A stretch of 64,000 bases of DNA from an uncultured Collinsella sp. (GTDB taxonomy: Bacteria > Actinomycetota > Coriobacteriia > Coriobacteriales > Coriobacteriaceae): positions 1 to 64,000 of the forward strand of contig CASDZW010000020.1 in assembly GCA_949285915.1 (NCBI GenBank), given 5' to 3'. Of the stretch, positions 1-64,000 are shown piece by piece (within the stretch, counting starts at the first letter, position 1; the number at the start of each line of letters is the position of its first letter). Both the position numbers and the translations under genes were made by a program. Under the pieces are notes generated by a model. That model was given only the letters and a program-made list of their open reading frames with translations, had not been told where the DNA came from and searched no databases.

Positions 1-1
1 T

Positions 2-484
2 GGGGCGCAGGTCGCCCTCGAGGCCCTTGCGCAGCGGCCGCGGATCGCGGGGCGCGCCGTCATCGAGAGCGCGCTCGTGCTCCCCATGCGCGCCGCCCGT
101 GCCCTCGTCGCGCCCGCCGTCGCCCTGAGCTACCCGCTCGTGCGGCGCCCCTGGTTCTCGCGGGCGCAGTTCGCGAGCCTCCACCTCCCCGGGGAGCTCT
201 ACGAGCCCTATTACCGTGACAGCTGCGCCATATCGAAGCGGGACATGATCGCCTTCATGCGGGCGAACAGCTCCTACCGGCTGAGACCCGAGCTCGCGGG
301 CTGCGGGGCGCGGGCAACCATCCTCGTCGGCGGGAGGGAGCCCCGCATCATGGTACGCTCGGCGCGCGCCCTGACTAAGGTCATGCCGGGCAGCACGCTT
401 GTCGAGCACCCTGGCTGGCGGCACGGCGAGGCGAGCTTGTGGCACCCCGAGGTCTACCTCGAAGTGCTCGAGGGTCGCCCATAA
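2..484 (+). CDS. alpha/beta-hydrolase fold protein, C-terminal part
   Basis: The reading frame is open from base 2 and the start lies outside the window. The visible 160 residues begin at GAQVALEALA, which resembles the helix just after the nucleophile elbow (GxSxGA) of alpha/beta hydrolases, so the Ser is probably just upstream. Near the C-terminus ATILVGGREP matches the strand carrying the acidic residue, and EHPGWRHGE places a His where the catalytic His is expected. The substrate cannot be inferred; a lysophospholipase or esterase-like enzyme is possible. It converges on the VanZ-like gene. The family assignment rests on weak local motifs. Confidence 0.6.
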   Translation, partial: GAQVALEALAQRPRIAGRAVIESALVLPMRAARALVAPAVALSYPLVRRPWFSRAQFASLHLPGELYEPYYRDSCAISKRDMIAFMRANSSYRLRPELAGCGARATILVGGREPRIMVRSARALTKVMPGSTLVEHPGWRHGEASLWHPEVYLEVLEGRP

Positions 485-616
485 GCGGGTGCCCGAGCAC
501 CGCTACGGCAGATGCAAGGCGTTGCGTATCATAATAGGACGAGAAGAACGCCCGCGCGGCGCCTCCCCGGGCGGGCCGCCCAAAAGACAGTCCCCACGGA
601 CGGCCCCGCCCGCACC

Positions 617-1615
617 CTAGATAAGGTCGTAGGGCATCTTGCGGGCGACAAGGTAGAAGAGGGCGAGGAGTAACCACAGGAGCGATGGAAAGAGTAACGC
701 CGCGCCCAGCGTTGCCGCGCGGGCGGCGTAGAACGCGGCGCGATGCGCGCCCGTGCGCTCCCTCGTCTCGCAGCTCATGCGCACGAAGGCTCCGCCAGGT
801 GTCGACCCGCCGTGTCGCCAGGGGCGCACGCACTCCGTCCAGACGAACGACGCCGCCGCGACCAGGAGCACGTAGGGGACGTCCGCCCACACCTCGGCGC
901 CGGGTGCGTTGTGAAGCACGAGCGAGACCGCGGCGGAGACGGCCAGCGTCGCGACCGACATGAGCGTCATGTCTAGCCAGAGCGCCACGCAGCGGCGTAT
1001 GAGGCCGGGCTCGTGCGTGACCTCGCCTTCCTCGGCGAGAGCGCCTGGCGGGAGTACGCGCGCGAGCGCCGACGCGCAGAGCCAGCCGAGCGCGGCGCCC
1101 GAGGTGTTGTAGATGAGGTCGTCGACGTCGGCCGTGCGGTAGGCGTAGGGGTAGATCCCGAAGAGCCCCGTGCCCTGCGCTGCCTCGATGAAAAGCGACG
1201 CCAAGAGCCCCACGATGACGGACCGCCAGAACCCCCAGCGCAGGAGGCGCCCCGCGATGAAGCCGAGCGGCATGAAGAGCACCACGTTAAACGCGATCTG
1301 CGGAATCGTGCTCACGCCCTCGCGGGCGAAATCCCCTACGAACGCGAGCGGGTCGAGCTGCCAGGGCACGCCGTAGGTGATGCCGAGGCCGTGCTCGCCG
1401 CTCGGCAGCGGCCACAGCGTGAAGCAACCCAGGCCGAGCACGTAGAGCACCGCGAGGTAGGTCGAGACGGCAGAGCCGAAGCGCAGACGCCCGTCGCGGT
1501 GGTAGAGCCAGGCGAGGATGGGGAGCGTGAGCGCGGCCGAGGCGAGGGGCCATAGGGCCACCGCTACGAGGAAGTTCTCGGTGTAGCCTGACAGGAACCT
1601 TGCGATTAAGCCCAC
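617..1615 (-). CDS. VanZ-like / RDD-family membrane protein
   Basis: The 332-residue polytopic membrane protein starts at a GTG with GAAGGG eight bases upstream. The N-terminal half (about 1-190) looks like the VanZ family: several hydrophobic helices, FNVVLFMPLGF, then FIEAAQ and DVDDLIYNTSGAALG, which are typical VanZ signatures. The C-terminal half (about 205-332) resembles an RDD domain: RRCVALWLDMTLM opens the first helix, and a segment with GGSTPG follows. VanZ relatives are linked to glycopeptide and lipoglycopeptide tolerance, but most are uncharacterised. No van genes lie nearby, so the role here is unknown. It is a single-gene unit converging on the upstream hydrolase. Confidence 0.75.
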   Translation of the reverse strand: MGLIARFLSGYTENFLVAVALWPLASAALTLPILAWLYHRDGRLRFGSAVSTYLAVLYVLGLGCFTLWPLPSGEHGLGITYGVPWQLDPLAFVGDFAREGVSTIPQIAFNVVLFMPLGFIAGRLLRWGFWRSVIVGLLASLFIEAAQGTGLFGIYPYAYRTADVDDLIYNTSGAALGWLCASALARVLPPGALAEEGEVTHEPGLIRRCVALWLDMTLMSVATLAVSAAVSLVLHNAPGAEVWADVPYVLLVAAASFVWTECVRPWRHGGSTPGGAFVRMSCETRERTGAHRAAFYAARAATLGAALLFPSLLWLLLALFYLVARKMPYDLI

Positions 1616-2075
1616 GTTCGCGACCCTTCTTTATCCCGATGCGCCCCTTGGCGCCCCACCGTGATGATACGGCGCCCCCGCGCTCCGCGGGGAAAGGTGA
1701 CGAAATCGTTCGTTTGAGCCGCGCGGTCTCCTTCGAAAGTATTATTCGATACGACTGTTCATCTGGGGGCGTCACTGCGTTAATGGGGATAGAGGGAGGT
1801 GGCGCCGTGGGTGAGAGGAACGAGCAGCGGCGGAGGCTAAGCTCCTCTTCGGCGAGCATTTTGAATCTGAATCTAGCCCGATTCACTTGTACGGAATGCC
1901 GCGAGCTAAGTGAGCGAGGTGATGCGTTCTTTTCGTAAGGGGGTTTTATTAGTAGACGGCATCGTCTGAATAGCCTGCCAGTCGGAAGCTTCCGAGCAAC
2001 AGGCTGTTTCTTGTGCGGCACCGGGCGCCCGGTGACAATGGTCTTGCAAACGGGCTTCGACCAAGGAGAAACCTC
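1616..2075. other. gene-poor intergenic region with palindromes
   Basis: No convincing gene is present in these 460 bases. The visible structure is near the right end. CGGAAGCTTCCG at 1983-1994 is a perfect 12-bp palindrome nested between AGCCTG (1972-1977) and CAGGCT (2000-2005) and followed by GTTTCTT, so it could be a terminator-like hairpin. A perfect 16-bp palindrome occupies 2019-2034, starting CACCGGGC, about 40 bases before the next start codon, where an operator could lie. Part of the region is more AT-rich than its surroundings, for example around 1735-1760. Confidence 0.4.
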
Positions 2076-2914
2076 ATGGCTATAAAGGACATCATCGCTT
2101 CCATCCGCAATGAGGCGGGCATCACGCAGGAGGAAATGGCACGCAGGCTTTACGTGACAAGGCAATGCATCAGCAGGTGGGAGACCGGGGAAACTGCACC
2201 CGGGATCGACATGGTCAAGCTTATCTGCGTCACCTTTGGCGTGCCGCTCGAGCGCTTCTTCGACATGCCCATGAGCTACTACTGCCAGTGCTGCAGCATG
2301 CCCATCCCCGACGAGGAGATGACGAGGAGATGCACGGCACCGAGGCCGACGGCTCCCGGAGCACGGACTTCTGCAAGTACTGCTACGACCACGGCGACTT
2401 CACCGCCAAGGGCATGACGATGGACGAGTTCATCGAGGCCACGGCCCCCATGGAGGCTAAGGCGCTCGGGGTTTCCCTCGACGAGGCGGTATCGCTCATG
2501 GCCACGCTGCTGCCGCACCTCAAGCGCTGGCGCGAGGTCGCCGAGAACGAGGACGCATACGGCGAGGAGGTCCGGGCGGCCTACGGCGACGAGGTGATGG
2601 ACGCCGCCAACGAGAAGTACGTGGCGATGGGTGAGGCAGCGCACCTGCAGGCCGGCGAGCTTGCGCTTGCCATCAACGAGCAGCTGCGCCGCGCGATGGA
2701 AACGGGAGATCCGGCCGGCCCGGAGGCGCGCAAGCTCGTGGCGATGCATGGCCACTGGCTGCGCATGTACTGGCCGGACGGTCTCTACACGCCCGAGGCC
2801 CACAAGGGCCTGGCCGACGGCTACGTCTCTGATGAGCGATTCCGCGCCTACTACGAGAAGGTGGCCCCGGGCGCTGCGCAGTTCCTTCGGGATGCCATTC
2901 ACGCGTGCGCGTGA
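2076..2914 (+). pseudogene. XRE-HTH / zinc-ribbon / TipAS-domain regulator, frameshifted
   Basis: The gene starts at ATG 2076 behind AAGGAG. The first frame encodes an XRE-type helix-turn-helix (residues about 1-65, with ITQEEMARRL and VTRQCISRWE), then CQCCSMPIPDEEM. The frame is then lost, ending at 2417 in low-complexity residues. The other frame continues as HGTEADGSRS, CKYCYDHGDF, MTMDEFIE and a C-terminal four-helix domain like the TipAS ligand-binding domain (FRAYYEKVAPGAAQFLRDAI). The break is a perfect 11-bp tandem copy of GACGAGGAGAT (2310-2320 and 2321-2331); removing one copy restores a single frame of about 275 codons. Intact relatives would be Cys-rich small-molecule-sensing regulators. 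It is either a real inactivating duplication or a sequence error. Confidence 0.8.
2310..2331 (+). repeat. 11-bp perfect tandem duplication that breaks the TipAS regulator
   Basis: GACGAGGAGAT occurs twice back to back, at 2310-2320 and 2321-2331. The unit is not a multiple of three and shifts the frame exactly where the two halves of the regulator join. This is read directly from the sequence; slipped-strand mispairing is the inferred cause. Confidence 0.9.
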
Positions 2915-2964
2915 TTATGCTTCAGGTGTAAGACCTTCCGCCCTGCACCGCTACTCGCCCTGCG

Positions 2965-3465
2965 CTATATCGCGAGCGCGCGCAGTGCGTCGGCGGCAGC
3001 CTGTGACGTGAGGTAGAGCTTAAGTCCGATGGGGCTCACCTCGACTCCCACGACGGGAGACTCCTCGTAGGTGGTGACCTCGAGACCCTTGTATTCCTTG
3101 AGGTCGTCGGCGCTCTGTCCGAGCTTCTGCGTCTCGGGCTCCCACAGCTCGAAAACGTACTCCGCCGGCTCATCCGGCTCCGTAGCGATGCCGCCCTCCC
3201 CGGAGAACGGCTCGAAAGCGTTCTCGATTTCCCTCTGGTCGGTCACCTCACGAATGACCTCGCCGGTCTGGGCGTCCCGCACGACGAGACGACAGGCCTT
3301 TCCCCAATCGACATTCGAGAACGTGTCGGCGAGTTCCTGCGCCTGCGAGGCGAAATCCTCAGCCTGATTGGCGATGTCGCTAGGGGAGGGCATGCCAAAG
3401 CATCCCGTAAGGGACAGTGCGATGCTCGCGGCGAGCAAGGTTGCTATACCAGTGCGTGCTCCCAT
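2965..3465 (-). CDS. putative lipoprotein of unknown function
   Basis: A start at 3465 is preferred over the upstream ATG at 3504 because AAGGGG lies just before it. The 166-residue product begins with a lipoprotein signal peptide: a short charged start, the hydrophobic stretch IATLLAASIALSL, and the lipobox LTGC. A helical linker (DIANQAEDFASQAQELADTF) follows, then a small alpha/beta-looking domain with CRLVVRDAQTGEVI, which could bind a ligand or partner. The mature protein is expected on the outer face of the membrane. No family is recognised. Its promoter region is shared with the divergent permease at 3714 and contains a 17-bp direct repeat. Confidence 0.7.
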   Translation of the reverse strand: MGARTGIATLLAASIALSLTGCFGMPSPSDIANQAEDFASQAQELADTFSNVDWGKACRLVVRDAQTGEVIREVTDQREIENAFEPFSGEGGIATEPDEPAEYVFELWEPETQKLGQSADDLKEYKGLEVTTYEESPVVGVEVSPIGLKLYLTSQAAADALRALAI

Positions 3466-3538
3466 AACGCCCCTTCCATTGCATATCTTGGCAATTCTAG
3501 CCACATGAAAGCCCCTGCAGGATCTATGGTGAATGCCT

Positions 3539-3569
3539 TTACGGAATCGTTACCCTTACGGAATCGTTA
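3539..3569. repeat. two tandem 14-bp direct repeats, 17-bp period
   Basis: TTACGGAATCGTTA occurs at 3539-3552 and again at 3556-3569, between the divergent lipoprotein and permease genes. Direct repeats with a period near 1.6 helical turns resemble some tandem regulator-binding sites. No cognate regulator was identified, so this is only a candidate operator. Confidence 0.5.
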
Positions 3570-3713
3570 GGAAGATGTAAGTCGCATCGATGGCTGCCTC
3601 ATGAATACCTGTGGAGAATGGTATGAGAATGGGCTCGTGCTGCTGGGAGGGGTGAGTTATCCGCCCGAGGCTTTGCGCGGGAGCCGCCGAGTTAGAATCG
3701 TCGGGAGGTCTTT

Positions 3714-5090
3714 ATGCTAATCAAGCTCGCCTTGGGCAATGTGCGGCGCAGTGCGCACGATTTCTCGGTCTACTTCTTAACGCTCGCGTTCGCTGTGTGC
3801 CTCCTGTACTCGTTTCTTGCCTCTACCGATTATTTGCTCGCGCTCGAGCTCTCGCCCGACCAGCGTGCGGCATACGCTCAAGCGGGTGGCGTGCTCCAAG
3901 CCTTCGCCGTCTTTATCGACGTGATCTTCTGCTTTCTCTTGGGGTATGCAAACGCCTTTTTACTCAGGCGGCGCAAGCGCGAGTTCGGAATCTACCTGAT
4001 GTTGGGGATAGGGAGACTCCGGGTGGCGCTGGTGCTTATGGTCGAGTGCGCGGTGGCAGGGGCGGCGTCCCTTGCCTGCGGTCTTGCGATGGGATGGGTC
4101 CTTTCGCCCGCGTTCTCCCTAGTGGCGGCCTTTGTGTTCGGCGTCTCGTGGAGGCCGGTGATTTTGTTCTCGGCATCCGCCGCCGTGCAGTGCGCCTGTT
4201 CGTTTGTTGCGATCAGCGCCGTTGCCGCGGCTGCCGCGGTGCGCTGGGTCTCGAAGCGCCCGCTTGTGGAACTCATGCGTTTCTCCGGTGTACCGGAGCG
4301 CAGGAGTCTCGGCGGGGGCATGGCGCTGCGCGTGCAGAAGGTCGCCGCCGCGATGCTCTTGGCGCTCGTATGGGGGACGTGCCTGCTCAGCCCCGGATAC
4401 TTCATCGTTTTCATCATTCCCATGGGGTTCGTGGCGCTGTTTGGTTCGTACTTCCTCATCCGCGTCCTCGCGGTGTGCGTGCCCGAGCGGCTGCGTGCGC
4501 ATACGGAACGCTATTGGGCGGGTCTTACACCCTTCACGGTGCGCCAGCTCGAGGCGCGCGCCGAGACAGGCGCCATGGCGATGGCGGCGGAGTGCGTGCT
4601 TCTTGCGGCGTCGCTTTGCATGACGGTGGCGGGGTTCGCCTTCAGCGTCGGCATGCGCATGGGCGAGCTGGTGGAGGGTGCGGAGGCGCTTCTGCCCATC
4701 GCGTACGCCTGCGTATTCTACGGCGCTGCTTTTCTCATCGCAGCCGCCGCGGTGCTCGCTCTGCAGCAGCTGGCGCGCGCGGCTGACGACGCGCCCGCGT
4801 ACCGCACGCTTGCGGTGCTGGGGGTCTCGCTGGGCATGAGGCGCGCTTCCGCTCGAGCTCAAATTGGCGTCGGTTTCGTGATGCCTACGGTGCTCGCACT
4901 TATTCACTGTCTCTTTGGATTCGTCCTCATCGGCATGATCACCATCATGATGGAGGCCGATGGATTCTTTCTATTCGCCGGCGGAGCCGTGGGGCTGACG
5001 CTCGGTATCCTCGGCGTCTATTATTTGTTGACGGTTCGCGTCGCCTCTGCTGCTCTCACTAGGCACAGCGAGCACGGTAGCGTTCGATGA
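3714..5090 (+). CDS. FtsX/BceB-like ABC transporter permease without adjacent ATPase
   Basis: The start ATG follows GGGAGG. The 458-residue protein has about ten hydrophobic segments. Its first part resembles FtsX-type permeases of the BceB group: IKLALGNVRRSAHDFSVYF at the start, FLLRRRKREFGIYLMLGIGR in the first cytoplasmic loop, and the coupling-helix-like RPLVELMRFSG. It is shorter than the roughly 600-660 residues of BceB, and no large extracellular domain between membrane segments is visible. Permeases of this kind normally pair with an ATPase encoded next door; none is seen here. Substrate unknown, with peptide antibiotic or bacitracin-type export only a guess. The 3' end overlaps the convergent Rrf2 gene by 32 bases. 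Confidence 0.75.
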   Translation: MLIKLALGNVRRSAHDFSVYFLTLAFAVCLLYSFLASTDYLLALELSPDQRAAYAQAGGVLQAFAVFIDVIFCFLLGYANAFLLRRRKREFGIYLMLGIGRLRVALVLMVECAVAGAASLACGLAMGWVLSPAFSLVAAFVFGVSWRPVILFSASAAVQCACSFVAISAVAAAAAVRWVSKRPLVELMRFSGVPERRSLGGGMALRVQKVAAAMLLALVWGTCLLSPGYFIVFIIPMGFVALFGSYFLIRVLAVCVPERLRAHTERYWAGLTPFTVRQLEARAETGAMAMAAECVLLAASLCMTVAGFAFSVGMRMGELVEGAEALLPIAYACVFYGAAFLIAAAAVLALQQLARAADDAPAYRTLAVLGVSLGMRRASARAQIGVGFVMPTVLALIHCLFGFVLIGMITIMMEADGFFLFAGGAVGLTLGILGVYYLLTVRVASAALTRHSEHGSVR

Positions 5091-5481
5091 TCTGAGCGAG
5101 GGAAACGCCCGCCATGGCGTCTTCCGCCGCCTGCTGCACGTCATCGAAGTACTCCCCGATGGCGAGCTGCGCGTTCACTCCCACGCCGCAAGCCGGGTTG
5201 GTGTGCGTGTCGAGATGCAGGAGCGGCTTTTCGCCTTCGACCGCGCGGTAGACGTCGAGCATGGAGATGTCCTCAGCGTCGCGCGCGAGCTCGGGGCGAG
5301 CGTGGCCGATGACCGATGTGATGATTCCGGCGCGCCGCAGGCGTCCCATAAGCTGTCGGACGGAGGACGGGTTGGCGGCAAGGCTCTTGGCGATGGCGCC
5401 GCTCGAGAGGTCGGCTCCCTGTTCGGTGGCTATGAATACGAGTAGGTGCAGGGCATCGCTCAGCTTGGTTGAATAAGCCAT
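5059..5481 (-). CDS. Rrf2-family transcriptional regulator, likely repressor of the sirtuin operon
   Basis: The start is ATG 5481 behind AAGGAG; an upstream in-frame extension has no ribosome site. The 140 residues show the Rrf2 winged helix: STKLSDALHLLVFIA, LSSGAIAKSLAANPSSVRQLMGRLRRAGII, then ARDAEDISMLDVYRAVEG. The three-Cys iron-sulfur cluster of IscR/NsrR is absent. Only two Cys remain, one in NPACGVGVN, which resembles the YwnA-like subgroup, so sensing may use a single Cys or another ligand. It is divergent from the sirtuin genes. Two 23-bp GCTGT-N13-ACAGC sites cover its own promoter and the sirtuin promoter, so autoregulation and operon control are likely. Confidence 0.85.
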   Translation of the reverse strand: MAYSTKLSDALHLLVFIATEQGADLSSGAIAKSLAANPSSVRQLMGRLRRAGIITSVIGHARPELARDAEDISMLDVYRAVEGEKPLLHLDTHTNPACGVGVNAQLAIGEYFDDVQQAAEDAMAGVSLAQIIERYRARCA

Positions 5482-5499
5482 GTCTCTCCTTGTGTAGAC

Positions 5500-5522
5500 G
5501 CTGTCGACTTTATTATAACAGC
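5500..5522. promoter_or_regulatory. candidate Rrf2 operator over the regulator's own -10
   Basis: The palindrome GCTGT-N13-ACAGC spans 23 bp. On the minus strand it encloses a TATAAT (5512-5517) preceded by TGT, an extended -10 reading into the Rrf2 gene. It has the same outer arms and spacing as the site at 5553-5575. Binding here would give negative autoregulation; this is inferred from position. Confidence 0.6.
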
Positions 5523-5542
5523 AAAAAAGTATGGGGCTTGGT

Positions 5543-5551
5543 TGATAGAAT
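5543..5551 (+). promoter_or_regulatory. extended -10 promoter of the sirtuin operon
   Basis: TGATAGAAT forms an extended -10 (TG, one base, TAGAAT at 5546-5551). Transcription would begin a few bases later, inside the downstream palindrome and about 25 bases before the first start codon. No strong -35 is visible. Confidence 0.5.
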
Positions 5552-5577
5552 TGCTGTTGTAGTAAGTACAACAGCAA
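5551..5577. promoter_or_regulatory. perfect inverted repeat, candidate Rrf2 operator for the sirtuin operon
   Basis: Arms of 11 bases (5551-5561 and 5567-5577, TTGCTGTTGTA and its complement) flank GTAAG. The inner 23 bp match the GCTGT-N13-ACAGC form found at 5500-5522, and the two centres are 53 bp apart, close to five helical turns. The repeat overlaps the predicted transcription start and touches the ribosome site of the first sirtuin gene, an ideal place for repression. Confidence 0.65.
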
Positions 5578-5585
5578 GGAGACGC

Positions 5586-6422
5586 ATGGTGCAAGGCGAG
5601 GTCGGCTGTGCAGCGGATATGTTGAGCGCGGCAGATGCCGTGATCGTAGCGGCAAGCAACGGGTTCGACATCGCGGACGGCTACAACCAGTTTTCCTGCG
5701 ATAAGGAGTTCCTACGCGTGTTCGGCGACCTGCATCGGACGTGCGGTCTCACGAGTATCCTGCAGGGGCTCATGGCGCGCTGGCCGGATAGGGAGCTTCG
5801 ATGGAAGTTCATATCGCGGCTTATCGCCTACGGCTATCGAGATTACGAGCCGTCACCTGTCATGCGGGCGCTCGACCAGATCATGGCAGCCACGCCGCGC
5901 TTTGTGGTGACGTGCAACTGCAACAGTCGCTTCGAGCGCGCGGGATTCTCGACGGACACCATCTTGGAGACTGAGGGCAGCTACGCGCGTCTGTGCTGCA
6001 CGACTCGGTGCTCTGAGGCGACCTACGACGCACTCGCGTTTGTCGATGCCGACGAGGTTCCGCTCTGCCCACACTGCGGAGCGCCCCTCGATGTCGCGGT
6101 CGATGATGCGGGGCACATCGCCCGTCTTGAGCCCTTCCGTTCCCAGGCGGCGCGTCTGCGGGCGTTTCTCGCGCAGCACGTCGAGGAGCGCGTCTGCATC
6201 CTCGAGCTCGGTGTGGGACAGGCGAACCGCGCCATCAAAGCCCCGCTTATGGCGTGGGCAGAGAAAACTCAACAAGCGAGCTATATCGTCGTCAACCGTG
6301 AAAAGGCGGTACTGCCGGCGTTGCCGCTTGAACGGAAACTGGCACTGCGGGGGGATTTGGCCGAGGTGCTCATCGATCTCGCGAATGTCATGCTAGCCAA
6401 CAAGGCGGAGGAGCGCCCATGA
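5586..6422 (+). CDS. Sir2-superfamily protein 1 (diverged sirtuin-like)
   Basis: ATG 5586 is chosen because AAGGAG sits directly upstream. The 278 residues follow the sirtuin layout: an N-terminal strand and NAD-loop position at AASNGFDIADG (about 22-32), the TQN-equivalent TCNCN (109-113), the catalytic-His position reading TEGS (Glu130), zinc-type Cys around 137-142 with CPHC at 161-164, and ILELGVG (205-211) matching the GTS segment. It differs from its two neighbours: the NxD Asp is Asn113, the Gln/His position is Glu, and the glycine-rich loop is weak. It may be a regulatory or inactive partner. Its stop overlaps the next start (ATGA), implying coupled translation. NAD binding is inferred from family likeness. 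Confidence 0.8.
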   Translation: MVQGEVGCAADMLSAADAVIVAASNGFDIADGYNQFSCDKEFLRVFGDLHRTCGLTSILQGLMARWPDRELRWKFISRLIAYGYRDYEPSPVMRALDQIMAATPRFVVTCNCNSRFERAGFSTDTILETEGSYARLCCTTRCSEATYDALAFVDADEVPLCPHCGAPLDVAVDDAGHIARLEPFRSQAARLRAFLAQHVEERVCILELGVGQANRAIKAPLMAWAEKTQQASYIVVNREKAVLPALPLERKLALRGDLAEVLIDLANVMLANKAEERP

Positions 6423-7372
6423 GCCGGCTTATGAGCTTGTACGCCCAGCATCTAGGGGCAGCCGCGCCCCGGGCGCTGGGAGATGGGGCGGCTTTGGAAG
6501 CCGCCGTGGCACGCGCTGCCGAGCTCTTGCGCGAAGCGGATGCCGTGGTGGTGGGCATCGGCTCGGGTATGTCGAGTGCCTGCGGGTACGACCACTACCA
6601 CCCGATCGCGGAGTTCGGTCAGGGCGGGAGCTTCGAGCGCTTTCGGCGCGCTCATGGTTTTGAAACCCTCATGGACGGCTACTACCACCTTTACGCGACC
6701 AATGAGGAGCGCTGGGCGTTTACCGCCGCCTACATCGACTATATGGAGTCCGCCCCTGTCGGTCGCGCCTACCGTCAACTCGCCTCGTTGCTTACGTCGC
6801 GGGACCATGTCGTGCTCACAACGAATGTGGACGGTCAGGTTCGCCGTGCCTTTCCCGATGCGCGAACCTGGCTCTTCCAGGGGGACTTCGCGTTCCTGCA
6901 GTGCTCCCAACCCTGTTGCGACAAGCTCTGGCCGGCAGGCCCTTACGTCAAGGAGATGCTCGACGCCATGGGTGAGGACGGCGTCTCCGTGCCCTCCGAG
7001 CTCCTTCCGCGCTGCCCGCGCTGCGGCTGGCTCATGGCTCCCTGGGTGCGCGATGAGGCGTTTCTCGAGGGTAGCCTGTGGCAGGCGCAGCGCCGCCGCT
7101 ACGAGGCGTTCGTCAGCTCCGCGCTCAAGGGCTCCGGGCGCGCGGTCTTCTTGGAGCTCGGTGTGGGCGGCATGACGCCGAGCATCATCGAGCTGCCGTT
7201 TTGGGACATGGTGGCGCGCCATGACAACGCCTCCCTCATACGGATCAATACGGGGAAGAGGGCGGAGCCGCGCCATCTGGGGGAGCGCTCGCTCACTATC
7301 TGTGCCGACATCGCGGGTGCGATGGACGCGCTGTGCGCGGTTCTTGGTATACATGAGAAAGGTGAGGTATGA
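6419..7372 (+). CDS. Sir2-superfamily protein 2 (SirTM-like, His replaced by Gln)
   Basis: This 317-residue protein keeps recognisable sirtuin motifs: the NAD loop GIGSGMSSACGYDHY (about 46-60), TTNVDGQ (134-140) with Asn136 and Asp138, and FQGD (153-156), where Gln154 takes the place of the catalytic His. Zinc-type Cys are at 162, 166/167, 199 and 202 (CPRC), and FLELGVG comes later. To my knowledge Gln at that position, with the Asn retained, is characteristic of class M sirtuins, which ADP-ribosylate rather than deacetylate. SirTM operons described in Firmicutes also carry a macrodomain and a lipoylated GcvH-like carrier; neither is present. Start and stop overlap the flanking sirtuin genes by four bases. 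Confidence 0.85.
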   Translation: MSRLMSLYAQHLGAAAPRALGDGAALEAAVARAAELLREADAVVVGIGSGMSSACGYDHYHPIAEFGQGGSFERFRRAHGFETLMDGYYHLYATNEERWAFTAAYIDYMESAPVGRAYRQLASLLTSRDHVVLTTNVDGQVRRAFPDARTWLFQGDFAFLQCSQPCCDKLWPAGPYVKEMLDAMGEDGVSVPSELLPRCPRCGWLMAPWVRDEAFLEGSLWQAQRRRYEAFVSSALKGSGRAVFLELGVGGMTPSIIELPFWDMVARHDNASLIRINTGKRAEPRHLGERSLTICADIAGAMDALCAVLGIHEKGEV

Positions 7373-8340
7373 CGCTCTACGAGCAGCTGGTAACGACAAC
7401 GCAGATGAATTTCGAGCGCTACCACGGCGTCTACGCGGCGGGTGGCGTGCCCTACGAGCTCGCGGGTCCCTCTCCGCTCTCATATGACGAGCAGGTCGAG
7501 CGGCTTGCACAGGAGGTCGAAGAAGCTGACTGCGTGCTCGTGGGCGGCGCCTCCGGACTTTCGGCAGCGGGTGGTGGCGACTTCTACTACGGGGACACGC
7601 CCTCGTTCCGCGCGCACTTCGGCAAGTTCGCCGAAAAGTACGGCATCAAGGGCGCCTTCGACGGGAGCTTCCGCCAGTGGGAGACGCCGGAGGAGAAGTG
7701 GGCGTACCTCTCCACGTTCCTCTACACCACCCAGACGGCCCCGATGCGCCAGCCCTATCTCGACCTCGACGGGCTCCTTGCGGGCAAGGATTTTTTCGTC
7801 CTCACCACCAATCAGGATACGCAGTTTGTGAAGCTGTATCCGGAAGAGAAGGTGGCCGAGATTCAGGGCGATCACCGCTTCTTCCAATGCGCGCGCTGTT
7901 GCACGGATGACACCTGGGACGCCGTTGAGCCGGTGCGGCAGATGATCGAGGCGCAAGGCGACGGGACGCGCATTCCTACCGAGCTCATCCCGCGCTGCCC
8001 GCACTGCGGCGGGGAGGCGTTCCCGTGGGTGCGCGGCTACGGCAACTTCCTGCAGGGCAAGAAGTACGAGGGTGAATACCGTAAGGTCTCGGATTGGATT
8101 GCCGCACATGCCGATCGTCGCCTGCTGCTTCTGGAACTGGGCGTCGGCCGTATCACGCCCATGTTCATCCAGGAACCGTTCTGGAACATCACGCTCTCGC
8201 TGCCGCATGCGCGCTACGTTGCAGTGAACGACCGCTACGATTTTCTGCCAGCGCAGATTGCGGACAAGGGCATGGTTATCGTAGCGGATATCGCTCGCGC
8301 GCTCGCAGACGCGCGAATTGTGCGGGGCAAGTTCCAATAG
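7369..8340 (+). CDS. Sir2-superfamily protein 3 (SirTM-like, His replaced by Gln)
   Basis: This 323-residue paralogue of the preceding protein has a longer N-terminus (about 50 residues before the first strand). The NAD loop is GGASGLSAAGGGDFYY (about 59-74), the NxD motif is TTNQDTQ (146-152; Asn148, Asp150), and the catalytic-His position is Gln166 in IQGD. Zinc Cys are at 174, 177/178, 210 and 213, and LELGVGRITP is the late NAD-contact segment. IQEPFWNI and the neighbour's IELPFWDM are closely alike, so the two probably arose by duplication. It is the third gene of the coupled operon. Activity as an NAD-dependent ADP-ribosyltransferase or NADase is inference. Confidence 0.85.
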   Translation: MTLYEQLVTTTQMNFERYHGVYAAGGVPYELAGPSPLSYDEQVERLAQEVEEADCVLVGGASGLSAAGGGDFYYGDTPSFRAHFGKFAEKYGIKGAFDGSFRQWETPEEKWAYLSTFLYTTQTAPMRQPYLDLDGLLAGKDFFVLTTNQDTQFVKLYPEEKVAEIQGDHRFFQCARCCTDDTWDAVEPVRQMIEAQGDGTRIPTELIPRCPHCGGEAFPWVRGYGNFLQGKKYEGEYRKVSDWIAAHADRRLLLLELGVGRITPMFIQEPFWNITLSLPHARYVAVNDRYDFLPAQIADKGMVIVADIARALADARIVRGKFQ

Positions 8341-8359
8341 TCACCGAAAAAGGAGCACC

Positions 8360-8680
8360 ATGAACAGGAATGTACGCATCACCGTGTTGAAGTCGGCAGT
8401 GGATGAGGAACTGGCCGAGCGCTATGCCATCCCCGGTTTCGAGGCTTGTCCGTTTCATCAGCCCGGGCAATCCTTCGTGAGCGACGGCACGCAAAAGCCG
8501 GAGGGACTCTGTGAGTACGCTTGGCTACCTATGCGGGAGATGGTGGCGCAGCTTTCGCGTGGCGAGCTGCTTCAGCCGCGCGGTACGTGGATGGTCGACG
8601 ATGACAAGGGCGTATTCACGTGTGTGGACGGTCTGCGCCCAGTTATCATGCTTATAGAGGCGATCGGGGACGAGCGTTGA
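8360..8680 (+). CDS. TIGR04076-like small protein
   Basis: The 106-residue protein starts at ATG 8360 behind AAGGAG, 19 bases after the third sirtuin, so it is probably the fourth gene of the operon. The pattern fits the small uncharacterised TIGR04076 family as I remember it: a first strand VRITVLKSAVDEELAERY, CPFHQPGQSFVSDG, PEGLCEYAWLPMREMV, then FTCVDGLRPVIMLIEAI. Conserved-looking residues are Cys in CPF, Cys in GLCEYAW, and a late Cys in TCVDGLRP. No enzymatic activity is known to me. Its repeated Cys suggest metal or redox chemistry, but that is a guess. Confidence 0.65.
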   Translation: MNRNVRITVLKSAVDEELAERYAIPGFEACPFHQPGQSFVSDGTQKPEGLCEYAWLPMREMVAQLSRGELLQPRGTWMVDDDKGVFTCVDGLRPVIMLIEAIGDER

Positions 8681-8702
8681 CGCAGCCATGAAATCGTGAA
8701 CA

Positions 8703-9140
8703 GTGATGTGCTCTGGGGGTGATGGCGTGTACGCGTCTGCAGAGGCTCTCACGCGGTTCTTCTCGCACTGCCCGGAGATGATGCCGGTCTACCGCATGCT
8801 CGAGGACCGCGTCAACGAGCGTTGCGGGAACGTGGACGTGAGGGTGCAAAAAACGCAGATCACCTTTACGGACCGTTTTGGGTTCGCTTGGGCCTCTCTG
8901 CCGGTGCGCCGTCGTCGCGATTGGCCGGAGCGCTGCCTCATAGTGAGCTTCGGACTTGCATATCATAAGGAATCGCCGCGCATTGCCGTCGCGGTGGAAC
9001 CCTACCCCCAGCGCTGGACGAACCATGTGATCGTCACGGCTCCCGAGGACATCGACGACGAGCTTTTGGGCTGGATCGAGGAGTCCCATCAGTTCTCGCT
9101 CACTAAGCGCCGTGGGAGAGGCGCGGGGTCAAAGGCGTAG
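8703..9140 (+). CDS. DUF5655-like protein
   Basis: The frame opens at GTG 8703; a second GTG at 8727 behind GGGGGT is an alternative start, and neither is certain. About 137-145 residues contain a pattern seen in DUF5655 proteins: FFSHCPEMMPVYRMLEDRV, VRVQKTQITF, FAWASLPVRR, LIVSFGLAY, and a late NHVIVTAPEDIDDELLGWIEES. The fold is thought to be a small alpha/beta domain often found beside DNA-binding or transport domains; function is unknown. It follows the TIGR04076-like gene by about 20 bases on the same strand and could close the sirtuin operon. Confidence 0.6.
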   Translation: MMCSGGDGVYASAEALTRFFSHCPEMMPVYRMLEDRVNERCGNVDVRVQKTQITFTDRFGFAWASLPVRRRRDWPERCLIVSFGLAYHKESPRIAVAVEPYPQRWTNHVIVTAPEDIDDELLGWIEESHQFSLTKRRGRGAGSKA

Positions 9141-9355
9141 CTCATCTGAACATCGGCGCATCGCTAACAGGTATTGCCTAGCGATGCGCGCTGGGTTCTC
9201 TCGATTGTCGGCGGAGGACATGTCATTGTTGAGTGGCCCCGAGAGTGTAGTGACCGTTCTTGTTGTCAGCTTGTTGCCATGGTGTTCGGCATATGACTCT
9301 TCACACCGAAGGAATTGACAATTGAAAAACAACGAACAAATGTTTGAGTTTATGT
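9141..9355. other. AT-rich intergenic spacer before the Fic leader promoter
   Basis: No gene is supported here. Base composition falls well below that of the neighbours from about 9300 onward, with TTGACA at 9315-9320 and a run of AAC/AAA. The TTGACA is 35 bases from the -10 at 9356, too far to be its -35 partner. Confidence 0.4.
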
Positions 9356-9361
9356 TATAAT
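9354..9361 (+). promoter_or_regulatory. extended -10 promoter for the Fic leader RNA
   Basis: TGT followed by TATAAT (9356-9361) is a consensus extended -10 in an AT-rich stretch. Predicted initiation near 9368 coincides with the start of the GC-rich structured segment, about 200 bases before the RhuM-Fic start codon. Confidence 0.6.
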
Positions 9362-9367
9362 GCTCTC

Positions 9368-9556
9368 AAGGTACGGGGACGAGCAAGAGCCGGCACGGAG
9401 GCCCCCAATGGTACGTGTCGGCGGGTATGCCAGATAAGGCACCAAGAGGCTGGCTGCACTGGTTCGACCTCGGGCGGAGTAGCGCTCCCGCTTCCCGGCG
9501 CCCGTTAATGCCGGGGCTCACAAGTCGATTGATAAGAAGGCCGATCTGTGAAGCGG
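9368..9556 (+). ncRNA. candidate structured leader RNA upstream of RhuM-Fic gene
   Basis: About 190 bases between a consensus promoter and the Fic gene contain no convincing reading frame but several consecutive potential stems. These are CCGGCACG (9390-9397) with CGTGTCGG (9414-9421), GAGG (9446-9449) with CCTC (9468-9471), GGAG (9476-9479) with CTCC (9485-9488), CCCGGC (9494-9499) with GCCGGG (9510-9515), and TCACA (9518-9522) with TGTGA (9547-9551). The third hairpin is preceded by a T-loop-like GGTTCGACC. I cannot match it to a known RNA family. It could be a regulatory leader, an RNA antitoxin, or chance pairing in GC-rich DNA. Confidence 0.4.
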
Positions 9557-9566
9557 GGGATGCGTT

Positions 9567-10547
9567 ATGGCTGAGCAAGCTATCAACAACCAAAATCATA
9601 TGAACGATATCGTCAACGAATGCTCTTCAGATGAACAGCGCATCGTGTTGTTCGAGTCGAAAGATGGTCAGGTTGAGCTCTCCGTCAATGTAGAAGAGGA
9701 GACTGTTTGGCTCACACAGGCTCAGATGGCAGAGCTGTTTGATCGCACCCAACCTGTTATTGCCCGGCACATTTCGAATGTCTTTAAGGAGAAAGAGCTG
9801 GTCAAAGAGGGTAATATGCATTTTTTGCATATTGCTTCTTCGGCTCGGCCGGTCGCGATCTACAGCCTCGACGTCATCATTTCGGTGGGTTACCGCGTAA
9901 AGTCCCAACGAGGTGTGGAGTTCCGCCGGTGGGCGACCGATGTGCTCAAGCGCTATATCTTGAAAGGTCATGCCGAGAATGAGGGGCGGCTGCGTCAACT
10001 GGGTGAGGTTGTTCGTATCATCGAGCGGATTCCCGGCGAGCTCGCTTCTCGCGAGATCCTTGATATCGTGGAGAGCTACACGGAGGCATACGAGCTCCTC
10101 GACGCCTACGATCGCGAGGCGGTGCCGCGCCCGAAGGGGGAACGTTCGACCTATGTGCTCGACTATGACGAATGCATGGCGCTCATTTCGCAGATGCGAC
10201 CGCGCTTTGCAAGCGACATTTTCGGGCGCGAGAAGGACGACTCCTTCCGCAGCAGCATCGCTGCAATCTACCAGTCGTTCGGTGGTGAGGAGCTCTATCC
10301 TTCGATTGAGGAGAAAGCGGCGAACCTCTTGTACTTCGTAATCAAGAACCATTCGTTTGTCGACGGCAATAAGCGCATCGCGTGCAGCCTTTTCCTGTAC
10401 TTCCTCGACCGTAACGGGGCGCTCTTCCGCGGCATCGAGAAGCGGGTGTCGGATAGCATGCTCGTGGCGATGGCGCTTATGATTGCCGAGTCCCGTCCTG
10501 AGGAGAAGGAGTCGATGGTCTCGCTCGTCATGAACTTCCTTATGTGA
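9567..10547 (+). CDS. RhuM-type HTH protein fused to Fic/Doc domain
   Basis: The 326-residue protein has two parts. Residues about 25-135 resemble RhuM/ORF6N-type DNA-binding modules (VWLTQAQMAELFDRT, ARHISNVFKEKEL, RRWATDVLKRYILKG). The C-terminal 140 residues contain the Fic signature HSFVDGNKR, with Lys at the Doc-like position, preceded by NLLYFVIKN. Fic enzymes transfer AMP or other nucleotide-derived groups to target proteins; Doc phosphorylates EF-Tu. Which reaction occurs here cannot be told. No antitoxin with an inhibitory helix is visible; the N-terminal module or the upstream RNA may regulate it. Such genes are often mobile; the flanks show no integrase. Confidence 0.8.
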   Translation: MAEQAINNQNHMNDIVNECSSDEQRIVLFESKDGQVELSVNVEEETVWLTQAQMAELFDRTQPVIARHISNVFKEKELVKEGNMHFLHIASSARPVAIYSLDVIISVGYRVKSQRGVEFRRWATDVLKRYILKGHAENEGRLRQLGEVVRIIERIPGELASREILDIVESYTEAYELLDAYDREAVPRPKGERSTYVLDYDECMALISQMRPRFASDIFGREKDDSFRSSIAAIYQSFGGEELYPSIEEKAANLLYFVIKNHSFVDGNKRIACSLFLYFLDRNGALFRGIEKRVSDSMLVAMALMIAESRPEEKESMVSLVMNFLM

Positions 10548-10679
10548 TGCTGTCGCGCAAGCGCATTGGACAAGATGCCGAGCGGATTTGCTAGCGCGCC
10601 GGAACCATCTTCGAGAGAATGGGGGAGGCGAGGTCCTCGAAAGGAAAGCCTTGCCTCCCGCCTGAAGGAGAGGTCGACG

Positions 10680-11156
10680 ATGATATCGGACAAGCTGCTC
10701 GCACTGCGCAAACGCGCTGGTATGAGCCAGCAAGAGGTTGCCGGCGCCATAGGCGTGACCAGGCAGACAATCAGCAACTGGGAGCTTGGGCAGGGTTCGC
10801 CCGCGCTTGATAAGGCTGCCGAGCTCGCGCGGCTTTACGGGGTGACGCTCGACGATCTCGCGAACGACGAGGTCGACGTGGTCAGTTCGGGCAAGGGTGG
10901 GTCCGTCCGCGACCTCCATGTAATCGAAGGGCTTGTGGGCAAGGTTGCGACGGTGGAGCTCGCCGACGGCGAGGGCGCTCTTATGCATGCGCTCATTTGC
11001 GGCGTTGGCGCCGGGTGGATCCGTCTTGAGTGCGACGCGCCCAAGGCCGTCTTCCCAACACCGATTTTCGGCGAGAAGGAGCCGCCACACCGCGTGCTCA
11101 AACTCGTCGACATGACTGACGTCGCCGGTTTTACGATCGAGGAGCGTGACCGCTGA
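10680..11156 (+). CDS. XRE-family HTH regulator with C-terminal ligand-like domain
   Basis: ATG 10680 lies behind AAGGAG, so the longer upstream frame is not used. Residues 1-60 form a Cro/CI-type helix-turn-helix (LLALRKRAGMSQQEVAGAIG, VTRQTISNWELGQGSP, AAELARLYGVTLDDLA). Residues about 75-158 form a small beta-rich domain (GLVGKVATVELADGEGALMH) of unknown type. It overlaps the next gene by one base (TGATG), so the two are probably co-translated. It may regulate itself and the small membrane protein; no target site was identified. Confidence 0.75.
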   Translation: MISDKLLALRKRAGMSQQEVAGAIGVTRQTISNWELGQGSPALDKAAELARLYGVTLDDLANDEVDVVSSGKGGSVRDLHVIEGLVGKVATVELADGEGALMHALICGVGAGWIRLECDAPKAVFPTPIFGEKEPPHRVLKLVDMTDVAGFTIEERDR

Positions 11157-11488
11157 TGGAGTACACGATTCTTGCGATGGCTTGCGGTACGTTTGCCATG
11201 GTCGTCTACATCATGGCGACCATTCCGACAAAGAAAGATCTGCGGAAGCTTACGGATGACGCGTGTCCGCGCGAGGCAGAGCTCGGGCGGATGCTGCGGG
11301 AGCGCATCGGCTCCTCCTGCGAGCTCGTCCTTTCCGAGGCGGGCGTCACGGCAGGCGATATGCGCCTTGCCGGCACGGTCCTGGACGTAGACGATGAGTG
11401 GGTGCTCATGGATTGTGCTGATAAGAAGGGCATCACCCAGCGCAAGGTCTTGCGCATCTCGCTCGTGGAGGGCGTCGACTCGGTCTGA
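11156..11488 (+). CDS. small membrane-anchored protein of unknown function
   Basis: The 110-residue product has one N-terminal hydrophobic helix (TILAMACGTFAMVVYIMATI, about 4-23) and a soluble tail. The tail reads as an Sm- or SH3-like beta barrel: SCELVLSEAGVTAGDMRLAG, VLDVDDEWVLMDCADKKG, RKVLRISLVEGVDSV. It is co-translated with the HTH regulator upstream, through a one-base overlap. No characterised family is recognised. Confidence 0.6.
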   Translation: MEYTILAMACGTFAMVVYIMATIPTKKDLRKLTDDACPREAELGRMLRERIGSSCELVLSEAGVTAGDMRLAGTVLDVDDEWVLMDCADKKGITQRKVLRISLVEGVDSV

Positions 11489-11551
11489 TGGAGGAAGGTA
11501 TAATGCAGCCTGCGCCCTGCAACTGGATAGAAGCAACGCAAAGGATGAGGC

Positions 11552-12841
11552 ATGGCTGAATCGTATGATCGTGACCGTCCGACTGGAGGCTCGACGTCTT
11601 GGGTCGCACAGCTCGCCTTCGTATGGGGTGGCGAGCTCGTGTCCGTGCTAACAAGCTCTATCCTCCAGATGGGCTTCGTGTGGCATATCACGCTCACCAC
11701 CAACTCGGCGAGCATGCTTTCGCTGGCGTCGCTTGCGGGTTTTCTGCCACTTGCGCTGTTCGGCATGTTCGCGGGCACCATCGTCGACCGGTTGCCGCTC
11801 AAGCACACGCTTATAGGCGCCGACCTCTTCATCGCCGCGGTGAGTGCCGTTGTTGCGATGGTCTCACTTGCTGGCGCGCTCCCGGTGTGGGTGGTCATGG
11901 TTGCGCTCTTCGTACGGGCAATCGGAAGCGCCTTTCATACGCCTGCGTTTCAGGCGCTCACGCCGCTTGTGGCTCCGCCCGAGCACCTCACCCGTCTTGC
12001 GGGCGTGACCCAGGCTGTCCAATCCGGCGGCTACATTCTCGGTACGGCAATCGCGGCGGTTATCTACCCGCTCTGGGGGCTCACCGCAATGATTGCGCTC
12101 GACGTCGCGGGAGCACTTTTCGCCACAGGGGCAGTGCTTGCGGCAAGGCTCGACGTCGGCGGCTCGTCCCAGAGTGCGTCGACGGCTGAGAGAGGCATCG
12201 TTCTAGCCGAACAGGTACGTGCTCTCGTCGCTGAGACTGCTGATGGCTACCGTGTCTTGCGCTGCTATCGCGGTCTTTTCGCTCTGTTGTGGTGTGGGTT
12301 CGCGTTCACGCTCGTCTTTTCGCCCATCTCGGCGCTCTTTCCCATCATGACGCTCGACCACTTCGGTGGAACTACGGGCGACGCGGCCACGGCGGAGATC
12401 GTGTTCTCCGTTGGTATGATTGCGGGCTCGGCGCTTCTTGCCAGCTGGGGAGGGTTCAAGAACCGCGCACTCACGGTGGTGGCCGCAACGGCTCTTTATG
12501 GCGCGGCGACGATTGGCGCAGGCCTTCTCAACAATGGCGGATTCACGCTCTTTCTCGTCGCGAGTTTCCTTATGGGGCTCAGCTCGCCGTTCTATTCCGG
12601 TCCACAGACAGCGCTTATGCAGGAGAAGATTCCACCCGAGTATCTGGGGCGCGTGTTCGGTCTTTACGGTGCCATCATGTCCTGGGCCATGCCCTTGGGA
12701 CTTGCCGGCTCCTCGCTCTTCGCGGACGCCGTCGGTGCTCCTGCGTGGTTTGTCGGCGCAGGTACGGCCATGGTGATACTCGCCGTCGTTACCTGGGCGA
12801 TTCCCAGCATCCGTCATATTGAGGGCGGGGACCTTGCGTAG
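11552..12841 (+). CDS. MFS transporter, MefA-like drug efflux type
   Basis: The 429-residue integral membrane protein has about twelve hydrophobic segments. Its early region resembles the DHA3 group that includes MefA macrolide exporters: FVWGGELVSVLTSSILQMGFVWHIT, then GTIVDRLPLKHTLIGADL at the loop between helices 2 and 3. A later segment, MQEKIPPEYLGRVFGLYGAI, is typical of this subfamily. Export of a drug or metabolite using the proton gradient is the likely role; the substrate is unknown. It is a single gene with its own ribosome site, convergent with the carbonic anhydrase. Confidence 0.8.
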   Translation: MAESYDRDRPTGGSTSWVAQLAFVWGGELVSVLTSSILQMGFVWHITLTTNSASMLSLASLAGFLPLALFGMFAGTIVDRLPLKHTLIGADLFIAAVSAVVAMVSLAGALPVWVVMVALFVRAIGSAFHTPAFQALTPLVAPPEHLTRLAGVTQAVQSGGYILGTAIAAVIYPLWGLTAMIALDVAGALFATGAVLAARLDVGGSSQSASTAERGIVLAEQVRALVAETADGYRVLRCYRGLFALLWCGFAFTLVFSPISALFPIMTLDHFGGTTGDAATAEIVFSVGMIAGSALLASWGGFKNRALTVVAATALYGAATIGAGLLNNGGFTLFLVASFLMGLSSPFYSGPQTALMQEKIPPEYLGRVFGLYGAIMSWAMPLGLAGSSLFADAVGAPAWFVGAGTAMVILAVVTWAIPSIRHIEGGDLA

Positions 12842-12865
12842 GGCTCGCCTGGCTGCGCACCTGCG

Positions 12866-13441
12866 TTAAGCGTCCACTGGCGAGAGGGCGCCGGTTACGA
12901 CGTCGATGGTGAAGCCCGCCACTCTGACCGACTCTGGCACGAGGGGGTGTGACCGGATGGTTCGCACGCTTCGCGCGACCTCATCCTCTAGGTTATTGAA
13001 TCCGGTCAGGACCTCGCGCGCACGCGGTTCGCGCGCGAGTTCCGCTTCGACGGCGTCATGGGGCACGCCCGCTTGCTCAAGGGCTTCGAGCAAATGATGG
13101 GCCTCCATGCCGCAGGTTCCGCAGTCTGTGTGACCGATTACCATGACGTTTGTAACGCCGAGTTCAGCGATTGCGACAATAAGCGATCGCATCGCCTCGC
13201 CGTAGGGGTCCACAATGGTGGCGCCGGCCACCTGAATGATTGCGGCGTCGCCGTCCCGGATGCCAAGGGCCTGCGGCAGAAGCTCCGTTAGGCGCGCATC
13301 CATACAGGTGACGATCGCAAGCCGCCTTGCAGGGCGCCCCTTCGCCGGTCGTTCGTCCATGCCGCCTCGCCCCACGAAGGCGCGGTTGTTTGCAAGAATA
13401 TCTGACATGGTCGGGTGATATTCGACCTGCTTTGCATGCAT
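12866..13441 (-). CDS. beta-carbonic anhydrase
   Basis: Two adjacent ATG codons (13444 and 13441) follow GGAGG; 13441 gives 191 residues. The beta-class zinc site is present: CMDAR (Cys and the Asp-Arg dyad) and HTDCGTC (His and Cys). VIIQVAGAT-like and DPYGEAMRSLIVAI segments match the fold. It interconverts carbon dioxide and bicarbonate, which in gut anaerobes supplies carboxylation reactions. The protein is somewhat short and belongs to the small bacterial clade. It stands alone, convergent with the MFS gene. Confidence 0.9.
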   Translation of the reverse strand: MHAKQVEYHPTMSDILANNRAFVGRGGMDERPAKGRPARRLAIVTCMDARLTELLPQALGIRDGDAAIIQVAGATIVDPYGEAMRSLIVAIAELGVTNVMVIGHTDCGTCGMEAHHLLEALEQAGVPHDAVEAELAREPRAREVLTGFNNLEDEVARSVRTIRSHPLVPESVRVAGFTIDVVTGALSPVDA

Positions 13442-13654
13442 CATAGGGCCTCCTTCAAAAGTGAGGATTCTGGCTCTCACTTGCTTTAGATGGTAGCCCT
13501 TAGCCTACGTCGTAAGAGCGGTATTTTGATAACGAGCCTCTCATCTGAAGTGCGCAACCATAATGCAACCCAACGTTGCGCGTTAGTTGGTCGAAGCAAC
13601 TGGAGCCGTACCGTACAATTGCCTTAAGTTCGAACGGATGGACGGAGGTGTCCC

Positions 13655-14017
13655 ATGTTGTTTCCATCTGGTGCCGAGTTCATTATTCTTCTTACCTTTG
13701 TGTTGTTCAATGTGGTGCCGGTTATCCTGTTCATCGTTGCAGCTGTCCTTGCCATCCACTGGTTTCTTAGGAACGAGCGTGCGACAAAGGACCCAGAATC
13801 GGTCGCTGTTCGGCGATCTTTGGGTGAGGTACTTAAGAGTCATCGCGAGCATTGTCGTATGACGCAGGAGTTTGTGGCGCAGCATGTTGGCGTTAGCAGG
13901 CAGGCTGTAAGCAAGTGGGAGCAGGGCAAATCTGAACCCTCGACATCTAATCTCGTTAAATTAGCGCATCTATTTGAAATTGATCCGGCTGAACTGCTTC
14001 GCGAGATAGGGGATTAA
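13655..14017 (+). CDS. membrane-tethered XRE-family HTH protein
   Basis: The 120-residue protein begins with a hydrophobic stretch of about 30 residues (9-38, EFIILLTFVLFN onward), followed by a charged turn and a C-terminal helix-turn-helix (about 52-115: LGEVLKSHREHCRMTQEFVA, VSRQAVSKWEQGKSEPS, LVKLAHLFEIDPAELL). The order, membrane anchor first and DNA-binding domain last, would place the HTH at the inner face of the membrane. The start ATG 13655 has GGAGG about ten bases upstream. It is a single gene; target and signal are unknown. Confidence 0.75.
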   Translation: MLFPSGAEFIILLTFVLFNVVPVILFIVAAVLAIHWFLRNERATKDPESVAVRRSLGEVLKSHREHCRMTQEFVAQHVGVSRQAVSKWEQGKSEPSTSNLVKLAHLFEIDPAELLREIGD

Positions 14018-14101
14018 GACTGCTTGCGCCCTGAAATCTAGAAGCGTACTAGTGAGTATCCCTTTGGGGTAAGCTAGCGGCATCGTATCGACTCGGTGCT
14101 C

Positions 14102-14113
14102 GCAAGCGCTTGC
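14102..14113. promoter_or_regulatory. 12-bp perfect palindrome before the AI-2E permease
   Basis: GCAAGCGCTTGC is a perfect palindrome 18 bases upstream of the permease start codon. It resembles LacI-family operators in form, but no LacI-type regulator is encoded nearby, so it is a weak operator candidate. Confidence 0.3.
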
Positions 14114-14131
14114 ACATTCAGGGGTAGTTTT

Positions 14132-15277
14132 ATGCAACAGGGCCAACCTTCGACAAAAACCATCGCCGCTATTGCAGTGGCTGCCTTTGCGGTGTATCTC
14201 GGCATCTATTACTGGCCGGCAATAGAGGGTGTTATCCGTGTTGCCCTATCTTCGCTGGTCCCCATCATTCTTGGGTTCGTTCTCGCATATCCTCTTAACA
14301 TCCTCATGAGTTTTTACGAGCGTCATCTTTTTCCTCAGGATGGTCGACCTCTTGTTCTGCGCCTCAGGCCTATCGTGAGCCTCGTTGCCGCTATCGCATC
14401 TCTTGTGGGAATTATCGCTGCCGTGGTGGTAATCGTTGTGCCGCAGCTTATCGATTGCGTTCGTCTTCTTATTGATGAGCTGCCCGTCGCACTGGCGTCT
14501 CTTGGTCGATGGCTTGAGGACACCGGCATACTCACACCGGAGACCATCGATGCGATCGGCGACTCGCTCGAGGCTTTCGATTGGAAGACGGGTGTGGGAA
14601 GTGCCGCATCGGTCATCATGTCGGGAGTCGTGGACGTGGTTGCTGGCGTCGCGAGCGGCACAGCAAACTTTGTTCTCGCGTTTGTGTTTGCCCTCTTCGT
14701 CCTGCTCAGCAAGGACCGTCTTTCCCGTCAGGCTAATCTCTTGCTGGAACGCTACATGCCCGGCCATGCGCTAACCCGGCTTCGTTACGTGCTTGCTGTC
14801 GCGGACGACTGCTTTCACCGTTTCCTCGTGGGGCAGTGTACCGAGGCGGCCATCCTCGGCGTCCTCTGTGCTCTCGGCATGCTCGTGCTCGGCCTTCCGC
14901 ATCCTTGGATGATCGGCGCCCTCACCGCGTTCATGGCGCTTATTCCCATCGTCGGTGCCCTTCTCTCGGGCGTCATCGGCGCTTTCCTCATCCTTATGGA
15001 GTCTCCCGTTCAAGCGCTCGTATTCCTCGTCTTTATCATCGTCCTGCAGCAGCTCGAGGGCGATCTTATCTATCCGCATGTCGTCGGCTCGTCCATCCAG
15101 CTGCCGGGAATCTGGGTGCTTGCAGCGGTTACCGTCGGCGGGGGAGCGTTCGGCATTCTCGGTATGTTCGTTGGCGTTCCCCTTGCGGCGACGGCATACC
15201 GTCTGCTGCGCAACGACGTATATCGCACGGGGGCGGTCGACGTGCAACCTAGCGATGAGCCTGCCTCACCTCGCTGA
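14132..15277 (+). CDS. AI-2E family (PerM/YdiK-like) permease, copy 1
   Basis: ATG 14132 behind AGGGG is preferred over the ATG at 14096. The 381-residue product has the PerM layout: two N-terminal hydrophobic helices with LSSLVPIILGFVLAYPLNIL, a long soluble middle segment rich in helices, and a C-terminal group of helices with GQCTEAAILGVLCALGMLVLGLPHP, FMALIPIVGALLSGVIGAFLIL and VGVPLAATAYRLL. The family includes ion-coupled antiporters and proposed AI-2 exporters; the substrate is not predictable. A second family member is at 48811. Confidence 0.8.
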   Translation: MQQGQPSTKTIAAIAVAAFAVYLGIYYWPAIEGVIRVALSSLVPIILGFVLAYPLNILMSFYERHLFPQDGRPLVLRLRPIVSLVAAIASLVGIIAAVVVIVVPQLIDCVRLLIDELPVALASLGRWLEDTGILTPETIDAIGDSLEAFDWKTGVGSAASVIMSGVVDVVAGVASGTANFVLAFVFALFVLLSKDRLSRQANLLLERYMPGHALTRLRYVLAVADDCFHRFLVGQCTEAAILGVLCALGMLVLGLPHPWMIGALTAFMALIPIVGALLSGVIGAFLILMESPVQALVFLVFIIVLQQLEGDLIYPHVVGSSIQLPGIWVLAAVTVGGGAFGILGMFVGVPLAATAYRLLRNDVYRTGAVDVQPSDEPASPR

Positions 15278-15353
15278 GGCGCTTCCTGCACGTACCTCGT
15301 GTTGCCGGGTATCATGAGGGTATCTGGTTGCCCCTCTGGCGGGGAGGTGCGAT

Positions 15354-16226
15354 GTGCGGGTTATCGTCGAGACACAGGGTCGTGTCCGCGCCCGCATGCG
15401 GCGGCGCTTCACGGGGCATGTGTCGCGCCTGCTGCGCGCCGCCGCCGGTGTTCCCATAGCCCCCGAGGCAACTTCGGTCACCTTTAGACGGATCTCGCGT
15501 GTGCGCTCGGTCGTGGGGTCGGTGGTGCCGCGTCGCCTGGTTGAGGACGACCGCGTTCGCGCGATGGCGCTCGACCTCGTCTTCGGCAGCGTCCATGTTG
15601 CCTTTGCGCTCGTCAACATCATCGTTGGCCTTCTCGCACGCTCTGCCTGGACGTTCTCGGTGGGTGTTGTGGTCGCGACGCTCAACTCCGGTAAATCCTA
15701 TCTTGCGTCGGGTGCGCTCATGAGTGTGGCGGCGGACGGCCGAACGGAGAGCAAGACGTCACTTATCAGATGCGGCAGGGCAGGTGTTGCCCTTGTGGTC
15801 ATAACGCTCGCGTTCTCTGGCACCATCGCTAACCTTGTGCTCCAGGGTTTCGGTAGAACCTATCCTGGGCTTCTCATATACGCCTACGCCGCTTACGCCC
15901 TCGTTTCCATCGTTCTCGCCGTCGTGAACCTCGTTCGCTCGCGGCGCCTCAACGTCCTTGCCATCACGGGCGTGCGCCTGTTCAATCTGGCAAGCGCCCT
16001 TGTCTCCATTTTTGCGCTGCAGACCGTCATCATCTCCCATATCGTGTGGGACGATCTGCCGGCCATCTTCACGCGCAACCTTGCCGAGGGCGCAACGGGA
16101 GGCATCGTGTGCCTCTATATGGTGGCAACGGGTCTTTGGCTTGCGCTTACCGCATACGCGCGTCTTGCCAACAGGCGTGGCTACGAGCTCCGGCTTCGCC
16201 CAGGGAGGAGACCTCGCCGTCGCTGA
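15354..16226 (+). CDS. polytopic membrane protein of unknown function
   Basis: The start is GTG 15354 behind GGGAGG. The 290 residues begin with an Arg-rich stretch (about 8-60), then about five or six hydrophobic helices (LVFGSVHVAFALVNIIVGLL, VALVVITLAFSGTIANLVL, LLIYAYAAYALVSIVLAVVN and others). The protein ends in a basic tail, RLRPGRRPRRR. No family is recognised. The repeated loop RSRRLNVLAITGVRLFN suggests a pair of structural repeats. It lies between the AI-2E permease and a zinc-ribbon membrane protein on the same strand. Confidence 0.55.
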   Translation: MRVIVETQGRVRARMRRRFTGHVSRLLRAAAGVPIAPEATSVTFRRISRVRSVVGSVVPRRLVEDDRVRAMALDLVFGSVHVAFALVNIIVGLLARSAWTFSVGVVVATLNSGKSYLASGALMSVAADGRTESKTSLIRCGRAGVALVVITLAFSGTIANLVLQGFGRTYPGLLIYAYAAYALVSIVLAVVNLVRSRRLNVLAITGVRLFNLASALVSIFALQTVIISHIVWDDLPAIFTRNLAEGATGGIVCLYMVATGLWLALTAYARLANRRGYELRLRPGRRPRRR

Positions 16227-16349
16227 CGAGGACGCGTTTGCCCGACAATCTGTTAACAGGCTTCTATGCAGTTGGCGTGTCTGGTGGGGTTGTCTGCCTG
16301 TTTGGTATACAATGAGCCCGATATCCGCCTTGACGAAAGGTTTTCATCC

Positions 16350-16778
16350 ATGTCGATCCTCTCTGAGCTTCTCACGCCCGAGCTCATGATGGCGATCTAT
16401 CTGTTCGTCGCCTTCATCGCTGCTCTGTACGTGCTTTCCGTCATCTACGTGTTCGTTGACGCGCGCCGCCGCGGCATCCAGGCGTTCTGGGCTTGGGGTA
16501 TCGTCTCGCTCATCCCGTTCATCGGCCTCATCGCCTATCTGGCGCTGCGTCCGCATACCTACCTTGCAGACCGTGAGGAGCAGGAGCTCGACATGGCCCT
16601 GCGCGAGCGTCAGCTCTCGCACTACGGCACTTGCCCCAACTGCGGTACCCCCATCGAGCGCGACTTTGTCGTCTGCCCGGTTTGCAACACGCAGGTTCGC
16701 AATGTCTGCCCGAGCTGCCACAAGCCCCTCGAGGCGCACTGGAAGGTCTGCCCCTACTGCCGAACGCACATCCAATAG
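16350..16778 (+). CDS. membrane protein with C-terminal double zinc ribbon
   Basis: ATG 16350 follows GAAAGG; the upstream extension is unlikely. The 142 residues start with two hydrophobic helices separated by DARRRGIQAFWAWG, the pattern of PLD-nuclease N-terminal (PLDc_N) membrane domains. A short charged linker and two zinc ribbons follow: CPNCGTPI with CPVC, then CPSCHKPL with CPYC (eight Cys in four CxxC pairs). Such ribbons may bind partners at the membrane. Function is unknown. It lies just before the terminator preceding thrS. Confidence 0.7.
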   Translation: MSILSELLTPELMMAIYLFVAFIAALYVLSVIYVFVDARRRGIQAFWAWGIVSLIPFIGLIAYLALRPHTYLADREEQELDMALRERQLSHYGTCPNCGTPIERDFVVCPVCNTQVRNVCPSCHKPLEAHWKVCPYCRTHIQ

Positions 16779-16826
16779 CGCGCGACTCCCTGCCGGTACA
16801 TCCGTCACCGTTGCGTGCTGCCTTGC

Positions 16827-16865
16827 GCTCGTGGGCCCTCGCAAGAGGGCCCCGGGCGTTTTTCT
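16827..16865 (+). terminator. intrinsic terminator between zinc-ribbon gene and thrS
   Basis: GGGCCCTC (16833-16840), a GCAA loop, and GAGGGCCC (16845-16852) form a perfect 8-bp stem. It is extended by GCTCG/CGGGC with one bulged T and followed by TTTTTCTT. It ends about 45 bases before the thrS start, leaving little space for a separate promoter. Confidence 0.75.
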
Positions 16866-16910
16866 TGTTCTATCCGCACGTTATTCCCCAACTCGCTTAA
16901 GGAGCGCATC

Positions 16911-18674
16911 ATGAAGGTTCTCTACAACGACGGTCATGTGGACGAGTGCCCGGCTGACGAGGTGACGCACGTTATCCGCCACTCCGCCGCGCACATCATG
17001 GCCCAGGCTATCAAGCGCCTCTATCCGGCTGCTGACTTTGCCTACGGCCCGGCGACCGACAACGGCTTCTACTACGATATCGACCTTCCCGAGGGACAGA
17101 AGATCTCCGAGGACGATTTCCCCGCGATCGAGGCGGAGATGAAGAAGATCGTCAAGGAGAACCTCAAGTTCACCGTTTTCGAGCTGCCGCGCGCAGAGGC
17201 CATTGCGCTTATGGAGGAGCGCGGCGAGAAGTATAAGGTCGAGCACATCGGCGACCTCGACGCTGACGCTCGCATCACCTTCTACCAGCAGGGTGAGTAC
17301 ATCGACATGTGCGTCGGCCCGCACCTCACCTACACCAAGGCCCTCAAGGCCTTCAAGCTCACCGGCGTCTCCGGTGCCTATTGGAAGGGCGACAAGGCCA
17401 ACAAGATGCTCACCCGCGTGAACGGAACCGCGTTTGCCACCAAGGACGAGCTCGACGAGCACCTGCGCCTCATCGAGGAGGCCAAGAAGCGCGATCACCG
17501 CAAGATCGGTCGCGAGATGGACATCTTCATGATGCGCGACGAGGCACCCGGCTTCCCGTTCTTCCTGCCCAACGGCATGATTTTAAAGAATGAGCTCCTA
17601 AGCTACTGGCGCGAGATTCACCACGACGCCGGCTACGTGGAGATTTCGACTCCGCAGATTATGAGCAAGCACCTGTGGGAGACCTCCGGTCACTGGGATC
17701 ACTATAAGGACAACATGTACTCAACCGTCATCGACGACGAGGAGTACTGCATCAAGCCCATGAACTGTCCGGGCGGTGTGCTCGTCTACAAGAGCCGTCC
17801 GCACAGCTACCGTGAGCTCCCCATCCGCGCCGGCGAGATTGGCCTTGTCCATCGTCATGAGATGCGCGGTGCGCTCCACGGTCTTTTCCGCGTGCGCTGC
17901 TTCAACCAGGACGACGCGCACCTGTTTGTCCGCCCCGACCAGCTCACCGACGAGATCGTGGGCGTGGTGAACCTGATCGACTCCGTGTACCAGAAGTTCG
18001 GCTTCACCTACCATCTCGAGCTCTCTACCCGCCCCGAGGACTCCATGGGCTCGGACGAGGATTGGGAGCGCGCCGAGGCGGGACTTCGCGAGGCGCTCGA
18101 CCGTCTGGGCAAGGACTACGTGGTGAATGAGGGCGACGGCGCCTTCTACGGGCCCAAGATCGACTTCCATCTGGAGGACTCGCTCGGCCGCACTTGGCAG
18201 TGCGGTACGGTCCAGCTCGACTTCCAGATGCCGCTCAACTTCGACCTCGAGTACACCGATGCCGATGGCGAAAAGCGCCGCCCCATCATGCTCCATCGCG
18301 TGTGCTTCGGCTCTATCGAGCGCTTCATCGGCATCCTCATCGAGCACTTCGAGGGCAAGTTCCCCACGTGGCTTGCGCCCTGCCAGGTGAAGGTGCTTCC
18401 CGTCTCGGAGAAGAGCCGCGACTACGCCCGCTCCGTTACCGAGAAGCTCGAGGCTGCCGGTATCCGCGCCGTGCTCGACGAGCGCGATGAGAAGATCGGC
18501 TACAAGATCCGCGAAGCGCGCAACATCGATCGCCCGCCGTACATGCTCATCATCGGCGAGCAGGAGGTCGAGGCCGGTAACATCTCGGTGCGCGACCGCT
18601 CGAACGAGACGCACGCGCGCGAGCTCGACGACTTCATCGCGGACGTAAAGGCCGAGATCTCCGAGCGCCGGTAG
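16911..18674 (+). CDS. thrS: threonyl-tRNA synthetase lacking a TGS domain
   Basis: The enzyme charges tRNA-Thr with threonine. ATG 16911 is preceded by AAGGAG. The 587-residue protein starts with only about 24 residues before the editing-domain motif HSAAH (HxxxH), so the usual 60-residue N-terminal TGS domain is absent. Class II catalytic motifs are present: GFPFFLPNGM and the HWDHYKDNMY region, MNCPGGVLVYKS, HRHEMRGALHGLFRVR (motif 2), and the C-terminal GSIERFIGILIEHFEG (motif 3). An anticodon-binding domain follows (about 480-587). The catalytic core looks intact. An in-frame loss of TGS is known in some lineages. The terminator just upstream hints at readthrough control. Confidence 0.95.
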   Translation: MKVLYNDGHVDECPADEVTHVIRHSAAHIMAQAIKRLYPAADFAYGPATDNGFYYDIDLPEGQKISEDDFPAIEAEMKKIVKENLKFTVFELPRAEAIALMEERGEKYKVEHIGDLDADARITFYQQGEYIDMCVGPHLTYTKALKAFKLTGVSGAYWKGDKANKMLTRVNGTAFATKDELDEHLRLIEEAKKRDHRKIGREMDIFMMRDEAPGFPFFLPNGMILKNELLSYWREIHHDAGYVEISTPQIMSKHLWETSGHWDHYKDNMYSTVIDDEEYCIKPMNCPGGVLVYKSRPHSYRELPIRAGEIGLVHRHEMRGALHGLFRVRCFNQDDAHLFVRPDQLTDEIVGVVNLIDSVYQKFGFTYHLELSTRPEDSMGSDEDWERAEAGLREALDRLGKDYVVNEGDGAFYGPKIDFHLEDSLGRTWQCGTVQLDFQMPLNFDLEYTDADGEKRRPIMLHRVCFGSIERFIGILIEHFEGKFPTWLAPCQVKVLPVSEKSRDYARSVTEKLEAAGIRAVLDERDEKIGYKIREARNIDRPPYMLIIGEQEVEAGNISVRDRSNETHARELDDFIADVKAEISERR

Positions 18675-18781
18675 GACTGGTCGCACCGTTTGGCGGCTTG
18701 TGTCGCCGTATGGTTATAGGAACGTGCAGGAGCGGGCATCATGGCGGTGTCCGCTTCTTCCATATGGGTCAGAAAGGGGAG

Positions 18782-20164
18782 ATGACCGTGTCGCTGCCTA
18801 AGGGTTTTCTCTGGGGGAACTCCGTCTCCAGCATGCAGTACGACGGCGCGCAGCATGAGGGAGGTAAGGGGCCGAGCGTCTACGAGCACAAACCCGGCGC
18901 TTGGGAGGAGGCAATCGACGGCTACCATCGCTTCCGCGAGGACAACGCGCTCATGGCGGAAATGGGCATGAACTGCCTGCGTTTCCAGACCTCATGGTCG
19001 CGCATCATGCCCGAGGGTGAGGGCGAGGTGAACCAAGAGGGGCTTCTCTATTACGAAAACCTTGCCGACGACCTTCTCGCCAACGGCATCGCTCCCATGG
19101 TGTGCCTCTATCACTTTGATATGCCGCTTGCGCTTGCCGAGAAGTATCACGGGTTTGCCTCCAAGCATGTGGTGGATGCCTTTGTGGACTACGCAAAGGT
19201 GGTGATCGATGCCCTTGCGCCCAAGGTGAAATGGTGGATCACGTTCAACGAGCAGAACCTCTACGGCCTTCCGATGGCGTTCGACATCGCCGGCGCACCC
19301 GTGCCCGCGGATCCTACCGCGCCCGAGCACGAGGCCGAGGTGTACCAGATTGCGCACAACGTTATGGTCGCCCACGCGCGCGTGGTGAATTACCTGCATG
19401 AGAACTACCCCGATTGCAAGATCGGCGGCATGTGCGCCTTCACGCCGGTTTATCCGGCAACGCCTGCGCCTGCGGATGTCCTGGCTGCGACTCAGGCAGA
19501 ACGGTTTGGTAGTTGGATCGTGCTCGACACCTGCGCTCACGGAGCCTATCCGTCGTACTACACTGCCTATCTGCGCCATCGCGGTATCACGCTTGACATG
19601 AGCGCCGAGGAGATCGCTCAAATCGGGTGCATGCGCAATGACTTTTCCGCTACCAGCTACTACCAATCGTCCTGTGTATCGGCCGTGAACCTTTCCGATG
19701 ATGTGCCGGCGTGTGCGCTCGGTTGGGTGGGCGGCTGCAAGAACCCTCATGTGGAGGCGAACGAGTGGGGTTGGAATATCGATGCGACCGGCTATCGGCG
19801 TGCTATCACCGAGATTTGGGAGCGCTGCGGCCTGCCGGTGTTCTCGCTCGAGAACGGTATCGGTTGGCGCGAGAAGCTGCCCGAGGACGGCTCCGCCATC
19901 GCAGACGATTACCGCATCACCTACCATAGGGACCATATCCAAGCCCTGAAGGACTCCGTCGAGCTCGATGGGGCAGAGGTCATCGGGTATCTCGGCTGGG
20001 GTCTTATCGACATCCCTTCATCCAGCGGCGACATAGAGAAGCGCTACGGGGCGGTCTTTGTCGATTACGCTGCTCAGGGAGCGGATCATCTCAAGCGCAT
20101 GCCCAAAAAGAGCTTCGCGTGGTTAAGGCAAGCATTCAGCTCAAATGGCGAGGATCTTGGCTGA
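18782..20164 (+). CDS. glycoside hydrolase family 1 (beta-glucosidase or 6-phospho-beta-glucosidase type)
   Basis: ATG 18782 follows AGGGGAG. The 460-residue TIM-barrel enzyme has GH1 landmarks: FLWGNSVSSMQYDGA at the N-terminus, LRFQTSWSRIMPEG, WWITFNEQN with the acid/base Glu, and SLENGIG with the nucleophile Glu in place of the more common TENG. GYLGWGLIDIPSSSGDIEKRYG near the end is the family's conserved C-terminal block. Hydrolysis of beta-glucosides or 6-phospho-beta-glucosides is expected; no PTS genes are adjacent, so the phosphorylated-substrate type cannot be claimed. It is followed by a terminator. Confidence 0.9.
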   Translation: MTVSLPKGFLWGNSVSSMQYDGAQHEGGKGPSVYEHKPGAWEEAIDGYHRFREDNALMAEMGMNCLRFQTSWSRIMPEGEGEVNQEGLLYYENLADDLLANGIAPMVCLYHFDMPLALAEKYHGFASKHVVDAFVDYAKVVIDALAPKVKWWITFNEQNLYGLPMAFDIAGAPVPADPTAPEHEAEVYQIAHNVMVAHARVVNYLHENYPDCKIGGMCAFTPVYPATPAPADVLAATQAERFGSWIVLDTCAHGAYPSYYTAYLRHRGITLDMSAEEIAQIGCMRNDFSATSYYQSSCVSAVNLSDDVPACALGWVGGCKNPHVEANEWGWNIDATGYRRAITEIWERCGLPVFSLENGIGWREKLPEDGSAIADDYRITYHRDHIQALKDSVELDGAEVIGYLGWGLIDIPSSSGDIEKRYGAVFVDYAAQGADHLKRMPKKSFAWLRQAFSSNGEDLG

Positions 20165-20212
20165 TAGCAGCACTTGACCTCACGTGTCCCACCCACGACA
20201 AATTACGGTTGC

Positions 20213-20246
20213 AATGCGCCGCCTGCCCATGCACGCGGCGCATTTT
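20213..20246 (+). terminator. intrinsic terminator after the GH1 gene
   Basis: A 10-bp stem (AATGCGCCGC at 20213-20222 with its complement at 20235-20244) and a 12-base loop are followed by TT, then CCC. The U-run is short, but the stem is perfect and lies directly after the gene. Confidence 0.6.
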
Positions 20247-20250
20247 CCCG

Positions 20251-20265
20251 TATACTTGTACAAGT
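20251..20265 (+). promoter_or_regulatory. -10 element overlapping a perfect 12-bp palindrome
   Basis: TATACT (20251-20256) is a plausible -10. The perfect palindrome ACTTGTACAAGT (20254-20265) overlaps it and ends 20 bases before the start codon of the PLP-fold gene. A repressor bound here would block the promoter; no regulator is assigned. Confidence 0.45.
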
Positions 20266-20285
20266 TGCCTACGAGAGGGGAGACC

Positions 20286-21428
20286 ATGGCTGTGTCGCAG
20301 ACCGCGCTTGCGGATCGGTTCGCGGAGTTGCAGGGGGCGCGTGCCACCTGGCTCGTTCCCGCCGCCCATACGGTCGATGTCATAGCCAAGATCGGTCTTC
20401 TGGGGCCCGAGGATCGTCTCGTTGCCTTTGCTGATGATTGTGCCGACTCCTTTGAGGCCAAGTTCCCTGGCAAGGACGTCCAGCTAATCGCCGACCCCGC
20501 GCCCGATGCCTTTCTCGCCGCCTCCGGGTGGGGTGCTCAAGATGAGGAAGCTCCCATTGGATGGGGGAGCACGCAGCTTGCCGTTACCGGCTCGCCGGCT
20601 TCCTACGCCTATCCTGCCGGCAGGACGTCCAATCGCACGTTCTGGTTTGTCTGTTCCATAGGCGGCGTCGGCTTGCGCGTTCCCGACTTGAGAGAGCTTT
20701 CGCGCGCCGCTGCGGCTTGTGGCGCGTTGCTTATTGTGGATAACACGGTCGCCTCTGCCTTCGGCTGCAAGCCTCTTTCTCTCGGCGCGACCATCGCGCT
20801 TGAGGCTCTCGACCGTGTTGGCGCGGGGCGTCTCGGGCAAAAGCTCGTCGCCGTCTCCGTTGCCCGTTCACTCTCCGGTCGCGGGCGCCGCCGCATCGTG
20901 CGGCCCGAGGCGGAGGATGCCTATCGCCTGCTCGCCTTCGGTCTCGGCGACCCGACTTCACCGAGTGCGTCTGATCTTCTTCCCAAGCATGAGCTCGTCG
21001 TTCTCCAAGAGGGACTCGATACGTTGTCGGAGCGCATGCAGCGCCATTTCGATAATGCGCGCGCTATCGCCGAGTACCTGCACTGCCACCCGCGCATCGG
21101 ACGTACGGCATATCCCGGGCTCAAGACCCATCCCGATTGCGGCCTTGCCTCCACGGTGCTCGAGCATGGCTTCGGTCCTGCCGTGGACTTCTGTCTGACG
21201 GGTTCTGCGGATGAAACCGCGGACGAGCGCAACCGCCGCTTCCTTGAGATGTGCCCTGTTGCGAATCGTTCCAAGCATGCGGGCGGTTCCGCGACGCGCA
21301 TGGGTGTTGTCACAAGACGAGATGTCAGCTACCTGCGCATTTTTGCCGGTACCGATGATCCCCTTTACGTTGCCGACAGCCTTGATCAGGCGCTTCGCCT
21401 CTTCTGCAATCCACCCGAGCCTTTGTAA
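20286..21428 (+). CDS. Cys/Met-metabolism PLP-fold protein lacking the Schiff-base lysine
   Basis: The 380-residue protein starts at ATG 20286 behind GGGAG and resembles the cystathionine/methionine gamma-lyase family (fold type I). ACGALLIVDNTVAS matches the strand holding the pyridine-nitrogen Asp (Asp152), and the late RMGVVTRRDVSYLRIFAGTDDP matches the family's C-terminal block. At the expected lysine (family pattern SxTKY), the aligned residues read ALDR (174-177), so the lysine is replaced by Arg177. This argues against classical PLP chemistry. It may be a degenerate enzyme with a binding or regulatory role. Its promoter carries a palindrome. A lysine displaced in my alignment remains possible. 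Confidence 0.6.
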   Translation: MAVSQTALADRFAELQGARATWLVPAAHTVDVIAKIGLLGPEDRLVAFADDCADSFEAKFPGKDVQLIADPAPDAFLAASGWGAQDEEAPIGWGSTQLAVTGSPASYAYPAGRTSNRTFWFVCSIGGVGLRVPDLRELSRAAAACGALLIVDNTVASAFGCKPLSLGATIALEALDRVGAGRLGQKLVAVSVARSLSGRGRRRIVRPEAEDAYRLLAFGLGDPTSPSASDLLPKHELVVLQEGLDTLSERMQRHFDNARAIAEYLHCHPRIGRTAYPGLKTHPDCGLASTVLEHGFGPAVDFCLTGSADETADERNRRFLEMCPVANRSKHAGGSATRMGVVTRRDVSYLRIFAGTDDPLYVADSLDQALRLFCNPPEPL

Positions 21429-21543
21429 TCTCGCCTCTATAGAAGACGTGTTTTGGTGAGCGGCGCTACTTTAGTTGCCGCCCAAAGGGGTAGACCACAC
21501 AATCACAAATTTGTTCCTTTCAGTAAGCATCGGGGAGGATGTT

Positions 21544-22116
21544 TTGGGAACGTTTGATTTCGCCAACCTCGTAGAGGCGCTTGTTTTGGGCGTAGCTCTC
21601 GCTATGGACGCAATGGCCGTCACGCTGTCAAATTCTTTATGCGAGCCCGATATGTCGCGCGGCAAGAAACTCGCCATGCCCATCATGTTCGCCCTGTTTC
21701 AGATGGCCATGCCCATCGCTGGATTCTTTGGAGGCACGCTCGTAGCCCCACTTATTGAGGCGTATGCGGGTATCGTCTCCCTTGTGATTCTTGCGTTCGT
21801 GGGCGGCAAGATGATCGTCGAGGCAGTAGGGGAGCTTCGCGAGCCCAAGGAGTGCCCCACGACGCGCCTGTCGTACCCTACGATTTTCTTCGAGGCCATC
21901 GCCACTTCTATCGATGCCTTCATCGTCGGTGTGTCCCTTGCTGCCAGCGGAGCAAATATCGTCCTTTACGGCGGCGCGATTGGCGTCATGACGTTTATCT
22001 GCTGTGTCGCCATGCTTTTGGTTGGCCGCAAGCTCGGTGCTCACTTTGGTCCGCGGGCAGAAATCGTGGGCGGAATCGTCCTCATCATCATCGCCCTCCG
22101 TGCGTTTGTGTCGTAA
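21544..22116 (+). CDS. mntP: manganese efflux pump MntP
   Basis: TTG 21544 sits five bases after GGGGAGG and gives 190 residues, the family's usual size; the longer upstream frame has no ribosome site. Six hydrophobic helices are visible. The first contains LVLGVALAMDAMAVTL, and a second related repeat contains FFEAIATSIDAFIVGVSLA; the paired Asp residues in these helices are typical of MntP. It exports excess Mn(II). No yybP-ykoY riboswitch was found in the short upstream region, although a small hairpin (GCGGC/GCCGC) is present around 21460-21485. Confidence 0.9.
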   Translation: MGTFDFANLVEALVLGVALAMDAMAVTLSNSLCEPDMSRGKKLAMPIMFALFQMAMPIAGFFGGTLVAPLIEAYAGIVSLVILAFVGGKMIVEAVGELREPKECPTTRLSYPTIFFEAIATSIDAFIVGVSLAASGANIVLYGGAIGVMTFICCVAMLLVGRKLGAHFGPRAEIVGGIVLIIIALRAFVS

Positions 22117-22145
22117 CAGCCTTTATAAGGTTCTCAAGCGTGAAG

Positions 22146-22257
22146 TGGGCATCAAATATTGGCTGGGCTGAGCAGGCTCGCGTTTTTCAGCGAATACGCA
22201 CACGTTTTCATGGTCGGCCTTTCGGGTTAGGGAGAGCTCTATACATTTTGATGCCCA
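22146..22257. repeat. 112-bp element with inverted terminal repeats, copy A
   Basis: The left end TGGGCATCAAAT (22146-22157) and right end TTTTGATGCCCA (22246-22257) are inverted copies over 11 of 12 bases. A second sequence with the same ends and almost the same length lies at 23974-24086. It occupies the gap between the ends of mntP and the convergent nuclease-fold gene. Interiors of the two copies do not align clearly. It may be a MITE or REP-like element, or a paired binding site. No target duplication is seen. Confidence 0.5.
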
Positions 22258-22270
22258 TTTTGAGTATGAG

Positions 22271-23329
22271 CTACCAATCGATAGCTTTCCCATTCGCAAA
22301 GAGCTCGTAGCACAGCTGCCGTTCTTTCCTGAGCAGTGATGGACTTTTTGGAATGCGACTGATTTTCAGCTTCTCGAAGATGAAGGAAAGCACGCTTTCA
22401 AAAGCATCATGGTCTTCGAGGTTTTTGTAGGATAGCTGTACGATGGTGTGCCCCATCGATTGCAGTGCCGTGATACGGTTGGCGTCGGCGACGCCTTTTT
22501 CCTCATTATCGTGGATGAGCTTGCTCTGGCATTCTATGCCTACCTCATCTTCCGAGGTAGGATTGCGCAGCACGATGTCTATGAAAGCCGTTGCCTGCCC
22601 AGCGACGAGTTGTGCTTGGTCGGTCAGCTTAACGCGTTCATTGAAAGTCAGGTCGCTAAGTCCTTCCCCTCCGAGGCGTCTAGGCGCGCTTAACCGTATG
22701 CCGGCGCGCGCCTCAAAAGGGGAGGCCGCCCCTTCCTTGGTCAACCGCAGCGCTTGGATAAATGTTTGACGCCCTTTGGCGCCGGCAAGCTTGTCGGCGA
22801 GTTCCTCAAGCTCGGCGATGTTCGAAATCGCGGGGCGCTGCCACAGGTCTGTGATCTTGCCGCTTGCATCGAGAACCGGCTTCCAGCCTCCATACTCCCT
22901 ATAGGCTTCCTGACGGCAGAGCTCCTGGAGGTATGCGCGCTCTTGTTCTGTAGGCTTGTAGATGCTGAAGCTTCCGCAGAACTCATGCATGAGCATAGAC
23001 AGTTGTACGACGGAAAGGTGCGTTGCAAGCGTGAACAATGTCAAAGCAGGCGATGCCACCGAGGAGTAGGCACCGAATTCCCGCTTGCTCCCGAATGGCA
23101 GCGCGGCGGTGATAAGTTGCGTCTTCTGGTGGACGGTGTGTCGGCGCGCAGCTTGATTGCTGCAAAGCAGATGGACAGGCTGATGGGGGAGCCCAAGGAG
23201 CTCGGCCGCACTCTCAAAGGACCAGTTGCCGGGACCAAGCGCTTGGTCAAGTCGCTCGTCGATCACCTCGTGAACCACGGGCGGCATACGGTGGTACCGC
23301 AGAGCAGTTATGTCACACAGCGTCTTCAT
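22271..23329 (-). CDS. DUF559/Vsr-like nuclease-fold protein of unknown function
   Basis: The 352-residue protein starts at ATG 23329 behind AAGGTG. The N-terminal half (DITALRYHRMPP, then TQLITAALPFGSK) resembles AbiEi-type or hypothetical proteins common in Coriobacteriia. The C-terminal part looks like a PD-(D/E)xK nuclease: ATAFIDIVLRNPTSEDEVGIECQSK gives an Asp, then Glu-x-Gln-x-Lys. IHDNEEKGVADANRITALQSMGHTIVQLSYKNLED gives the downstream helix and strand typical of DUF559. A DNA-directed role, perhaps in defence or repair, is an inference. The gene is isolated, with a long gene-free stretch upstream and element A downstream. Confidence 0.6.
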   Translation of the reverse strand: MKTLCDITALRYHRMPPVVHEVIDERLDQALGPGNWSFESAAELLGLPHQPVHLLCSNQAARRHTVHQKTQLITAALPFGSKREFGAYSSVASPALTLFTLATHLSVVQLSMLMHEFCGSFSIYKPTEQERAYLQELCRQEAYREYGGWKPVLDASGKITDLWQRPAISNIAELEELADKLAGAKGRQTFIQALRLTKEGAASPFEARAGIRLSAPRRLGGEGLSDLTFNERVKLTDQAQLVAGQATAFIDIVLRNPTSEDEVGIECQSKLIHDNEEKGVADANRITALQSMGHTIVQLSYKNLEDHDAFESVLSFIFEKLKISRIPKSPSLLRKERQLCYELFANGKAIDW

Positions 23330-23973
23330 GACGACACCTTATACGGTTTCTTCCAAGGATTGGATGAGGATTGTTCCTTCTGAAGCTCTAAGTGCTGCTG
23401 TTTTCCACAAGACATGAACAACGCCTCACGCGACCTGGTCGGCGTTTGGTTTGAGCCCGGTCATATGCTTTTTGCATTGTTATAAACATGTTGGCGTACA
23501 TTCCAAATTCGGGGGACGCGGGCGGCAATAACTGACTCTACGGGATGACCATCACGTAAGACCTGTGTCAGAGACCCGTCTTCTGTGAACAACGCTAGAG
23601 CGCCAAATATTTTTCTAAATATATAGACGATATGAAGGCAATTGACGTCGTACGGACGTTGCGAGCGTGCGATACCAAATCAGATGTAACGCAAACATGT
23701 TTCCTTAACGATTAACAAAGGGACTGCTTGCTGCCGCATCCCAAGCAGGCGCGAGGAGATATTCTATCCGCGGCTGATCAACTCGTATATTTTGCGGTCT
23801 TGCATCTGTGAATTCCCGTGATCTCGCTGCAGCACTCGGCATCTCAACGGGGCCTCTCATTATGCTCTTTTGCCGTATGGGCGGGTCCCCGTAGCAGTTT
23901 ATTGAGGCATTATGAGGGCAAACGTCGACGATCTGTGCCACCGCGTAGGTCGCGGGTAAGTTCGATACGTTTC
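23330..23973. other. gene-free AT-richer region
   Basis: No convincing gene is found in about 640 bases. Composition is less GC-biased than the neighbours, with runs such as AAATATTTTTCTAAATATATAGACG around 23610-23630 and no clear codon-usage signal. The part nearest 23330 should contain the promoter of the nuclease-fold gene; a minus-strand TATAAC lies near 23481. The remainder could be decayed sequence. Confidence 0.4.
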
Positions 23974-24086
23974 TGGGCATCAAATTTGAGATACGCCGTA
24001 AAGAGGGCCGCTGGCAGCCTGAAAAAGTAAAGGTCGTACGTGGCCTATGCAGTTCTCTTATCGCTTTGGCATCAATTTGATGCCCA
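23974..24086. repeat. 113-bp element with inverted terminal repeats, copy B
   Basis: TGGGCATCAAAT at 23974-23985 and ATTTGATGCCCA at 24075-24086 are perfect 12-bp inverted repeats; the right end also forms a local palindrome (GGCATCAATTTGATGCC from 24068). Ends and length match copy A at 22146-22257. It sits just beyond the 3' end of the ModE-like gene. Confidence 0.5.
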
Positions 24087-24106
24087 TTTCCGCGATGAGC
24101 GGAGCA

Positions 24107-24439
24107 TCAGAAGAACAATTCGGGCGTTCGGCGCGAAACAAGGGCGTCGATTTCTTCTTGGAGTGTCTGGTAGGCGTCCAGCACGCGCCGCCCATCATCA
24201 GTCAATGTGGAACCCTTGGCGCCGTTGCGCTCGATGAGGGAGCGCCCCAACTGAGCCTCGGCTTCGTTAACGATGCGCCATGCCTTGGAGTACGCCATGC
24301 CGAGCGCTTTTGCTGCGCGGTTGAGCGATTTCTCTCGGTCGATTCCCTTGAGGAGCTGGACGCAGCCCGGTCCAAACGCGCCGGGCAGGGTCTCGTCTTG
24401 CCCTTGGATAACCAATCGGGCATGTGCGCGAACCTCCAT
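24107..24439 (-). CDS. ModE-like winged-helix regulator, stand-alone DNA-binding domain
   Basis: ATG 24439 follows GGAGGAAAC; the longer frame upstream has no ribosome site. The 110 residues match the N-terminal LysR-type winged helix of ModE: GPGCVQLLKGIDREKSLNRAAKALGMAYSKAWRIVNEAEAQLG, then LIERNGAKGSTLTDDGRRVLDAY. The molybdate-binding (TOBE) domains are missing, as in short ModE-like proteins found near molybdate transporters or redox enzymes. No molybdenum genes are in the window. It is divergent from guaB, with 180 bases between the two starts. Confidence 0.8.
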   Translation of the reverse strand: MEVRAHARLVIQGQDETLPGAFGPGCVQLLKGIDREKSLNRAAKALGMAYSKAWRIVNEAEAQLGRSLIERNGAKGSTLTDDGRRVLDAYQTLQEEIDALVSRRTPELFF

Positions 24440-24621
24440 GTTTCCTCCAACGCGTTGACTTCGTGTTCTTGTAGCTTCGCACCTGATTGTAGCAGCCTCG
24501 TATGCGCTACAATACTCCACCGAGAACCGCCTTGCCGGGCGGTTTGTCCACGCAATCGCGTCGGGCGCGCCGGAGCCGCTGAGCACGGGCGCAACGACGC
24601 CCTACATGAGAAGGAGTACCC

Positions 24622-26136
24622 ATGGCAATGTTCTTCCCCGGCGAGTCGCATACGTTTTCCGAGTACCTGTTGGTGCCTGGCTACTCGTCTCATGAGCACA
24701 TCCCGGCAAACGTCTCGCTGAAGACCCCGCTCGTGCGCTTCCGCCGCGGCGAGGAGTCGGCGATCTCCCTTAACATCCCTATGGTCTCCTCGATTATGCA
24801 GTCGGTTTCCGGCGAGCAGATGGGCATTGCACTTGCCACCGAGGGCGGCATGGCCTTCATCTACGGCTCCCAGACGCCGGAGCAGGAGGCCGCCATGGTC
24901 AAGGCGGTCAAGGACCACAAGGCCGGTTTCGTTGTCTCCGATTCCACCCTTACGCCTGATATGACGATGGCTGAGGTCATGGATCTTAAGGAGAAGACCG
25001 GTCACTCCACCATGCCTGTCACCGCCGACGGCACCCCGCACGGCAAGCTTCTGGGTATCGTCACGAGCCGCGACTACCGTCCTAGCCGCGACGATCACAA
25101 CGCTAAGGTCGAGACCTTCATGACCCCGCGCGAGAAGCTCATCGTGGGCGATAAGGACATCACTCTCAAGCGTGCCAACGATGTCATCTGGGACAACAAG
25201 CTTAACGCTCTTCCCGTGGTCGATGATGACGACTGCCTCGTGGGCATCGTCTTCCGTAAGGACTACGATTCGCATAAGTCCAACCCCAACGAGATGCTCG
25301 ACGCTAACAAGCGCTATATGGTCGGCGCTGGCATCAACACGCGCGACTACGCTGAGCGCGTGCCGCTCCTTATCGAGGCGGGCGCCGACGTGCTCTGCAT
25401 CGACTCCTCCGAGGGCTTCAGCGAGTGGCAGAAGCTCACTATCGACTGGATTCGCGAGAACTACGGTGACTCCGTCAAGGTTGGTGCCGGCAACGTGGTC
25501 GACGCCGACGGCTTCCGCTTCCTTGCCGACTGCGGCGCCGACTTCATCAAGGTCGGTATCGGCGGTGGCTCCATCTGCATCACGCGTGAGACCAAGGGTA
25601 TCGGCCGCGGTCAGGCCACGGCGCTCATCGACGTGTGCCGCGCGCGTGACGAGTACTTCGAGGAGACCGGCATCTACGTGCCCGTGTGCTCCGATGGCGG
25701 TATCGTCTACGATTACCACATGACGCTTGCGCTTGCCATGGGCGCCGACTTCATGATGCTCGGTCGCTACTTTGCCCGCTTTGACGAGAGCCCGACCTCT
25801 CGCGTCAACGTTAACGGTCAGTACATGAAGGAGTACTGGGGCGAGGGCTCCGCGCGTGCCCGCAACTGGCAGCGCTACGACCTCGGCGGCGCGAGCAAGC
25901 TCGCCTTCGAGGAGGGCGTCGACTCCTACGTTCCCTACGCGGGCTCGCTCAAGGAGGGCGTCAACGCTACGCTCTACAAGATTAAGTCCACGATGTGCAA
26001 CTGCGGTGCTAAGAGCATCAAGGAGCTGCAGCAGAAGGCTCGCCTGACGCTCGTCTCGTCCACTTCCATTGTCGAGGGTGGTGCGCACGACGTTGTCGTG
26101 AAGGACCGCAACCATCAGACGGTGAGCTACCAGTAA
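24622..26136 (+). CDS. guaB: inosine-5'-monophosphate dehydrogenase
   Basis: The enzyme oxidises IMP to XMP with NAD, the committed step of GMP synthesis. ATG 24622 follows AAGGAG. The 504 residues show the IMPDH barrel with two CBS domains inserted (about 95-220: [31 protein letters not shown]). The catalytic loop is [15 protein letters not shown], with the nucleophile Cys; SDGGIVYDY and [13 protein letters not shown] are the IMP-binding segments. The C-terminal flap contains [11 protein letters not shown] terminator follows directly. Confidence 0.95.
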
Positions 26137-26175
26137 GCTACAACCGTGCGAGCTCTGTCATACGAGGCTTCCTTT

Positions 26176-26207
26176 GGGCCGGTGCGCATCAAGCGCGCCG
26201 GCCCTTT
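26176..26207 (+). terminator. intrinsic terminator after guaB
   Basis: GGGCCGGTGCGC (26176-26187) pairs with GCGCGCCGGCCC (26193-26204) around ATCAA, with one T-G wobble, then TTT. It lies 40 bases after the guaB stop. Confidence 0.7.
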
Positions 26208-26361
26208 GCATTATGTTTTCCGCGCGGCCTCATAAAGATTCGCAAAAGTCGCCTAAGAGGGCCTTAGAATCCTCAAACGCCAAGGCAGATCGCTCAAGGT
26301 GCGCGCAAGATAGGGCCACACCCGCGCCGCCTCCGCGCGGCGTCTTGCGAAAGGGGCTCTC

Positions 26362-28128
26362 GTGTTGCGCCGGATTCACATCCTCACCGTTCTGATCTTC
26401 TTCTTCCTTGTGAGCGGTATCACATCTCTCACTCCGGTGCGCGCGGAAGGACTGGGGGCGGAGAGCGCAGGGATAGGCGCCGTTCTCGCTCCAATCGACC
26501 TCTCCCAGGAGGATGGGGTTGCGCAAGGCGAAGGTTGGCATTGGGATGGGACCTCGCGGGTGCTCTCTCTACACAACTGTGACCTGTGGTTTTCGGGAAG
26601 TGGATTTGTATTGCCCGAGAACAGCTCGGTGGAGGTGGACGGCCAATGCGTAATCGTGACCGGAGCGAGCGAGGATCCTTTGAGTGGGGAGCAGTCCGTG
26701 GCCTTTGATGCCAATGCATCCTATCAAGAAACATCTACGCTCGACATCGGCCCTGCTAAGGGGGCAGCGACTGCGTCGCTCACGCTTGCCTCCAGCTGGC
26801 CGCCGGGCAAAACTCAGGTTAATTCATACGGGTCCATCTGCCACATGATGGGAGCCACCACCATTCATGACATCGCCATTACCCTCACCGGGCGCGAGGC
26901 CGGAATATTCTCCGATGCCAATCTGGTGTTTGAGAGAGCGTCGCTCACGGCAGGGGAGTCCGTTCTCAACGGATATTCCTTCGACGCTCCGCGCTGGTGG
27001 CTGCTGAGCACCTCTGGTTGGCTTTTGGTTCGAAACTCAACCTTTGCTATTCAGATGACCGACGGTATGGCTGCGCTGTATGCGACTGATTACTCTCCCT
27101 CAGACCTTGCGGGACAGATACTCATCCAGCAGTCTAAGGTGAATATCACAATCGATGATCCCCTCCCGCCTGAGGGAGATGCGTCGAGCGGGATGCTCTC
27201 TTTAAGAGGAACGAACGGGTTGCTCAGCGACGGTTCCTGCATATTCAGCGACAGCACCGTGAATATCGAGGTCTCCTCAGAGAACGGTGCGGTGCCACAT
27301 GTCTATGCGGTCTGCAGTGCCGATCATACGGTATTCGATGCGAGCACGGTGCACCTCAACGCGAACGGAGGCAAGCAGGCGGCAGAGCTCCTGGCGGCAA
27401 AGGGAATTACGATGAACGATGATGTTCTTCGGCAGGGGACCGAGCGGGCTACGCCGTCGGGGTCAATGATCTCAGAGGATGCTTCTGCTTCCGGGGCGGG
27501 TGGAACGAGCATAATCACTCCGCCTTCAGGAGATACCGCCGTTACGAACGTTACGGTGCAACGTATTCTGGCGAACAGGCTTACTGAGGATGAGTTTGAG
27601 GTCGAGCTTCCGAGCGATGCCACGCCACCCTCACAGGCCGACATCATGATTGAGCTAAGCGACCCTACATCAAAAGTCGAGAACCTTGAGAGCGATGATG
27701 AGGGTAGGACCTGGACATTCGATGTTGTGGCCGAGAACGGTGATGTCGCGTATTACGGTCTCACGGTATCGTTTGCTAAGGGCGAGCTCGGCGAAGATGG
27801 AGGGTCGGGCGGATCCGGCGGCTTGGTTGACGACGATACTGCGCCGGATCCAAACGAGCCTATTGAAGAGCCAGGTGACGATGCCGGTGAAGAGGCTGGT
27901 GAAGCTGGTTATGGTAATAACCTGACCCAACCGGACGGGGAAGTCAGCGCTTCTGGGACGCATGGGCGTGAGCAGGAAGCAGAGAGTGGTTCGGGGGTTT
28001 CCCACGCCGATGATCTGCCTGCTACCGGAGATAGGGAGGCCTGGCCGATTGCAATCGCGCTCATACTTTTTAGCGCGGGGTTGGCAGTAATACCTGCGAC
28101 AATTCGAAAGGTCGGGAAGAAATACTGA
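26362..28128 (+). CDS. LPXTG cell-wall-anchored surface protein
   Basis: GTG 26362 lies behind AAGGGG. The 588-residue protein begins with a signal peptide (about 1-28, ending near VRA) and ends with a sortase signal: LPATG at 552-556, a hydrophobic helix, and the basic tail RKVGKKY. Mature residues about 35-370 look beta-rich with repeated hydrophobic-polar rungs (for example ILIQQSKVNITID, IFSDSTVNIEV), suggesting a right-handed beta-helix like other surface proteins. An acidic, Gly/Glu/Pro-rich spacer (about 470-545) spans the wall. A role in adhesion or interaction is inferred. No sortase gene is nearby. Confidence 0.8.
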   Translation: MLRRIHILTVLIFFFLVSGITSLTPVRAEGLGAESAGIGAVLAPIDLSQEDGVAQGEGWHWDGTSRVLSLHNCDLWFSGSGFVLPENSSVEVDGQCVIVTGASEDPLSGEQSVAFDANASYQETSTLDIGPAKGAATASLTLASSWPPGKTQVNSYGSICHMMGATTIHDIAITLTGREAGIFSDANLVFERASLTAGESVLNGYSFDAPRWWLLSTSGWLLVRNSTFAIQMTDGMAALYATDYSPSDLAGQILIQQSKVNITIDDPLPPEGDASSGMLSLRGTNGLLSDGSCIFSDSTVNIEVSSENGAVPHVYAVCSADHTVFDASTVHLNANGGKQAAELLAAKGITMNDDVLRQGTERATPSGSMISEDASASGAGGTSIITPPSGDTAVTNVTVQRILANRLTEDEFEVELPSDATPPSQADIMIELSDPTSKVENLESDDEGRTWTFDVVAENGDVAYYGLTVSFAKGELGEDGGSGGSGGLVDDDTAPDPNEPIEEPGDDAGEEAGEAGYGNNLTQPDGEVSASGTHGREQEAESGSGVSHADDLPATGDREAWPIAIALILFSAGLAVIPATIRKVGKKY

Positions 28129-28244
28129 GCTGGACTCCTCTGTTGTGTCCAACCTATAGTTCAAACACGTAAATGACGAGCAAATCCACATCAATTCCAC
28201 GTATACTCATGAATTACGGTTTTTGACCCTGAGTTGCGGGAAGG

Positions 28245-29528
28245 ATGATGGGCGTGGACCACGAGGGGCAGAAAGATCCTAGGGACCTTGATGTTGCCGA
28301 GCTCGAGGATACGGGTTCCCTTCCAGTTGATTCTGATAACGACCACGTGAATGAGCAACCCGAGCCTTTACGGGAAATAGAATCGTCTGAAAGCGATGGC
28401 GGTGAGATGCCTTCTGATGACGAAGGCTCTCACGATGGCACTGGTCCATCTGGCGATGGGGAAGCTCAGGATAAGGAGGAAGCCGAGGATAAGGCCGCCT
28501 CTCTTGAAGACGAGCTTGCTGATACCTCTAAAGAGCCGATCGCCGACCATTCAGAAGAGCCGATCGCTGAGAGCGGGGAGTTAGCGGATGCTTCTGAGCA
28601 GAGCGGGCAGGACGAGGCCGGCTCTGATAGTGAGGAGGTCGCGCCGCAGGGGTCGGCTGTGGAACAAGCAAAGGCCTCCGCATCGGCTGTCTTTGAAAAG
28701 TGTAAAGTGGTTTTGAGGCGCGCGCGTGTTTGGTGCTCTGGACACCAGGGGGCTTCCGTTGCGATTGGGACCTGCGTTGCCCTTGTGATAATCACTGGTG
28801 GCTTCGCAATCGGTGCGAGTGCTGTTGTTGCCCACATTGATGCGGGTATTGCTGCCCGCGCCGAGGAGCGCCTCGCAGATGAGGAGCGCGGCCGAACCGA
28901 GCAGCTTCCTCGCATTTCGATGCGGTTCCTTTCCCTTTCCGATGGTTCGTTCCCTGAGGTCTCTGCCAATCTTGCTCTTTCAATGCCCGACGGGTCTCCG
29001 CTTCCGGAGCTTTCTGCCGATAGCGTTTCGGTTGTGGAACGTGATGCCGAGGACGGCGAGGCAGATGTTGCTATCTCAGGTTTTACGTTCGACCCTTCGA
29101 CTGGCTCATGTCAGCTTGTGTACTCTGCAAATACCGATACCGTAGCAGCTGACCGCACGGTTCGCATCGATCTTAAGAAGTCGAGCGGTTATTCTGGCGG
29201 AGCTTCCATGTCTTATCACGCACTCATTCCTTCTGAGGGGGAGGTGGCGCAGGACTCGGGTGAGTGGGTGCTGCCTGATAGTGACACTCATCGGTATACT
29301 GCGGCAGAACTTTCTGGCTACTCCAAGGATGATTTGTTTATAGCCCGTAATGAGATTTTCGCTCGGCATGGGCGCATGTTCGGTGACTCCTATCTACAGC
29401 AGTACTTTGAGGGGAAATCTTGGTATGAGCCTCGGTATTCGGCCGAGGAGTTTGACAGCATGCGCACACCGCTGAACGATATAGAGATAGCTAACGTCAA
29501 TACCATTCTCTCGATTGAGCGCGGCTAG
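28245..29528 (+). CDS. membrane protein with acidic N-terminus and C-terminal YARHG domain
   Basis: Of 427 residues, 1-140 are highly acidic and probably disordered in the cytoplasm. A single transmembrane helix follows (about 168-196). Beyond it is a beta-rich segment (about 220-335), then a YARHG domain (about 345-425) with the signature IARNEIFARHGRMF, then YFEGKSWYEPRY and EEFD. YARHG domains occur extracellularly in bacteria and their ligand is unknown. The zinc-ribbon protein at 58114 ends with a very similar domain. The gene stands between the LPXTG protein and leuS with its own ribosome site. Confidence 0.75.
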   Translation: MMGVDHEGQKDPRDLDVAELEDTGSLPVDSDNDHVNEQPEPLREIESSESDGGEMPSDDEGSHDGTGPSGDGEAQDKEEAEDKAASLEDELADTSKEPIADHSEEPIAESGELADASEQSGQDEAGSDSEEVAPQGSAVEQAKASASAVFEKCKVVLRRARVWCSGHQGASVAIGTCVALVIITGGFAIGASAVVAHIDAGIAARAEERLADEERGRTEQLPRISMRFLSLSDGSFPEVSANLALSMPDGSPLPELSADSVSVVERDAEDGEADVAISGFTFDPSTGSCQLVYSANTDTVAADRTVRIDLKKSSGYSGGASMSYHALIPSEGEVAQDSGEWVLPDSDTHRYTAAELSGYSKDDLFIARNEIFARHGRMFGDSYLQQYFEGKSWYEPRYSAEEFDSMRTPLNDIEIANVNTILSIERG

Positions 29529-29723
29529 GGGCGCTTTTCGTTTCCCTGTGCCTTTTAGGGTGCTATGAGTAATTGATTTGCTAGAATCAGGAACGTTACC
29601 GCTTGTGCGTGGGGCGTTGTTTCATTGTTCTTGATTGTCTCGAGCAATGGCTGCGCTGCCAGCTGATTTTTCAGGCTAGGCGAGATTCTCGCTGCCCACG
29701 CAGATAGATAAAGGAGCAAGCAC

Positions 29724-32306
29724 ATGTGTGACTGTGCCGACCACAAGCACGAGCCCGGCGAGATCCCCGCGTACGATGCGCAGGCCATCGAGGCAAAATG
29801 GATGCGCGCCTGGGATGAGGCAAATCTCTTTGCCGTGGACACCGACCCCTCCAAGCCCAAGAAGTACGTTCTCGAGATGTTCCCGTACCCCTCGGGCGAC
29901 CTGCATATGGGACATGCCCGCAACTATACCATCGGTGACGCCATGGCACGTCAAGCGCGCATGCGCGGTTTTGACGTGCTGCATCCCATTGGTTTCGACG
30001 CCTTCGGTCTTCCGGCGGAGAACGCCGCCATCAAGCACAACACGCAGGCTGCCGAATGGACCTACAAGAACATGGACCAGGCGCTTGCGACCATGAAGCG
30101 CATGGGTTTCTCCTACGACATGGACCGCTTGGTCAAGACGTGCGACGCCGATTATTACCGTTGGGGTCAGTGGATCTTCGAGAAGCTCTGGGAGCGCGGT
30201 CTTGTTTACCGCAAGAAGAGCCCGGTCAACTGGTGCCCCACGTGCAAGACCGTTCTTGCCAACGAGCAGGTGACCGAGGGCAAGTGCTGGCGCTGCGGTT
30301 CTGAGCCCGAGAAGCGCGATCTTGAGCAGTGGTACTTCAAGATCACCGACTATGCCCAGGAGCTGCTCGATGACCTTGAGAAGCTCCCCGGCTGGCCCGA
30401 GCGCGTGAAGCAGATGCAGGCGAACTGGATCGGCCGCTCCGAAGGTGCCGAGATCGACTTCACGCTGTGTGATGCCGAGGGCGAGCCCACCGATACCAAG
30501 ATCACCGTCTTCACCACGCGCGCGGATACGCTCTTTGGCTGCACCTTCTTCCTGCTTGCGCCTGAGTACGAGGGACTTGTCGACCTCGTCGCCGGTACGG
30601 AGTGGGAGACGGATGTGCGCGCGGTCATCGCGGGCGCAGAGAAGGTTTCCGCCGTCGAGCGCGCGCAGGGCAACCTCGAGAAGCACGGCGCCTTCACCGG
30701 TCGTTACGTTGTGAACCCCGTCAACGGTGAGAAGGTGCCCGTCTGGGTCGCTGACTACGTGGTTTCCGATTACGGTACGGGCGCCGTTATGGCCGTCCCC
30801 TGCGGCGACCAGCGTGACTTCGAGTTCGCCCGTAAGTACAACCTTCCCATCGTTCCCATCATCCTTATGGATGACGAGCGCGCCGCGCTCGAGGAAGCGG
30901 GGGAGTCCATCGACACCTATCATGCCGAGACCGTCGACTGGGCCGAGGCGCACATTGCCGAGGGAACGCTCGTGCAGTCCGGCAAGTACACCGGTATGCG
31001 CGGCGGCAAGCACTCCGAGGGCGAGGCAGCCATCGTCGCCGATCTTGAGGCGGCCGGCGCAGGCCACCGCAGCGTCCAGTTCCGTCTGCGCGACTGGCTC
31101 ATCTCCCGCCAGCGCTATTGGGGAAACCCTATCCCCGCCGTGCACTGCGAGCACTGCGGCATCGTGCCCGTTCCCGAGGACCAGCTGCCGGTCACGCTTC
31201 CGCAGAACCTCGACCTCGGTGCGGGCGAGACGCTTGCAGAGTGCCGCGAGTTCTATGAGACGACGTGCCCTGTCTGCGGTCGCCCTGCCCGCCGCGAGAC
31301 GGACACCATGGACACCTTTACGTGCTCCAGCTGGTACTATCTGCGCTATTGCGATCCGCATAACGAGAATCTGCCGTTCAGTCGCGAGGCGGCGGACCGC
31401 TGGATGCCCGTCGACAACTACATCGGCGGCATCGAGCACGCCATTCTCCACCTGCTCTACTCTCGCTTCTTCACCAAGGCGCTTCGCGACCTCGGTCTTC
31501 TGGACGTGGACGAGCCCTTCACCAATCTGCTCTGCCAGGGCATGGTGAAGGACGAGAACGGTGACACCATGTCCAAGTCCAAGGGCAACGTCGTTCCGCC
31601 GAGCTCGGTTATCGAGCCTTTCGGCGCGGACACGATGCGCCTGGCGATCCTCTTCATCGCCCCGCCTGAGAAGGACTTTGACTGGGACGAGGACGCTGTC
31701 GCCGGCGCCAACCGATTCATCCGCCGTGCCTGGCGCATCGTCTGGCAGCTCGCAAACTCCGGCAGCAAAGAGGCCGTCCTTACCAAGGGCGCACTCGATG
31801 AGGGCGCCAAGAAGCTCTACCGCGAGCGCCACCGCACCCTTGCAAAGTGCACCGAGGATTTCGACCGCCAACAGTTCAACACGGCCATCTCCGCCGTTAT
31901 GGAGCTTGTGAACGCTGCGAGCACCTACCTGAACGCTACGGAGTCCGACTCCGCCGCGCGCGACGCCGCCCTCTGCCGCCTTGTTGCGACCGATATCGTG
32001 AGCGCGCTCGCCCCCATCTGCCCGTTCTGGGCGGACGAGCTTTGGCATGAGGCCCTCGGCAACGAGGGGAGCGTCTACACCGCACCGTGGCCCGAGTTTG
32101 ACCTCGCGGAGGCTGCGAGCGACACGGTTGAGATCGCGGTACAGGTGCTCGGCAAGGTTCGCGGCCGCATCCAGGTGTCCGTCAGCGCCACGAAGGACGA
32201 TATCGAGCGTGCCGCGCTTAAGGCCGTTGAGAAGTGGGTCGAGGGCAAGACGGTCGCCAAGATCATCGTTGTCCCCGGCAAGCTGGTGAACATCGTCGCC
32301 AAGTAG
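29724..32306 (+). CDS. leuS: leucyl-tRNA synthetase
   Basis: The enzyme charges tRNA-Leu. ATG 29724 follows AAGGAG. The 860-residue class I enzyme has the HIGH-type motif HMGH (in [16 protein letters not shown]), a zinc-knuckle-like [15 protein letters not shown] with CWRCG, and the inserted CP1 editing domain with TTRADTLFG. Later come the tail of the Rossmann core with [12 protein letters not shown], the MSKSKGN signature, an anticodon-binding helical bundle, and a C-terminal domain. The 195-base leader has no recognisable T-box. Confidence 0.97.
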
Positions 32307-32422
32307 GCAGGTGCTCAATCCGCCGTTGCCCCCAGCGTGTGGGAATCGTGGAGAAATCCGCGGTTTTACACCTTGTTGCGCTTGTGATAAGCTCTGTAGC
32401 TGGTAATTGATGTTGTAGTTGA

Positions 32423-32458
32423 GAAGGGAGCGGGGCTTCGGCCCTGTTCCCTTCTTGT
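32423..32458 (+). terminator. strong hairpin in the rimP-nusA leader, possible attenuator
   Basis: A 14-bp stem (32423-32436 with 32441-32454, including three wobble-type pairs) closes on a TTCG tetraloop and is followed by TTGT. It lies just upstream of the AGGAGG ribosome site of rimP, so it acts within the leader rather than after a gene. NusA-sensitive attenuation of its own operon would fit, but the U-run is weak. Confidence 0.5.
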
Positions 32459-32473
32459 ATGAGGAGGTGCCTT

Positions 32474-32971
32474 TTGGTCAAGAGCGCGACTGAGCAGCGC
32501 ATCATCGATGCGCTCGAGGACGTTGCCGCAGAGCACGGGGTCGATATCGTCGATGTCGAGCTCGCAGGCGCTACCAAAGCTCCCTGCGTGCGCGTTCGCC
32601 TCGAAGGGGCTAACGGCGAGTCCCTCTCGCTCGATGATATCGCCGCCCACACCAAGTGGGTGGGCGACGTCGTCGAGGCTATCGACCCGGTGAGCAGCAG
32701 CTACACGCTCGAGGTCTCGAGCCCCGGTATGGCGCGACCGCTGCGCCGTCCGTGCGACTTCATCCGCTTTGTCGGCAGCGACGTTGAGCTCCAGACCACG
32801 GCGACCGAGGGCCGTCGCAAGTTCAAGGGCAGCATCGACGCCGCAGATGACAGCGCCGTGACGCTTGCGCTCGAGGACGGCGAGTCCGTCAGCATCTCCT
32901 ATGACGAGGTTAAGAAGTGCACCTTAAAGCCGGTCTTCGACTTCAAGGGCAAGAAGGAAGGGAAGAACTAA
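32474..32971 (+). CDS. rimP: ribosome maturation factor RimP
   Basis: TTG 32474 is preferred because AGGAGGTG (32462-32469) lies four bases upstream; the ATG at 32459 would put that site inside the gene. The 165-residue protein acts in 30S subunit maturation. It shows the two-domain RimP pattern: an N-terminal alpha/beta domain (HGVDIVDVELAG, RVRLEGANGESLSLDDIAAH, DPVSSSYTLEVSSPGMARPL) and an SH3-like C-terminal barrel (VELQTTATEGRRKFKGSI, SISYDEVKKCTLKPVF). It heads the rimP-nusA-infB-rbfA cluster and is two bases from nusA. Confidence 0.93.
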   Translation: MVKSATEQRIIDALEDVAAEHGVDIVDVELAGATKAPCVRVRLEGANGESLSLDDIAAHTKWVGDVVEAIDPVSSSYTLEVSSPGMARPLRRPCDFIRFVGSDVELQTTATEGRRKFKGSIDAADDSAVTLALEDGESVSISYDEVKKCTLKPVFDFKGKKEGKN

Positions 32972-32972
32972 C

Positions 32973-34229
32973 ATGGCATCCCAGATGATGGAAGCGCTCA
33001 TGGAGCTCTGCCAGGAGAAGCACATCGACCAGCTGTACCTGATCGACCGCCTGGAGGAGTCGCTCGCTAAGAGCTATACCGACATCCTGCACCTGCCTTT
33101 TGGCGCCGAGGTCACCATTGACCGCGCTACCGGTAAGGTCTACGTCTACGAGCTCGTGCCCGTCGAGAGCTCCTATAACGAGGAGACCGACGAGTACGCC
33201 GAGTTTGAGAAGCGCGACGTTACGCCCAAGGACACGAGCCGCATTGCCGCCAAGCACGCCAAGGACGAGATCAACGCCATCGTGCGCAACTCCGCGCGCG
33301 AGCAGATCTATGAGGAGTTCTCCGACCGCATCGGCGACATCATCACCGGTACCGTGCTCCAGTCCACGCCCGACTTCACCATCGTGAAGATTCGCGAGGG
33401 CGTCGAGGCCGAGCTGCCGCACTTCGACCAGCGCCGTTACCACGATGAGGACGGCAACCCCACCGAGCGCAACGAGCGCCCGGCAGGCGAGCGCTATCTG
33501 CACAACCAGCGCATCAAGGCCGTTATCATCGACGTGCGCGATCCCAACAACACCGTGGCGCCCGTTCGCGGCGAGCACTCTCGTCCGCCCATCGTCATCT
33601 CGCGCACGCACCCCATGCTCATCCGTCGTCTCTTTGAGAATGAGGTGCCCGAGGTCTACGAGGGTACCGTCGAGGTCATGAGCGTCGCCCGCGAGCCCGG
33701 TCAGCGCTCCAAGGTCGCGGTTCGCTCGCTCGACTCCCGCCTCGACCCCGTGGGCGCCTGCGTTGGCCCCAAGGGCAGCCGTGTGCGTGCCGTCGTCTCC
33801 GAGCTGCGCGGCGAGCGCGTCGACGTCATCCTTTGGGACGGCGACCCCTCGCGCTACGTTGCCAACGCCCTTTCGCCCGCGAAGGTCACTCGCGTCCTCA
33901 TCGACGAGGAGAAGAACTACGCCGGTGTGATTGTTCCTGACGACCAGCTTTCTCTCGCCATCGGCAAGGAGGGCCAGAACGCCCGCCTCGCCGCCCGCCT
34001 GACTGGCTGGCACATCGACATCAAGAGCGAGACGCTCGCGGCCGACATCCTGCGCAACATCCCCGCACGTCCGGAGCCGCAGGAGGACCTTCTTGACGAT
34101 GCGGAGCCCGCGCGCTGCCAGTATGTGAGCGAGGACGGCATCCGTTGCCGCAACCAAGCGCGCCCCGGTTCCCGCTTCTGCGGAGTTCACGAGCAGGACG
34201 CCATCGACGCTGCGGAGGACCTGATCTAG
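32973..34229 (+). CDS. nusA: transcription termination/antitermination factor NusA with C-terminal Cys/His tail
   Basis: The 418-residue protein modulates RNA polymerase pausing, termination and antitermination. It has an N-terminal polymerase-binding domain (about 1-125), an S1 domain ([20 protein letters not shown]), and two KH domains ([23 protein letters not shown] and [21 protein letters not shown]). The C-terminus adds a Cys/His motif: [11 protein letters not shown], then FCGVH, with the spacing of a small zinc knuckle. Genes for YlxR and YlxQ usually follow nusA but are absent here; infB follows. The knuckle may serve nucleic-acid binding, by inference. Confidence 0.95.
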
Positions 34230-34328
34230 CGCGCGATGCGGCTCCGGCGCCTTCGCGTCGACCGCTGCCCCGCGTTTGATTGGTTTTCGCTGTGGTGCGC
34301 CCGTGCGCACGAGAGGTAGGTGAAGGGT

Positions 34329-36314
34329 ATGGCTAAGATTCGCGTCTCAAGCCTCGCCAAAGAATTTGGAATGACCTCCAAGGAGCTGCTCGGCTACCTT
34401 GAAGATATGAAGATACCGGCCAAGACCCCGTCTTCGGCCCTGGAGGATGCGTACGTCTCCATGGTGCGCAAGAAGCTCGCACCCGTGCTCGAGGCACGCG
34501 CTGCCGAGATTGAGGCCGCGCGCAAGGCCGAGGAGGAGGCCGCCGAGGCCGAGGAGCGCGAGCGTCTCGCCAAGGAGGAGGAGGCCCGTCTGGCAGCCGA
34601 GGCACGCCGCGAGGAGGAGCGCCGTCTCTCTCTTGCCGCTGCCGCCGCGGAGGAGGCCGCTCGTGCCGCCGCCGCTGCCGCCGAGAAGGAGGCTCGTGAG
34701 CGTGCCGAGCGCGAGGCTCGCGAGGCTGAGCTCGAGGCCAAGCGCCGTGCGGTCCCGGCGAGTGACTCCGGTCAGCGTTTCCGTTCGCTTCTTGACCAGA
34801 TCGCTGCTCAGGAGGAGGTCCTGAAGGAGCGCAAGGAGACGGAGAGCGCCAAGAAGGCCGACGATGCCGAGCGCGGTGGTCGCCGTGGCGAGCGTCGCGG
34901 TGCCAAGCGCGATAGTGCGCCGCGTGACGCCGCTCCGACCGCGCACCGTCGCAATGCGTCCACTCCCTCTGTTCCCGCTGGCATGGACGTTCCCTCGCCG
35001 GATAAGGCCGGCAAGGGCAAGCGTCGCCGCGGTGGCCATGTTGCCGAGGAGGACCGCTACAGCCGTATGGCGCGTGAGGCTGAGGAGTACAGCCGCGAGC
35101 GCGTGCTCGAGGAGGCCCGCGCCGCTGTCGAAGAGGCTTCCCGCGAGTCCACCGGTCGACGTAAGAAGCGCAAGGAGAAGCGTGAGCGCGAGGCCGCCCG
35201 CGCTGCCGAGGAGCAGAAGATCGAGCAGGCAAAGGCTCAGGGCATCTCTGTTGAGGAGCTCGACGCCGTGCGCGTCTCTGAGGGCGTGACGGTCGCGGAG
35301 CTTGCTGAGGCCCTCGATGTTCCGGCCAATGACATCATCAAGCGCCTGTTCCTGCTCGGCACGCCGCTCACGATGACCCAGTCCATGTCCAACGACCTCG
35401 TCGAGCTTGTAGCTGACGACCTTGGCCGTCAGATCAAGATCATCAGCCCGGAGGAGGAGAACTCCTTCACGTTCTACGATGATCCGGCAGACCTCAAGCC
35501 GCGTCCGCCCGTGGTCACCGTCATGGGCCACGTCGACCACGGTAAGACGAGCCTTCTCGACGCCATCCGCCACACCGGTGTCGCCGCGCACGAGGCAGGC
35601 GGCATCACCCAGCACATCGGCGCTTCCGAGATCATGATCGGCGGCCGTCAGATCACCTTCGTCGACACCCCGGGTCACGAGGCGTTCACTGCCATGCGTG
35701 CCCGCGGCGCTAAGGTGACCGACGTCGTCGTTCTCGTGGTCGCTGCCGACGACGGCGTCATGCCGCAGACGGTCGAGGCCATCAACCACTCCAAGGCCGC
35801 CGGTGTTCCCATCGTCGTTGCCGTCAACAAGTGCGATAAGCCCGACGCCAACCCCGACCGCGTGCGTCAGGAGCTCGTCGAGCACGGTGTCATCCCCGAG
35901 GAGTGGGGTGGCCAGAACATGTATGTGAACGTCTCCGCCAAGACGCGCGAGGGTATCGATGACCTGCTTGAGACGATTCTGCTCCAGGCTGACGTTCTCG
36001 AGCTCAAGGCCAACCCGGATACGTTTGCCTCCGGCTATATCCTCGAGGGCAAGCTCGATCGCGGTCGCGGTCCGGTTGCGACGGTCATCGTCAACCGCGG
36101 TACCCTGCGCGTGGGCGATGCCATCGTCGCCGGCATGTGCTTTGGCCGCGTCCGCGCCATGCTCGACCAGCACGGCCAGAACAAGGGCGAGGCGCGTCCT
36201 TCCGATGCCGTCGAGATCCTGGGCCTCGACTCCGTACCCGTCGCCGGTGACGAGTTCCGCGTCTTCGAGGACGAGCGCGACACGTCACGCTCGAGACGCT
36301 CTTCGACGAGATGA
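34329..36314 (+). CDS. infB: translation initiation factor IF-2, N-terminal and G domains (frameshifted part 1)
   Basis: ATG 34329 ([13 protein letters not shown]) matches the usual IF-2 start; a GTG at 34320 is an alternative. The fragment has the IF-2 N-domain, a long Ala/Glu/Arg-rich linker, a second N-domain-like segment ([22 protein letters not shown]), then the GTPase with [16 protein letters not shown] and NKCDKP, and domain II. After VFEDERD (gac at 36279-36281) the frame ends in an unrelated ten residues. The proper continuation is in another frame, starting [10 protein letters not shown] from base 36281. About 22-24 residues of the normal linker are missing there. IF-2 is essential, so this is either a sequence error or two separate polypeptides. 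Confidence 0.85.
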
Positions 36315-36940
36315 GCCAGGGCGAGCTCAAGGAGCTCAACCTCGTCGTCAAGGCAGACGTGCAGGGCTCCATCGAGGCGCTCGCCGACGCGCTCGCCAAG
36401 ATGGACCAGTCCGAGGTGCGCATCAACATCATCCACTCTGCCGTCGGCGCCATCTCCGAGACCGACGTCATCCTCGCCGCGGCTTCGAACGCGATCATCG
36501 TCGGCTTTGGCGTTCGTCCGCAGGCTAAGGCCCGCGACCTCGCTGAGCGCGAGAACGTGCAGATCAAGACCTACTCGATCATCTACAAGGCGATCGAGGA
36601 CATCGATGCCGCACGTATCGGTATGCTCAAGCCTACCGAGGAAGAGGTCCGTACGGGCGAGGCTGAGGTCCGCGAGACCTTCCGCGTCCCCAAGGCCGGC
36701 CTCATCGCCGGCTGCATGGTCACCGAAGGCGAGATCAGCCGCGACGACAAGGTGCGCGTCGTGCGCGACGGCGTTGTGGTCTTCGACGGCGTCTTTGGCT
36801 CCATGCGCCGCTTCAAGGACGACGTCAAGTCCGTCAAGTCCGGCTACGAGTGTGGTTTGGGTATCGAGAAGTTCCAGGACATCAAGGTGGGCGACGTTCT
36901 CGAGGCTTACAAGGTCGTCGAGGTTGCCCGTACCGAGTAG
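36311..36940 (+). CDS. infB: translation initiation factor IF-2, C-terminal domains (part 2)
   Basis: The frame encodes IF-2 domains III and IV, including the fMet-tRNA-binding domain: [32 protein letters not shown], then the C-terminal beta-barrel with [20 protein letters not shown] and [23 protein letters not shown]. The ATG at 36311 overlaps the stop of part 1 (ATGA), so coupled translation of two polypeptides is formally possible, although only a weak ribosome site is visible. Coding in the same frame begins upstream at about 36281, which favours a broken single gene. rbfA follows after 15 bases. Confidence 0.8.
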
Positions 36941-36955
36941 GGGAGGCGGCGCAAC

Positions 36956-37375
36956 GTGAAGCAGAACAGCCTGACGCGGCGTCTATCGGCCCAGCTGCGC
37001 GAGAAGCTCGGCTATATCCTGCTCTTCGAGATTTCCGACCCGCGGCTCGACCTCATTACTCTGACCGGCGTCGAGGTTGCCCAGGACCGCTCGTTTGCGC
37101 GCATCTTCGTATCTTGCGAAGGTGAGCGCTACGAGGAGGTCATGGAGGCGCTCGACGCCGCCTGCGGGCGCATCAGGAGCCTGCTCGCGCGTTCGCTTGA
37201 TTGGCGCGTGACGCCCGAGCTTGAGTTTCGTATCGACCGCTCTACTGACGAGGCGGAGCGTATCGCACGTGCGCTTGAGAACGTGCCCGTGACGCTCGCC
37301 GTCGAGAAGGATGAAGAGGGCTATCCCATAGAGCCCGATACATCCGATGTTGAGGAGGACGATGATGCTCGCTGA
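36956..37375 (+). CDS. rbfA: ribosome-binding factor A
   Basis: GTG 36956 lies behind GGGGAGG. The 139-residue protein assists 16S rRNA 5'-end maturation in the 30S subunit. It has the KH-like fold: SLTRRLSAQLREKLGYIL, SDPRLDLITLTGVEVAQDRS, ARIFVSCEGE, and LARSLDWRVTPELEFRID. The C-terminal 25 residues are acidic and variable. It overlaps the DHH gene by 14 bases and follows infB by 15. Confidence 0.9.
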   Translation: MKQNSLTRRLSAQLREKLGYILLFEISDPRLDLITLTGVEVAQDRSFARIFVSCEGERYEEVMEALDAACGRIRSLLARSLDWRVTPELEFRIDRSTDEAERIARALENVPVTLAVEKDEEGYPIEPDTSDVEEDDDAR

Positions 37376-38408
37376 ACCTCCGCGTGAGGACGCGTGCGAC
37401 CTTAGTGAGTCGTTTTCTCGTATTGCCGAGCTTATTGACGGCTCTCACACCATTGCGATCTCGGGGCACACCTCGCCTGACGGTGATGCCCTGGGATCGG
37501 TGCTGGGTTTAGGCCTTGCGTTGCGCTCGCGTTATCCCGAGAAGGAGATTGCTTTCCTTCTGGCGGATGACGCGCCTGTCCCGCGCATCTACCGGTTCCT
37601 CGCGGGCGCGGACGAGCTTATGAGCGCCGTATCCTATACGGTCGACCCTGACCTCTTTATTGCGGTCGACTGTCCGGTGCTCGACCGCTTGGCTGATGCC
37701 GCGAAGGTCGCCGAGCGCGCGCATCATGTTGTCGCGTTCGACCATCATCCGTGTCGTCACGAATTTGCTGAGGTAGTGGCCAGACACGTTCAGTGCGCAG
37801 CGACTGCGGTGCTCATCGATAAGTACCTCGCCTTCTGCGGGATCGAGGTCGACCCCGGTACGGCGACCGCGCTTCTTTGCGGTATCGTCACCGATACGGG
37901 GCGCTTCCAGTACCAGAACGCCGACCCTGTGGCATTTGCCGTAGCGGCGCACCTTGTCTCGTGCGGGGCGGACCCCGCCAAGATCTCGCTCGAGGTCTAT
38001 CAGAGCCAGCGCATCGAGTACCTTCGCCTTGAATCGCTCGTGATGGGGCGTATCAAGACGGTTGCCGACGGGCGTGTCGCCTACAGCTACGCGCGCGTGG
38101 AGGATATTGCGAGACGCCGCGTGAGCCAAGACGAGTGCGACGGACTCGTTGATGTTGTGCGCTCCGTCCAAGGTGTTGAGGTGTGCCTGTTTCTGAAGGA
38201 GGTCGAGCCCGGACGCATCCGTGGCAACCTTCGCTCTAAGGGGGACATAGACGTCTCTGGAGTCGCCGCAAGCTTTGGCGGCGGAGGACATGCCGCTGCC
38301 GCCGGGTTTACCTTCGAGGGCAGCGTAGAGGACGCGCTCAGCGTGGCTCTGCCCCAACTTGCCGCACTCGTAGGCGTGGACCCTTCGTCTATCCAGATCA
38401 AGCTCTAA
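37362..38408 (+). CDS. DHH-family phosphoesterase (NrnA-like)
   Basis: ATG 37362 is preferred behind GAGGAGG, overlapping the end of rbfA. The 348-residue protein has DHH motifs: SGHTSPDGDALGS with metal-binding Asp residues, VAFDHHPCR (DHH), CGIVTDTGRFQY, and the C-terminal DHHA1 signature FGGGGHAAAAG. NrnA-type enzymes degrade oligoribonucleotides and often dephosphorylate pAp. Its place between rbfA and truB is the usual position of nrnA in Firmicutes and Actinobacteria. It could equally be a pAp-specific or cyclic-dinucleotide-related phosphodiesterase. Confidence 0.85.
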   Translation: MMLAEPPREDACDLSESFSRIAELIDGSHTIAISGHTSPDGDALGSVLGLGLALRSRYPEKEIAFLLADDAPVPRIYRFLAGADELMSAVSYTVDPDLFIAVDCPVLDRLADAAKVAERAHHVVAFDHHPCRHEFAEVVARHVQCAATAVLIDKYLAFCGIEVDPGTATALLCGIVTDTGRFQYQNADPVAFAVAAHLVSCGADPAKISLEVYQSQRIEYLRLESLVMGRIKTVADGRVAYSYARVEDIARRRVSQDECDGLVDVVRSVQGVEVCLFLKEVEPGRIRGNLRSKGDIDVSGVAASFGGGGHAAAAGFTFEGSVEDALSVALPQLAALVGVDPSSIQIKL

Positions 38409-38415
38409 GGTGATC

Positions 38416-39354
38416 ATGGCAAAACGTTCTCAAAGCAGGATTAACCTCCTGCTGGGTATCGACAAGCCTTCGGGCATGACCTCTCACGACGTCGTTGCGC
38501 GCGTTCGCCGCGCTCTCGGCGAGCGTCGTGTCGGCCACGCCGGCACGCTAGACCCCATGGCCACCGGCGTTATGGTGGTTGGCGTTGGTCAGGCGACGAG
38601 GCTCCTTGGCCTCATTACCCTCGACACAAAATCCTATATTGCAGAGATTACCTTCGGTGCCGAGACAGATACCGACGATGTCGAGGGCAGGGTCGTGAGA
38701 GAGGCTCCCGCCCGCCCCGAGCTTTTTGATCCAGAGTTTGCGGCCAAGGCTGTTGCTGACGTTATCGGTGTACAAGAGCAGGTTCCCCCTGCGTATTCCG
38801 CCATCTCGGTTAACGGAGTCCGGTCCTATAAGCGTGCGCGTTCCGGCGAAGATGTTGAGCTTCCCGCCCGTACGATTGAGGTCATCGACGCACTGTTGCT
38901 CGGTGTTGAGGAGCGTGCTGGAAACGCCGTTTGGACTGTTGCCTTCACGGTGAGCAAGGGAACCTATATTCGTGCCCTCGCGCGTGACCTTGGCCGCTCG
39001 CTTGGCAACGCTGCTCACCTGAGCGCGTTGCGGCGCACCGCTTCAGGCAGCATCGGTATCTCCTCATGCCTTGCGCTCGACGAAGTGAACGAGGCTTCTG
39101 TGCAAGCGTCGGCGCTCGATCCCGTTGCGGTACTCGGCGCGCTCGCCTGCCCGGTGGGGGAGGACGTTCTGGGCGATATCGCCAACGGCAGGCGCCTCCC
39201 GGCGGCCTCCGTGCCTATCTGTGGAGAGGAATCCTCTGGTCGTTTGCTTGGTCTTACGCATCGTGATGCCCTTGTGGCGCTTGCGCGACGCTCGGATGAC
39301 CTCGTCGTTCCCGAGATGGTGTTTCCGCAGCCGATCGGGGGCGTTTGCTTATGA
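38416..39354 (+). CDS. truB: tRNA pseudouridine(55) synthase TruB
   Basis: ATG 38416 (MAKRSQSRINLLLGIDKP) is preferred over the GTG at 38410. The 312-residue protein modifies U55 in the tRNA T-loop. Motif I is GIDKPSGMTSHDVVARVRR, motif II is GHAGTLDPMATGVMVVGVGQATRL with the catalytic Asp. SKGTYIRALARDLGR and LRRTASGSIGI are the motif III and C-terminal blocks. Its stop overlaps the ribF start (ATGA). Confidence 0.95.
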   Translation: MAKRSQSRINLLLGIDKPSGMTSHDVVARVRRALGERRVGHAGTLDPMATGVMVVGVGQATRLLGLITLDTKSYIAEITFGAETDTDDVEGRVVREAPARPELFDPEFAAKAVADVIGVQEQVPPAYSAISVNGVRSYKRARSGEDVELPARTIEVIDALLLGVEERAGNAVWTVAFTVSKGTYIRALARDLGRSLGNAAHLSALRRTASGSIGISSCLALDEVNEASVQASALDPVAVLGALACPVGEDVLGDIANGRRLPAASVPICGEESSGRLLGLTHRDALVALARRSDDLVVPEMVFPQPIGGVCL

Positions 39355-40358
39355 TGCCCTCGAAAGACGAGCTCCGGCGCGATTTCTTGTGCACGGCAAA
39401 CGAACGGCCGATCTTTACGCTCGAGGAGGCCCGGTCACAGGGCCCACTTGGCCCTGCGTCGATCGCTATCGGCGCGTTCGATGGCGTCCACGCTGGCCAT
39501 CGCGAGCTCATCGACCGTACCGTCTCAGAGGCTCGTTCCTGCGCGCGCGCCGCCTATGCGGTGACCTTCGATCCCGATCCCGATCAGGTGGTATCGCCTC
39601 ATCCGGTGGATCACCTCCTTCCCATGAAAGACCGCCTGCGCCTGCTCTCGGCATCAGGCGTGGACGGCGTCATCGTCGTTCCCTTCACACGTGAGCTTGC
39701 GGCGCTCGATCACGTTTCCTTTTTTGAAGACGTGCTCTTTGGTGCTTGCTCGGTTGAGGCAATTCATGTGGGGAGCGACTTTCGCCTCGGCGCGGGCGGC
39801 GCATCTGATGTCTCCGTCATTCGCGCCTGGGGTGTAGAGCGTGGTATCACCGTGTACGGTCATGATCTTGTGACCGATGCCGGCGCTCCCATTTCTGCCA
39901 CGCGCATCAGGCGCTATCTTGCTCAGGGCGATGTACGTTCGGCAGCTCAGGAGCTCGGTCGTCGCTATGCGGTTTCCGGTATTGTCTGCGCGGGTAGGCA
40001 CGAGGGGACGGGTTTTGGGTTCCCCACCGCAAACATAGAGGTGTCTCACGGTATCCAGCTGCCGCTTGACGGCGTGTATGCGGGTCTTGCCGCGGTCGAC
40101 GGCACGGCCTGGCCGGCAGCAATCAACGTTGGTCTGCCGCCGACGTTTTCCGACCACCCTGAATCCGCCCGGCTCGAGGCAAACCTCATCGGTTTTACGG
40201 GCGAGCTCTATGGTCGCGATTGCACCCTCGCTTTCGATCGGCGCATCCGACCTTCCATGCGCTTCGATTCAACCGAGGAACTCATCTCGACTGTTTTGGG
40301 TAATATCGAAGACATCCGTGCGACGTTTGGAGAGGGCGGGGTGAGGTTTGACCGATGA
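39351..40358 (+). CDS. ribF: bifunctional riboflavin kinase / FAD synthetase
   Basis: ATG 39351 overlaps the truB stop. The 335-residue protein makes FMN and FAD from riboflavin. The N-terminal FMN adenylyltransferase has IGAFDGVHAGHREL and later SATRIRRYLAQGDVRSAAQELGR. The C-terminal riboflavin kinase has GTGFGFPTANIEV and VYAGLAAVD, then ARLEANLIGFTGELYGR. The truB-ribF pairing is common in bacteria. It overlaps dnaG by four bases. Confidence 0.93.
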   Translation: MMPSKDELRRDFLCTANERPIFTLEEARSQGPLGPASIAIGAFDGVHAGHRELIDRTVSEARSCARAAYAVTFDPDPDQVVSPHPVDHLLPMKDRLRLLSASGVDGVIVVPFTRELAALDHVSFFEDVLFGACSVEAIHVGSDFRLGAGGASDVSVIRAWGVERGITVYGHDLVTDAGAPISATRIRRYLAQGDVRSAAQELGRRYAVSGIVCAGRHEGTGFGFPTANIEVSHGIQLPLDGVYAGLAAVDGTAWPAAINVGLPPTFSDHPESARLEANLIGFTGELYGRDCTLAFDRRIRPSMRFDSTEELISTVLGNIEDIRATFGEGGVRFDR

Positions 40359-42379
40359 TTTCGGATGAAGATCGCGAGCGCGTCCGTGCGGCGACCGACC
40401 TGGTCGCCCTGGTTCAGGAGACCGTCCCGCTGCAGCCCCGCAATAAGGAGTTCTGGGGCTGCTGCCCCTTCCATGGCGAGAAGACCCCTTCGTTTCACAT
40501 CATCCCTGCCACCCAGGTGTGGCACTGCTTTGGTTGCGGTGAGGGCGGCGACTGCTTCACTTACATCATGAAACGGGAGAACCTGTCGTTTCCCGAGTCC
40601 ATCCGCTATCTCGCCGACCGTGCGGGTATCGAGATTCACGATGACTTCGAGGGCAAGAAACGCGGCTCCAAACGCTCGCGGATCATCGAGGTCTGCGAGG
40701 CTTCCTCTGAGTTCTTCCACACCATGCTCATGCGCGGGCGCGACAATCGCCCGCGTGAATATTTTGCCTCGCGCGGTATGGGTGGCGCGGTGTGTAAGCG
40801 CTACCGCCTTGGTTTCGCACCGGGCAGAGGGTCCCTTGTCCAGCATCTAACAGGGCTCGGGTTCACGCCCCAAGAGATGATCGATGCGAACGTCGCCGTC
40901 CGTCGTGACCGTGGCAACCTCTCCGACCGGTTCTACGACCGCGTCATGTTTCCCATCTTCGATGAGCTTGGGCGCTGCATTGCCTTCGGCGGGCGCATCA
41001 TGGTAGATGGTCAGCCCAAGTACCTCAACACCGCAGAGACGAGCCTCTTTCATAAGAAGAAGAACCTCTATGGCTTCAACTGGGCAAAGGACGAGATCGT
41101 TGCGCGCGCCGAGGCGATTGTGGTTGAGGGCTATACCGATGCCATCGCCTGCTACGAGGCGGGTATCAAAAACGTCGTCGCTACTCTCGGTACCGCCTTA
41201 ACGGAGCACCATGTAAAGACGCTCACGCGCTTTGCCAAGAAGATCATCTATCTCTTCGACGGTGACGCCGCCGGCCAGAAGGCCGCCGAGCGCGCAATTC
41301 AATTCATCGAGAACGATGCCGTCGACCTGCGCTGCGTTGTGTTGCCCGAGGGCAACGACCCCATGGAGTTCATCACTGCGCACGGGGGCGACGCCCTCCG
41401 CGAGCGGCTGGATTCCTCTGAACCTCTGATGGACTTTGTGTTCCGCAAGCTCGGCGAACGAAGCGACGTCACAACGCCGGGTGGCCGCACGCGCGCGCTC
41501 GAGGACGCGCTGCGCCTCATCTTCCCTCTGCGTAAGAGCTACATGATTGATGCCTACTACCAGCAGGTAGCAGACCGTGTGGGTCTTGATGCCGAGAGCG
41601 TGCGCTTAAACGCCCCGCGAATCTTCCGGGAGGTCGAGCGCGAGGAGGCGGAGCGAGCTCGCCGAAGCGCCGATAGGGAGCGTTATCATTCCCAGCAGGG
41701 GAGGAGCGATGCGGCCTCGGCTGCCCCTCAGGCGACTCCGCAGGCAACGCCCGCTGCAACCTACGATGAGGTGCCCCTCGACGCTTACGACACCACTGCG
41801 CAACCTGCGCCTACGGTAGAGGCGCCCGCTTCACCTGTGGTCTTGACCGAGCTCGAGCGTCGCGCGCTTACCAGTGAGCGCGAGCTTCTCACCCTTCTCA
41901 CGGCTCATCCCGATGCCTTCCGCGCGTATGCGGATCGTATCGTCGACATCGACTGGGTGGATTCGCGCCATGAGGCCATCGCTTGGGCAGTCCTTGCGAC
42001 CCCTGAGGGCACCACGCCCGCAGCTGCCATGGACGCGGCTAGAGCGGTCTGCGAGGAGGCGTCCTCACTTGTTTCCGCCGGCAGGATCGGTGCGACAAGC
42101 GCGCACCCCACCGATGTCAACATCAAATTCCTGCTCGATACCCTTGAGCTTTTTACCGTCCGCCGTCGCCTTAAGGCCGCTCAGGGCAAGCTCAGACAGG
42201 GGTCCGGTCTTACGAGTGAGGAGCGGCGCGAGCTCACGATCAACGCCTCGCAAGGAGCCGCCCGCATGCGAGCGCTCGAGGCCGAGCTTGAGGGTGTGGC
42301 CGACCCCTTTGCACAGACGGTGTCACAGCTCGCATCGGGGGAGTCCCCAGAGATGCCGGTGCGTGAAGACCCGGCGTAA
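40355..42379 (+). CDS. dnaG: DNA primase DnaG
   Basis: The 674-residue protein synthesises RNA primers for replication. It starts at ATG 40355, overlapping ribF. The N-terminal CHC2 zinc finger is CCPFHGEKTPSFHI with CFGCGEGGD. The RNA-polymerase core contains YKRYRLGFAPGRGSL-type and LGRCIAFGGRI blocks, and the TOPRIM domain has VVEGYTDAIACYEAG and FDGDAAGQKAAERA. A Gln/Ala/Pro-rich linker (about 440-500) leads to a helicase-binding C-terminal domain. It is followed by rpoD in the conserved macromolecular-synthesis order. Confidence 0.95.
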   Translation: MISDEDRERVRAATDLVALVQETVPLQPRNKEFWGCCPFHGEKTPSFHIIPATQVWHCFGCGEGGDCFTYIMKRENLSFPESIRYLADRAGIEIHDDFEGKKRGSKRSRIIEVCEASSEFFHTMLMRGRDNRPREYFASRGMGGAVCKRYRLGFAPGRGSLVQHLTGLGFTPQEMIDANVAVRRDRGNLSDRFYDRVMFPIFDELGRCIAFGGRIMVDGQPKYLNTAETSLFHKKKNLYGFNWAKDEIVARAEAIVVEGYTDAIACYEAGIKNVVATLGTALTEHHVKTLTRFAKKIIYLFDGDAAGQKAAERAIQFIENDAVDLRCVVLPEGNDPMEFITAHGGDALRERLDSSEPLMDFVFRKLGERSDVTTPGGRTRALEDALRLIFPLRKSYMIDAYYQQVADRVGLDAESVRLNAPRIFREVEREEAERARRSADRERYHSQQGRSDAASAAPQATPQATPAATYDEVPLDAYDTTAQPAPTVEAPASPVVLTELERRALTSERELLTLLTAHPDAFRAYADRIVDIDWVDSRHEAIAWAVLATPEGTTPAAAMDAARAVCEEASSLVSAGRIGATSAHPTDVNIKFLLDTLELFTVRRRLKAAQGKLRQGSGLTSEERRELTINASQGAARMRALEAELEGVADPFAQTVSQLASGESPEMPVREDPA

Positions 42380-42458
42380 GGGTTTTCGAATTGGAACCGC
42401 TTGGGTATAGAAAGCTGTGATAAAGTATTGAACCCTATGAACCATGAAGGGAGACTCT

Positions 42459-43781
42459 GTGGCAAAAGCGAATGAGAACACGGTAAACGATCTCGATTCG
42501 TACGTCGACAAGCTGCTCGAACGCGCTTCGACGACCGGCTCAGTCACCGAGGATGAGATTCAGATCGTCCTCAAGGACGTCGACGTCTCCGATACAGAAC
42601 TCACCGGCATCTACAGCACGCTGCGCGACCGCGGCGTTGATATCGTCTCTCAGGGCGACGACGATGCCGAGGCGCCTCTCGATAGCGAAGACTCTGTTCT
42701 GGGTGACGACCTTGATGATGAGTTCGAGGACGAGGACATCCGCGCCGCCAAGAATGCGGATGCTGAGATGGCTTCCACCAAGCCCAAGCGCAAGTCCCGC
42801 GTCCGCACCTCGCGCTCCCGCTCTCGCGTGCGCGGTATCGACGCCTCGACGGTCATGCTTACGGGCGACCCGGTGCGCATGTATCTGAAGGAGATCGGTA
42901 AGGTCGATCTTCTGACCGCTTCCGACGAGGTCGACCTCGCTATGAAGATCGAGGCCGGTCTTGAGGCAACCGATAAGCTCGAGGCTGCTGAGCGCGGTGA
43001 GCTTGAGCTCACGCGTGCCGAGAAGCGCCGTCTCATGCGTATCGAGCAGGTGGGTCTTGACGCCAAGCAGGCGCTCATCTCCGCTAACCTCCGTCTCGTC
43101 GTCTCCATCGCCAAGCGCTACGTCGGCCGCGGCATGCTCTTCCTCGACCTCATCCAGGAGGGCAACCTCGGTCTTATTCGCGCCGTCGAGAAATTTGATT
43201 ACGAGAAGGGCTTCAAGTTCTCCACGTACGCCACGTGGTGGATCCGTCAGGCCATCACGCGCGCCATTGCCGATCAGGCCCGCACCATCCGCATCCCCGT
43301 GCACATGGTGGAGACCATCAACAAGCTTATCCGTGTGCAGCGCCAGCTCCTGCAAGATCTTGGCCGCGACCCGACTCCCGAGGAGATCGGTGCCGAGATG
43401 GACATGTCGGCCGATCGCGTGCGCGAGATCCAGAAGATCAGCCAGGAGCCCGTCTCCCTCGAGACACCCATCGGCGAGGAGGAGGATTCGCAGCTCGGCG
43501 ACTTCATCGAGGACTCCCATGCCGTCGTTCCGCCCGATGCTGCGACGTTCTCCATGCTTCAGGAGCAGCTCGGTCAGGTGCTCGATACTCTTGCCGATCG
43601 CGAGCGCAAGGTTATCGAACTTCGCTTTGGCCTTGTTGACGGGCATCCGCGCACGCTCGAGGAGGTTGGTCGTGAGTTTGGCGTGACGCGCGAGCGCATT
43701 CGCCAGATCGAGTCCAAGACGCTGGCGAAGCTCCGTCATCCGTCCCGCTCCACGCGCCTGCGTGATTACGTCGAGAACTAA
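42459..43781 (+). CDS. rpoD: primary sigma factor (RpoD/SigA)
   Basis: GTG 42459 follows AAGGGAG; the ATG at 42444 would place that site inside the gene. The 440-residue housekeeping sigma factor has an N-terminal region 1.1, an Arg/Ser-rich basic segment, region 1.2 ([19 protein letters not shown]), and region 2 ([39 protein letters not shown], then [20 protein letters not shown] for -10 recognition). Region 3 ([13 protein letters not shown]) and region 4 ([20 protein letters not shown]) close the protein. A strong terminator follows. Confidence 0.97.
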
Positions 43782-43812
43782 GCGCGTCGCTCGCATACTT
43801 TTGGCGTTTGAG

Positions 43813-43847
43813 ACATCGCCCGCAGCAATCGTTGCGGGCGATGTTTT
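43813..43847 (+). terminator. intrinsic terminator after rpoD
   Basis: ACATCGCCCGCA (43813-43824) pairs perfectly with TGCGGGCGATGT (43833-43844), a 12-bp stem followed by TTT. It lies 32 bases after the rpoD stop and just before the ribosome site of the A24 peptidase gene. Confidence 0.8.
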
Positions 43848-43863
43848 GGTATCTAGGAGGAGC

Positions 43864-44301
43864 ATGTATCTCTACGCTGGCTATGTTGCAACGCTCGCAG
43901 TTCTCGTACTTTCGGGTGCGATCGACCTACATACGCGTCGGTTTCCTCATGCGCTGTTTTGCGTGCTTCTTCTTACATCGTCGATATCCACCGTATTGTT
44001 CGGCGGGATTGAGACATTGGCACGTAACGCCTGCTCCTCTCTGCTCTTGGCCTCGGCAGTTCTGGTTTTCGAACTTCTATGGCGGCGTTTTACCGGAAGG
44101 TCCGGGCAGGGCATGGGGGATATCAAAGCGCTGTTTGCCGTAGCGCTGTTCAACCCTGTGGTGGCGGGAATAAGCTATGCCTGCGCCATGACCGCACTTG
44201 CCGTTTCCGGGGTCGCATTGAAGAAAGAAGCACTCCCGCTACTTCCGTTTTTCGCCGGGGCTTATGCGCTTGTTTCGATGGCTATCCTATTCGGTATGTG
44301 A
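43864..44301 (+). CDS. A24-family prepilin peptidase-like membrane protein, catalytic domain only
   Basis: ATG 43864 follows AGGAGG. The 145-residue membrane protein has the two Asp motifs of type IV prepilin peptidases: GAIDLHTRRFPHAL (first Asp) and GMGDIKALFAVAL (GxGDxK). About five helices are visible. The Cys-rich N-terminal methyltransferase domain of full PilD enzymes is absent, so it resembles FlaK/TadV-type short peptidases. A pilin or Tad/Flp secretion target is not encoded in the window. It is separated from rpoD by a terminator. Confidence 0.8.
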   Translation: MYLYAGYVATLAVLVLSGAIDLHTRRFPHALFCVLLLTSSISTVLFGGIETLARNACSSLLLASAVLVFELLWRRFTGRSGQGMGDIKALFAVALFNPVVAGISYACAMTALAVSGVALKKEALPLLPFFAGAYALVSMAILFGM

Positions 44302-44356
44302 ATCTGTCCGCGTGATATGCGAAGATGATGCAAAGAGGATTGAAGGGGAGGTTTCT

Positions 44357-45604
44357 ATGGCTTCCTGTGAGAGTACTACAGATTTGGTGCGGGCTCGCAT
44401 GGACCGCATCCAAGGTTCGCTGTCCAATGAGCTTATCGAACGCATTATCGAAGATCGGGCGCGTGGATGGGTGAACCCCTACCGTGCCAATGACCGCGAT
44501 GTGATTCGTCGGGAGCGGCGCTCTGGTGACGAAGCAAGCATCTGGCGTCCCGCCTACGTGCGGGATGTGGAGAAAATCATCCACACGCCCGCCTATAACC
44601 GGTATGCCGGCAAGACCCAGGTGTTCAGTTTCCGCAGCAACGATGACCTCTCACGTCGCGGCCTCCATGTCCAGCTCGTTGCGCGCATCGCGCGAGACAT
44701 CGGATTCGCCCTCGGCCTCAACTGCGACCTCATCGAGGCGATTGGTCTCGGGCACGATCTGGGCCACACGCCCTTTGGTCATGCGGGCGAGCGCTGTCTG
44801 AACGATGTGTACCATGCGCGTACCGGACGCTGGTTCTTCCATAACGTGCACTCGGTTCGTGTGCTTGACACCCTGTACGGACGCAACTTGTCGCTTCAGA
44901 CGCTCGACGGCGCGCTCACGCATAACGGCGAGTACGAGCAGCAGGTTTTCGAGCTCTCCGGGCTTTCTGGGTTCGACGAGTTCGACATGGTGCGTGAGCG
45001 TTGCTATACCAAGGGTAATCTTGCTATCGGCCACTTGAGGCCCATGACGCTCGAGGGCTGCGTGGTACGTATTTCTGACATCATTGCCTACGTTGGGCGC
45101 GACCGTCAGGACGCCATTGCGGCGGGTCTTCTTCACGAGGATGCTTTTGAGGACGGCCTCGGAGGCGGTTACAACTCGTGGATCTTGACGCACGCCTCGG
45201 CCGACATCATCGAGCACAGCTACGGCAAGGACCGCATCGAGATGAGCGAGGACCTCTTTGCAGAGATTCGCCGTGCCAAGGCGGAGAACTATGCCAAGAT
45301 CTACCGTTCAAGCGGAATAGAAGGGGAGCGCGCCGAGGAGCTCGCCCGCGCCTTCGAGCTCGTGTACGATCGCTGCCTTTCCGACCTCGCAAAAGAGGAT
45401 GAGTCGAGCTATTTATTCCGCCACCACATAGCGCGTATTGAGCAGGCGCTTTCCTACTATGGCAGGCATTACAACTGGAAAGATGACCCAGACCAAACGG
45501 TCGTGGACTATATCGCTAGCATGACCGACGGATACTTTACCGAGCTCGCCACGCGTTACTTCCCCGAGATTCGCTTCCCCCAGCGGACCTATATCAACGA
45601 ATAG
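44357..45604 (+). CDS. HD-domain deoxyguanosinetriphosphate triphosphohydrolase-like protein
   Basis: ATG 44357 follows AAGGGGAGG. The 415-residue protein fits dNTPase-type HD enzymes: RRERRSGDEASIWRPAYVRD near the N-terminus, YAGKTQVFSF, RRGLHVQLVARIARDIGFALGLN, and the HD signature LGHDLGHTPFGHAGE. VVRISDIIAYVGRD supplies the later metal-site Asp, and LTHASADIIEHSYGKD follows. These enzymes hydrolyse dNTPs to nucleoside and triphosphate. It is eight bases upstream of rarA on the same strand. Confidence 0.85.
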   Translation: MASCESTTDLVRARMDRIQGSLSNELIERIIEDRARGWVNPYRANDRDVIRRERRSGDEASIWRPAYVRDVEKIIHTPAYNRYAGKTQVFSFRSNDDLSRRGLHVQLVARIARDIGFALGLNCDLIEAIGLGHDLGHTPFGHAGERCLNDVYHARTGRWFFHNVHSVRVLDTLYGRNLSLQTLDGALTHNGEYEQQVFELSGLSGFDEFDMVRERCYTKGNLAIGHLRPMTLEGCVVRISDIIAYVGRDRQDAIAAGLLHEDAFEDGLGGGYNSWILTHASADIIEHSYGKDRIEMSEDLFAEIRRAKAENYAKIYRSSGIEGERAEELARAFELVYDRCLSDLAKEDESSYLFRHHIARIEQALSYYGRHYNWKDDPDQTVVDYIASMTDGYFTELATRYFPEIRFPQRTYINE

Positions 45605-45612
45605 GACGATGA

Positions 45613-46977
45613 ATGGAAACGCTTTTCAGCCAAGGTGAGACGGAGCGGACCCTTAAGAACGCCCCGCTTGCGGTGCGCATGAGGCCAAAGACGCTTGACG
45701 ACTATGTTGGCCAGACAAAGGCGGCGGGGCCGGGGTCGTGGCTGCGTTCCGCCATAGAACACGACGTGCTCTCAAGCGTGATTCTCTACGGACCGGCAGG
45801 TACGGGCAAGACTACGCTCGCGCATATTATCGCGGCGCATACGCGTAGCGAGTTTGTCGAGGTGTCTGCCGTTACCGGTACGGTGAAGGACCTGCGGCAT
45901 GAGATTGATGAGGCAAAACGCCGCCTCATGGCATATGACCGGCGGACCATCCTCTTTATCGATGAGATTCACCGCTTCAACCGCTCGCAGCAAGATGCCC
46001 TTCTGCATGCGGTCGAGAATCGTACGGTCATCATGATCGGCGCTACGACGGAAAACCCGTATTTCGAGGTCAACTCGGCTCTGTTGTCGCGAGCGCGCGT
46101 CGTTGAGCTCGAACATCTGAGTAACGACGATATCGCTTCTTTGATACGGCGCGCGCTTACGGCGCCGCAAGGTCTCGCTGGTGCCTACAGCGCTTCAGAT
46201 GAGGTTGTTGATGCGATCTGCATGCTTGCCGCCGGTGATGCTCGCTCTGCGCTCACTACGCTTGAGCTTGCGAGCGAGATGGCGCTCGTCCGTTCGGATT
46301 CCGATGATAACGCTGGCCGAGGGGCCAGGGACACGGCGCCGATAGAGATAACGCTTGAAGATGTCCGTATGGCGAACCCGCGTCGCGGCCTTTCCTACGA
46401 CAAAGCGGGCGATATGCACTACGACATCATCTCGGCCTTCATCAAGTCCATGCGCGGCAGTGATCCCGACGCTGCGGTGTATTGGCTTGCGCGCATGATC
46501 GATGCGGGGGAGGACCCGAAGTTCATCGCCCGGCGCATCCTCATCGCTGCGTCTGAGGATATCGGCAATGCCGACCCGCAGGCCATCTTGGTCGCGGAAG
46601 CGGCGTTCAAGGCGGCCGAGGTCATCGGCTACCCGGAATGTCGCATTAACCTCGCCCAGGCGGCCATCTATAACGCTCTTGCGCCTAAGTCTAACGCCTG
46701 TGAAGCGGCGATTGACGCCGCTCTTGCCGACGTGCACACAAGCGGGCAGCGAGAGGTCCCCAATCATCTGCGCGATCGGCATCGTCCGGGTTCTGATGAA
46801 TACGGCCCTTACCTGTATCCGCACGATTACCCTGAAGGCTGGGTTGAGCAGCGTTATCTGCCCGAGGGCCTTGAGCGTGGCGCCTTCTGGAAGCCCGCTG
46901 GTCGCGGCTGGGAGGAGTGGCGCGTGGAACAGAGCGCTCGCGACCGCTCGGGCAGAGCCCCAGAAACTTCTGTGTAG
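45613..46977 (+). CDS. rarA: replication-associated recombination protein RarA (MgsA)
   Basis: The 454-residue AAA+ ATPase acts at stalled forks. It has PLAVRMRPKTLDDYVGQ, the Walker A GPAGTGKTTLAHIIA, Walker B LFIDEIHRFNRSQQDALLHAVE, and sensor 1 GATTENPYFEVNSALLSRARV. The tetramerisation and C-terminal domain includes HYDIISAFIKSMRGSDPDAAVYWLARMI and ASEDIGNADPQA, the typical RarA block. It probably shares a transcript with the HD-domain gene eight bases upstream. Confidence 0.95.
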   Translation: METLFSQGETERTLKNAPLAVRMRPKTLDDYVGQTKAAGPGSWLRSAIEHDVLSSVILYGPAGTGKTTLAHIIAAHTRSEFVEVSAVTGTVKDLRHEIDEAKRRLMAYDRRTILFIDEIHRFNRSQQDALLHAVENRTVIMIGATTENPYFEVNSALLSRARVVELEHLSNDDIASLIRRALTAPQGLAGAYSASDEVVDAICMLAAGDARSALTTLELASEMALVRSDSDDNAGRGARDTAPIEITLEDVRMANPRRGLSYDKAGDMHYDIISAFIKSMRGSDPDAAVYWLARMIDAGEDPKFIARRILIAASEDIGNADPQAILVAEAAFKAAEVIGYPECRINLAQAAIYNALAPKSNACEAAIDAALADVHTSGQREVPNHLRDRHRPGSDEYGPYLYPHDYPEGWVEQRYLPEGLERGAFWKPAGRGWEEWRVEQSARDRSGRAPETSV

Positions 46978-47108
46978 CTTTCGATAGCGTCGCTTGTCCG
47001 TTTAGTCTGATTGCGCGGCGCGACGACGCAGTTTTCAAATAAAGGGTAGTATTAAGCTTTGTACGTACCGCGCGGCTGTAAGGTCGCCCCGAGATGCTGG
47101 GAGGCATC

Positions 47109-47654
47109 ATGGACCCCCTCCAAATCGTTCTCATCGTCGTCTGCGTTGCGGCTGTTTGGGCGCTTATTGAGATCGCGCTTCTTGCCCGCAAGGGACGCGC
47201 ATCCGTCCAGACGCTCGATTCTGCTGTGAGCGAGATCAACGAGACGCTGGCAGAGGCCAAGCCCGTCATCGCTAAGCTCGATGACACGCTCGAGGAGCTT
47301 CAGCCTGCCGTTCAGCGCGTTGAGCCGCTTCTTGCAAGCGCTAACGTGGCGGTCGACGCCCTTTCCGCTAACCTCGTTGAGGTTGAGGCCGTCGTGCGCG
47401 ACGTCTCCTCGTTTACCGGTACCGCCGTTAACGCCAAGCATGCTGCCCGCGGCGTGGCGAATTCCGCGACCGGCGCTGTGCAGCGCTTCTTGAGCAAGCG
47501 CAAGGGTGAGGAGGGCGATACAGACCGCGCCCTTACCGAGGGTCCTGCCGAGCCGGCCGTCCAGCCCGAGGAGGAAAAGCCCGTCGAGCGCCAGTACTTC
47601 ACCTACGGTGCCGATGAGTCCTCTGCGCCCGCCGGGGAGGCAGCTCATGAGTAA
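47109..47654 (+). CDS. DUF948-like membrane-anchored coiled-coil protein
   Basis: ATG 47109 follows GGGAGG. The 181 residues have one N-terminal transmembrane helix (PLQIVLIVVCVAAVWALIEIALL) and a helical soluble region with repeats of SEINETLAEAKPVIAKLDDTLEEL and spaced Leu/Ile. The tail is acidic with PEEEKPVERQYFTYG. General-stress and DUF948 proteins look like this. It overlaps the anti-sigma-like gene by eight bases, so it belongs to the sigma-factor operon that continues to 50220. Confidence 0.7.
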   Translation: MDPLQIVLIVVCVAAVWALIEIALLARKGRASVQTLDSAVSEINETLAEAKPVIAKLDDTLEELQPAVQRVEPLLASANVAVDALSANLVEVEAVVRDVSSFTGTAVNAKHAARGVANSATGAVQRFLSKRKGEEGDTDRALTEGPAEPAVQPEEEKPVERQYFTYGADESSAPAGEAAHE

Positions 47655-48021
47655 CAGCAGCACCGTTAAACTCGAGGTCGCGTCTTCACCGGAGCTCGCC
47701 CGCCTCGTCCGAATGACTGCCGCGAACGTCGCCGCGCTCTCTGGCATGTCGGTCGATCGTATCGAGGATATGCGCATGGTCGCCGAGGAGGCTTTTATCT
47801 TTGCCTCATCCATCGACCCGGACGGCGTGCTCTCCATCGCCTTTGACGTGTATTCTGACGGTGTCTCCATGGTGTTCACCACCGGAGTCGACTCGATCCC
47901 CACGCTTGAAGAGGGGGATCCCGCAGCTTACGCTGACCTCATCTTGGGTGCGGTCTGCGATTCCTATGAAAAGCTCGCCTCGCCTGTGAGGCTTTCACTT
48001 GAAGTCAGGACGGATGCCTGA
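47647..48021 (+). CDS. RsbW-like anti-sigma factor, degenerate ATP-binding motifs
   Basis: ATG 47647 lies behind GGGGAGG. The 124-residue protein has the RsbW/SpoIIAB layout: an early strand and helix (ARLVRMTAANVAALSGMSVDRIEDMRMVAEEAF), then VLSIAFDVYSDGVSMVFTTGVD. The Bergerat-fold N-box Asn (usually in SEACTNA) reads EEAFIFA, and the G-box (usually DxGxG) reads FTTGVD. ATP binding and kinase activity may therefore be lost. It is directly followed by the sigma-factor gene, so partner-switch control of that sigma is expected. No RsbV-like anti-anti-sigma gene is present. Regulation may be by another mechanism. Confidence 0.65.
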   Translation: MSNSSTVKLEVASSPELARLVRMTAANVAALSGMSVDRIEDMRMVAEEAFIFASSIDPDGVLSIAFDVYSDGVSMVFTTGVDSIPTLEEGDPAAYADLILGAVCDSYEKLASPVRLSLEVRTDA

Positions 48022-48814
48022 TATGCCCCAGAGATCTTCTTCGGGAAAGACCGCTTGGGATAAGGAGAAAACGCACGAGCTCTTCCGCCGCTATAAGGAG
48101 GAGGGTGATCGCGATGCTCGCGAGAAGCTCGTCATGTCCCATCTCAATCTGGTCAGATTCCTTGCCAATAAATTCAAGAACCGAGGCGAGCCCATCGACG
48201 ACCTTATGCAGGTCGGGTACTTGGGTCTCCTTAAGGCCATCGATGGCTTCGACCCCTCGCGCGGCCTTGAGTTCACCACCTACGCCACGCCGACGATCCT
48301 CGGTGAGATCAAACGACATTTCCGCGACAAGGGTTGGTCCGTACGCGTGCCGAGGCGCCTGCAGGAGCTCTCTGCCAAGGTCAACCAAGCTACCGACGTC
48401 CTGACCGTCCAGCTTCAGCGCTCGCCTAAAATTGAAGAGGTCGCCGAGTACCTTGACGCTTCGGTGGACGAGGTGCTCGAGGCCATGGAATCTTCCTCTG
48501 CGTATAGCTCAGTTCCCCTTGAGGGAACCGGTTCCTCGGAGAGTGACGATGCGCCTTCGATCATCGACCGCTACGCCTCCGACGATGCTGACCTTGAGCT
48601 CACCGACGATAGGATCATGATCGAGGACGCGCTGGAAGACCTGTCGCCCCGCGAGCGCGAGGTCATCGAGCTCAGGTTTAAAGAGGGGCTTACGCAGATC
48701 GAGATGGCCGAGCGCCTCGGTATCTCGCAGGTTCAGGTGTCACGCCTCCTTCGTCGCACCCTTAAGAAGATTCAGGACAAGATCGATCCGTCGGGAAGCC
48801 TGGTACGGTCATGA
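48014..48814 (+). CDS. SigB/SigF/SigG-type alternative sigma factor
   Basis: ATG 48014 overlaps the end of the anti-sigma-like gene; upstream TTG 47999 and downstream ATG 48023 are alternatives. The 266-residue sigma-70-family protein has region 2 (LNLVRFLANKFKNRGEPIDDLMQVGYLGLLKAIDGFD, EFTTYATPTILGEIKRHFRDK), region 3 (VPRRLQELSAKVNQATDVL), and region 4 (SPREREVIELRFKEGLTQIEMAERLGISQVQVSRLLRR). The pattern and the adjacent RsbW-like gene place it in the SigB/F/G group of stress or sporulation sigmas. It overlaps the AI-2E permease gene by four bases, so that gene belongs to the same transcript. Confidence 0.85.
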   Translation: MPDMPQRSSSGKTAWDKEKTHELFRRYKEEGDRDAREKLVMSHLNLVRFLANKFKNRGEPIDDLMQVGYLGLLKAIDGFDPSRGLEFTTYATPTILGEIKRHFRDKGWSVRVPRRLQELSAKVNQATDVLTVQLQRSPKIEEVAEYLDASVDEVLEAMESSSAYSSVPLEGTGSSESDDAPSIIDRYASDDADLELTDDRIMIEDALEDLSPREREVIELRFKEGLTQIEMAERLGISQVQVSRLLRRTLKKIQDKIDPSGSLVRS

Positions 48815-50220
48815 TGGAGCAGGGTCCTATGCGCCGCGACCGCAGCATCAACCTCGGCCGTCACGATTTTGCCTTTGGCATTGGGCTTCGCGTTTGGATT
48901 GTGGTCGGTGCCATCATCATCGGAACCGCCGCTTTGAACGTTCTCGACGTGCTTGCGCCGGTCATCGAGTTCTTCGCTGTCGGATCGCTCGTTGCCTTTG
49001 TGGCCGCTCCTATCGTAAACGGTCTTGAGGCGCGCGGCGTATCGCGCAGCGCGGGCGGACTCGTGGGTCTCGCCGTGGTGATCGCGGTCATCGTGCTTAT
49101 TATGATGATCGTTGCTCCGCTCATCTTCTCGCAGCTGCTCGAGCTCTTCTCCCGTGTGCCGCAGCAGCTTCGCGACCTTGGAGATTGGCTTGGCACGCTT
49201 GCCGGTGATTTCAAGTTTCTCGCCGAGTATTCCTGGGCGTCCCAGCTGAGCACCGTCTTCGATACGGTTGCCGACAACGCCGCTCGCTATGCCGCGACGG
49301 TCGCTGGAGACCTGGGCCGCGGTGTGATCCCATTCATCTCGTCCGTCGGATCGCAGCTCTTCATCGTCTTTCTTGGGCTCGTTCTCGCGTACTGGCTTGT
49401 CTGCGATTATCCGCGCATCCATCGCGAGATCGGCACCATCGTGGGCGAGGGTCACGAGATGAGCTACCGCTTCATGGTGGCCATTCTTTCGCGTTCGGTC
49501 GGCGGGTACATGCGCGGCACCATCATCACCTCGGCGATCGATGGCGCCCTCTCCTTCGTCGGTTTTCTTTTGATCGGCCACCCGTATGCCCTGCTTATGG
49601 GTGTGCTCACGGCACTCTTCCACCTCATCCCGGTGGTCGGCCCTGTGATTTCCTCGGCCTTTGCCACGCTCGTCGCCCTGTTCTACAGCCCGGCTCTTGC
49701 GATCTGGACTCTCGTTATCTGCATGGTCGCGCAGAACATCACCGACAACGTACTGTCCCCGCGCATCATGCAGTCCGCTGTTTCTGTCCACCCCGCCATG
49801 AGCCTCGTTGCCATCGTTGTGGGGTCTGCCCTCATGGGTCCGCTTGGCATGGTCGTCGCCATTCCGCTTTGCGCCGCCCTCAAAGGTCTGTTCATCTTCT
49901 ATTTCGAGAAGCAGACCAAGCGGCAGATCGTCTCTTGGGACGGCGCCGTGTTCCAGGGCCAGCCGTTCCACGATGAGGCTGGCGATCCGGTTCCCGCCTA
50001 TGACGCGCTCGGTAACGACTCCTTCGTGAGCGACTCCCAGCTCATCTCCGATGAGGCTGCGCCCTCCGCTGAAGCTGAGCCCAAGCCGCCTGAGCTCGAA
50101 AATCCCTGGGCAAACCTTATGGCGCTCAACAACCTTCAGGCGCGGGGTACCGGCGTGTTTCGCAACCCCTTCGCCTCCGAGAATGACGACTCCGCGGGAG
50201 ATGGGACAAAGACGTCCTAG
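48811..50220 (+). CDS. AI-2E family (PerM/YdiK-like) permease, copy 2
   Basis: ATG 48811 overlaps the sigma-factor stop. The 469-residue protein has the PerM arrangement: N-terminal helices with EFFAVGSLVAFVAAPIVNGLE, a helical soluble insert (RVPQQLRDLGDWLGTLAGDFKF), and a C-terminal helix set with ALFHLIPVVGPVISSAFATLVALF and NITDNVLSPRIMQS. GSALMGPLGMVVAIPLCAALK is the family's last helix. A hydrophilic C-terminal tail of about 95 residues is unusual. The coupling to an anti-sigma/sigma pair suggests stress-linked function. Confidence 0.82.
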   Translation: MMEQGPMRRDRSINLGRHDFAFGIGLRVWIVVGAIIIGTAALNVLDVLAPVIEFFAVGSLVAFVAAPIVNGLEARGVSRSAGGLVGLAVVIAVIVLIMMIVAPLIFSQLLELFSRVPQQLRDLGDWLGTLAGDFKFLAEYSWASQLSTVFDTVADNAARYAATVAGDLGRGVIPFISSVGSQLFIVFLGLVLAYWLVCDYPRIHREIGTIVGEGHEMSYRFMVAILSRSVGGYMRGTIITSAIDGALSFVGFLLIGHPYALLMGVLTALFHLIPVVGPVISSAFATLVALFYSPALAIWTLVICMVAQNITDNVLSPRIMQSAVSVHPAMSLVAIVVGSALMGPLGMVVAIPLCAALKGLFIFYFEKQTKRQIVSWDGAVFQGQPFHDEAGDPVPAYDALGNDSFVSDSQLISDEAAPSAEAEPKPPELENPWANLMALNNLQARGTGVFRNPFASENDDSAGDGTKTS

Positions 50221-50237
50221 CGGACCTCGGTTTTCGT

Positions 50238-50243
50238 TATAAT
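50238..50243 (+). promoter_or_regulatory. TATAAT -10 upstream of alaS
   Basis: A consensus TATAAT lies at 50238-50243, 44 bases before the alaS start codon. No strong -35 is visible; the expected position falls in the last codons of the permease gene. Confidence 0.5.
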
Positions 50244-50286
50244 TCATTCGTTTGACAGCATTTTCGTTACCAGGAAGAGGCTTCCT

Positions 50287-52947
50287 ATGGCTGCAGCCGA
50301 TTTTCCCACGATGACCACGGCAGAGATCCGCTCTGCGTTCCTCAAGTTCTTCGAGGACCGCGGATGCAAACTCTTCCCGAGCTCGTCGCTCATCCCCGAC
50401 GACCCCTCGCTCCTTCTTGCAAACGCCGGTATGAACCAGTTCAAGGCGTATTACCAGGGCAGCAAGACCATGCGCGAGATCGGCGCCACGTCCTGCCAGA
50501 AGTGCGTCCGCACCAACGACATCGACATCATCGGCTCCGACGGCCGCCACGCCTCGTTCTTCGAGATGCTCGGTAACTTCTCGTTTGGCGGCGTCTCCAA
50601 GGAGCAGGCCTGCGCCTGGGCCCTCGAGCTCTCCACCGAGGTCTTCCATCTTCCCATCGAGCGTCTGTACTTCACCGTCTTTACCGACGACGACGAGACG
50701 TTTGAGATCTGGCGCAAGCTCGGCGTGGAGGAGAGTCACATCTCGCGCCTCGGCGAGGATGACAATTTCTGGGCCGCCGGCCCCACCGGTCCCTGTGGCC
50801 CCTGCTCCGAGATTTACTACGATCAGGGTGAGGATGTGGGCTGCGGTCGTCCTGACTGCGCGCCCGGCTGCGATTGCGATCGCTTCCTCGAGTACTGGAA
50901 CCTCGTGTTCACCCAGTTCGACCGCCAGGAGGACGGCTCCATGCCGGAGCTGCCGCACCGCAACCTCGATACCGGCATGGGTCTCGAGCGCATGAGCGCC
51001 ATCATGCAGCACAAGAGCTCCTTCTACGACAGCGATATCATGCAGGGGCTCATTCGTCTGGGTGAGGAGATTTCGGGCGTCACGTATGTGGGTGACGATT
51101 ACACCGGTCCGAGCCGTAGCCTCCGCATCATCGCCGACCACGCGCGCTCCGTCGACTTTATGATCTCCGATGGCATCTTGCCGGGCAACGAGGGGCGCGG
51201 CTATGTGCTCCGCCGCCTGCTGCGCCGTGCCGTGTTCCATGGTCGTCTCATTGGCATCGAGGGCGCCTTCCTCACGCGCTTCATCGATCGCGTAAACGAG
51301 CTCATGGGAGATGCGTACCCCGAGCTCATCAAGAACGCGTCGCTCGTCAAGGGCATCGTCTCGGCCGAGGAGGAGCGCTTCTCCAATACGCTCGGCAACG
51401 GCCGCGTTTACCTGGACGAGGCTCTCGCTAAGCTCGGCGACGGCGAGACGCTCGACGGTGCGTCCGCCTTTATGCTCCACGACACCTTTGGTTTCCCCAT
51501 TGACCTTACGGTCGAGATTGCCGAGGGTGCGGGACATGCGGTCGACATCGACGGTTTCAACCGCGAGATGGAGGCTCAGCGCGAGCGCGCCCGTGCCAAT
51601 GTGAAGGGCGATGCGTGGGGCTCGTTCAACAACATCTGGTCCGAGCTCGCCGACACGCTTCCCGCGACTGAGTTCTGCGGCTATGACGCTGACGCCCTTG
51701 AAGGTGCCCGCGTTCTCGCAATGGTGCGTGACGGCGAGCGCGTCAACGCGGCGCACGCCGGTGAGGACGTCGAGATCGTTCTCGACCGCACTTCCTTCTA
51801 CGCAGAGATGGGCGGTCAGGTGGGCGATACCGGTTCGCTTCACGCCGACGGTGTTGAGGTTTCGATCTCTGACACCAAGGGCAAGGGCGGTCTCTACGCT
51901 CATGTCGCCCACGTTGAGACGGGCGAGCTTCACGAGGGTGATGTCGTTACCACGTGCGTCGACCATCACCGCCGTGAGCTGCTGCGTCGCAACCACACTG
52001 CGACCCACCTGCTCGACGCTGCCCTTAAAGAGGTGCTCGGCGACCACGTGAACCAGGCCGGTTCGCTCGTGACTCCCGACCACCTGCGCTTTGACTTTAC
52101 GCATTTCGACGCTCTCTCCGCCGAGCAGCTCCATGCCGTCGAGGACCTTGTCAACCGTGAGATCTTTGCCGCCAAACCCGTGGTGACGGTCGAGATGGGC
52201 ATCGACGAGGCCAAGGCCGCTGGCGCCGTTGCGCTTTTTGGCGAGAAGTACGGCGAGCGCGTACGCGTCGTCTCGGTGGGCGAGGAGGAGCACCCCTTCT
52301 CGCGCGAGCTCTGCGGCGGCACGCATGCGCGCAACACTGCCGAGATCGGTCTGTTCCGCATTACTTCCGAGTCGTCGACGGGCTCCAACGTGCGTCGTAT
52401 CGAGGCTGTGGCAAGCGAGGGCGCGATCGCCTATCTCGATGAGCGCGCTCGCATCCTTGCCGACACTGCTCTTGAGCTCAAGTGCCGCGTCGATGAGGTC
52501 CCTGCGCGCCTGTCCTCTCTTCAGGATACGCTGCGTGCCGCCGAGCAGAAGCTCAAGGCGGCGCTCACCGGCGGTTCCTCCGATGCGATCTCTCAGGCAA
52601 TCGATGGCGCTGCTGATATGGGCGCCTACAAGCTCGTCGTCACCGAGCTCAAGGGCCTCGAGGCTGCTGACCTCCGTAACGTCTGGGATACCATCCGCCA
52701 GAAGGTAACGGGTCCTGTCGCGTGCGTGCTTGCCACGGTGACGAGCAAGGGTCAGCCCGCGCTTCTTGCCGGTGCAACCGATGAGGCCGTTTCCGCCGGT
52801 TTCAAGGCGGGCGACATCATCAAGAAGATTGCCCCGCTCGTTGGCGGCGGTGGCGGTGGCAGGCCCACGATGGCGCAGGCCGGTGGCAAGAACCCCGCGG
52901 GTATTGCCGACGCACTTGCCGCGGCGCGTACCGAGCTTGGCGCGTAA
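50287..52947 (+). CDS. alaS: alanyl-tRNA synthetase
   Basis: The enzyme charges tRNA-Ala. The 886-residue protein begins AAADFPTMTTAEIRSAFLKFF and has the class II core motifs GMNQFKAYYQG, RTNDIDIIGSDGRHASFFEMLGNFSFG, WAAGPTGPCGPCSEIYYDQG and NLDTGMGLERM. The editing domain has NHTATHLLDAAL (HxxxH) and CGGTHARNTAEIG. The C-terminal oligomerisation/C-Ala domain ends with GGGGGGRPTMAQAGGKNP. Size and motifs are complete. Confidence 0.97.
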   Translation: MAAADFPTMTTAEIRSAFLKFFEDRGCKLFPSSSLIPDDPSLLLANAGMNQFKAYYQGSKTMREIGATSCQKCVRTNDIDIIGSDGRHASFFEMLGNFSFGGVSKEQACAWALELSTEVFHLPIERLYFTVFTDDDETFEIWRKLGVEESHISRLGEDDNFWAAGPTGPCGPCSEIYYDQGEDVGCGRPDCAPGCDCDRFLEYWNLVFTQFDRQEDGSMPELPHRNLDTGMGLERMSAIMQHKSSFYDSDIMQGLIRLGEEISGVTYVGDDYTGPSRSLRIIADHARSVDFMISDGILPGNEGRGYVLRRLLRRAVFHGRLIGIEGAFLTRFIDRVNELMGDAYPELIKNASLVKGIVSAEEERFSNTLGNGRVYLDEALAKLGDGETLDGASAFMLHDTFGFPIDLTVEIAEGAGHAVDIDGFNREMEAQRERARANVKGDAWGSFNNIWSELADTLPATEFCGYDADALEGARVLAMVRDGERVNAAHAGEDVEIVLDRTSFYAEMGGQVGDTGSLHADGVEVSISDTKGKGGLYAHVAHVETGELHEGDVVTTCVDHHRRELLRRNHTATHLLDAALKEVLGDHVNQAGSLVTPDHLRFDFTHFDALSAEQLHAVEDLVNREIFAAKPVVTVEMGIDEAKAAGAVALFGEKYGERVRVVSVGEEEHPFSRELCGGTHARNTAEIGLFRITSESSTGSNVRRIEAVASEGAIAYLDERARILADTALELKCRVDEVPARLSSLQDTLRAAEQKLKAALTGGSSDAISQAIDGAADMGAYKLVVTELKGLEAADLRNVWDTIRQKVTGPVACVLATVTSKGQPALLAGATDEAVSAGFKAGDIIKKIAPLVGGGGGGRPTMAQAGGKNPAGIADALAAARTELGA

Positions 52948-52959
52948 CAGGTCGTAACG

Positions 52960-52989
52960 GGGCGGTCCGATGGGCCGCCCTCTTCTTCT
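52960..52989 (+). terminator. intrinsic terminator after alaS
   Basis: GGGCGGTCC pairs with GGGCCGCCC (52960-52968 with 52972-52980, one T-G pair, GAT loop) and is followed by TCTTCTTCT. It lies 12 bases after the alaS stop and just ahead of ruvX. Confidence 0.65.
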
Positions 52990-53009
52990 CGAAAGGTTCA
53001 GGTGCGATT

Positions 53010-53426
53010 ATGGTCGCCATGGCGCTCGATATTGGTGAGAAGCGCGTAGGTATCGCGGTCTCGGACTCTTCGGGCCGCATCGCCTCGCCGGTCAAAGTGC
53101 TGCCCGCCTCGGAGGTTCTTTCCTTCGCCCGGACCTTCAGGCTTCTTATCGAGGACTATGAGCCCGAGGTCTTGGTTTGTGGAAGGCCCATGACTCTGGC
53201 GGGGGAGAGGGGCCCGCAAGCCGAGCGTATTGAGGAGCAGGCTCTCACTATCGGTCGAGCGGCTCAGCTTCCCGTCGAGTTTGTAGACGAGAGGCTCTCT
53301 TCATCGGAAGCCAAACGTATCTTGCGAGAGCAGGGTTTGAACGAGAAGGCCATGCGCGGCAAGGTCGATATGGTAGCGGCGAGCCTCTTCCTGCAGACCT
53401 GGCTCGATGCCCGCTCTGCAAAGTAA
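53010..53426 (+). CDS. ruvX: Holliday junction resolvase-like protein RuvX/YqgF
   Basis: The 138-residue protein has an RNase H fold typical of YqgF: MALDIGEKRVGIAVSDSSG at the start (Asp nucleophile region), EVLVCGRPMTLAGERGPQA, and VEFVDERLSSSEAKRI. YqgF proteins act in 16S rRNA 5'-end processing and have been proposed as junction resolvases. It lies immediately after alaS, the common order alaS-ruvX-mltG in Firmicutes and Actinobacteria. Confidence 0.92.
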   Translation: MVAMALDIGEKRVGIAVSDSSGRIASPVKVLPASEVLSFARTFRLLIEDYEPEVLVCGRPMTLAGERGPQAERIEEQALTIGRAAQLPVEFVDERLSSSEAKRILREQGLNEKAMRGKVDMVAASLFLQTWLDARSAK

Positions 53427-53579
53427 GACTTCTTGGATTAGCTCGCTTTTCATCTTGCAGTCCTTGACCTTTGTTGAAACCCTCAAGGTTCGATGAAAGG
53501 TTTAAGGTTATTCCGGATATACGCTACACTGGTCGTTGGAAAAACGTGTACGTATCCGATACGACAAAAAGGGGAGACC

Positions 53580-54815
53580 GTGCCCATCGATAATCAGAAC
53601 ACCCCTCGCCACGCCCGGTCTGCGGCAAGCCGCCCTCAGGGCACGCGCTTCCGTAACAGCCAGAATACTGCGCCTAGCTCTAGCTATCGTCCCTCATCGT
53701 ATTCCCGTACGAGCGGGAGCCATTCCTCCTCGCGCGTTCAGCCCGCCTACGCGCGTCGTTCCGCCGCGCCTAAGAAGACCTCGCCCGTGCCGGTGATCAT
53801 CGCCGTTGTTGTCGCAATCGCCATCGTCGCGGCCTTCCTCCTGTTCGCTCTCCCCGCCATCACCAACCTGTTTATGGGCGGATCTGACGAGCCCCAGGTC
53901 GAGGCCGGCATTGAGGTCCAGGTCAACATTCCCGAGGGTGCCTCTGGCGACCAGATCGCGAGCATCCTCTCCGAGGCCGGTGTCATCCCCGACCCCAAGA
54001 CGTATTACGCAGAGGTGAAGGCTCAAAACGCTGACACCTCCCTCAAGCCCGGCGATTACCTCTTCACCACGCTAGAGGACCCTGCGGATGTCGTCGCCCA
54101 GCTGGTCGCGGGCCCCAATGTCGAGGGTACTTCTGTGACTATCGCCGAGGGCCTGACGACCGCGCAAACCGCCGCGCGCGTCGAGGAGGCCTACGGCATC
54201 TCTTCTGACGACTTCCTCGCCCAGGCGAAGGCCTCCAACTATGTTGCTGATTACCCGTTCCTCGAGTGCGTGGCTGACGATTCGCTTGAGGGCTACCTCT
54301 ATCCCAAGACCTATTCGTTCACTTCTACGCCTACGGCCGATCAGGTTATCCGCGCTATGCTCGATCAGTTCGAGCTTGAGGTCGCTTCCCTTGACTTCGT
54401 CTCCGCTCGCGCAACTATCCAGGAGCGCTACGGGGTGGAGATGAGCGATTACGACTTCATCAACCTTGCTTCTATCGTCGAGCGCGAGGGTCTTACCGCC
54501 GAGCAGCGCGGTAAGGTCGCCTCCACGTTCTACAACCGTTTCGAGGCGGGTATGCCGCTTCAGAGCGACGCAACGATGATGTACGTCACCGGTGGTGCCG
54601 TAACGGCGGACGACCTTGACCAGGAGAGCCCGTACAACTCCTATAAGAACCAGGGGCTCCCGCCGACGCCCATCTGCTCGCCCTCGCTCGAGTCCATTGA
54701 GGCCACGCTTAATCCGCCTGAGACGGATTACCTCTACTTCTTCATCACGACCGAAGACGAATGGTTCTCGGAGACCTATGACGGGCACCTTGCTGCCATC
54801 GAGGAGAACCGCTGA
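53580..54815 (+). CDS. mltG: endolytic murein transglycosylase MltG
   Basis: GTG 53580 follows GGGGAG. The 411-residue protein has a low-complexity cytoplasmic N-terminus of about 65 residues (Ser/Arg/Pro-rich), one transmembrane helix (VPVIIAVVVAIAIVAAFLLFALPAI), and the YceG domain with LEGYLYPKTYSF, ASIVEREGLTAEQRGKVASTFYNRF (catalytic Glu), SDATMMYVTGG, and PYNSYKNQGLPPTPI. It cleaves nascent peptidoglycan to terminate glycan strands. It sits between ruvX and a YqeG-like gene. Confidence 0.93.
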   Translation: MPIDNQNTPRHARSAASRPQGTRFRNSQNTAPSSSYRPSSYSRTSGSHSSSRVQPAYARRSAAPKKTSPVPVIIAVVVAIAIVAAFLLFALPAITNLFMGGSDEPQVEAGIEVQVNIPEGASGDQIASILSEAGVIPDPKTYYAEVKAQNADTSLKPGDYLFTTLEDPADVVAQLVAGPNVEGTSVTIAEGLTTAQTAARVEEAYGISSDDFLAQAKASNYVADYPFLECVADDSLEGYLYPKTYSFTSTPTADQVIRAMLDQFELEVASLDFVSARATIQERYGVEMSDYDFINLASIVEREGLTAEQRGKVASTFYNRFEAGMPLQSDATMMYVTGGAVTADDLDQESPYNSYKNQGLPPTPICSPSLESIEATLNPPETDYLYFFITTEDEWFSETYDGHLAAIEENR

Positions 54816-54816
54816 C

Positions 54817-55314
54817 ATGTCCCTGTTCGCACCCGATCGCTACGTCGCGCGCGTTGAGCTCATCGACCTCGATGAGCTCTGGCGTTCTGGCAAGCGTGCC
54901 ATTCTGCTCGACCGCGACAACACGCTGGTTCCTCGCGACCGCCACGATGCACCGGAGTCGGTGGCCGCTTGGCTCGATGCCGCTCGTAAGCGCGGATTTT
55001 CGCTCTACATGGTCTCCAACAACTGGCATAAGGACCAGGTAGAGCGTTCCGCACGTGAGCTCGGCCTTAAGGCCATCTGCTTTGCCTGCAAGCCGCTTCC
55101 CTTTGCGCTCGACCGTGCACTCAAGCACCTTGGAGTTGCGCGTGATGAGGCTGTCATGGTCGGCGACCAGCTCTACACCGATGTGTGGGCGGGTAACTTT
55201 GCCGGTATCGAATCCATCCTCGTGAAGCCGCAGACTACGGTCGACCTCTGGTACACGCATATCTTCCGCATCTTTGAGCGGCGCGCGCTGAAAAACGTTC
55301 CCTGCGAGGAGTAG
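54817..55314 (+). CDS. YqeG-family HAD-type phosphatase
   Basis: ATG 54817 is one base after the mltG stop. The 165-residue protein has the HAD IIIA signature LLDRDNTLVPRD (DxDxT), VSNNWHKDQVER, a Lys in CKPLPFALDRALK, and MVGDQLYTDVWAGN. YqeG-type phosphatases accept small phosphomonoesters; the precise substrate is unknown. It is four bases from aroK, so the mltG-yqeG-aroK-aroB-like genes probably form one operon. Confidence 0.87.
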   Translation: MSLFAPDRYVARVELIDLDELWRSGKRAILLDRDNTLVPRDRHDAPESVAAWLDAARKRGFSLYMVSNNWHKDQVERSARELGLKAICFACKPLPFALDRALKHLGVARDEAVMVGDQLYTDVWAGNFAGIESILVKPQTTVDLWYTHIFRIFERRALKNVPCEE

Positions 55315-55317
55315 GGG

Positions 55318-55887
55318 ATGTGCGCGGAGGTCGAGCGAGCGCCTGAGGGACGCGAGGGCTCGTTCGTCAAACATGGCTGCGACCATATCTTCTTTATCGG
55401 CTTCCTCGGAGCCGGTAAGTCTACCCTGGCCCGTAACTTGGGCGATATGTTCCATCGCCCCTTTGTTGATACCGACCGACTCGTTGAACGTCGCTGCGGC
55501 AGGTCTATCGCGCGAATCTTTCGCGAAGAGGGCGAGGCTTCGTTTCGCAAGCGTGAGACTGCGGCGCTAAAAAGTCTTAAGAGCGAGCAGAGTCTGCTTG
55601 TGTCCTGTGGTGGCGGCATCGTCGAGACGCCGGAGAATATCGATCTCATGCATGCCATGGGTACGGTGGTCTACCTTGAGGGAGACTTTTCCGACTCCTT
55701 GCGGCAGATTCGTTCGATCGCCGCTCGTCCCGATTTCAAGTCGCGCGCCCATGCGGCGAGGCTCTTCGACCATCGCCGTCCGCTATATGTGGGGGCTGCC
55801 GACCTGACGCTCGACATTCGGGGTAAAACGTTCGAAGATGTTTCCTACTTGTGTGCTGAGATGCTTTTGGAGCGTGGTCTTATATGA
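55318..55887 (+). CDS. aroK: shikimate kinase
   Basis: ATG 55318 lies behind AGGAGTAGGGG. The enzyme phosphorylates shikimate in the aromatic amino-acid pathway. The 189-residue protein has a 22-residue N-terminal extension, the P-loop GFLGAGKST, VDTDRLVERRCGRSIARIF (shikimate Asp), GEASFRKRET (shikimate Arg), CGGGIVETPEN, and the LID/RPLYVGAADLTLD region. The catalytic residues look intact. Its stop overlaps the AroB-like/M24 fusion by four bases. Confidence 0.9.
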   Translation: MCAEVERAPEGREGSFVKHGCDHIFFIGFLGAGKSTLARNLGDMFHRPFVDTDRLVERRCGRSIARIFREEGEASFRKRETAALKSLKSEQSLLVSCGGGIVETPENIDLMHAMGTVVYLEGDFSDSLRQIRSIAARPDFKSRAHAARLFDHRRPLYVGAADLTLDIRGKTFEDVSYLCAEMLLERGLI

Positions 55888-58088
55888 CGGTAAAACGACT
55901 CGTATTGAACTTCGGCGGTCGAAGTGTCGACTTTCGTATCGGTCCGGACGCGCTGAGTGAGTTCAGCCGCATCTCGCGCGGTGTTGTCGGACGACCCGTC
56001 CGCGCGTTTGTGGTCGAAGACCCCGCGCTTCCCCAAGAGGTTTCCACCCGGATCGCGCACGAGCTCATCGATGCCGGCTTCAAGATCGAACGCTGGCAGG
56101 CCCCTGCAGCCGAATCGATCACGTTTGAGGTCATCAGCGAGGTGCTGGCGCTGCTCGGCTCAGTTCAGATCACGGCAGACGATGTTATTGTGGCGGCGGG
56201 TGGCGTCCGCGTGACGTCGCTTGGTGCGTATGTTGCACGCCTTTGGTGCGGGTCCACCCCCTGCGTGCTTGTTCCCACCGACCTTGAGGGCATGGTTTGC
56301 GCTGCCACCGCATCCGAGCCGATCGATGTGGCGGGCACCGACGGACACGTGCTGCTCCGCCCGGAGCCGTCCATGGTGTTCTGCGACGTCTCGCTGCTGA
56401 GCGGTGACCCAGAGCCTGCCGGCAACGTCTTGCTCCTGGGCGCCGCGCTCGCCGACAGTAAGCGCTCCTGGGACCGCCTCAAAGATCACGCGGCAAAGAT
56501 AGGGGAGGGTGACCCCGTTGCCATCGTCGATGCCGTCTGCAATGCACAGACCTGCCGGCGCAGCGTCGTTGCATCTGCAAATCCGTCTGCTCGCCATGCG
56601 CTCACCTTTGGCGTGACTACCGCCCGCGCGCTTCGCGCGTGTCTTGCGCTCCGAAACGCCTCCGCCCCCTGGTGGCAGCTTCTCGCCGAGGGCATGCGCT
56701 TTGAGGCGCGTCTCGCCACCGAGGCGGGCAAGTTTTCCGTCGAGGAGGTCTTTGCGCTCGATGACGCGCTCGAGGACCTTGGAGTCGAGGAGCTTGCATT
56801 CGATATCGATGTGGAGGAATTCCTAAAGGCTCTGGAGGAGGAGAATGCGCGCTGGTCCAACCGACTGTTCTTCGCGCTCCCCAAGGGCTTTGGCTCCATT
56901 CGTCTCGACAACGTGGACGACGAGGTGCTGCGTCGTCACGCGGTCAAAGTCCAGCTCGCCGTCCAATGCGTCGAGGTAGCGCAGCCGGTCATAGCTCGCG
57001 TGCGCACTCTTATGGAGGAGCGCGGCTACGACGCCGTGATCATTCGCGACGAGGCTAATCTCCGCTGGCTCACGGGTGCCGAGGGCGTTTTTGACTTTAC
57101 CGGTGAGCTCCCGCACTGCGCCCTCATCTCTCGCACGAGCGCCTACGTGCACACTGACTCCCGCTATTTCAATAGCTTCGAGGAGCATATGCCCGAGGGT
57201 CATGAGTGGAAGTTCGATATGGATGGTTTCGACATCCCCAAATGGGTTGCCGACCATGCGTGCCTTGAGCACTGCCGCGTCATTGCGGTCGAGGACACCA
57301 TGGAGCTCGCCTTCTATAACGGGCTTACGCGCGCGATCGAGGACGCGTCTCTTTGCTGCGGTATTGCTTTGATGCACGGTGACCTCCGTCAGATGCGCGC
57401 CATCAAGGATGCCGAGGAGATTGAGCTTATGCGCCGCGCTCAGGCTATTACTGACGCCGCGTTTGCCCATATGCTCGAGTTCATCAAGCCGGGTCTGACC
57501 GAGAAGGAAATCAAGCTCGAGCTTGAGAACTACATGTACGCCCAGGGCGCTGACGGGCTCGCCTTCGGCACCATCGTCGCCTCCGGTCCCAACACCGCCA
57601 ATCCACATGCCATTCCTTCGGACCGCGTGGTCGAGAAGGGCGATTTTGTCCTCATGGATTACGGCGCGCGCCTTGGTGATTACGATTCCGATATGACGCG
57701 TACCGTCGTTCTGGGCGAGCCGACCGAGGAGCAGCGCAAGATCTACGACCTCGTCCAGCGTACGCACGAGGAGTGCGTCCGTGCTATCCATGGCGGCGTC
57801 GATGGTAAGGACATTCACGAGCTTTCGGTCAAGATCATCTCTGACGCCGGCTACGGCGACTATTACGGTCATGGGCTTGGCCACGGCGTCGGTATCGATA
57901 TCCATGAGCTGCCCAATTTCGGTCGTCGCAGCAACGTGGTGGAGGCAGGCGCCGTCATCACCGTCGAGCCGGGCGTTTACCTTCCCGGTGTGGGCGGCGT
58001 GCGTCTTGAGGACTATGGCGTGGTCACCGATGACGGCTTTGAGCCCTTTACCACGAGCCCGCATGACCTTCAGATTATCGACTGCTAA
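55884..58088 (+). CDS. fusion of degenerate AroB-like domain and M24 metallopeptidase (Xaa-Pro peptidase type)
   Basis: The 734-residue protein joins two domains that are usually separate genes. Residues about 1-350 align by pattern with 3-dehydroquinate synthase (AAGGVRVTSLGAYVARLW for GGGVxGDLAGFxAA, VPTDLEG for VPTTLLA). However, the zinc-binding His motifs are missing: the HGEAVA position reads WWQLLAEGM, and the GHT motif reads FGVTTAR. Residues about 370-734 form an intact M24 peptidase: a creatinase-like N-domain, then Asp592, Asp603, His667, Glu695 and Glu709 in the five usual ligand motifs (LMDYGARLG, YDSDMTRT, GHGLGHG, VEPGVY, LEDYG). The first part is probably not an active AroB. 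It follows aroK. Confidence 0.85.
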   Translation: MTVKRLVLNFGGRSVDFRIGPDALSEFSRISRGVVGRPVRAFVVEDPALPQEVSTRIAHELIDAGFKIERWQAPAAESITFEVISEVLALLGSVQITADDVIVAAGGVRVTSLGAYVARLWCGSTPCVLVPTDLEGMVCAATASEPIDVAGTDGHVLLRPEPSMVFCDVSLLSGDPEPAGNVLLLGAALADSKRSWDRLKDHAAKIGEGDPVAIVDAVCNAQTCRRSVVASANPSARHALTFGVTTARALRACLALRNASAPWWQLLAEGMRFEARLATEAGKFSVEEVFALDDALEDLGVEELAFDIDVEEFLKALEEENARWSNRLFFALPKGFGSIRLDNVDDEVLRRHAVKVQLAVQCVEVAQPVIARVRTLMEERGYDAVIIRDEANLRWLTGAEGVFDFTGELPHCALISRTSAYVHTDSRYFNSFEEHMPEGHEWKFDMDGFDIPKWVADHACLEHCRVIAVEDTMELAFYNGLTRAIEDASLCCGIALMHGDLRQMRAIKDAEEIELMRRAQAITDAAFAHMLEFIKPGLTEKEIKLELENYMYAQGADGLAFGTIVASGPNTANPHAIPSDRVVEKGDFVLMDYGARLGDYDSDMTRTVVLGEPTEEQRKIYDLVQRTHEECVRAIHGGVDGKDIHELSVKIISDAGYGDYYGHGLGHGVGIDIHELPNFGRRSNVVEAGAVITVEPGVYLPGVGGVRLEDYGVVTDDGFEPFTTSPHDLQIIDC

Positions 58089-58113
58089 CGCGTCTTCAGT
58101 GTAAAGGGAGGGT

Positions 58114-58875
58114 ATGACCGTGTTCTGCATGAAATGCGGTGCCGAGCTGGACGAGGGCGCGAAGTTCTGCAACGTCTGCGGCGCGCGCGTCAATCGTGCC
58201 TCTGGCTCGAGTTACCGAGATGCAAATGGGCTGAGCGGCGACACCGCGCCCAATATGGCGCCCCTGCCTCCCTCGATGCCGCAGGACTACATTCGCTACG
58301 ATGGCTCCCATGCGCGAACGGGGGCTGGTAAGGTCGTCGCAATCGTTTGCGGTGTCGCGCTTGTTGCCGTGCTTGCCGCCGGAGGTACCTGGTTCGCACT
58401 CAACTCTGCCTCTTCGGGTTCCTTAGATTCTGCGCCAACAGACGGAGTTTCCACGGTGCCTGGTGGTGTAGGTGAGGTCTCCTCCGTAGATGAGGAGGGA
58501 GAGGACAATCCCTCGGCAATACGTGCGACTGGACGACAAGACGGCCTCGATGAACGTGAAGATGTCGCGACCGATGACGAAGCTTCCTCGCCGGGCCCCG
58601 GTGCGGAGGGCTTTATTCTTCCCGATTCCGATACGCATCTCTATAGCACCTCTGAGCTTGAGGGTCTTTCTGATTGGGAGCTCTCTATCGCTCGCAACGA
58701 GATCTATGCCCGTCATGGTCGAACGTTTCAAAACGAGGATCTTCAGGGTTACTTTGAGGCACAAGATTGGTATACGCCGCTTTACGATCCTGAGGAGTTC
58801 GACGACGAGGTGGAGCTCTCGTCTACCGAGGTTGCTAACGCCGAGACCATTCGCGCCCTCGAAAATGCCGAGTAG
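58114..58875 (+). CDS. zinc-ribbon membrane protein with YARHG domain
   Basis: The 253-residue protein starts with a zinc ribbon (Cys5, Cys8, Cys19, Cys22: CMKCG and CNVCGA). A flexible segment and a transmembrane helix (about 72-95, GKVVAIVCGVALVAVLAAGGTWFAL) follow, then an acidic spacer and a YARHG domain (about 175-250; IARNEIYARHGRTF, YFEAQDWYTPLY, EEFDD). The C-terminal part is very like the protein at 28245. Topology puts the ribbon in the cytoplasm and the YARHG domain outside. Function is unknown. The short hairpin after the stop may terminate transcription. Confidence 0.78.
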   Translation: MTVFCMKCGAELDEGAKFCNVCGARVNRASGSSYRDANGLSGDTAPNMAPLPPSMPQDYIRYDGSHARTGAGKVVAIVCGVALVAVLAAGGTWFALNSASSGSLDSAPTDGVSTVPGGVGEVSSVDEEGEDNPSAIRATGRQDGLDEREDVATDDEASSPGPGAEGFILPDSDTHLYSTSELEGLSDWELSIARNEIYARHGRTFQNEDLQGYFEAQDWYTPLYDPEEFDDEVELSSTEVANAETIRALENAE

Positions 58876-58888
58876 CTTAGCTCGGCAT
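58865..58888 (+). terminator. possible terminator hairpin after the zinc-ribbon YARHG gene
   Basis: ATGCCGAG (58865-58872) and CTCGGCAT (58881-58888) are perfect inverted arms around TAGCTTAG, which includes the stop codon. The following GCTTGTC is a weak U-run. Included with low confidence. Confidence 0.35.
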
Positions 58889-58989
58889 GCTTGTCTATCT
58901 CCTCTTTTGTGCTAGTGAGAATGGACTTCACTCGTAATCTTTCGCTTGTGTAATCGCTTGTCGAGGCAGCGAGGATTCCTGCGAGGTTG

Positions 58990-58995
58990 TATACT
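58990..58995 (+). promoter_or_regulatory. TATACT -10 upstream of efp
   Basis: TATACT at 58990-58995 is about 55 bases before the efp start codon and is preceded by TTG. No clear -35 is visible. Confidence 0.4.
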
Positions 58996-59049
58996 ACGTC
59001 TGTATGCAACGTTGGCGCCCCCGGGCGCTCTGATATGGAAAGGCGTTTC

Positions 59050-59613
59050 ATGGCATCCATCACCACCGCAGATTTCAAGAACGGCATCGGCCTGCGCATT
59101 AAGGACAAGGTTTGCACCATTGTCGAGTTCCAGCACGTCAAGCCTGGTAAGGGCGGCGCGTTCGTGCGCTACAAGACTAAGGACCTCAAGACGGGCCGCG
59201 TGGTCGAGCAGACCTGCAACGCCGGTACCAAGTTCGAGAGCGTCACCCTCACCACCACGGAGATGCAGTATCTCTACAACGACGGTGACCACTATTACTT
59301 CATGAACATGGAGACCTACGACCAGGTGCCCGTTCCCGTTGACTTCATCGGTGACAATGCCAAGTGGCTGAAGGAGAACGACATCTGCCAGCTCCTCTAC
59401 GCCGATGACGAGCTCATGGGCGTGAACCCGCCGATGTTCATCGAGGTCGAGATCACCCAGACCGACCCCGGCTTCAAGGGCGATACCGTTCAGGGTTCCA
59501 CTAAGCCGGCCACCATTGAGACCGGTGCCGTCATCCAGGTTCCTATGTATCTCAACCAGGGTGAGATCATCAAGGTCGACACGCGTGACGGTAAGTTCGT
59601 CAGCCGCGTCTAG
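59050..59613 (+). CDS. efp: elongation factor P
   Basis: ATG 59050 (MASITTADFKNG) is the usual start; the longer frame is not. The 187-residue protein relieves ribosome stalling at polyproline stretches. It has KPGKGGAF with the loop-tip Lys that may be modified, TKFESVTLTTTEMQYLYNDGD, the OB domains, and the C-terminal TVQGSTKPATIETGAVIQVPMYLNQGEIIKVDTRDGKFVSRV-type block. No EpmA-type modification gene is seen. It begins a run of tightly spaced genes to recN. Confidence 0.96.
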   Translation: MASITTADFKNGIGLRIKDKVCTIVEFQHVKPGKGGAFVRYKTKDLKTGRVVEQTCNAGTKFESVTLTTTEMQYLYNDGDHYYFMNMETYDQVPVPVDFIGDNAKWLKENDICQLLYADDELMGVNPPMFIEVEITQTDPGFKGDTVQGSTKPATIETGAVIQVPMYLNQGEIIKVDTRDGKFVSRV

Positions 59614-59653
59614 CACGTCTCAGACCGTCCCTACCCAAAGATTGGGGGAGTCC

Positions 59654-60016
59654 ATGTCTCACGAGATTATCGTTTCCGGCATCGGCATTGCGCCCGAGGT
59701 GCTCGCCACCATCGTTTCTCGCGCTGTCGAGGAGGTCGAGGGTGTTGCATCGGTGGGTGACAAGAACCTTGCCAGCAACCTCGTCTCCATGTTCTCTACG
59801 CGCAGCGCCTCCACGGCGCCTGCGGTCGAGGCAACGGTTACGGCCGACGACGAGCTTGCCCTTACGGTTCACCTCGTCGTCTTCTTTGGTTACCCCTTCA
59901 AGAAGCTTGCCGAGGTGGTTCGCGAGGCGGTCGTGCACGCCATCGACGCTCAGGTGGGCGTCGGCGTGGCGCGCGTGGACGTCTGCATCGACGGCCTTGT
60001 CTTCCCCAAGGAGTAA
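59654..60016 (+). CDS. Asp23/Gls24 family envelope stress protein
   Basis: ATG 59654 follows GGGGGAG. The 120 residues match the Asp23/Gls24 family: IGIAPEVLATIVSRAVEEVEGVASVGD, then LTVHLVVFFGYPFKKLAEVVREAVVHAIDAQVGVGVARVDVCIDGLVF. Members lie beside nusB and efp and associate with the membrane or envelope in Firmicutes. Their molecular role is unclear. Three bases separate it from nusB. Confidence 0.88.
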   Translation: MSHEIIVSGIGIAPEVLATIVSRAVEEVEGVASVGDKNLASNLVSMFSTRSASTAPAVEATVTADDELALTVHLVVFFGYPFKKLAEVVREAVVHAIDAQVGVGVARVDVCIDGLVFPKE

Positions 60017-60019
60017 CGC

Positions 60020-60550
60020 GTGAGCTTAAAAGTCGATCGCGGGCGCACGCGCGCCCGTAGCCAGGCTGTTCAGCTGCTCTTTCAGGCTGAAGCGAAAGAC
60101 GTGCCCCTTGAGGAGGTCCTTGAGGGCGATTATCTCCTGTCCAAGGGTCCTCTTGAGGACTATGCGCGCACGCTCGCCGAGGGCTGCTATCGCTACCTGG
60201 ACACCATAGATGAGGTTCTCGATCAGGCCCTTAAGAACTGGAGCATGCCGCGCCTTCCGCGGACTGACCGCAACCTTATGCGCATCGCCATCTACGAGAT
60301 GCGCTATGCCGATGAGCGCATTGAGGACGCGGTCGTGATCAACGAGGCCGTCGAGATCGCCAAGGCCTATGGAACCGATGAGTCGGCTAAGTTCGTGAAC
60401 GGCGTTTTGGGTCGCATCGCTCGTACGGACGAGAGCGAGCTGCCCAGCGCTAACGGTACCGATGCGGACGATTCTGCCTTGTCCGGCGGTGACGACGAGA
60501 CCGCCGTTGCATCCGATGCGGCTGCCGATACCGTTGAGGCGGAGGCGTAG
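60020..60550 (+). CDS. nusB: transcription antitermination protein NusB
   Basis: GTG 60020 is the first codon. The 176-residue protein has a helical NusB core ([96 protein letters not shown]). A 35-residue acidic tail not typical of the family follows. It acts with S10 in rRNA antitermination. It is six bases from xseB. Confidence 0.93.
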
Positions 60551-60555
60551 GCCCC

Positions 60556-60834
60556 ATGGCAGAGTCGACCGTCCATACCTTTGAGGACATCACTACGCGC
60601 CTTGACGAGATCATCGCGACCGTGCGTTCCAAGGACACCTCCCTTGAGCGCAGCCTTGATTTGTTCGACGAGGCCATCAAGCTCGGCTCCAAGGCGGTCG
60701 AGCTTGTCGATAGCTTTGATATGAGCCCCACTGAGGCTGCCATGCTCGAGGAGGCTCAGGATAGTCCCATAGACGCCGACTCAGACGCAGCCGCAGAGGC
60801 TTCTGACAATTCCGTTGAGGGCGCGGGGGCTTGA
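60556..60834 (+). CDS. xseB: exodeoxyribonuclease VII small subunit
   Basis: The 92-residue protein has the short two-helix XseB pattern: TFEDITTRLDEIIATVRSKDTSLERSLDLFDEAIKLGSKAVELVD. It is the regulatory small subunit of the exonuclease that degrades single-stranded DNA from both ends. The large-subunit gene xseA usually lies immediately upstream, but nusB does here, so the two genes are uncoupled. It overlaps tlyA by one base (TGATG). Confidence 0.88.
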   Translation: MAESTVHTFEDITTRLDEIIATVRSKDTSLERSLDLFDEAIKLGSKAVELVDSFDMSPTEAAMLEEAQDSPIDADSDAAAEASDNSVEGAGA

Positions 60835-61646
60835 TGCCGGGCATGAAGAAGGTCCGGCTTGATGATGAGATGATTTCGCAGGGCATCTGTGCCGACCGCG
60901 CAGATGCCCTGCGGCTCTTGATGGCAGGTCTCGTTTCTTCGGGGGGCGAGCGGCTCTCTTCGCCCGGCCAGAAGGTCCTGCCCGGGCTTGCTCTTCATGT
61001 TAAGGGCCATAATGCCTATGTCGGTCGTGGCGGTCTTAAGCTCGAGGGCGCTCTTGACACCTTTGGGGTCGATCCTGCGGGCCTTACCTGCCTCGATGTC
61101 GGCTGCTCCACCGGCGGGTTCACCGACTGCCTTCTCAAGCGAGGCGCTAAGCGTGTCATCTCCGTCGATGTAGGCCACGCCCAGTTCGACTGGTCGCTTA
61201 GAAATGATCCCCGCGTGACGCTTCTCGAGCGAACGAATATCGTTGATGTTCCCGGCCTCGGCTATCACGGTGTCGCCGACCTTGCCGTCTGCGACGTCTC
61301 CTTCACGAGGATCTCCCGCGTACTTCCTGCGGTGCTTGAGATTCTTTCGGACAGTGGCTCGTTCGTGACGCTTGTCAAACCGCAATTCGAGGCCGAGGCG
61401 CATGAGGTGGGCGAGGGCGGAATCGTTCGCAATCCCCTTGTTAGGCGACGCACCCTTGCCGATGCTGTTCGGTTGTTTGCGGCAAACGGGCTCGTCCCCC
61501 AAGACGTCTGCGTCTCACCCATTACAGGCGCCAAGGGAAACGTTGAGTATTTCCTTTGGGGCAAACGGGGTATCCTAGACGCCAAGGGCTCCGGCTCATG
61601 TACGGAGCAGGTCGATGCCGTTTTGGGGAAGGTGGAGCGTCTATGA
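60834..61646 (+). CDS. tlyA: TlyA family rRNA (cytidine-2'-O)-methyltransferase / hemolysin-like protein
   Basis: ATG 60834 overlaps the xseB stop. The 270-residue protein has an N-terminal S4 RNA-binding domain (LDDEMISQGICADRADALRLLMAG, YVGRGGLKLEGAL) and an FtsJ-like methyltransferase (CLDVGCSTGGFTDCLLKRGAKRV, DLAVCDVSFTRIS, FVTLVKPQFEA). TlyA modifies 16S and 23S rRNA and influences capreomycin sensitivity in mycobacteria. Haemolysin activity is unproven. It overlaps nadK by four bases. Confidence 0.9.
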   Translation: MPGMKKVRLDDEMISQGICADRADALRLLMAGLVSSGGERLSSPGQKVLPGLALHVKGHNAYVGRGGLKLEGALDTFGVDPAGLTCLDVGCSTGGFTDCLLKRGAKRVISVDVGHAQFDWSLRNDPRVTLLERTNIVDVPGLGYHGVADLAVCDVSFTRISRVLPAVLEILSDSGSFVTLVKPQFEAEAHEVGEGGIVRNPLVRRRTLADAVRLFAANGLVPQDVCVSPITGAKGNVEYFLWGKRGILDAKGSGSCTEQVDAVLGKVERL

Positions 61647-62503
61647 AGATCCTGCTCGTTCCCAACTACGATAAAGCTGAGGCCGTGGAAAGCGGTCTCA
61701 TGCTCGAGCTGTGGCTTTCCCGTCAGGGGCTGGACGTTGTCTGGGCGCCGGACACGCGTTCAGGCATTGCCGCTGAGCCCGATATAGAGGGTTGCGGCCT
61801 TGTCATCTCCCTCGGTGGCGACGGCACGCTTCTTCGCGCAGCGCGCATCGTAACCTATCGCGAGATCCCCATCCTTGGTCTTTCGTACGGCCACGTTGGG
61901 TTCCTTACTGCCGCGAGCCCCGATGACACCGATATTCTCAAAGTCGTGGGAGATGCCCTTGCAGGCGAGCTCCATGTGAGCAGACGAGCAACGCTCTCCT
62001 GTCGTATTTTCGCGTCGCAAGATTCAGATGCCGAGCCCGTTCTCGAATCCTTTGCCCTAAACGACCTCGCCCTCACGCGCGGGCCGCTCTCGGATATGGT
62101 CTCGTTCGACATCACCGTTTCCGGTCACCACATCGACCGCTTGCGCGGCGATGGCGTGGTCATCTCCACCGCAACCGGCTCCACCGGTTACGCGCTCTCT
62201 GCCGGGGGTCCCATTGTGAGTCCCGATTACACTGGCATGGTCTGCGTTCCCATCGCCCCGCACACCATTCAGGCGCGCGCGTTTCTCACGTCGCCCTCCG
62301 ATGTTATCGAGATCGCCATGTCGCATGACAGGCCCTCCATACCTGCGGTTTCCGTCGACGGTCAGTTTTACAAAGGGGAAGAGGCCGTTGAGCGGGTAGA
62401 GGTGAGTCGAGGTCCCGGCGATGTCCTTCTGCTCGACTATGGCCCCGAGAGCTTCTACAACTCGGTGAGCCGCGTGTTCTACGGGGTGCGCCATGATCGA
62501 TGA
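61643..62503 (+). CDS. nadK: NAD kinase
   Basis: ATG 61643 overlaps the tlyA stop. The enzyme phosphorylates NAD to NADP. The 286-residue protein has VISLGGDGTLLRAARIV (GGDG motif with the catalytic Asp), LGLSYGHVGFLT, VVISTATGSTGYALSAGGPIVSPDY and VSVDGQFYKGEE. The usual order nadK-recN follows, with recN overlapping by 11 bases. Confidence 0.95.
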   Translation: MKILLVPNYDKAEAVESGLMLELWLSRQGLDVVWAPDTRSGIAAEPDIEGCGLVISLGGDGTLLRAARIVTYREIPILGLSYGHVGFLTAASPDDTDILKVVGDALAGELHVSRRATLSCRIFASQDSDAEPVLESFALNDLALTRGPLSDMVSFDITVSGHHIDRLRGDGVVISTATGSTGYALSAGGPIVSPDYTGMVCVPIAPHTIQARAFLTSPSDVIEIAMSHDRPSIPAVSVDGQFYKGEEAVERVEVSRGPGDVLLLDYGPESFYNSVSRVFYGVRHDR

Positions 62504-64000
62504 GATTCGCGTTTCCGCGTTTCCAACTTAGCCCTCATTCGCGAGGCCGAGCTCTCGCTATCAAGCGGTCTTACGGTGCTTACCGGTGAGACTGGCGCCG
62601 GAAAGACTGCCCTCCTTTCTGCGCTCAAATTGCTTATGGGCGAGCGCGCCGATGCGTCTCAGGTACGCGAGGGCGAGCCGTATGCTGAGGTAGAGGGCCG
62701 AATCTTCACTGACGCCAAGGACACTGAGGGTTTTACCGTCTCGCGTCGCCTCTCTGCTGACGGTCGTTCCCGTGTGAGGATCGACGGATCGCTTGGGAGC
62801 GTCCGTGAGCTGTCTGAACGCGTGGCGCCTTTGATGGACCTCTGCGGACAACATGAGCATCAGCGCCTCCTCGACGCCTCTACGCATGTGGGCATGGTCG
62901 ACGCTTGGGCGCAGGGAAGCATCGCCACGCCGCTCGAGGCTTATCGATCCGACCTTTTGGCAGCCCGCGAGGCCGCCCGTGAGCTCGAGCGCGTGGAGGC
63001 GGCAGCACGAACCGAGGGGTTCCGGTTAGAGGATGCACGGTTTGCTATCGATCGTATTGACGAGGTCGACCCTCACGAGGGCGAGCTTGAGGAGCTTGAG
63101 GAGACGCTGCCCCGCGCAGAGCATGCCGAGGCGCTTGCAGCGTGCGCTCATGAAGCGGCCGAGGCGCTCTCAGGCGAGGGAGGAGCGCTCGATCCGCTGA
63201 ACAGCGCCATCGCTGAGCTCTCCCGCATGGGCGGCGTCGACGGTAAGCTCTCTGAATTCGCCGATATGCTTGCGGGCGCTGCCATCACGCTCGAAGACGT
63301 TGCACAGGACCTACGTCGCTATCGTGATGGGGTTGACTTCGATCCCGCGGAACTCACGCGCCTTCAGGAGCGCTATGCGGCGCTCAAAGGGCTACTTCGT
63401 CAGTTCGGTCCTCATATGGAGGACGTATTTCAACGCCGTGCGGAAGCTCAAGAGCTTCTTTCGCTTGTATCCGATAGCGATGCGCGCATTGCGCGTGCCC
63501 GCCGCGCCCTGGAGGAAGCCGAGTCTAAACTTGCTCAATCCGCAAAGGAGCTGCGCCGCGCACGCAACGCGGCTGGTCCTCGCTTCTGCCGTGAGGTCAC
63601 GCGTCAGATGGCGCATCTTGAGATGGGGCGTGCGGAGCTCGTCTGGGAGGCCCGCAAGCTTCCCCGTGAGCGCTGGGGTGAGGCCGGCCCTGATTCCTAC
63701 GAGCTTCTCTATCGCAGCGGCCCGGGTCTCACGCCAAGGCCTCTTCGCCGTATCGCTTCCGGCGGCGAGCTCTCGCGCGTCATGCTTGCCTCAATGGTGG
63801 TTCTCGGTGAGGCTGACGGTGTGGACACGCTTGTGTTCGACGAGGTTGACGCCGGTGTGGGCGGTGCCGTCGCGCGGTCTCTCGCCGTGGTGCTCGCCGA
63901 CCTTGCGCGCACCCACCAGGTTATCGTCGTCACGCATGTGGCGCAGGTGGCTGTCGTCGCGACTGAGCACTACGTCGTCTCTAAGTCCGATGGCGATATC
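62493..64000 (+). pseudogene. recN: DNA repair protein RecN, 5' frameshift, runs off the window end
   Basis: ATG 62493 overlaps the nadK stop and encodes MIDEIRVS, the expected RecN start. A perfect 8-bp tandem copy of GCGTTTCC (62509-62516, 62517-62524) then shifts the frame and gives a stop at 62529. From 62525 the other frame continues without interruption to the window end: LALIREAELSLSSGLTVLTG, the Walker A GETGAGKTALLSALK, DLCGQHEHQRLLDASTH, and the C-terminal Walker B region LVFDEVDAGVGG. Removing one repeat copy restores one frame. RecN is an SMC-like repair ATPase. No start codon lies between the in-frame stop at 62501 and the Walker A region. The 3' end is outside the window. Confidence 0.9.
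62509..62524 (+). repeat. 8-bp perfect tandem duplication in recN
   Basis: GCGTTTCC occurs twice in a row at 62509-62516 and 62517-62524. The unit is not a multiple of three and accounts exactly for the recN frameshift. Same type of lesion as the 11-bp duplication at 2310. Confidence 0.9.

Follow-up and report, generated by a model that had tools for sequence, protein, structure and literature searches.

A gene set combining an Rrf2-family regulator with two types of sirtuin: a candidate NAD-using module of gut bacteria

The best-described systems related to the locus analysed here are those of the class M sirtuins (SirTM), which are linked to a Zn-macrodomain (Zn-macro) protein and an extended GcvH-L operon (PMC4518038, PMC11490716). 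Mutating the Asn, Gln or Arg of SpySirTM dramatically lowered activity in each case, and His is described as the catalytic residue of the CobB-type deacylases (PMC4518038). A 2024 account names GcvH-L as the sole SirTM target known so far and leaves those of other SirTM systems open (PMC11490716). FAM118A and FAM118B are described as paired sirtuins with raised NAD processing (PMC12700824). Among the open-licence papers found by literature search, judged mostly by titles and the starts of abstracts, none describes a module combining an Rrf2 regulator with paired sirtuins.

Many gut bacteria carry such a gene set. The window, meaning the whole 64,000-nucleotide stretch that was analysed, contains the following features:

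5059..5481, minus strand: Rrf2-family regulator with Cys98, divergent from the sirtuin operon
5499..5523, no strand: inverted repeat site 1, operator-like, imperfect, near the Rrf2 start
5552..5576, no strand: inverted repeat site 2, operator-like, with perfect arms, adjoining the AAGGAG before P1
5586..6422, plus strand: P1 (gene 1), Sir2-fold protein with an altered active site, recurring partner
6419..7372, plus strand: P2 (gene 2), SirTM-type, with Asn136, Gln154 and Arg211, optional partner
7369..8340, plus strand: P3 (gene 3), SirTM-type, with Asn148, Gln166 and Arg222, the most conserved sirtuin of the module
8360..8680, plus strand: TIGR04076 protein, occasional neighbour
8703..9140, plus strand: DUF5655 protein, local neighbour

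The first-pass annotation had described three Sir2-fold genes in tandem, overlapping at ATGA, and opposite them a divergent Rrf2 gene. Gene coordinates, with overlaps at 6419-6422 (P1/P2) and 7369-7372 (P2/P3), and matches to SirTM confirm this arrangement. A promoter scan returned no candidate, and an Rfam search gave no match at E 0.1.

SirTM is the nearest known group for all three proteins, which match SpySirTM (5a3a) with E values of 1.2e-22 (P1), 1.4e-38 (P2) and 1.1e-41 (P3). Scores for Pfam SIR2 fall below its cut-off of 24 bits (P1 17.5, P3 13.8, P2 not listed), and the family assignment therefore rests on the SirTM relatives and on the fold of P1. The latter compares with 5a3a at TM 0.82, leaving the earlier Sir2-fold assignment unrefuted.

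P2 and P3 both have the SirTM hallmark of QG replacing the catalytic HG, in 24/24 and 81/81 alignment rows respectively. Equivalents of Asn118, Gln137 and Arg192 (SpySirTM numbering) are likewise kept in every P2 and P3 row, as in 15/15 canonical SirTM rows, these counts coming from rows sorted partly by the Gln/Glu column. Gln154 and Gln166, noted earlier together with TTNxD, were both correct on re-checking. P2 and P3 depart from canonical SirTM at the [NT] position of GVGx[NT]TP, which is Asn in all 15 canonical rows, Met in all 24 P2 rows, and Met (40), Leu (37) or Ile (4) in the 81 P3 rows. Because Asn, Gln and Arg are conserved, P3, joined by P2 where present, is proposed to cleave NAD+ as a catalytic subunit of class M type and to transfer ADP-ribose to an acceptor probably encoded elsewhere than nearby.

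A sample of 80 loci was fetched with P3. An Rrf2 gene scoring above 100 bits is present in 58, in 55 of them divergent and close, and other regulators lie near the remaining loci. P1-type genes, fragments counted, occur in 72/80 loci and P2 in 27/80. The recurring pair is P3 with P1, a pairing that the first-pass annotation missed, although the co-occurrence of Rrf2 and sirtuin genes that it expected was found. P1-type frames longer than 200 aa (n=65) lie downstream of P3 in 56 cases, upstream in eight and on the other strand in one; eight have a 4-bp overlap. Four of the eight loci without a P1-type gene (L061, L064, L082 and L106) have room for one and lack it, and P3 may therefore work alone.

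The TIGR04076 and DUF5655 genes, previously read as partners in the operon, were rejected as core components. The former is found in 7/80 loci, with two of the seven weak (29 and 52 bits), and the latter in 1/80, the near-identical L042. The window proteins themselves score 62.6 bits (cut-off 33) for TIGR04076 and 63 bits (cut-off 24, Pfam) for DUF5655. Other neighbour clusters also recur: TetR-like (29 loci), DUF3786 (24), CooC-like ATPase (20), AraC (16), ArsR (13) and P-type ATPase (13). Their positions shift between loci, and none was accepted as part of the module. In our judgement, neighbour clusters c15 and c16 resemble antisense frames.

P1 belongs to a different clade from P2 and P3, a distinction that the first-pass annotation did not draw. 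It has TCNCNS at the position of TTNxD, and Glu130-Gly in place of Gln-Gly. In an alignment whose rows were partly sorted by Glu, Asn (Asn111) and Glu (Glu130) are each present in 65/65 P1 rows and the Arg in 0/65 (55 other residues, 10 gaps), and the Thr-Pro of the pyrophosphate loop is gone from all 65. With EG throughout and both Gln and Arg missing, P1 falls outside SirTM as defined by these residues. In leaf order the Glu rows stand together, and the 22 of them included in the tree form one clade with 100/100 support. A P1 profile search of 392 class genomes gave matches in 147, ordinary SirTM included, and is therefore no test of P1 alone.

P1 nevertheless has a dN/dS of 0.16-0.20 in three comparisons, indicating purifying selection despite the loss of Gln, Arg and Thr-Pro. 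Together with the retained Asn, this would fit a non-catalytic sensor that gates P3 and has NAD, NADH or ADP-ribose as its ligand, a tentative reading to which we give appreciable weight, short of expecting it to hold. Against it, the Glu does not vary among the partly Glu-sorted rows, pointing to a part in chemistry. In a rather improbable scheme, the P1 clade would be a new catalytic class of sirtuin, with Glu for His or Gln. P3 would then write ADP-ribose and P1 process or remove it; one fold would supply both activities and a macrodomain would not be needed.

Linkage to a macrodomain is rare. A Zn-macro match was found in 2/80 module loci, in one case next to a separate SirTM, versus 15/17 other SirTM loci, the queries having come from five of the latter. 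The tree places the macrodomain-linked SirTM genes in a clade of their own. No GCV_H (GcvH-type carrier) match was found in the window's own genome, which is 82% complete; with no macrodomain linked in 78/80 loci either, the earlier statement that both are missing holds. The module might simply be an ordinary SirTM system minus its macrodomain, with P1 a drifting duplicate. The intact catalytic residues of P2 and P3 and the four P1-less loci with room speak for this, but the separate macrodomain-linked clade does not, and a drifting P1 is hard to reconcile with its low dN/dS, its 28 invariant columns in 45 sequences and its presence beside P3-type genes in settings that range from Coriobacteriia to plasmids of Bacilli. 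We consider this explanation very unlikely.

The Rrf2 protein scores 98.7 bits against Pfam (cut-off 30) and 55.5 bits for the NCBIfam superfamily, short of the 73.3 required there. Cys98 is the one Cys invariant in 59/59 aligned module regulators, where His89, Asp91, Asn95, Pro96 and Gly101 are likewise invariant. The closest known regulators are Rrf2 proteins of the YwnA type, whose lone cysteine lies in an NPxC motif; the module regulators share their Rrf2 domain and differ in these invariant residues and in facing a sirtuin operon. Between the Rrf2 and sirtuin genes lies a 25-bp inverted repeat, absent from the first-pass annotation, and the arms of site 2 reach 11 bp when one base on each side is counted (5551-5577). 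In a held-out test, 44/52 regions fell at or below 5% of shuffles. Within one complete chromosome, a strict form of the repeat is confined to the two copies of the module. No second consistent target was found with the repeat, the strict pattern missing 5/8 module-bearing genomes. Strict-pattern matches in Slackia lie at another Rrf2 gene, and a second Rrf2 protein of Slackia carries NPECPVG at the corresponding position, with two similar repeats adjoining. The module regulator would bind both sites and hold the operon off, releasing it upon ligand binding or modification of the invariant Cys.

On two plasmids of Bacilli, both types of sirtuin are accompanied by an HD-annotated gene, a nicotinate phosphoribosyltransferase gene and an isochorismatase-family hydrolase gene, which hints that NAD is used and nicotinamide recycled. 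Lactiplantibacillus is among the hosts whose plasmids bear the pair. NAD-salvage genes lie near the pair in three relatives, one of the 80 loci and the two plasmids, and lend some support to the NAD link in the earlier proposal of an NAD-dependent module. The nicotinamidase label has scores of 40.9 and 39.0 bits, far short of the required 174; in L095 a different hydrolase has the top score, and the HD label nowhere reaches the Pfam cut-off. In these few hosts, as gene order suggests, released nicotinamide may be recycled by the co-encoded enzymes.

The pair could also act chiefly as an NAD glycohydrolase with no protein target, bringing NAD down under stress or when phages attack. This reading has in its favour the adjacent salvage genes and the lowering of NAD in human cells when FAM118A and FAM118B are overexpressed together, as described in PMC12700824; salvage genes, however, restore NAD rather than drain it. 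Of the six proteins compared with PADLOC, P2 alone gave matches, both partial (E 0.0094 and 0.018), which also counts against a depletion role, as do a single partial match at 30% identity among phage records and the lack of any confirmed relative on viral contigs in a scan with two peptide patterns. We regard NAD depletion as unlikely. A mobile or phage origin was rejected on the same phage and viral results and on the 25 plasmid records matching P3, all below 60% identity.

The gene set most likely encodes a redox- or stress-switched, two-subunit ADP-ribosyltransferase module that cleaves NAD, a proposal drawn from sequence in which we place about even confidence. P1, with its Sir2 fold and retained Asn but a different pocket, would most likely be a partner subunit activating or targeting P3, by analogy with FAM118A and FAM118B acting together, and the module would operate without a dedicated macrodomain eraser. 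Since it is found in numerous gut bacteria, rarely near a macrodomain and often equipped with its own regulator and repeat, its inducer, partner and acceptor are directly testable. The pairing of a QG with an EG active site forms a natural experiment on what the sirtuin catalytic residue decides.

Compared with known systems, the module looks like a new NAD-using device: a macrodomain-free SirTM variant paired with an altered sirtuin. CobB-type deacylases, one of which is encoded in the same genome besides the module (231.5 of 243 bits), belong to the same Sir2 superfamily and differ by the catalytic His and a separate deep clade in the tree. FAM118A and FAM118B, likened here by description, are also two sirtuin paralogues jointly acting on NAD, but are vertebrate, filament-forming and similar to antiphage sirtuins (PMC12700824). 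The SirTM/Zn-macrodomain system shares the Sir2 fold, the QG for HG and the Asn, Gln and Arg of P2 and P3, and a redox setting is suggested for both (PMC4518038, PMC11490716). The module differs from it in its rare Zn-macro linkage, its separate clades, the Met, Leu or Ile at the [NT] position, and its pairing with an EG sirtuin, often with an Rrf2 regulator.

The three sirtuin genes of the window overlap one another and are followed by a TIGR04076 gene and then a DUF5655 gene:

5059-5481, minus strand, Rrf2 gene, divergent from the sirtuin genes
5586-6422, P1, Sir2-fold gene, overlapping P2
6419-7372, P2, Sir2-fold gene, overlapping P1 and P3
7369-8340, P3, Sir2-fold gene, overlapping P2

The start of P1 was taken as the ATG at 5586, which is preceded by AAGGAG; the open frame reaches upstream to a TTG at 5469. 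The closest solved relatives of all three proteins are SpySirTM (5a3a), a class M sirtuin (SirTM), and a fungal macrodomain-SirTM fusion (8rsn). AlphaFold modelled P1 and P3 with mean pLDDT of 94.0 and 89.7, and 5a3a was the top PDB match in a fold search with the P1 model (TM 0.82). Just downstream, 9567-10547 encodes a RhuM-family protein that carries a Fic/DOC domain at its C-terminus. Rfam families gave zero matches at E 0.1 in window positions 5000-12000, leader included.

Residues named for SpySirTM in PMC4518038 were mapped by alignment onto 65 P1, 24 P2, 81 P3 and 15 canonical (other SirTM) rows, the window's own proteins included; frames of <200 aa or <90 bits and the group-less L094_16, L095_39 and L099_6 were excluded (L099_6 was used as canonical). 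Asn118 is retained in all rows. Every canonical, P2 and P3 row has Gln at the Gln137 position, where 65/65 P1 rows have Glu; these counts are partly circular because Glu was the sorting key for P1 and Gln for P2 and P3. Arg192 is shared by every canonical, P2 and P3 row but by none of the 65 P1 rows (another residue in 55, a gap in 10), all of which also lack the pyrophosphate-loop Thr-Pro. Ala34, near the nicotinamide amide, is Ala in 13/15 and Ser in 2/15 canonical rows; every P2 and P3 row has Ser there, and 63/65 P1 rows have Asn (gaps in the other 2). The stretch of P3 that surrounds and follows the catalytic Arg222 (residues 222-228) does not vary among 41 sequences, yet residues 223-227 have pLDDT <50, which suggests a mobile functional loop.

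The Glu rows are all contiguous in the leaf order of one tree, and in a second, careful tree, for which the program flags long branches, 22 of them (P1) form one clade (100/100), as do 15 P3 rows (100/99). P2 and P3 unite at 96/89, together with two rows initially labelled canonical: L029 falls beside P3 and L033 inside P2. The remaining 15 canonical rows group as one clade (95/95). dN/dS is 0.16-0.20 for P1 (three comparisons), 0.15-0.22 for P2 (three) and 0.06-0.16 for P3 (four); by this measure, P1 is not decaying.

A single P3 scan of genome contigs gave 180 relatives, of which only the best 80 were retained, so that the sample is biased towards close relatives (64-98% identity); it contains some near duplicates. 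According to record titles, the hosts include Lachnospiraceae, Oscillospiraceae, other Clostridia, Collinsella, Olsenella and Slackia, as well as Desulfovibrio, a Prevotella, Spirochaetaceae and Succinivibrionaceae; since many loci are metagenome bins, unexpected hosts may be misbinned. With typing profiles built from the same 80 loci (P3 thus being 80/80 by construction), P1-type genes are present in 72/80 (match of at least 30 bits, fragments included) and P2-type genes in 27/80. Four of the eight loci without P1 end at most 0.8 kb downstream of P3 (L078, L084, L108, L118), and in the other four (L061, L064, L082, L106) P1 is missing although there is room for it. TIGR04076 occurs in 7/80 loci and DUF5655 in 1/80. 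Close to the module (the sirtuins and Rrf2), genes for DUF3786, a CooC-like ATPase and small zinc-ribbon proteins are repeatedly present (L063, L067, L074, L075, L083, L090 and others). Among 396 Coriobacteriia genomes, 150 have some P3 match at E 1e-8; orthologues with at least 62% identity over long matches occur in 17, and one extra genome has an 85% fragment. Genome G122 (L131, G122:C1) has P1 and Rrf2 whole, with P2 and P3 seemingly merged into one short remnant frame, which appears to be due to deletion or misassembly. L132 (G355:C83) carries a P3-related SirTM (46% identity to P3) with an Rrf2 gene nearby and no P1 in the stretch examined, and is perhaps a single-sirtuin form of the module; its neighbours probably include an FMN reductase-like and an HD-like gene.

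Zn-macrodomain queries, drawn from five of the 17 other SirTM loci, matched beside 15 of these 17 (flanks 1.5 kb), the two without being L029 (P3-related) and L033 (P2-related). Only 2/80 module loci gave matches in flanks of up to 7 kb: in L099 the match adjoins a separate SirTM ~4-5 kb away, and in L066 a fragment lies 5.7 kb away. The window's own genome has one borderline Macro match (21.9 bits, or 22.2 when neighbours are included, against a cut-off of 22; counted as over the cut-off), which the Zn-macrodomain queries do not detect. It also encodes a CobB-type sirtuin outside the module (231.5 of 243 bits). No GCV_H was found in this genome, which is 82% complete, so absence there is not proof.

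In both Paenibacillus sp. 37 and Mesobacillus foraminis, a plasmid encodes a sirtuin of P3 type and one of P1 type by profile typing, followed by an HD-domain-annotated gene, a nicotinate phosphoribosyltransferase (916 bits vs a cut-off of 776 in Paenibacillus) and an isochorismatase-family hydrolase, for which nicotinamidase is the best model but at only 40.9 and 39.0 of 174 bits. The divergent regulator of the Paenibacillus plasmid is of the HxlR/RrpA kind (126.8 of 185 bits). In Lachnospira UBA4346 (L095), an isochorismatase-family gene (best model biuret amidohydrolase) and a contig-cut phosphoribosyltransferase lie directly behind P1. HD relatives occur in 7/80 loci, six directly behind P1 and one (L088) ~2.3 kb behind; two of the proteins match Pfam HD just below the cut-off, and three others gave no match to that family. 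A Lactiplantibacillus plasmid, typed as conjugative, carries a further sirtuin pair (L148 3289-5461), in which the P3-type gene, apparently without zinc cysteines, overlaps a P1-type gene that has a fused Cupin_5 domain (27.7 bits against a cut-off of 25) and is annotated only as a cupin protein; on the opposite strand, a TetR gene follows an IS30 gene. The sirtuin pair thus persists while its regulators and partners vary.

An Rrf2 gene scoring >100 bits is present in 58/80 loci, and in 55/80 it is encoded on the minus strand, no more than 600 bp from a sirtuin frame. Seven loci (L083, L087, L095, L109, L111, L116, L118) instead have a TetR-like gene directly before the sirtuins (TetR_N 23.3 of 24 bits in one representative). 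The Rrf2-P1 intergenic region holds two 25-bp inverted repeats, the second of which has perfect arms and adjoins the ribosome-binding sequence. The repeat consensus matches 47/58 regions at the 1% level set by mononucleotide shuffles, a circular count as it derives from the same loci. In a held-out test of the window's half-sites against dinucleotide shuffles in 52 non-coriobacterial regions, 44 reach the 5% level, 39 also the 1% level, and 8 fail the 5% level. A loose pattern matches the own genome at both sites and one other place (chance expectation ~two by a uniform-base estimate; zero in a reversed control). A strict pattern occurs only at the two module copies in a Faecalibacterium record titled complete genome, once in C. 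fessum, at its own module, and not at all in five of the eight genomes examined, all five module-bearing. Both strict matches in Slackia are at another Rrf2 gene, this second gene having two similar 25-bp repeats (L130 4557-4634); the locus is possibly a sister regulon, and the protein beside it is presumably NAD(P)-binding. Cys98 of the module regulator is present in 59/59 rows, with His89, Asp91, Asn95, Pro96 and Gly101 likewise invariant, residues that would fit the requirement of a thiol or metal switch.

From what we infer of the module's activity, partner binding, inducer and target, the best-supported view is that it would be a switched, NAD-cleaving ADP-ribosyltransferase of two subunits, P3 being the putative catalytic one and P1 its putative partner. 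The pair P1 and P3 would be analogous to vertebrate FAM118A and FAM118B, which PMC12700824 describes as two weak sirtuin paralogues that jointly process NAD.
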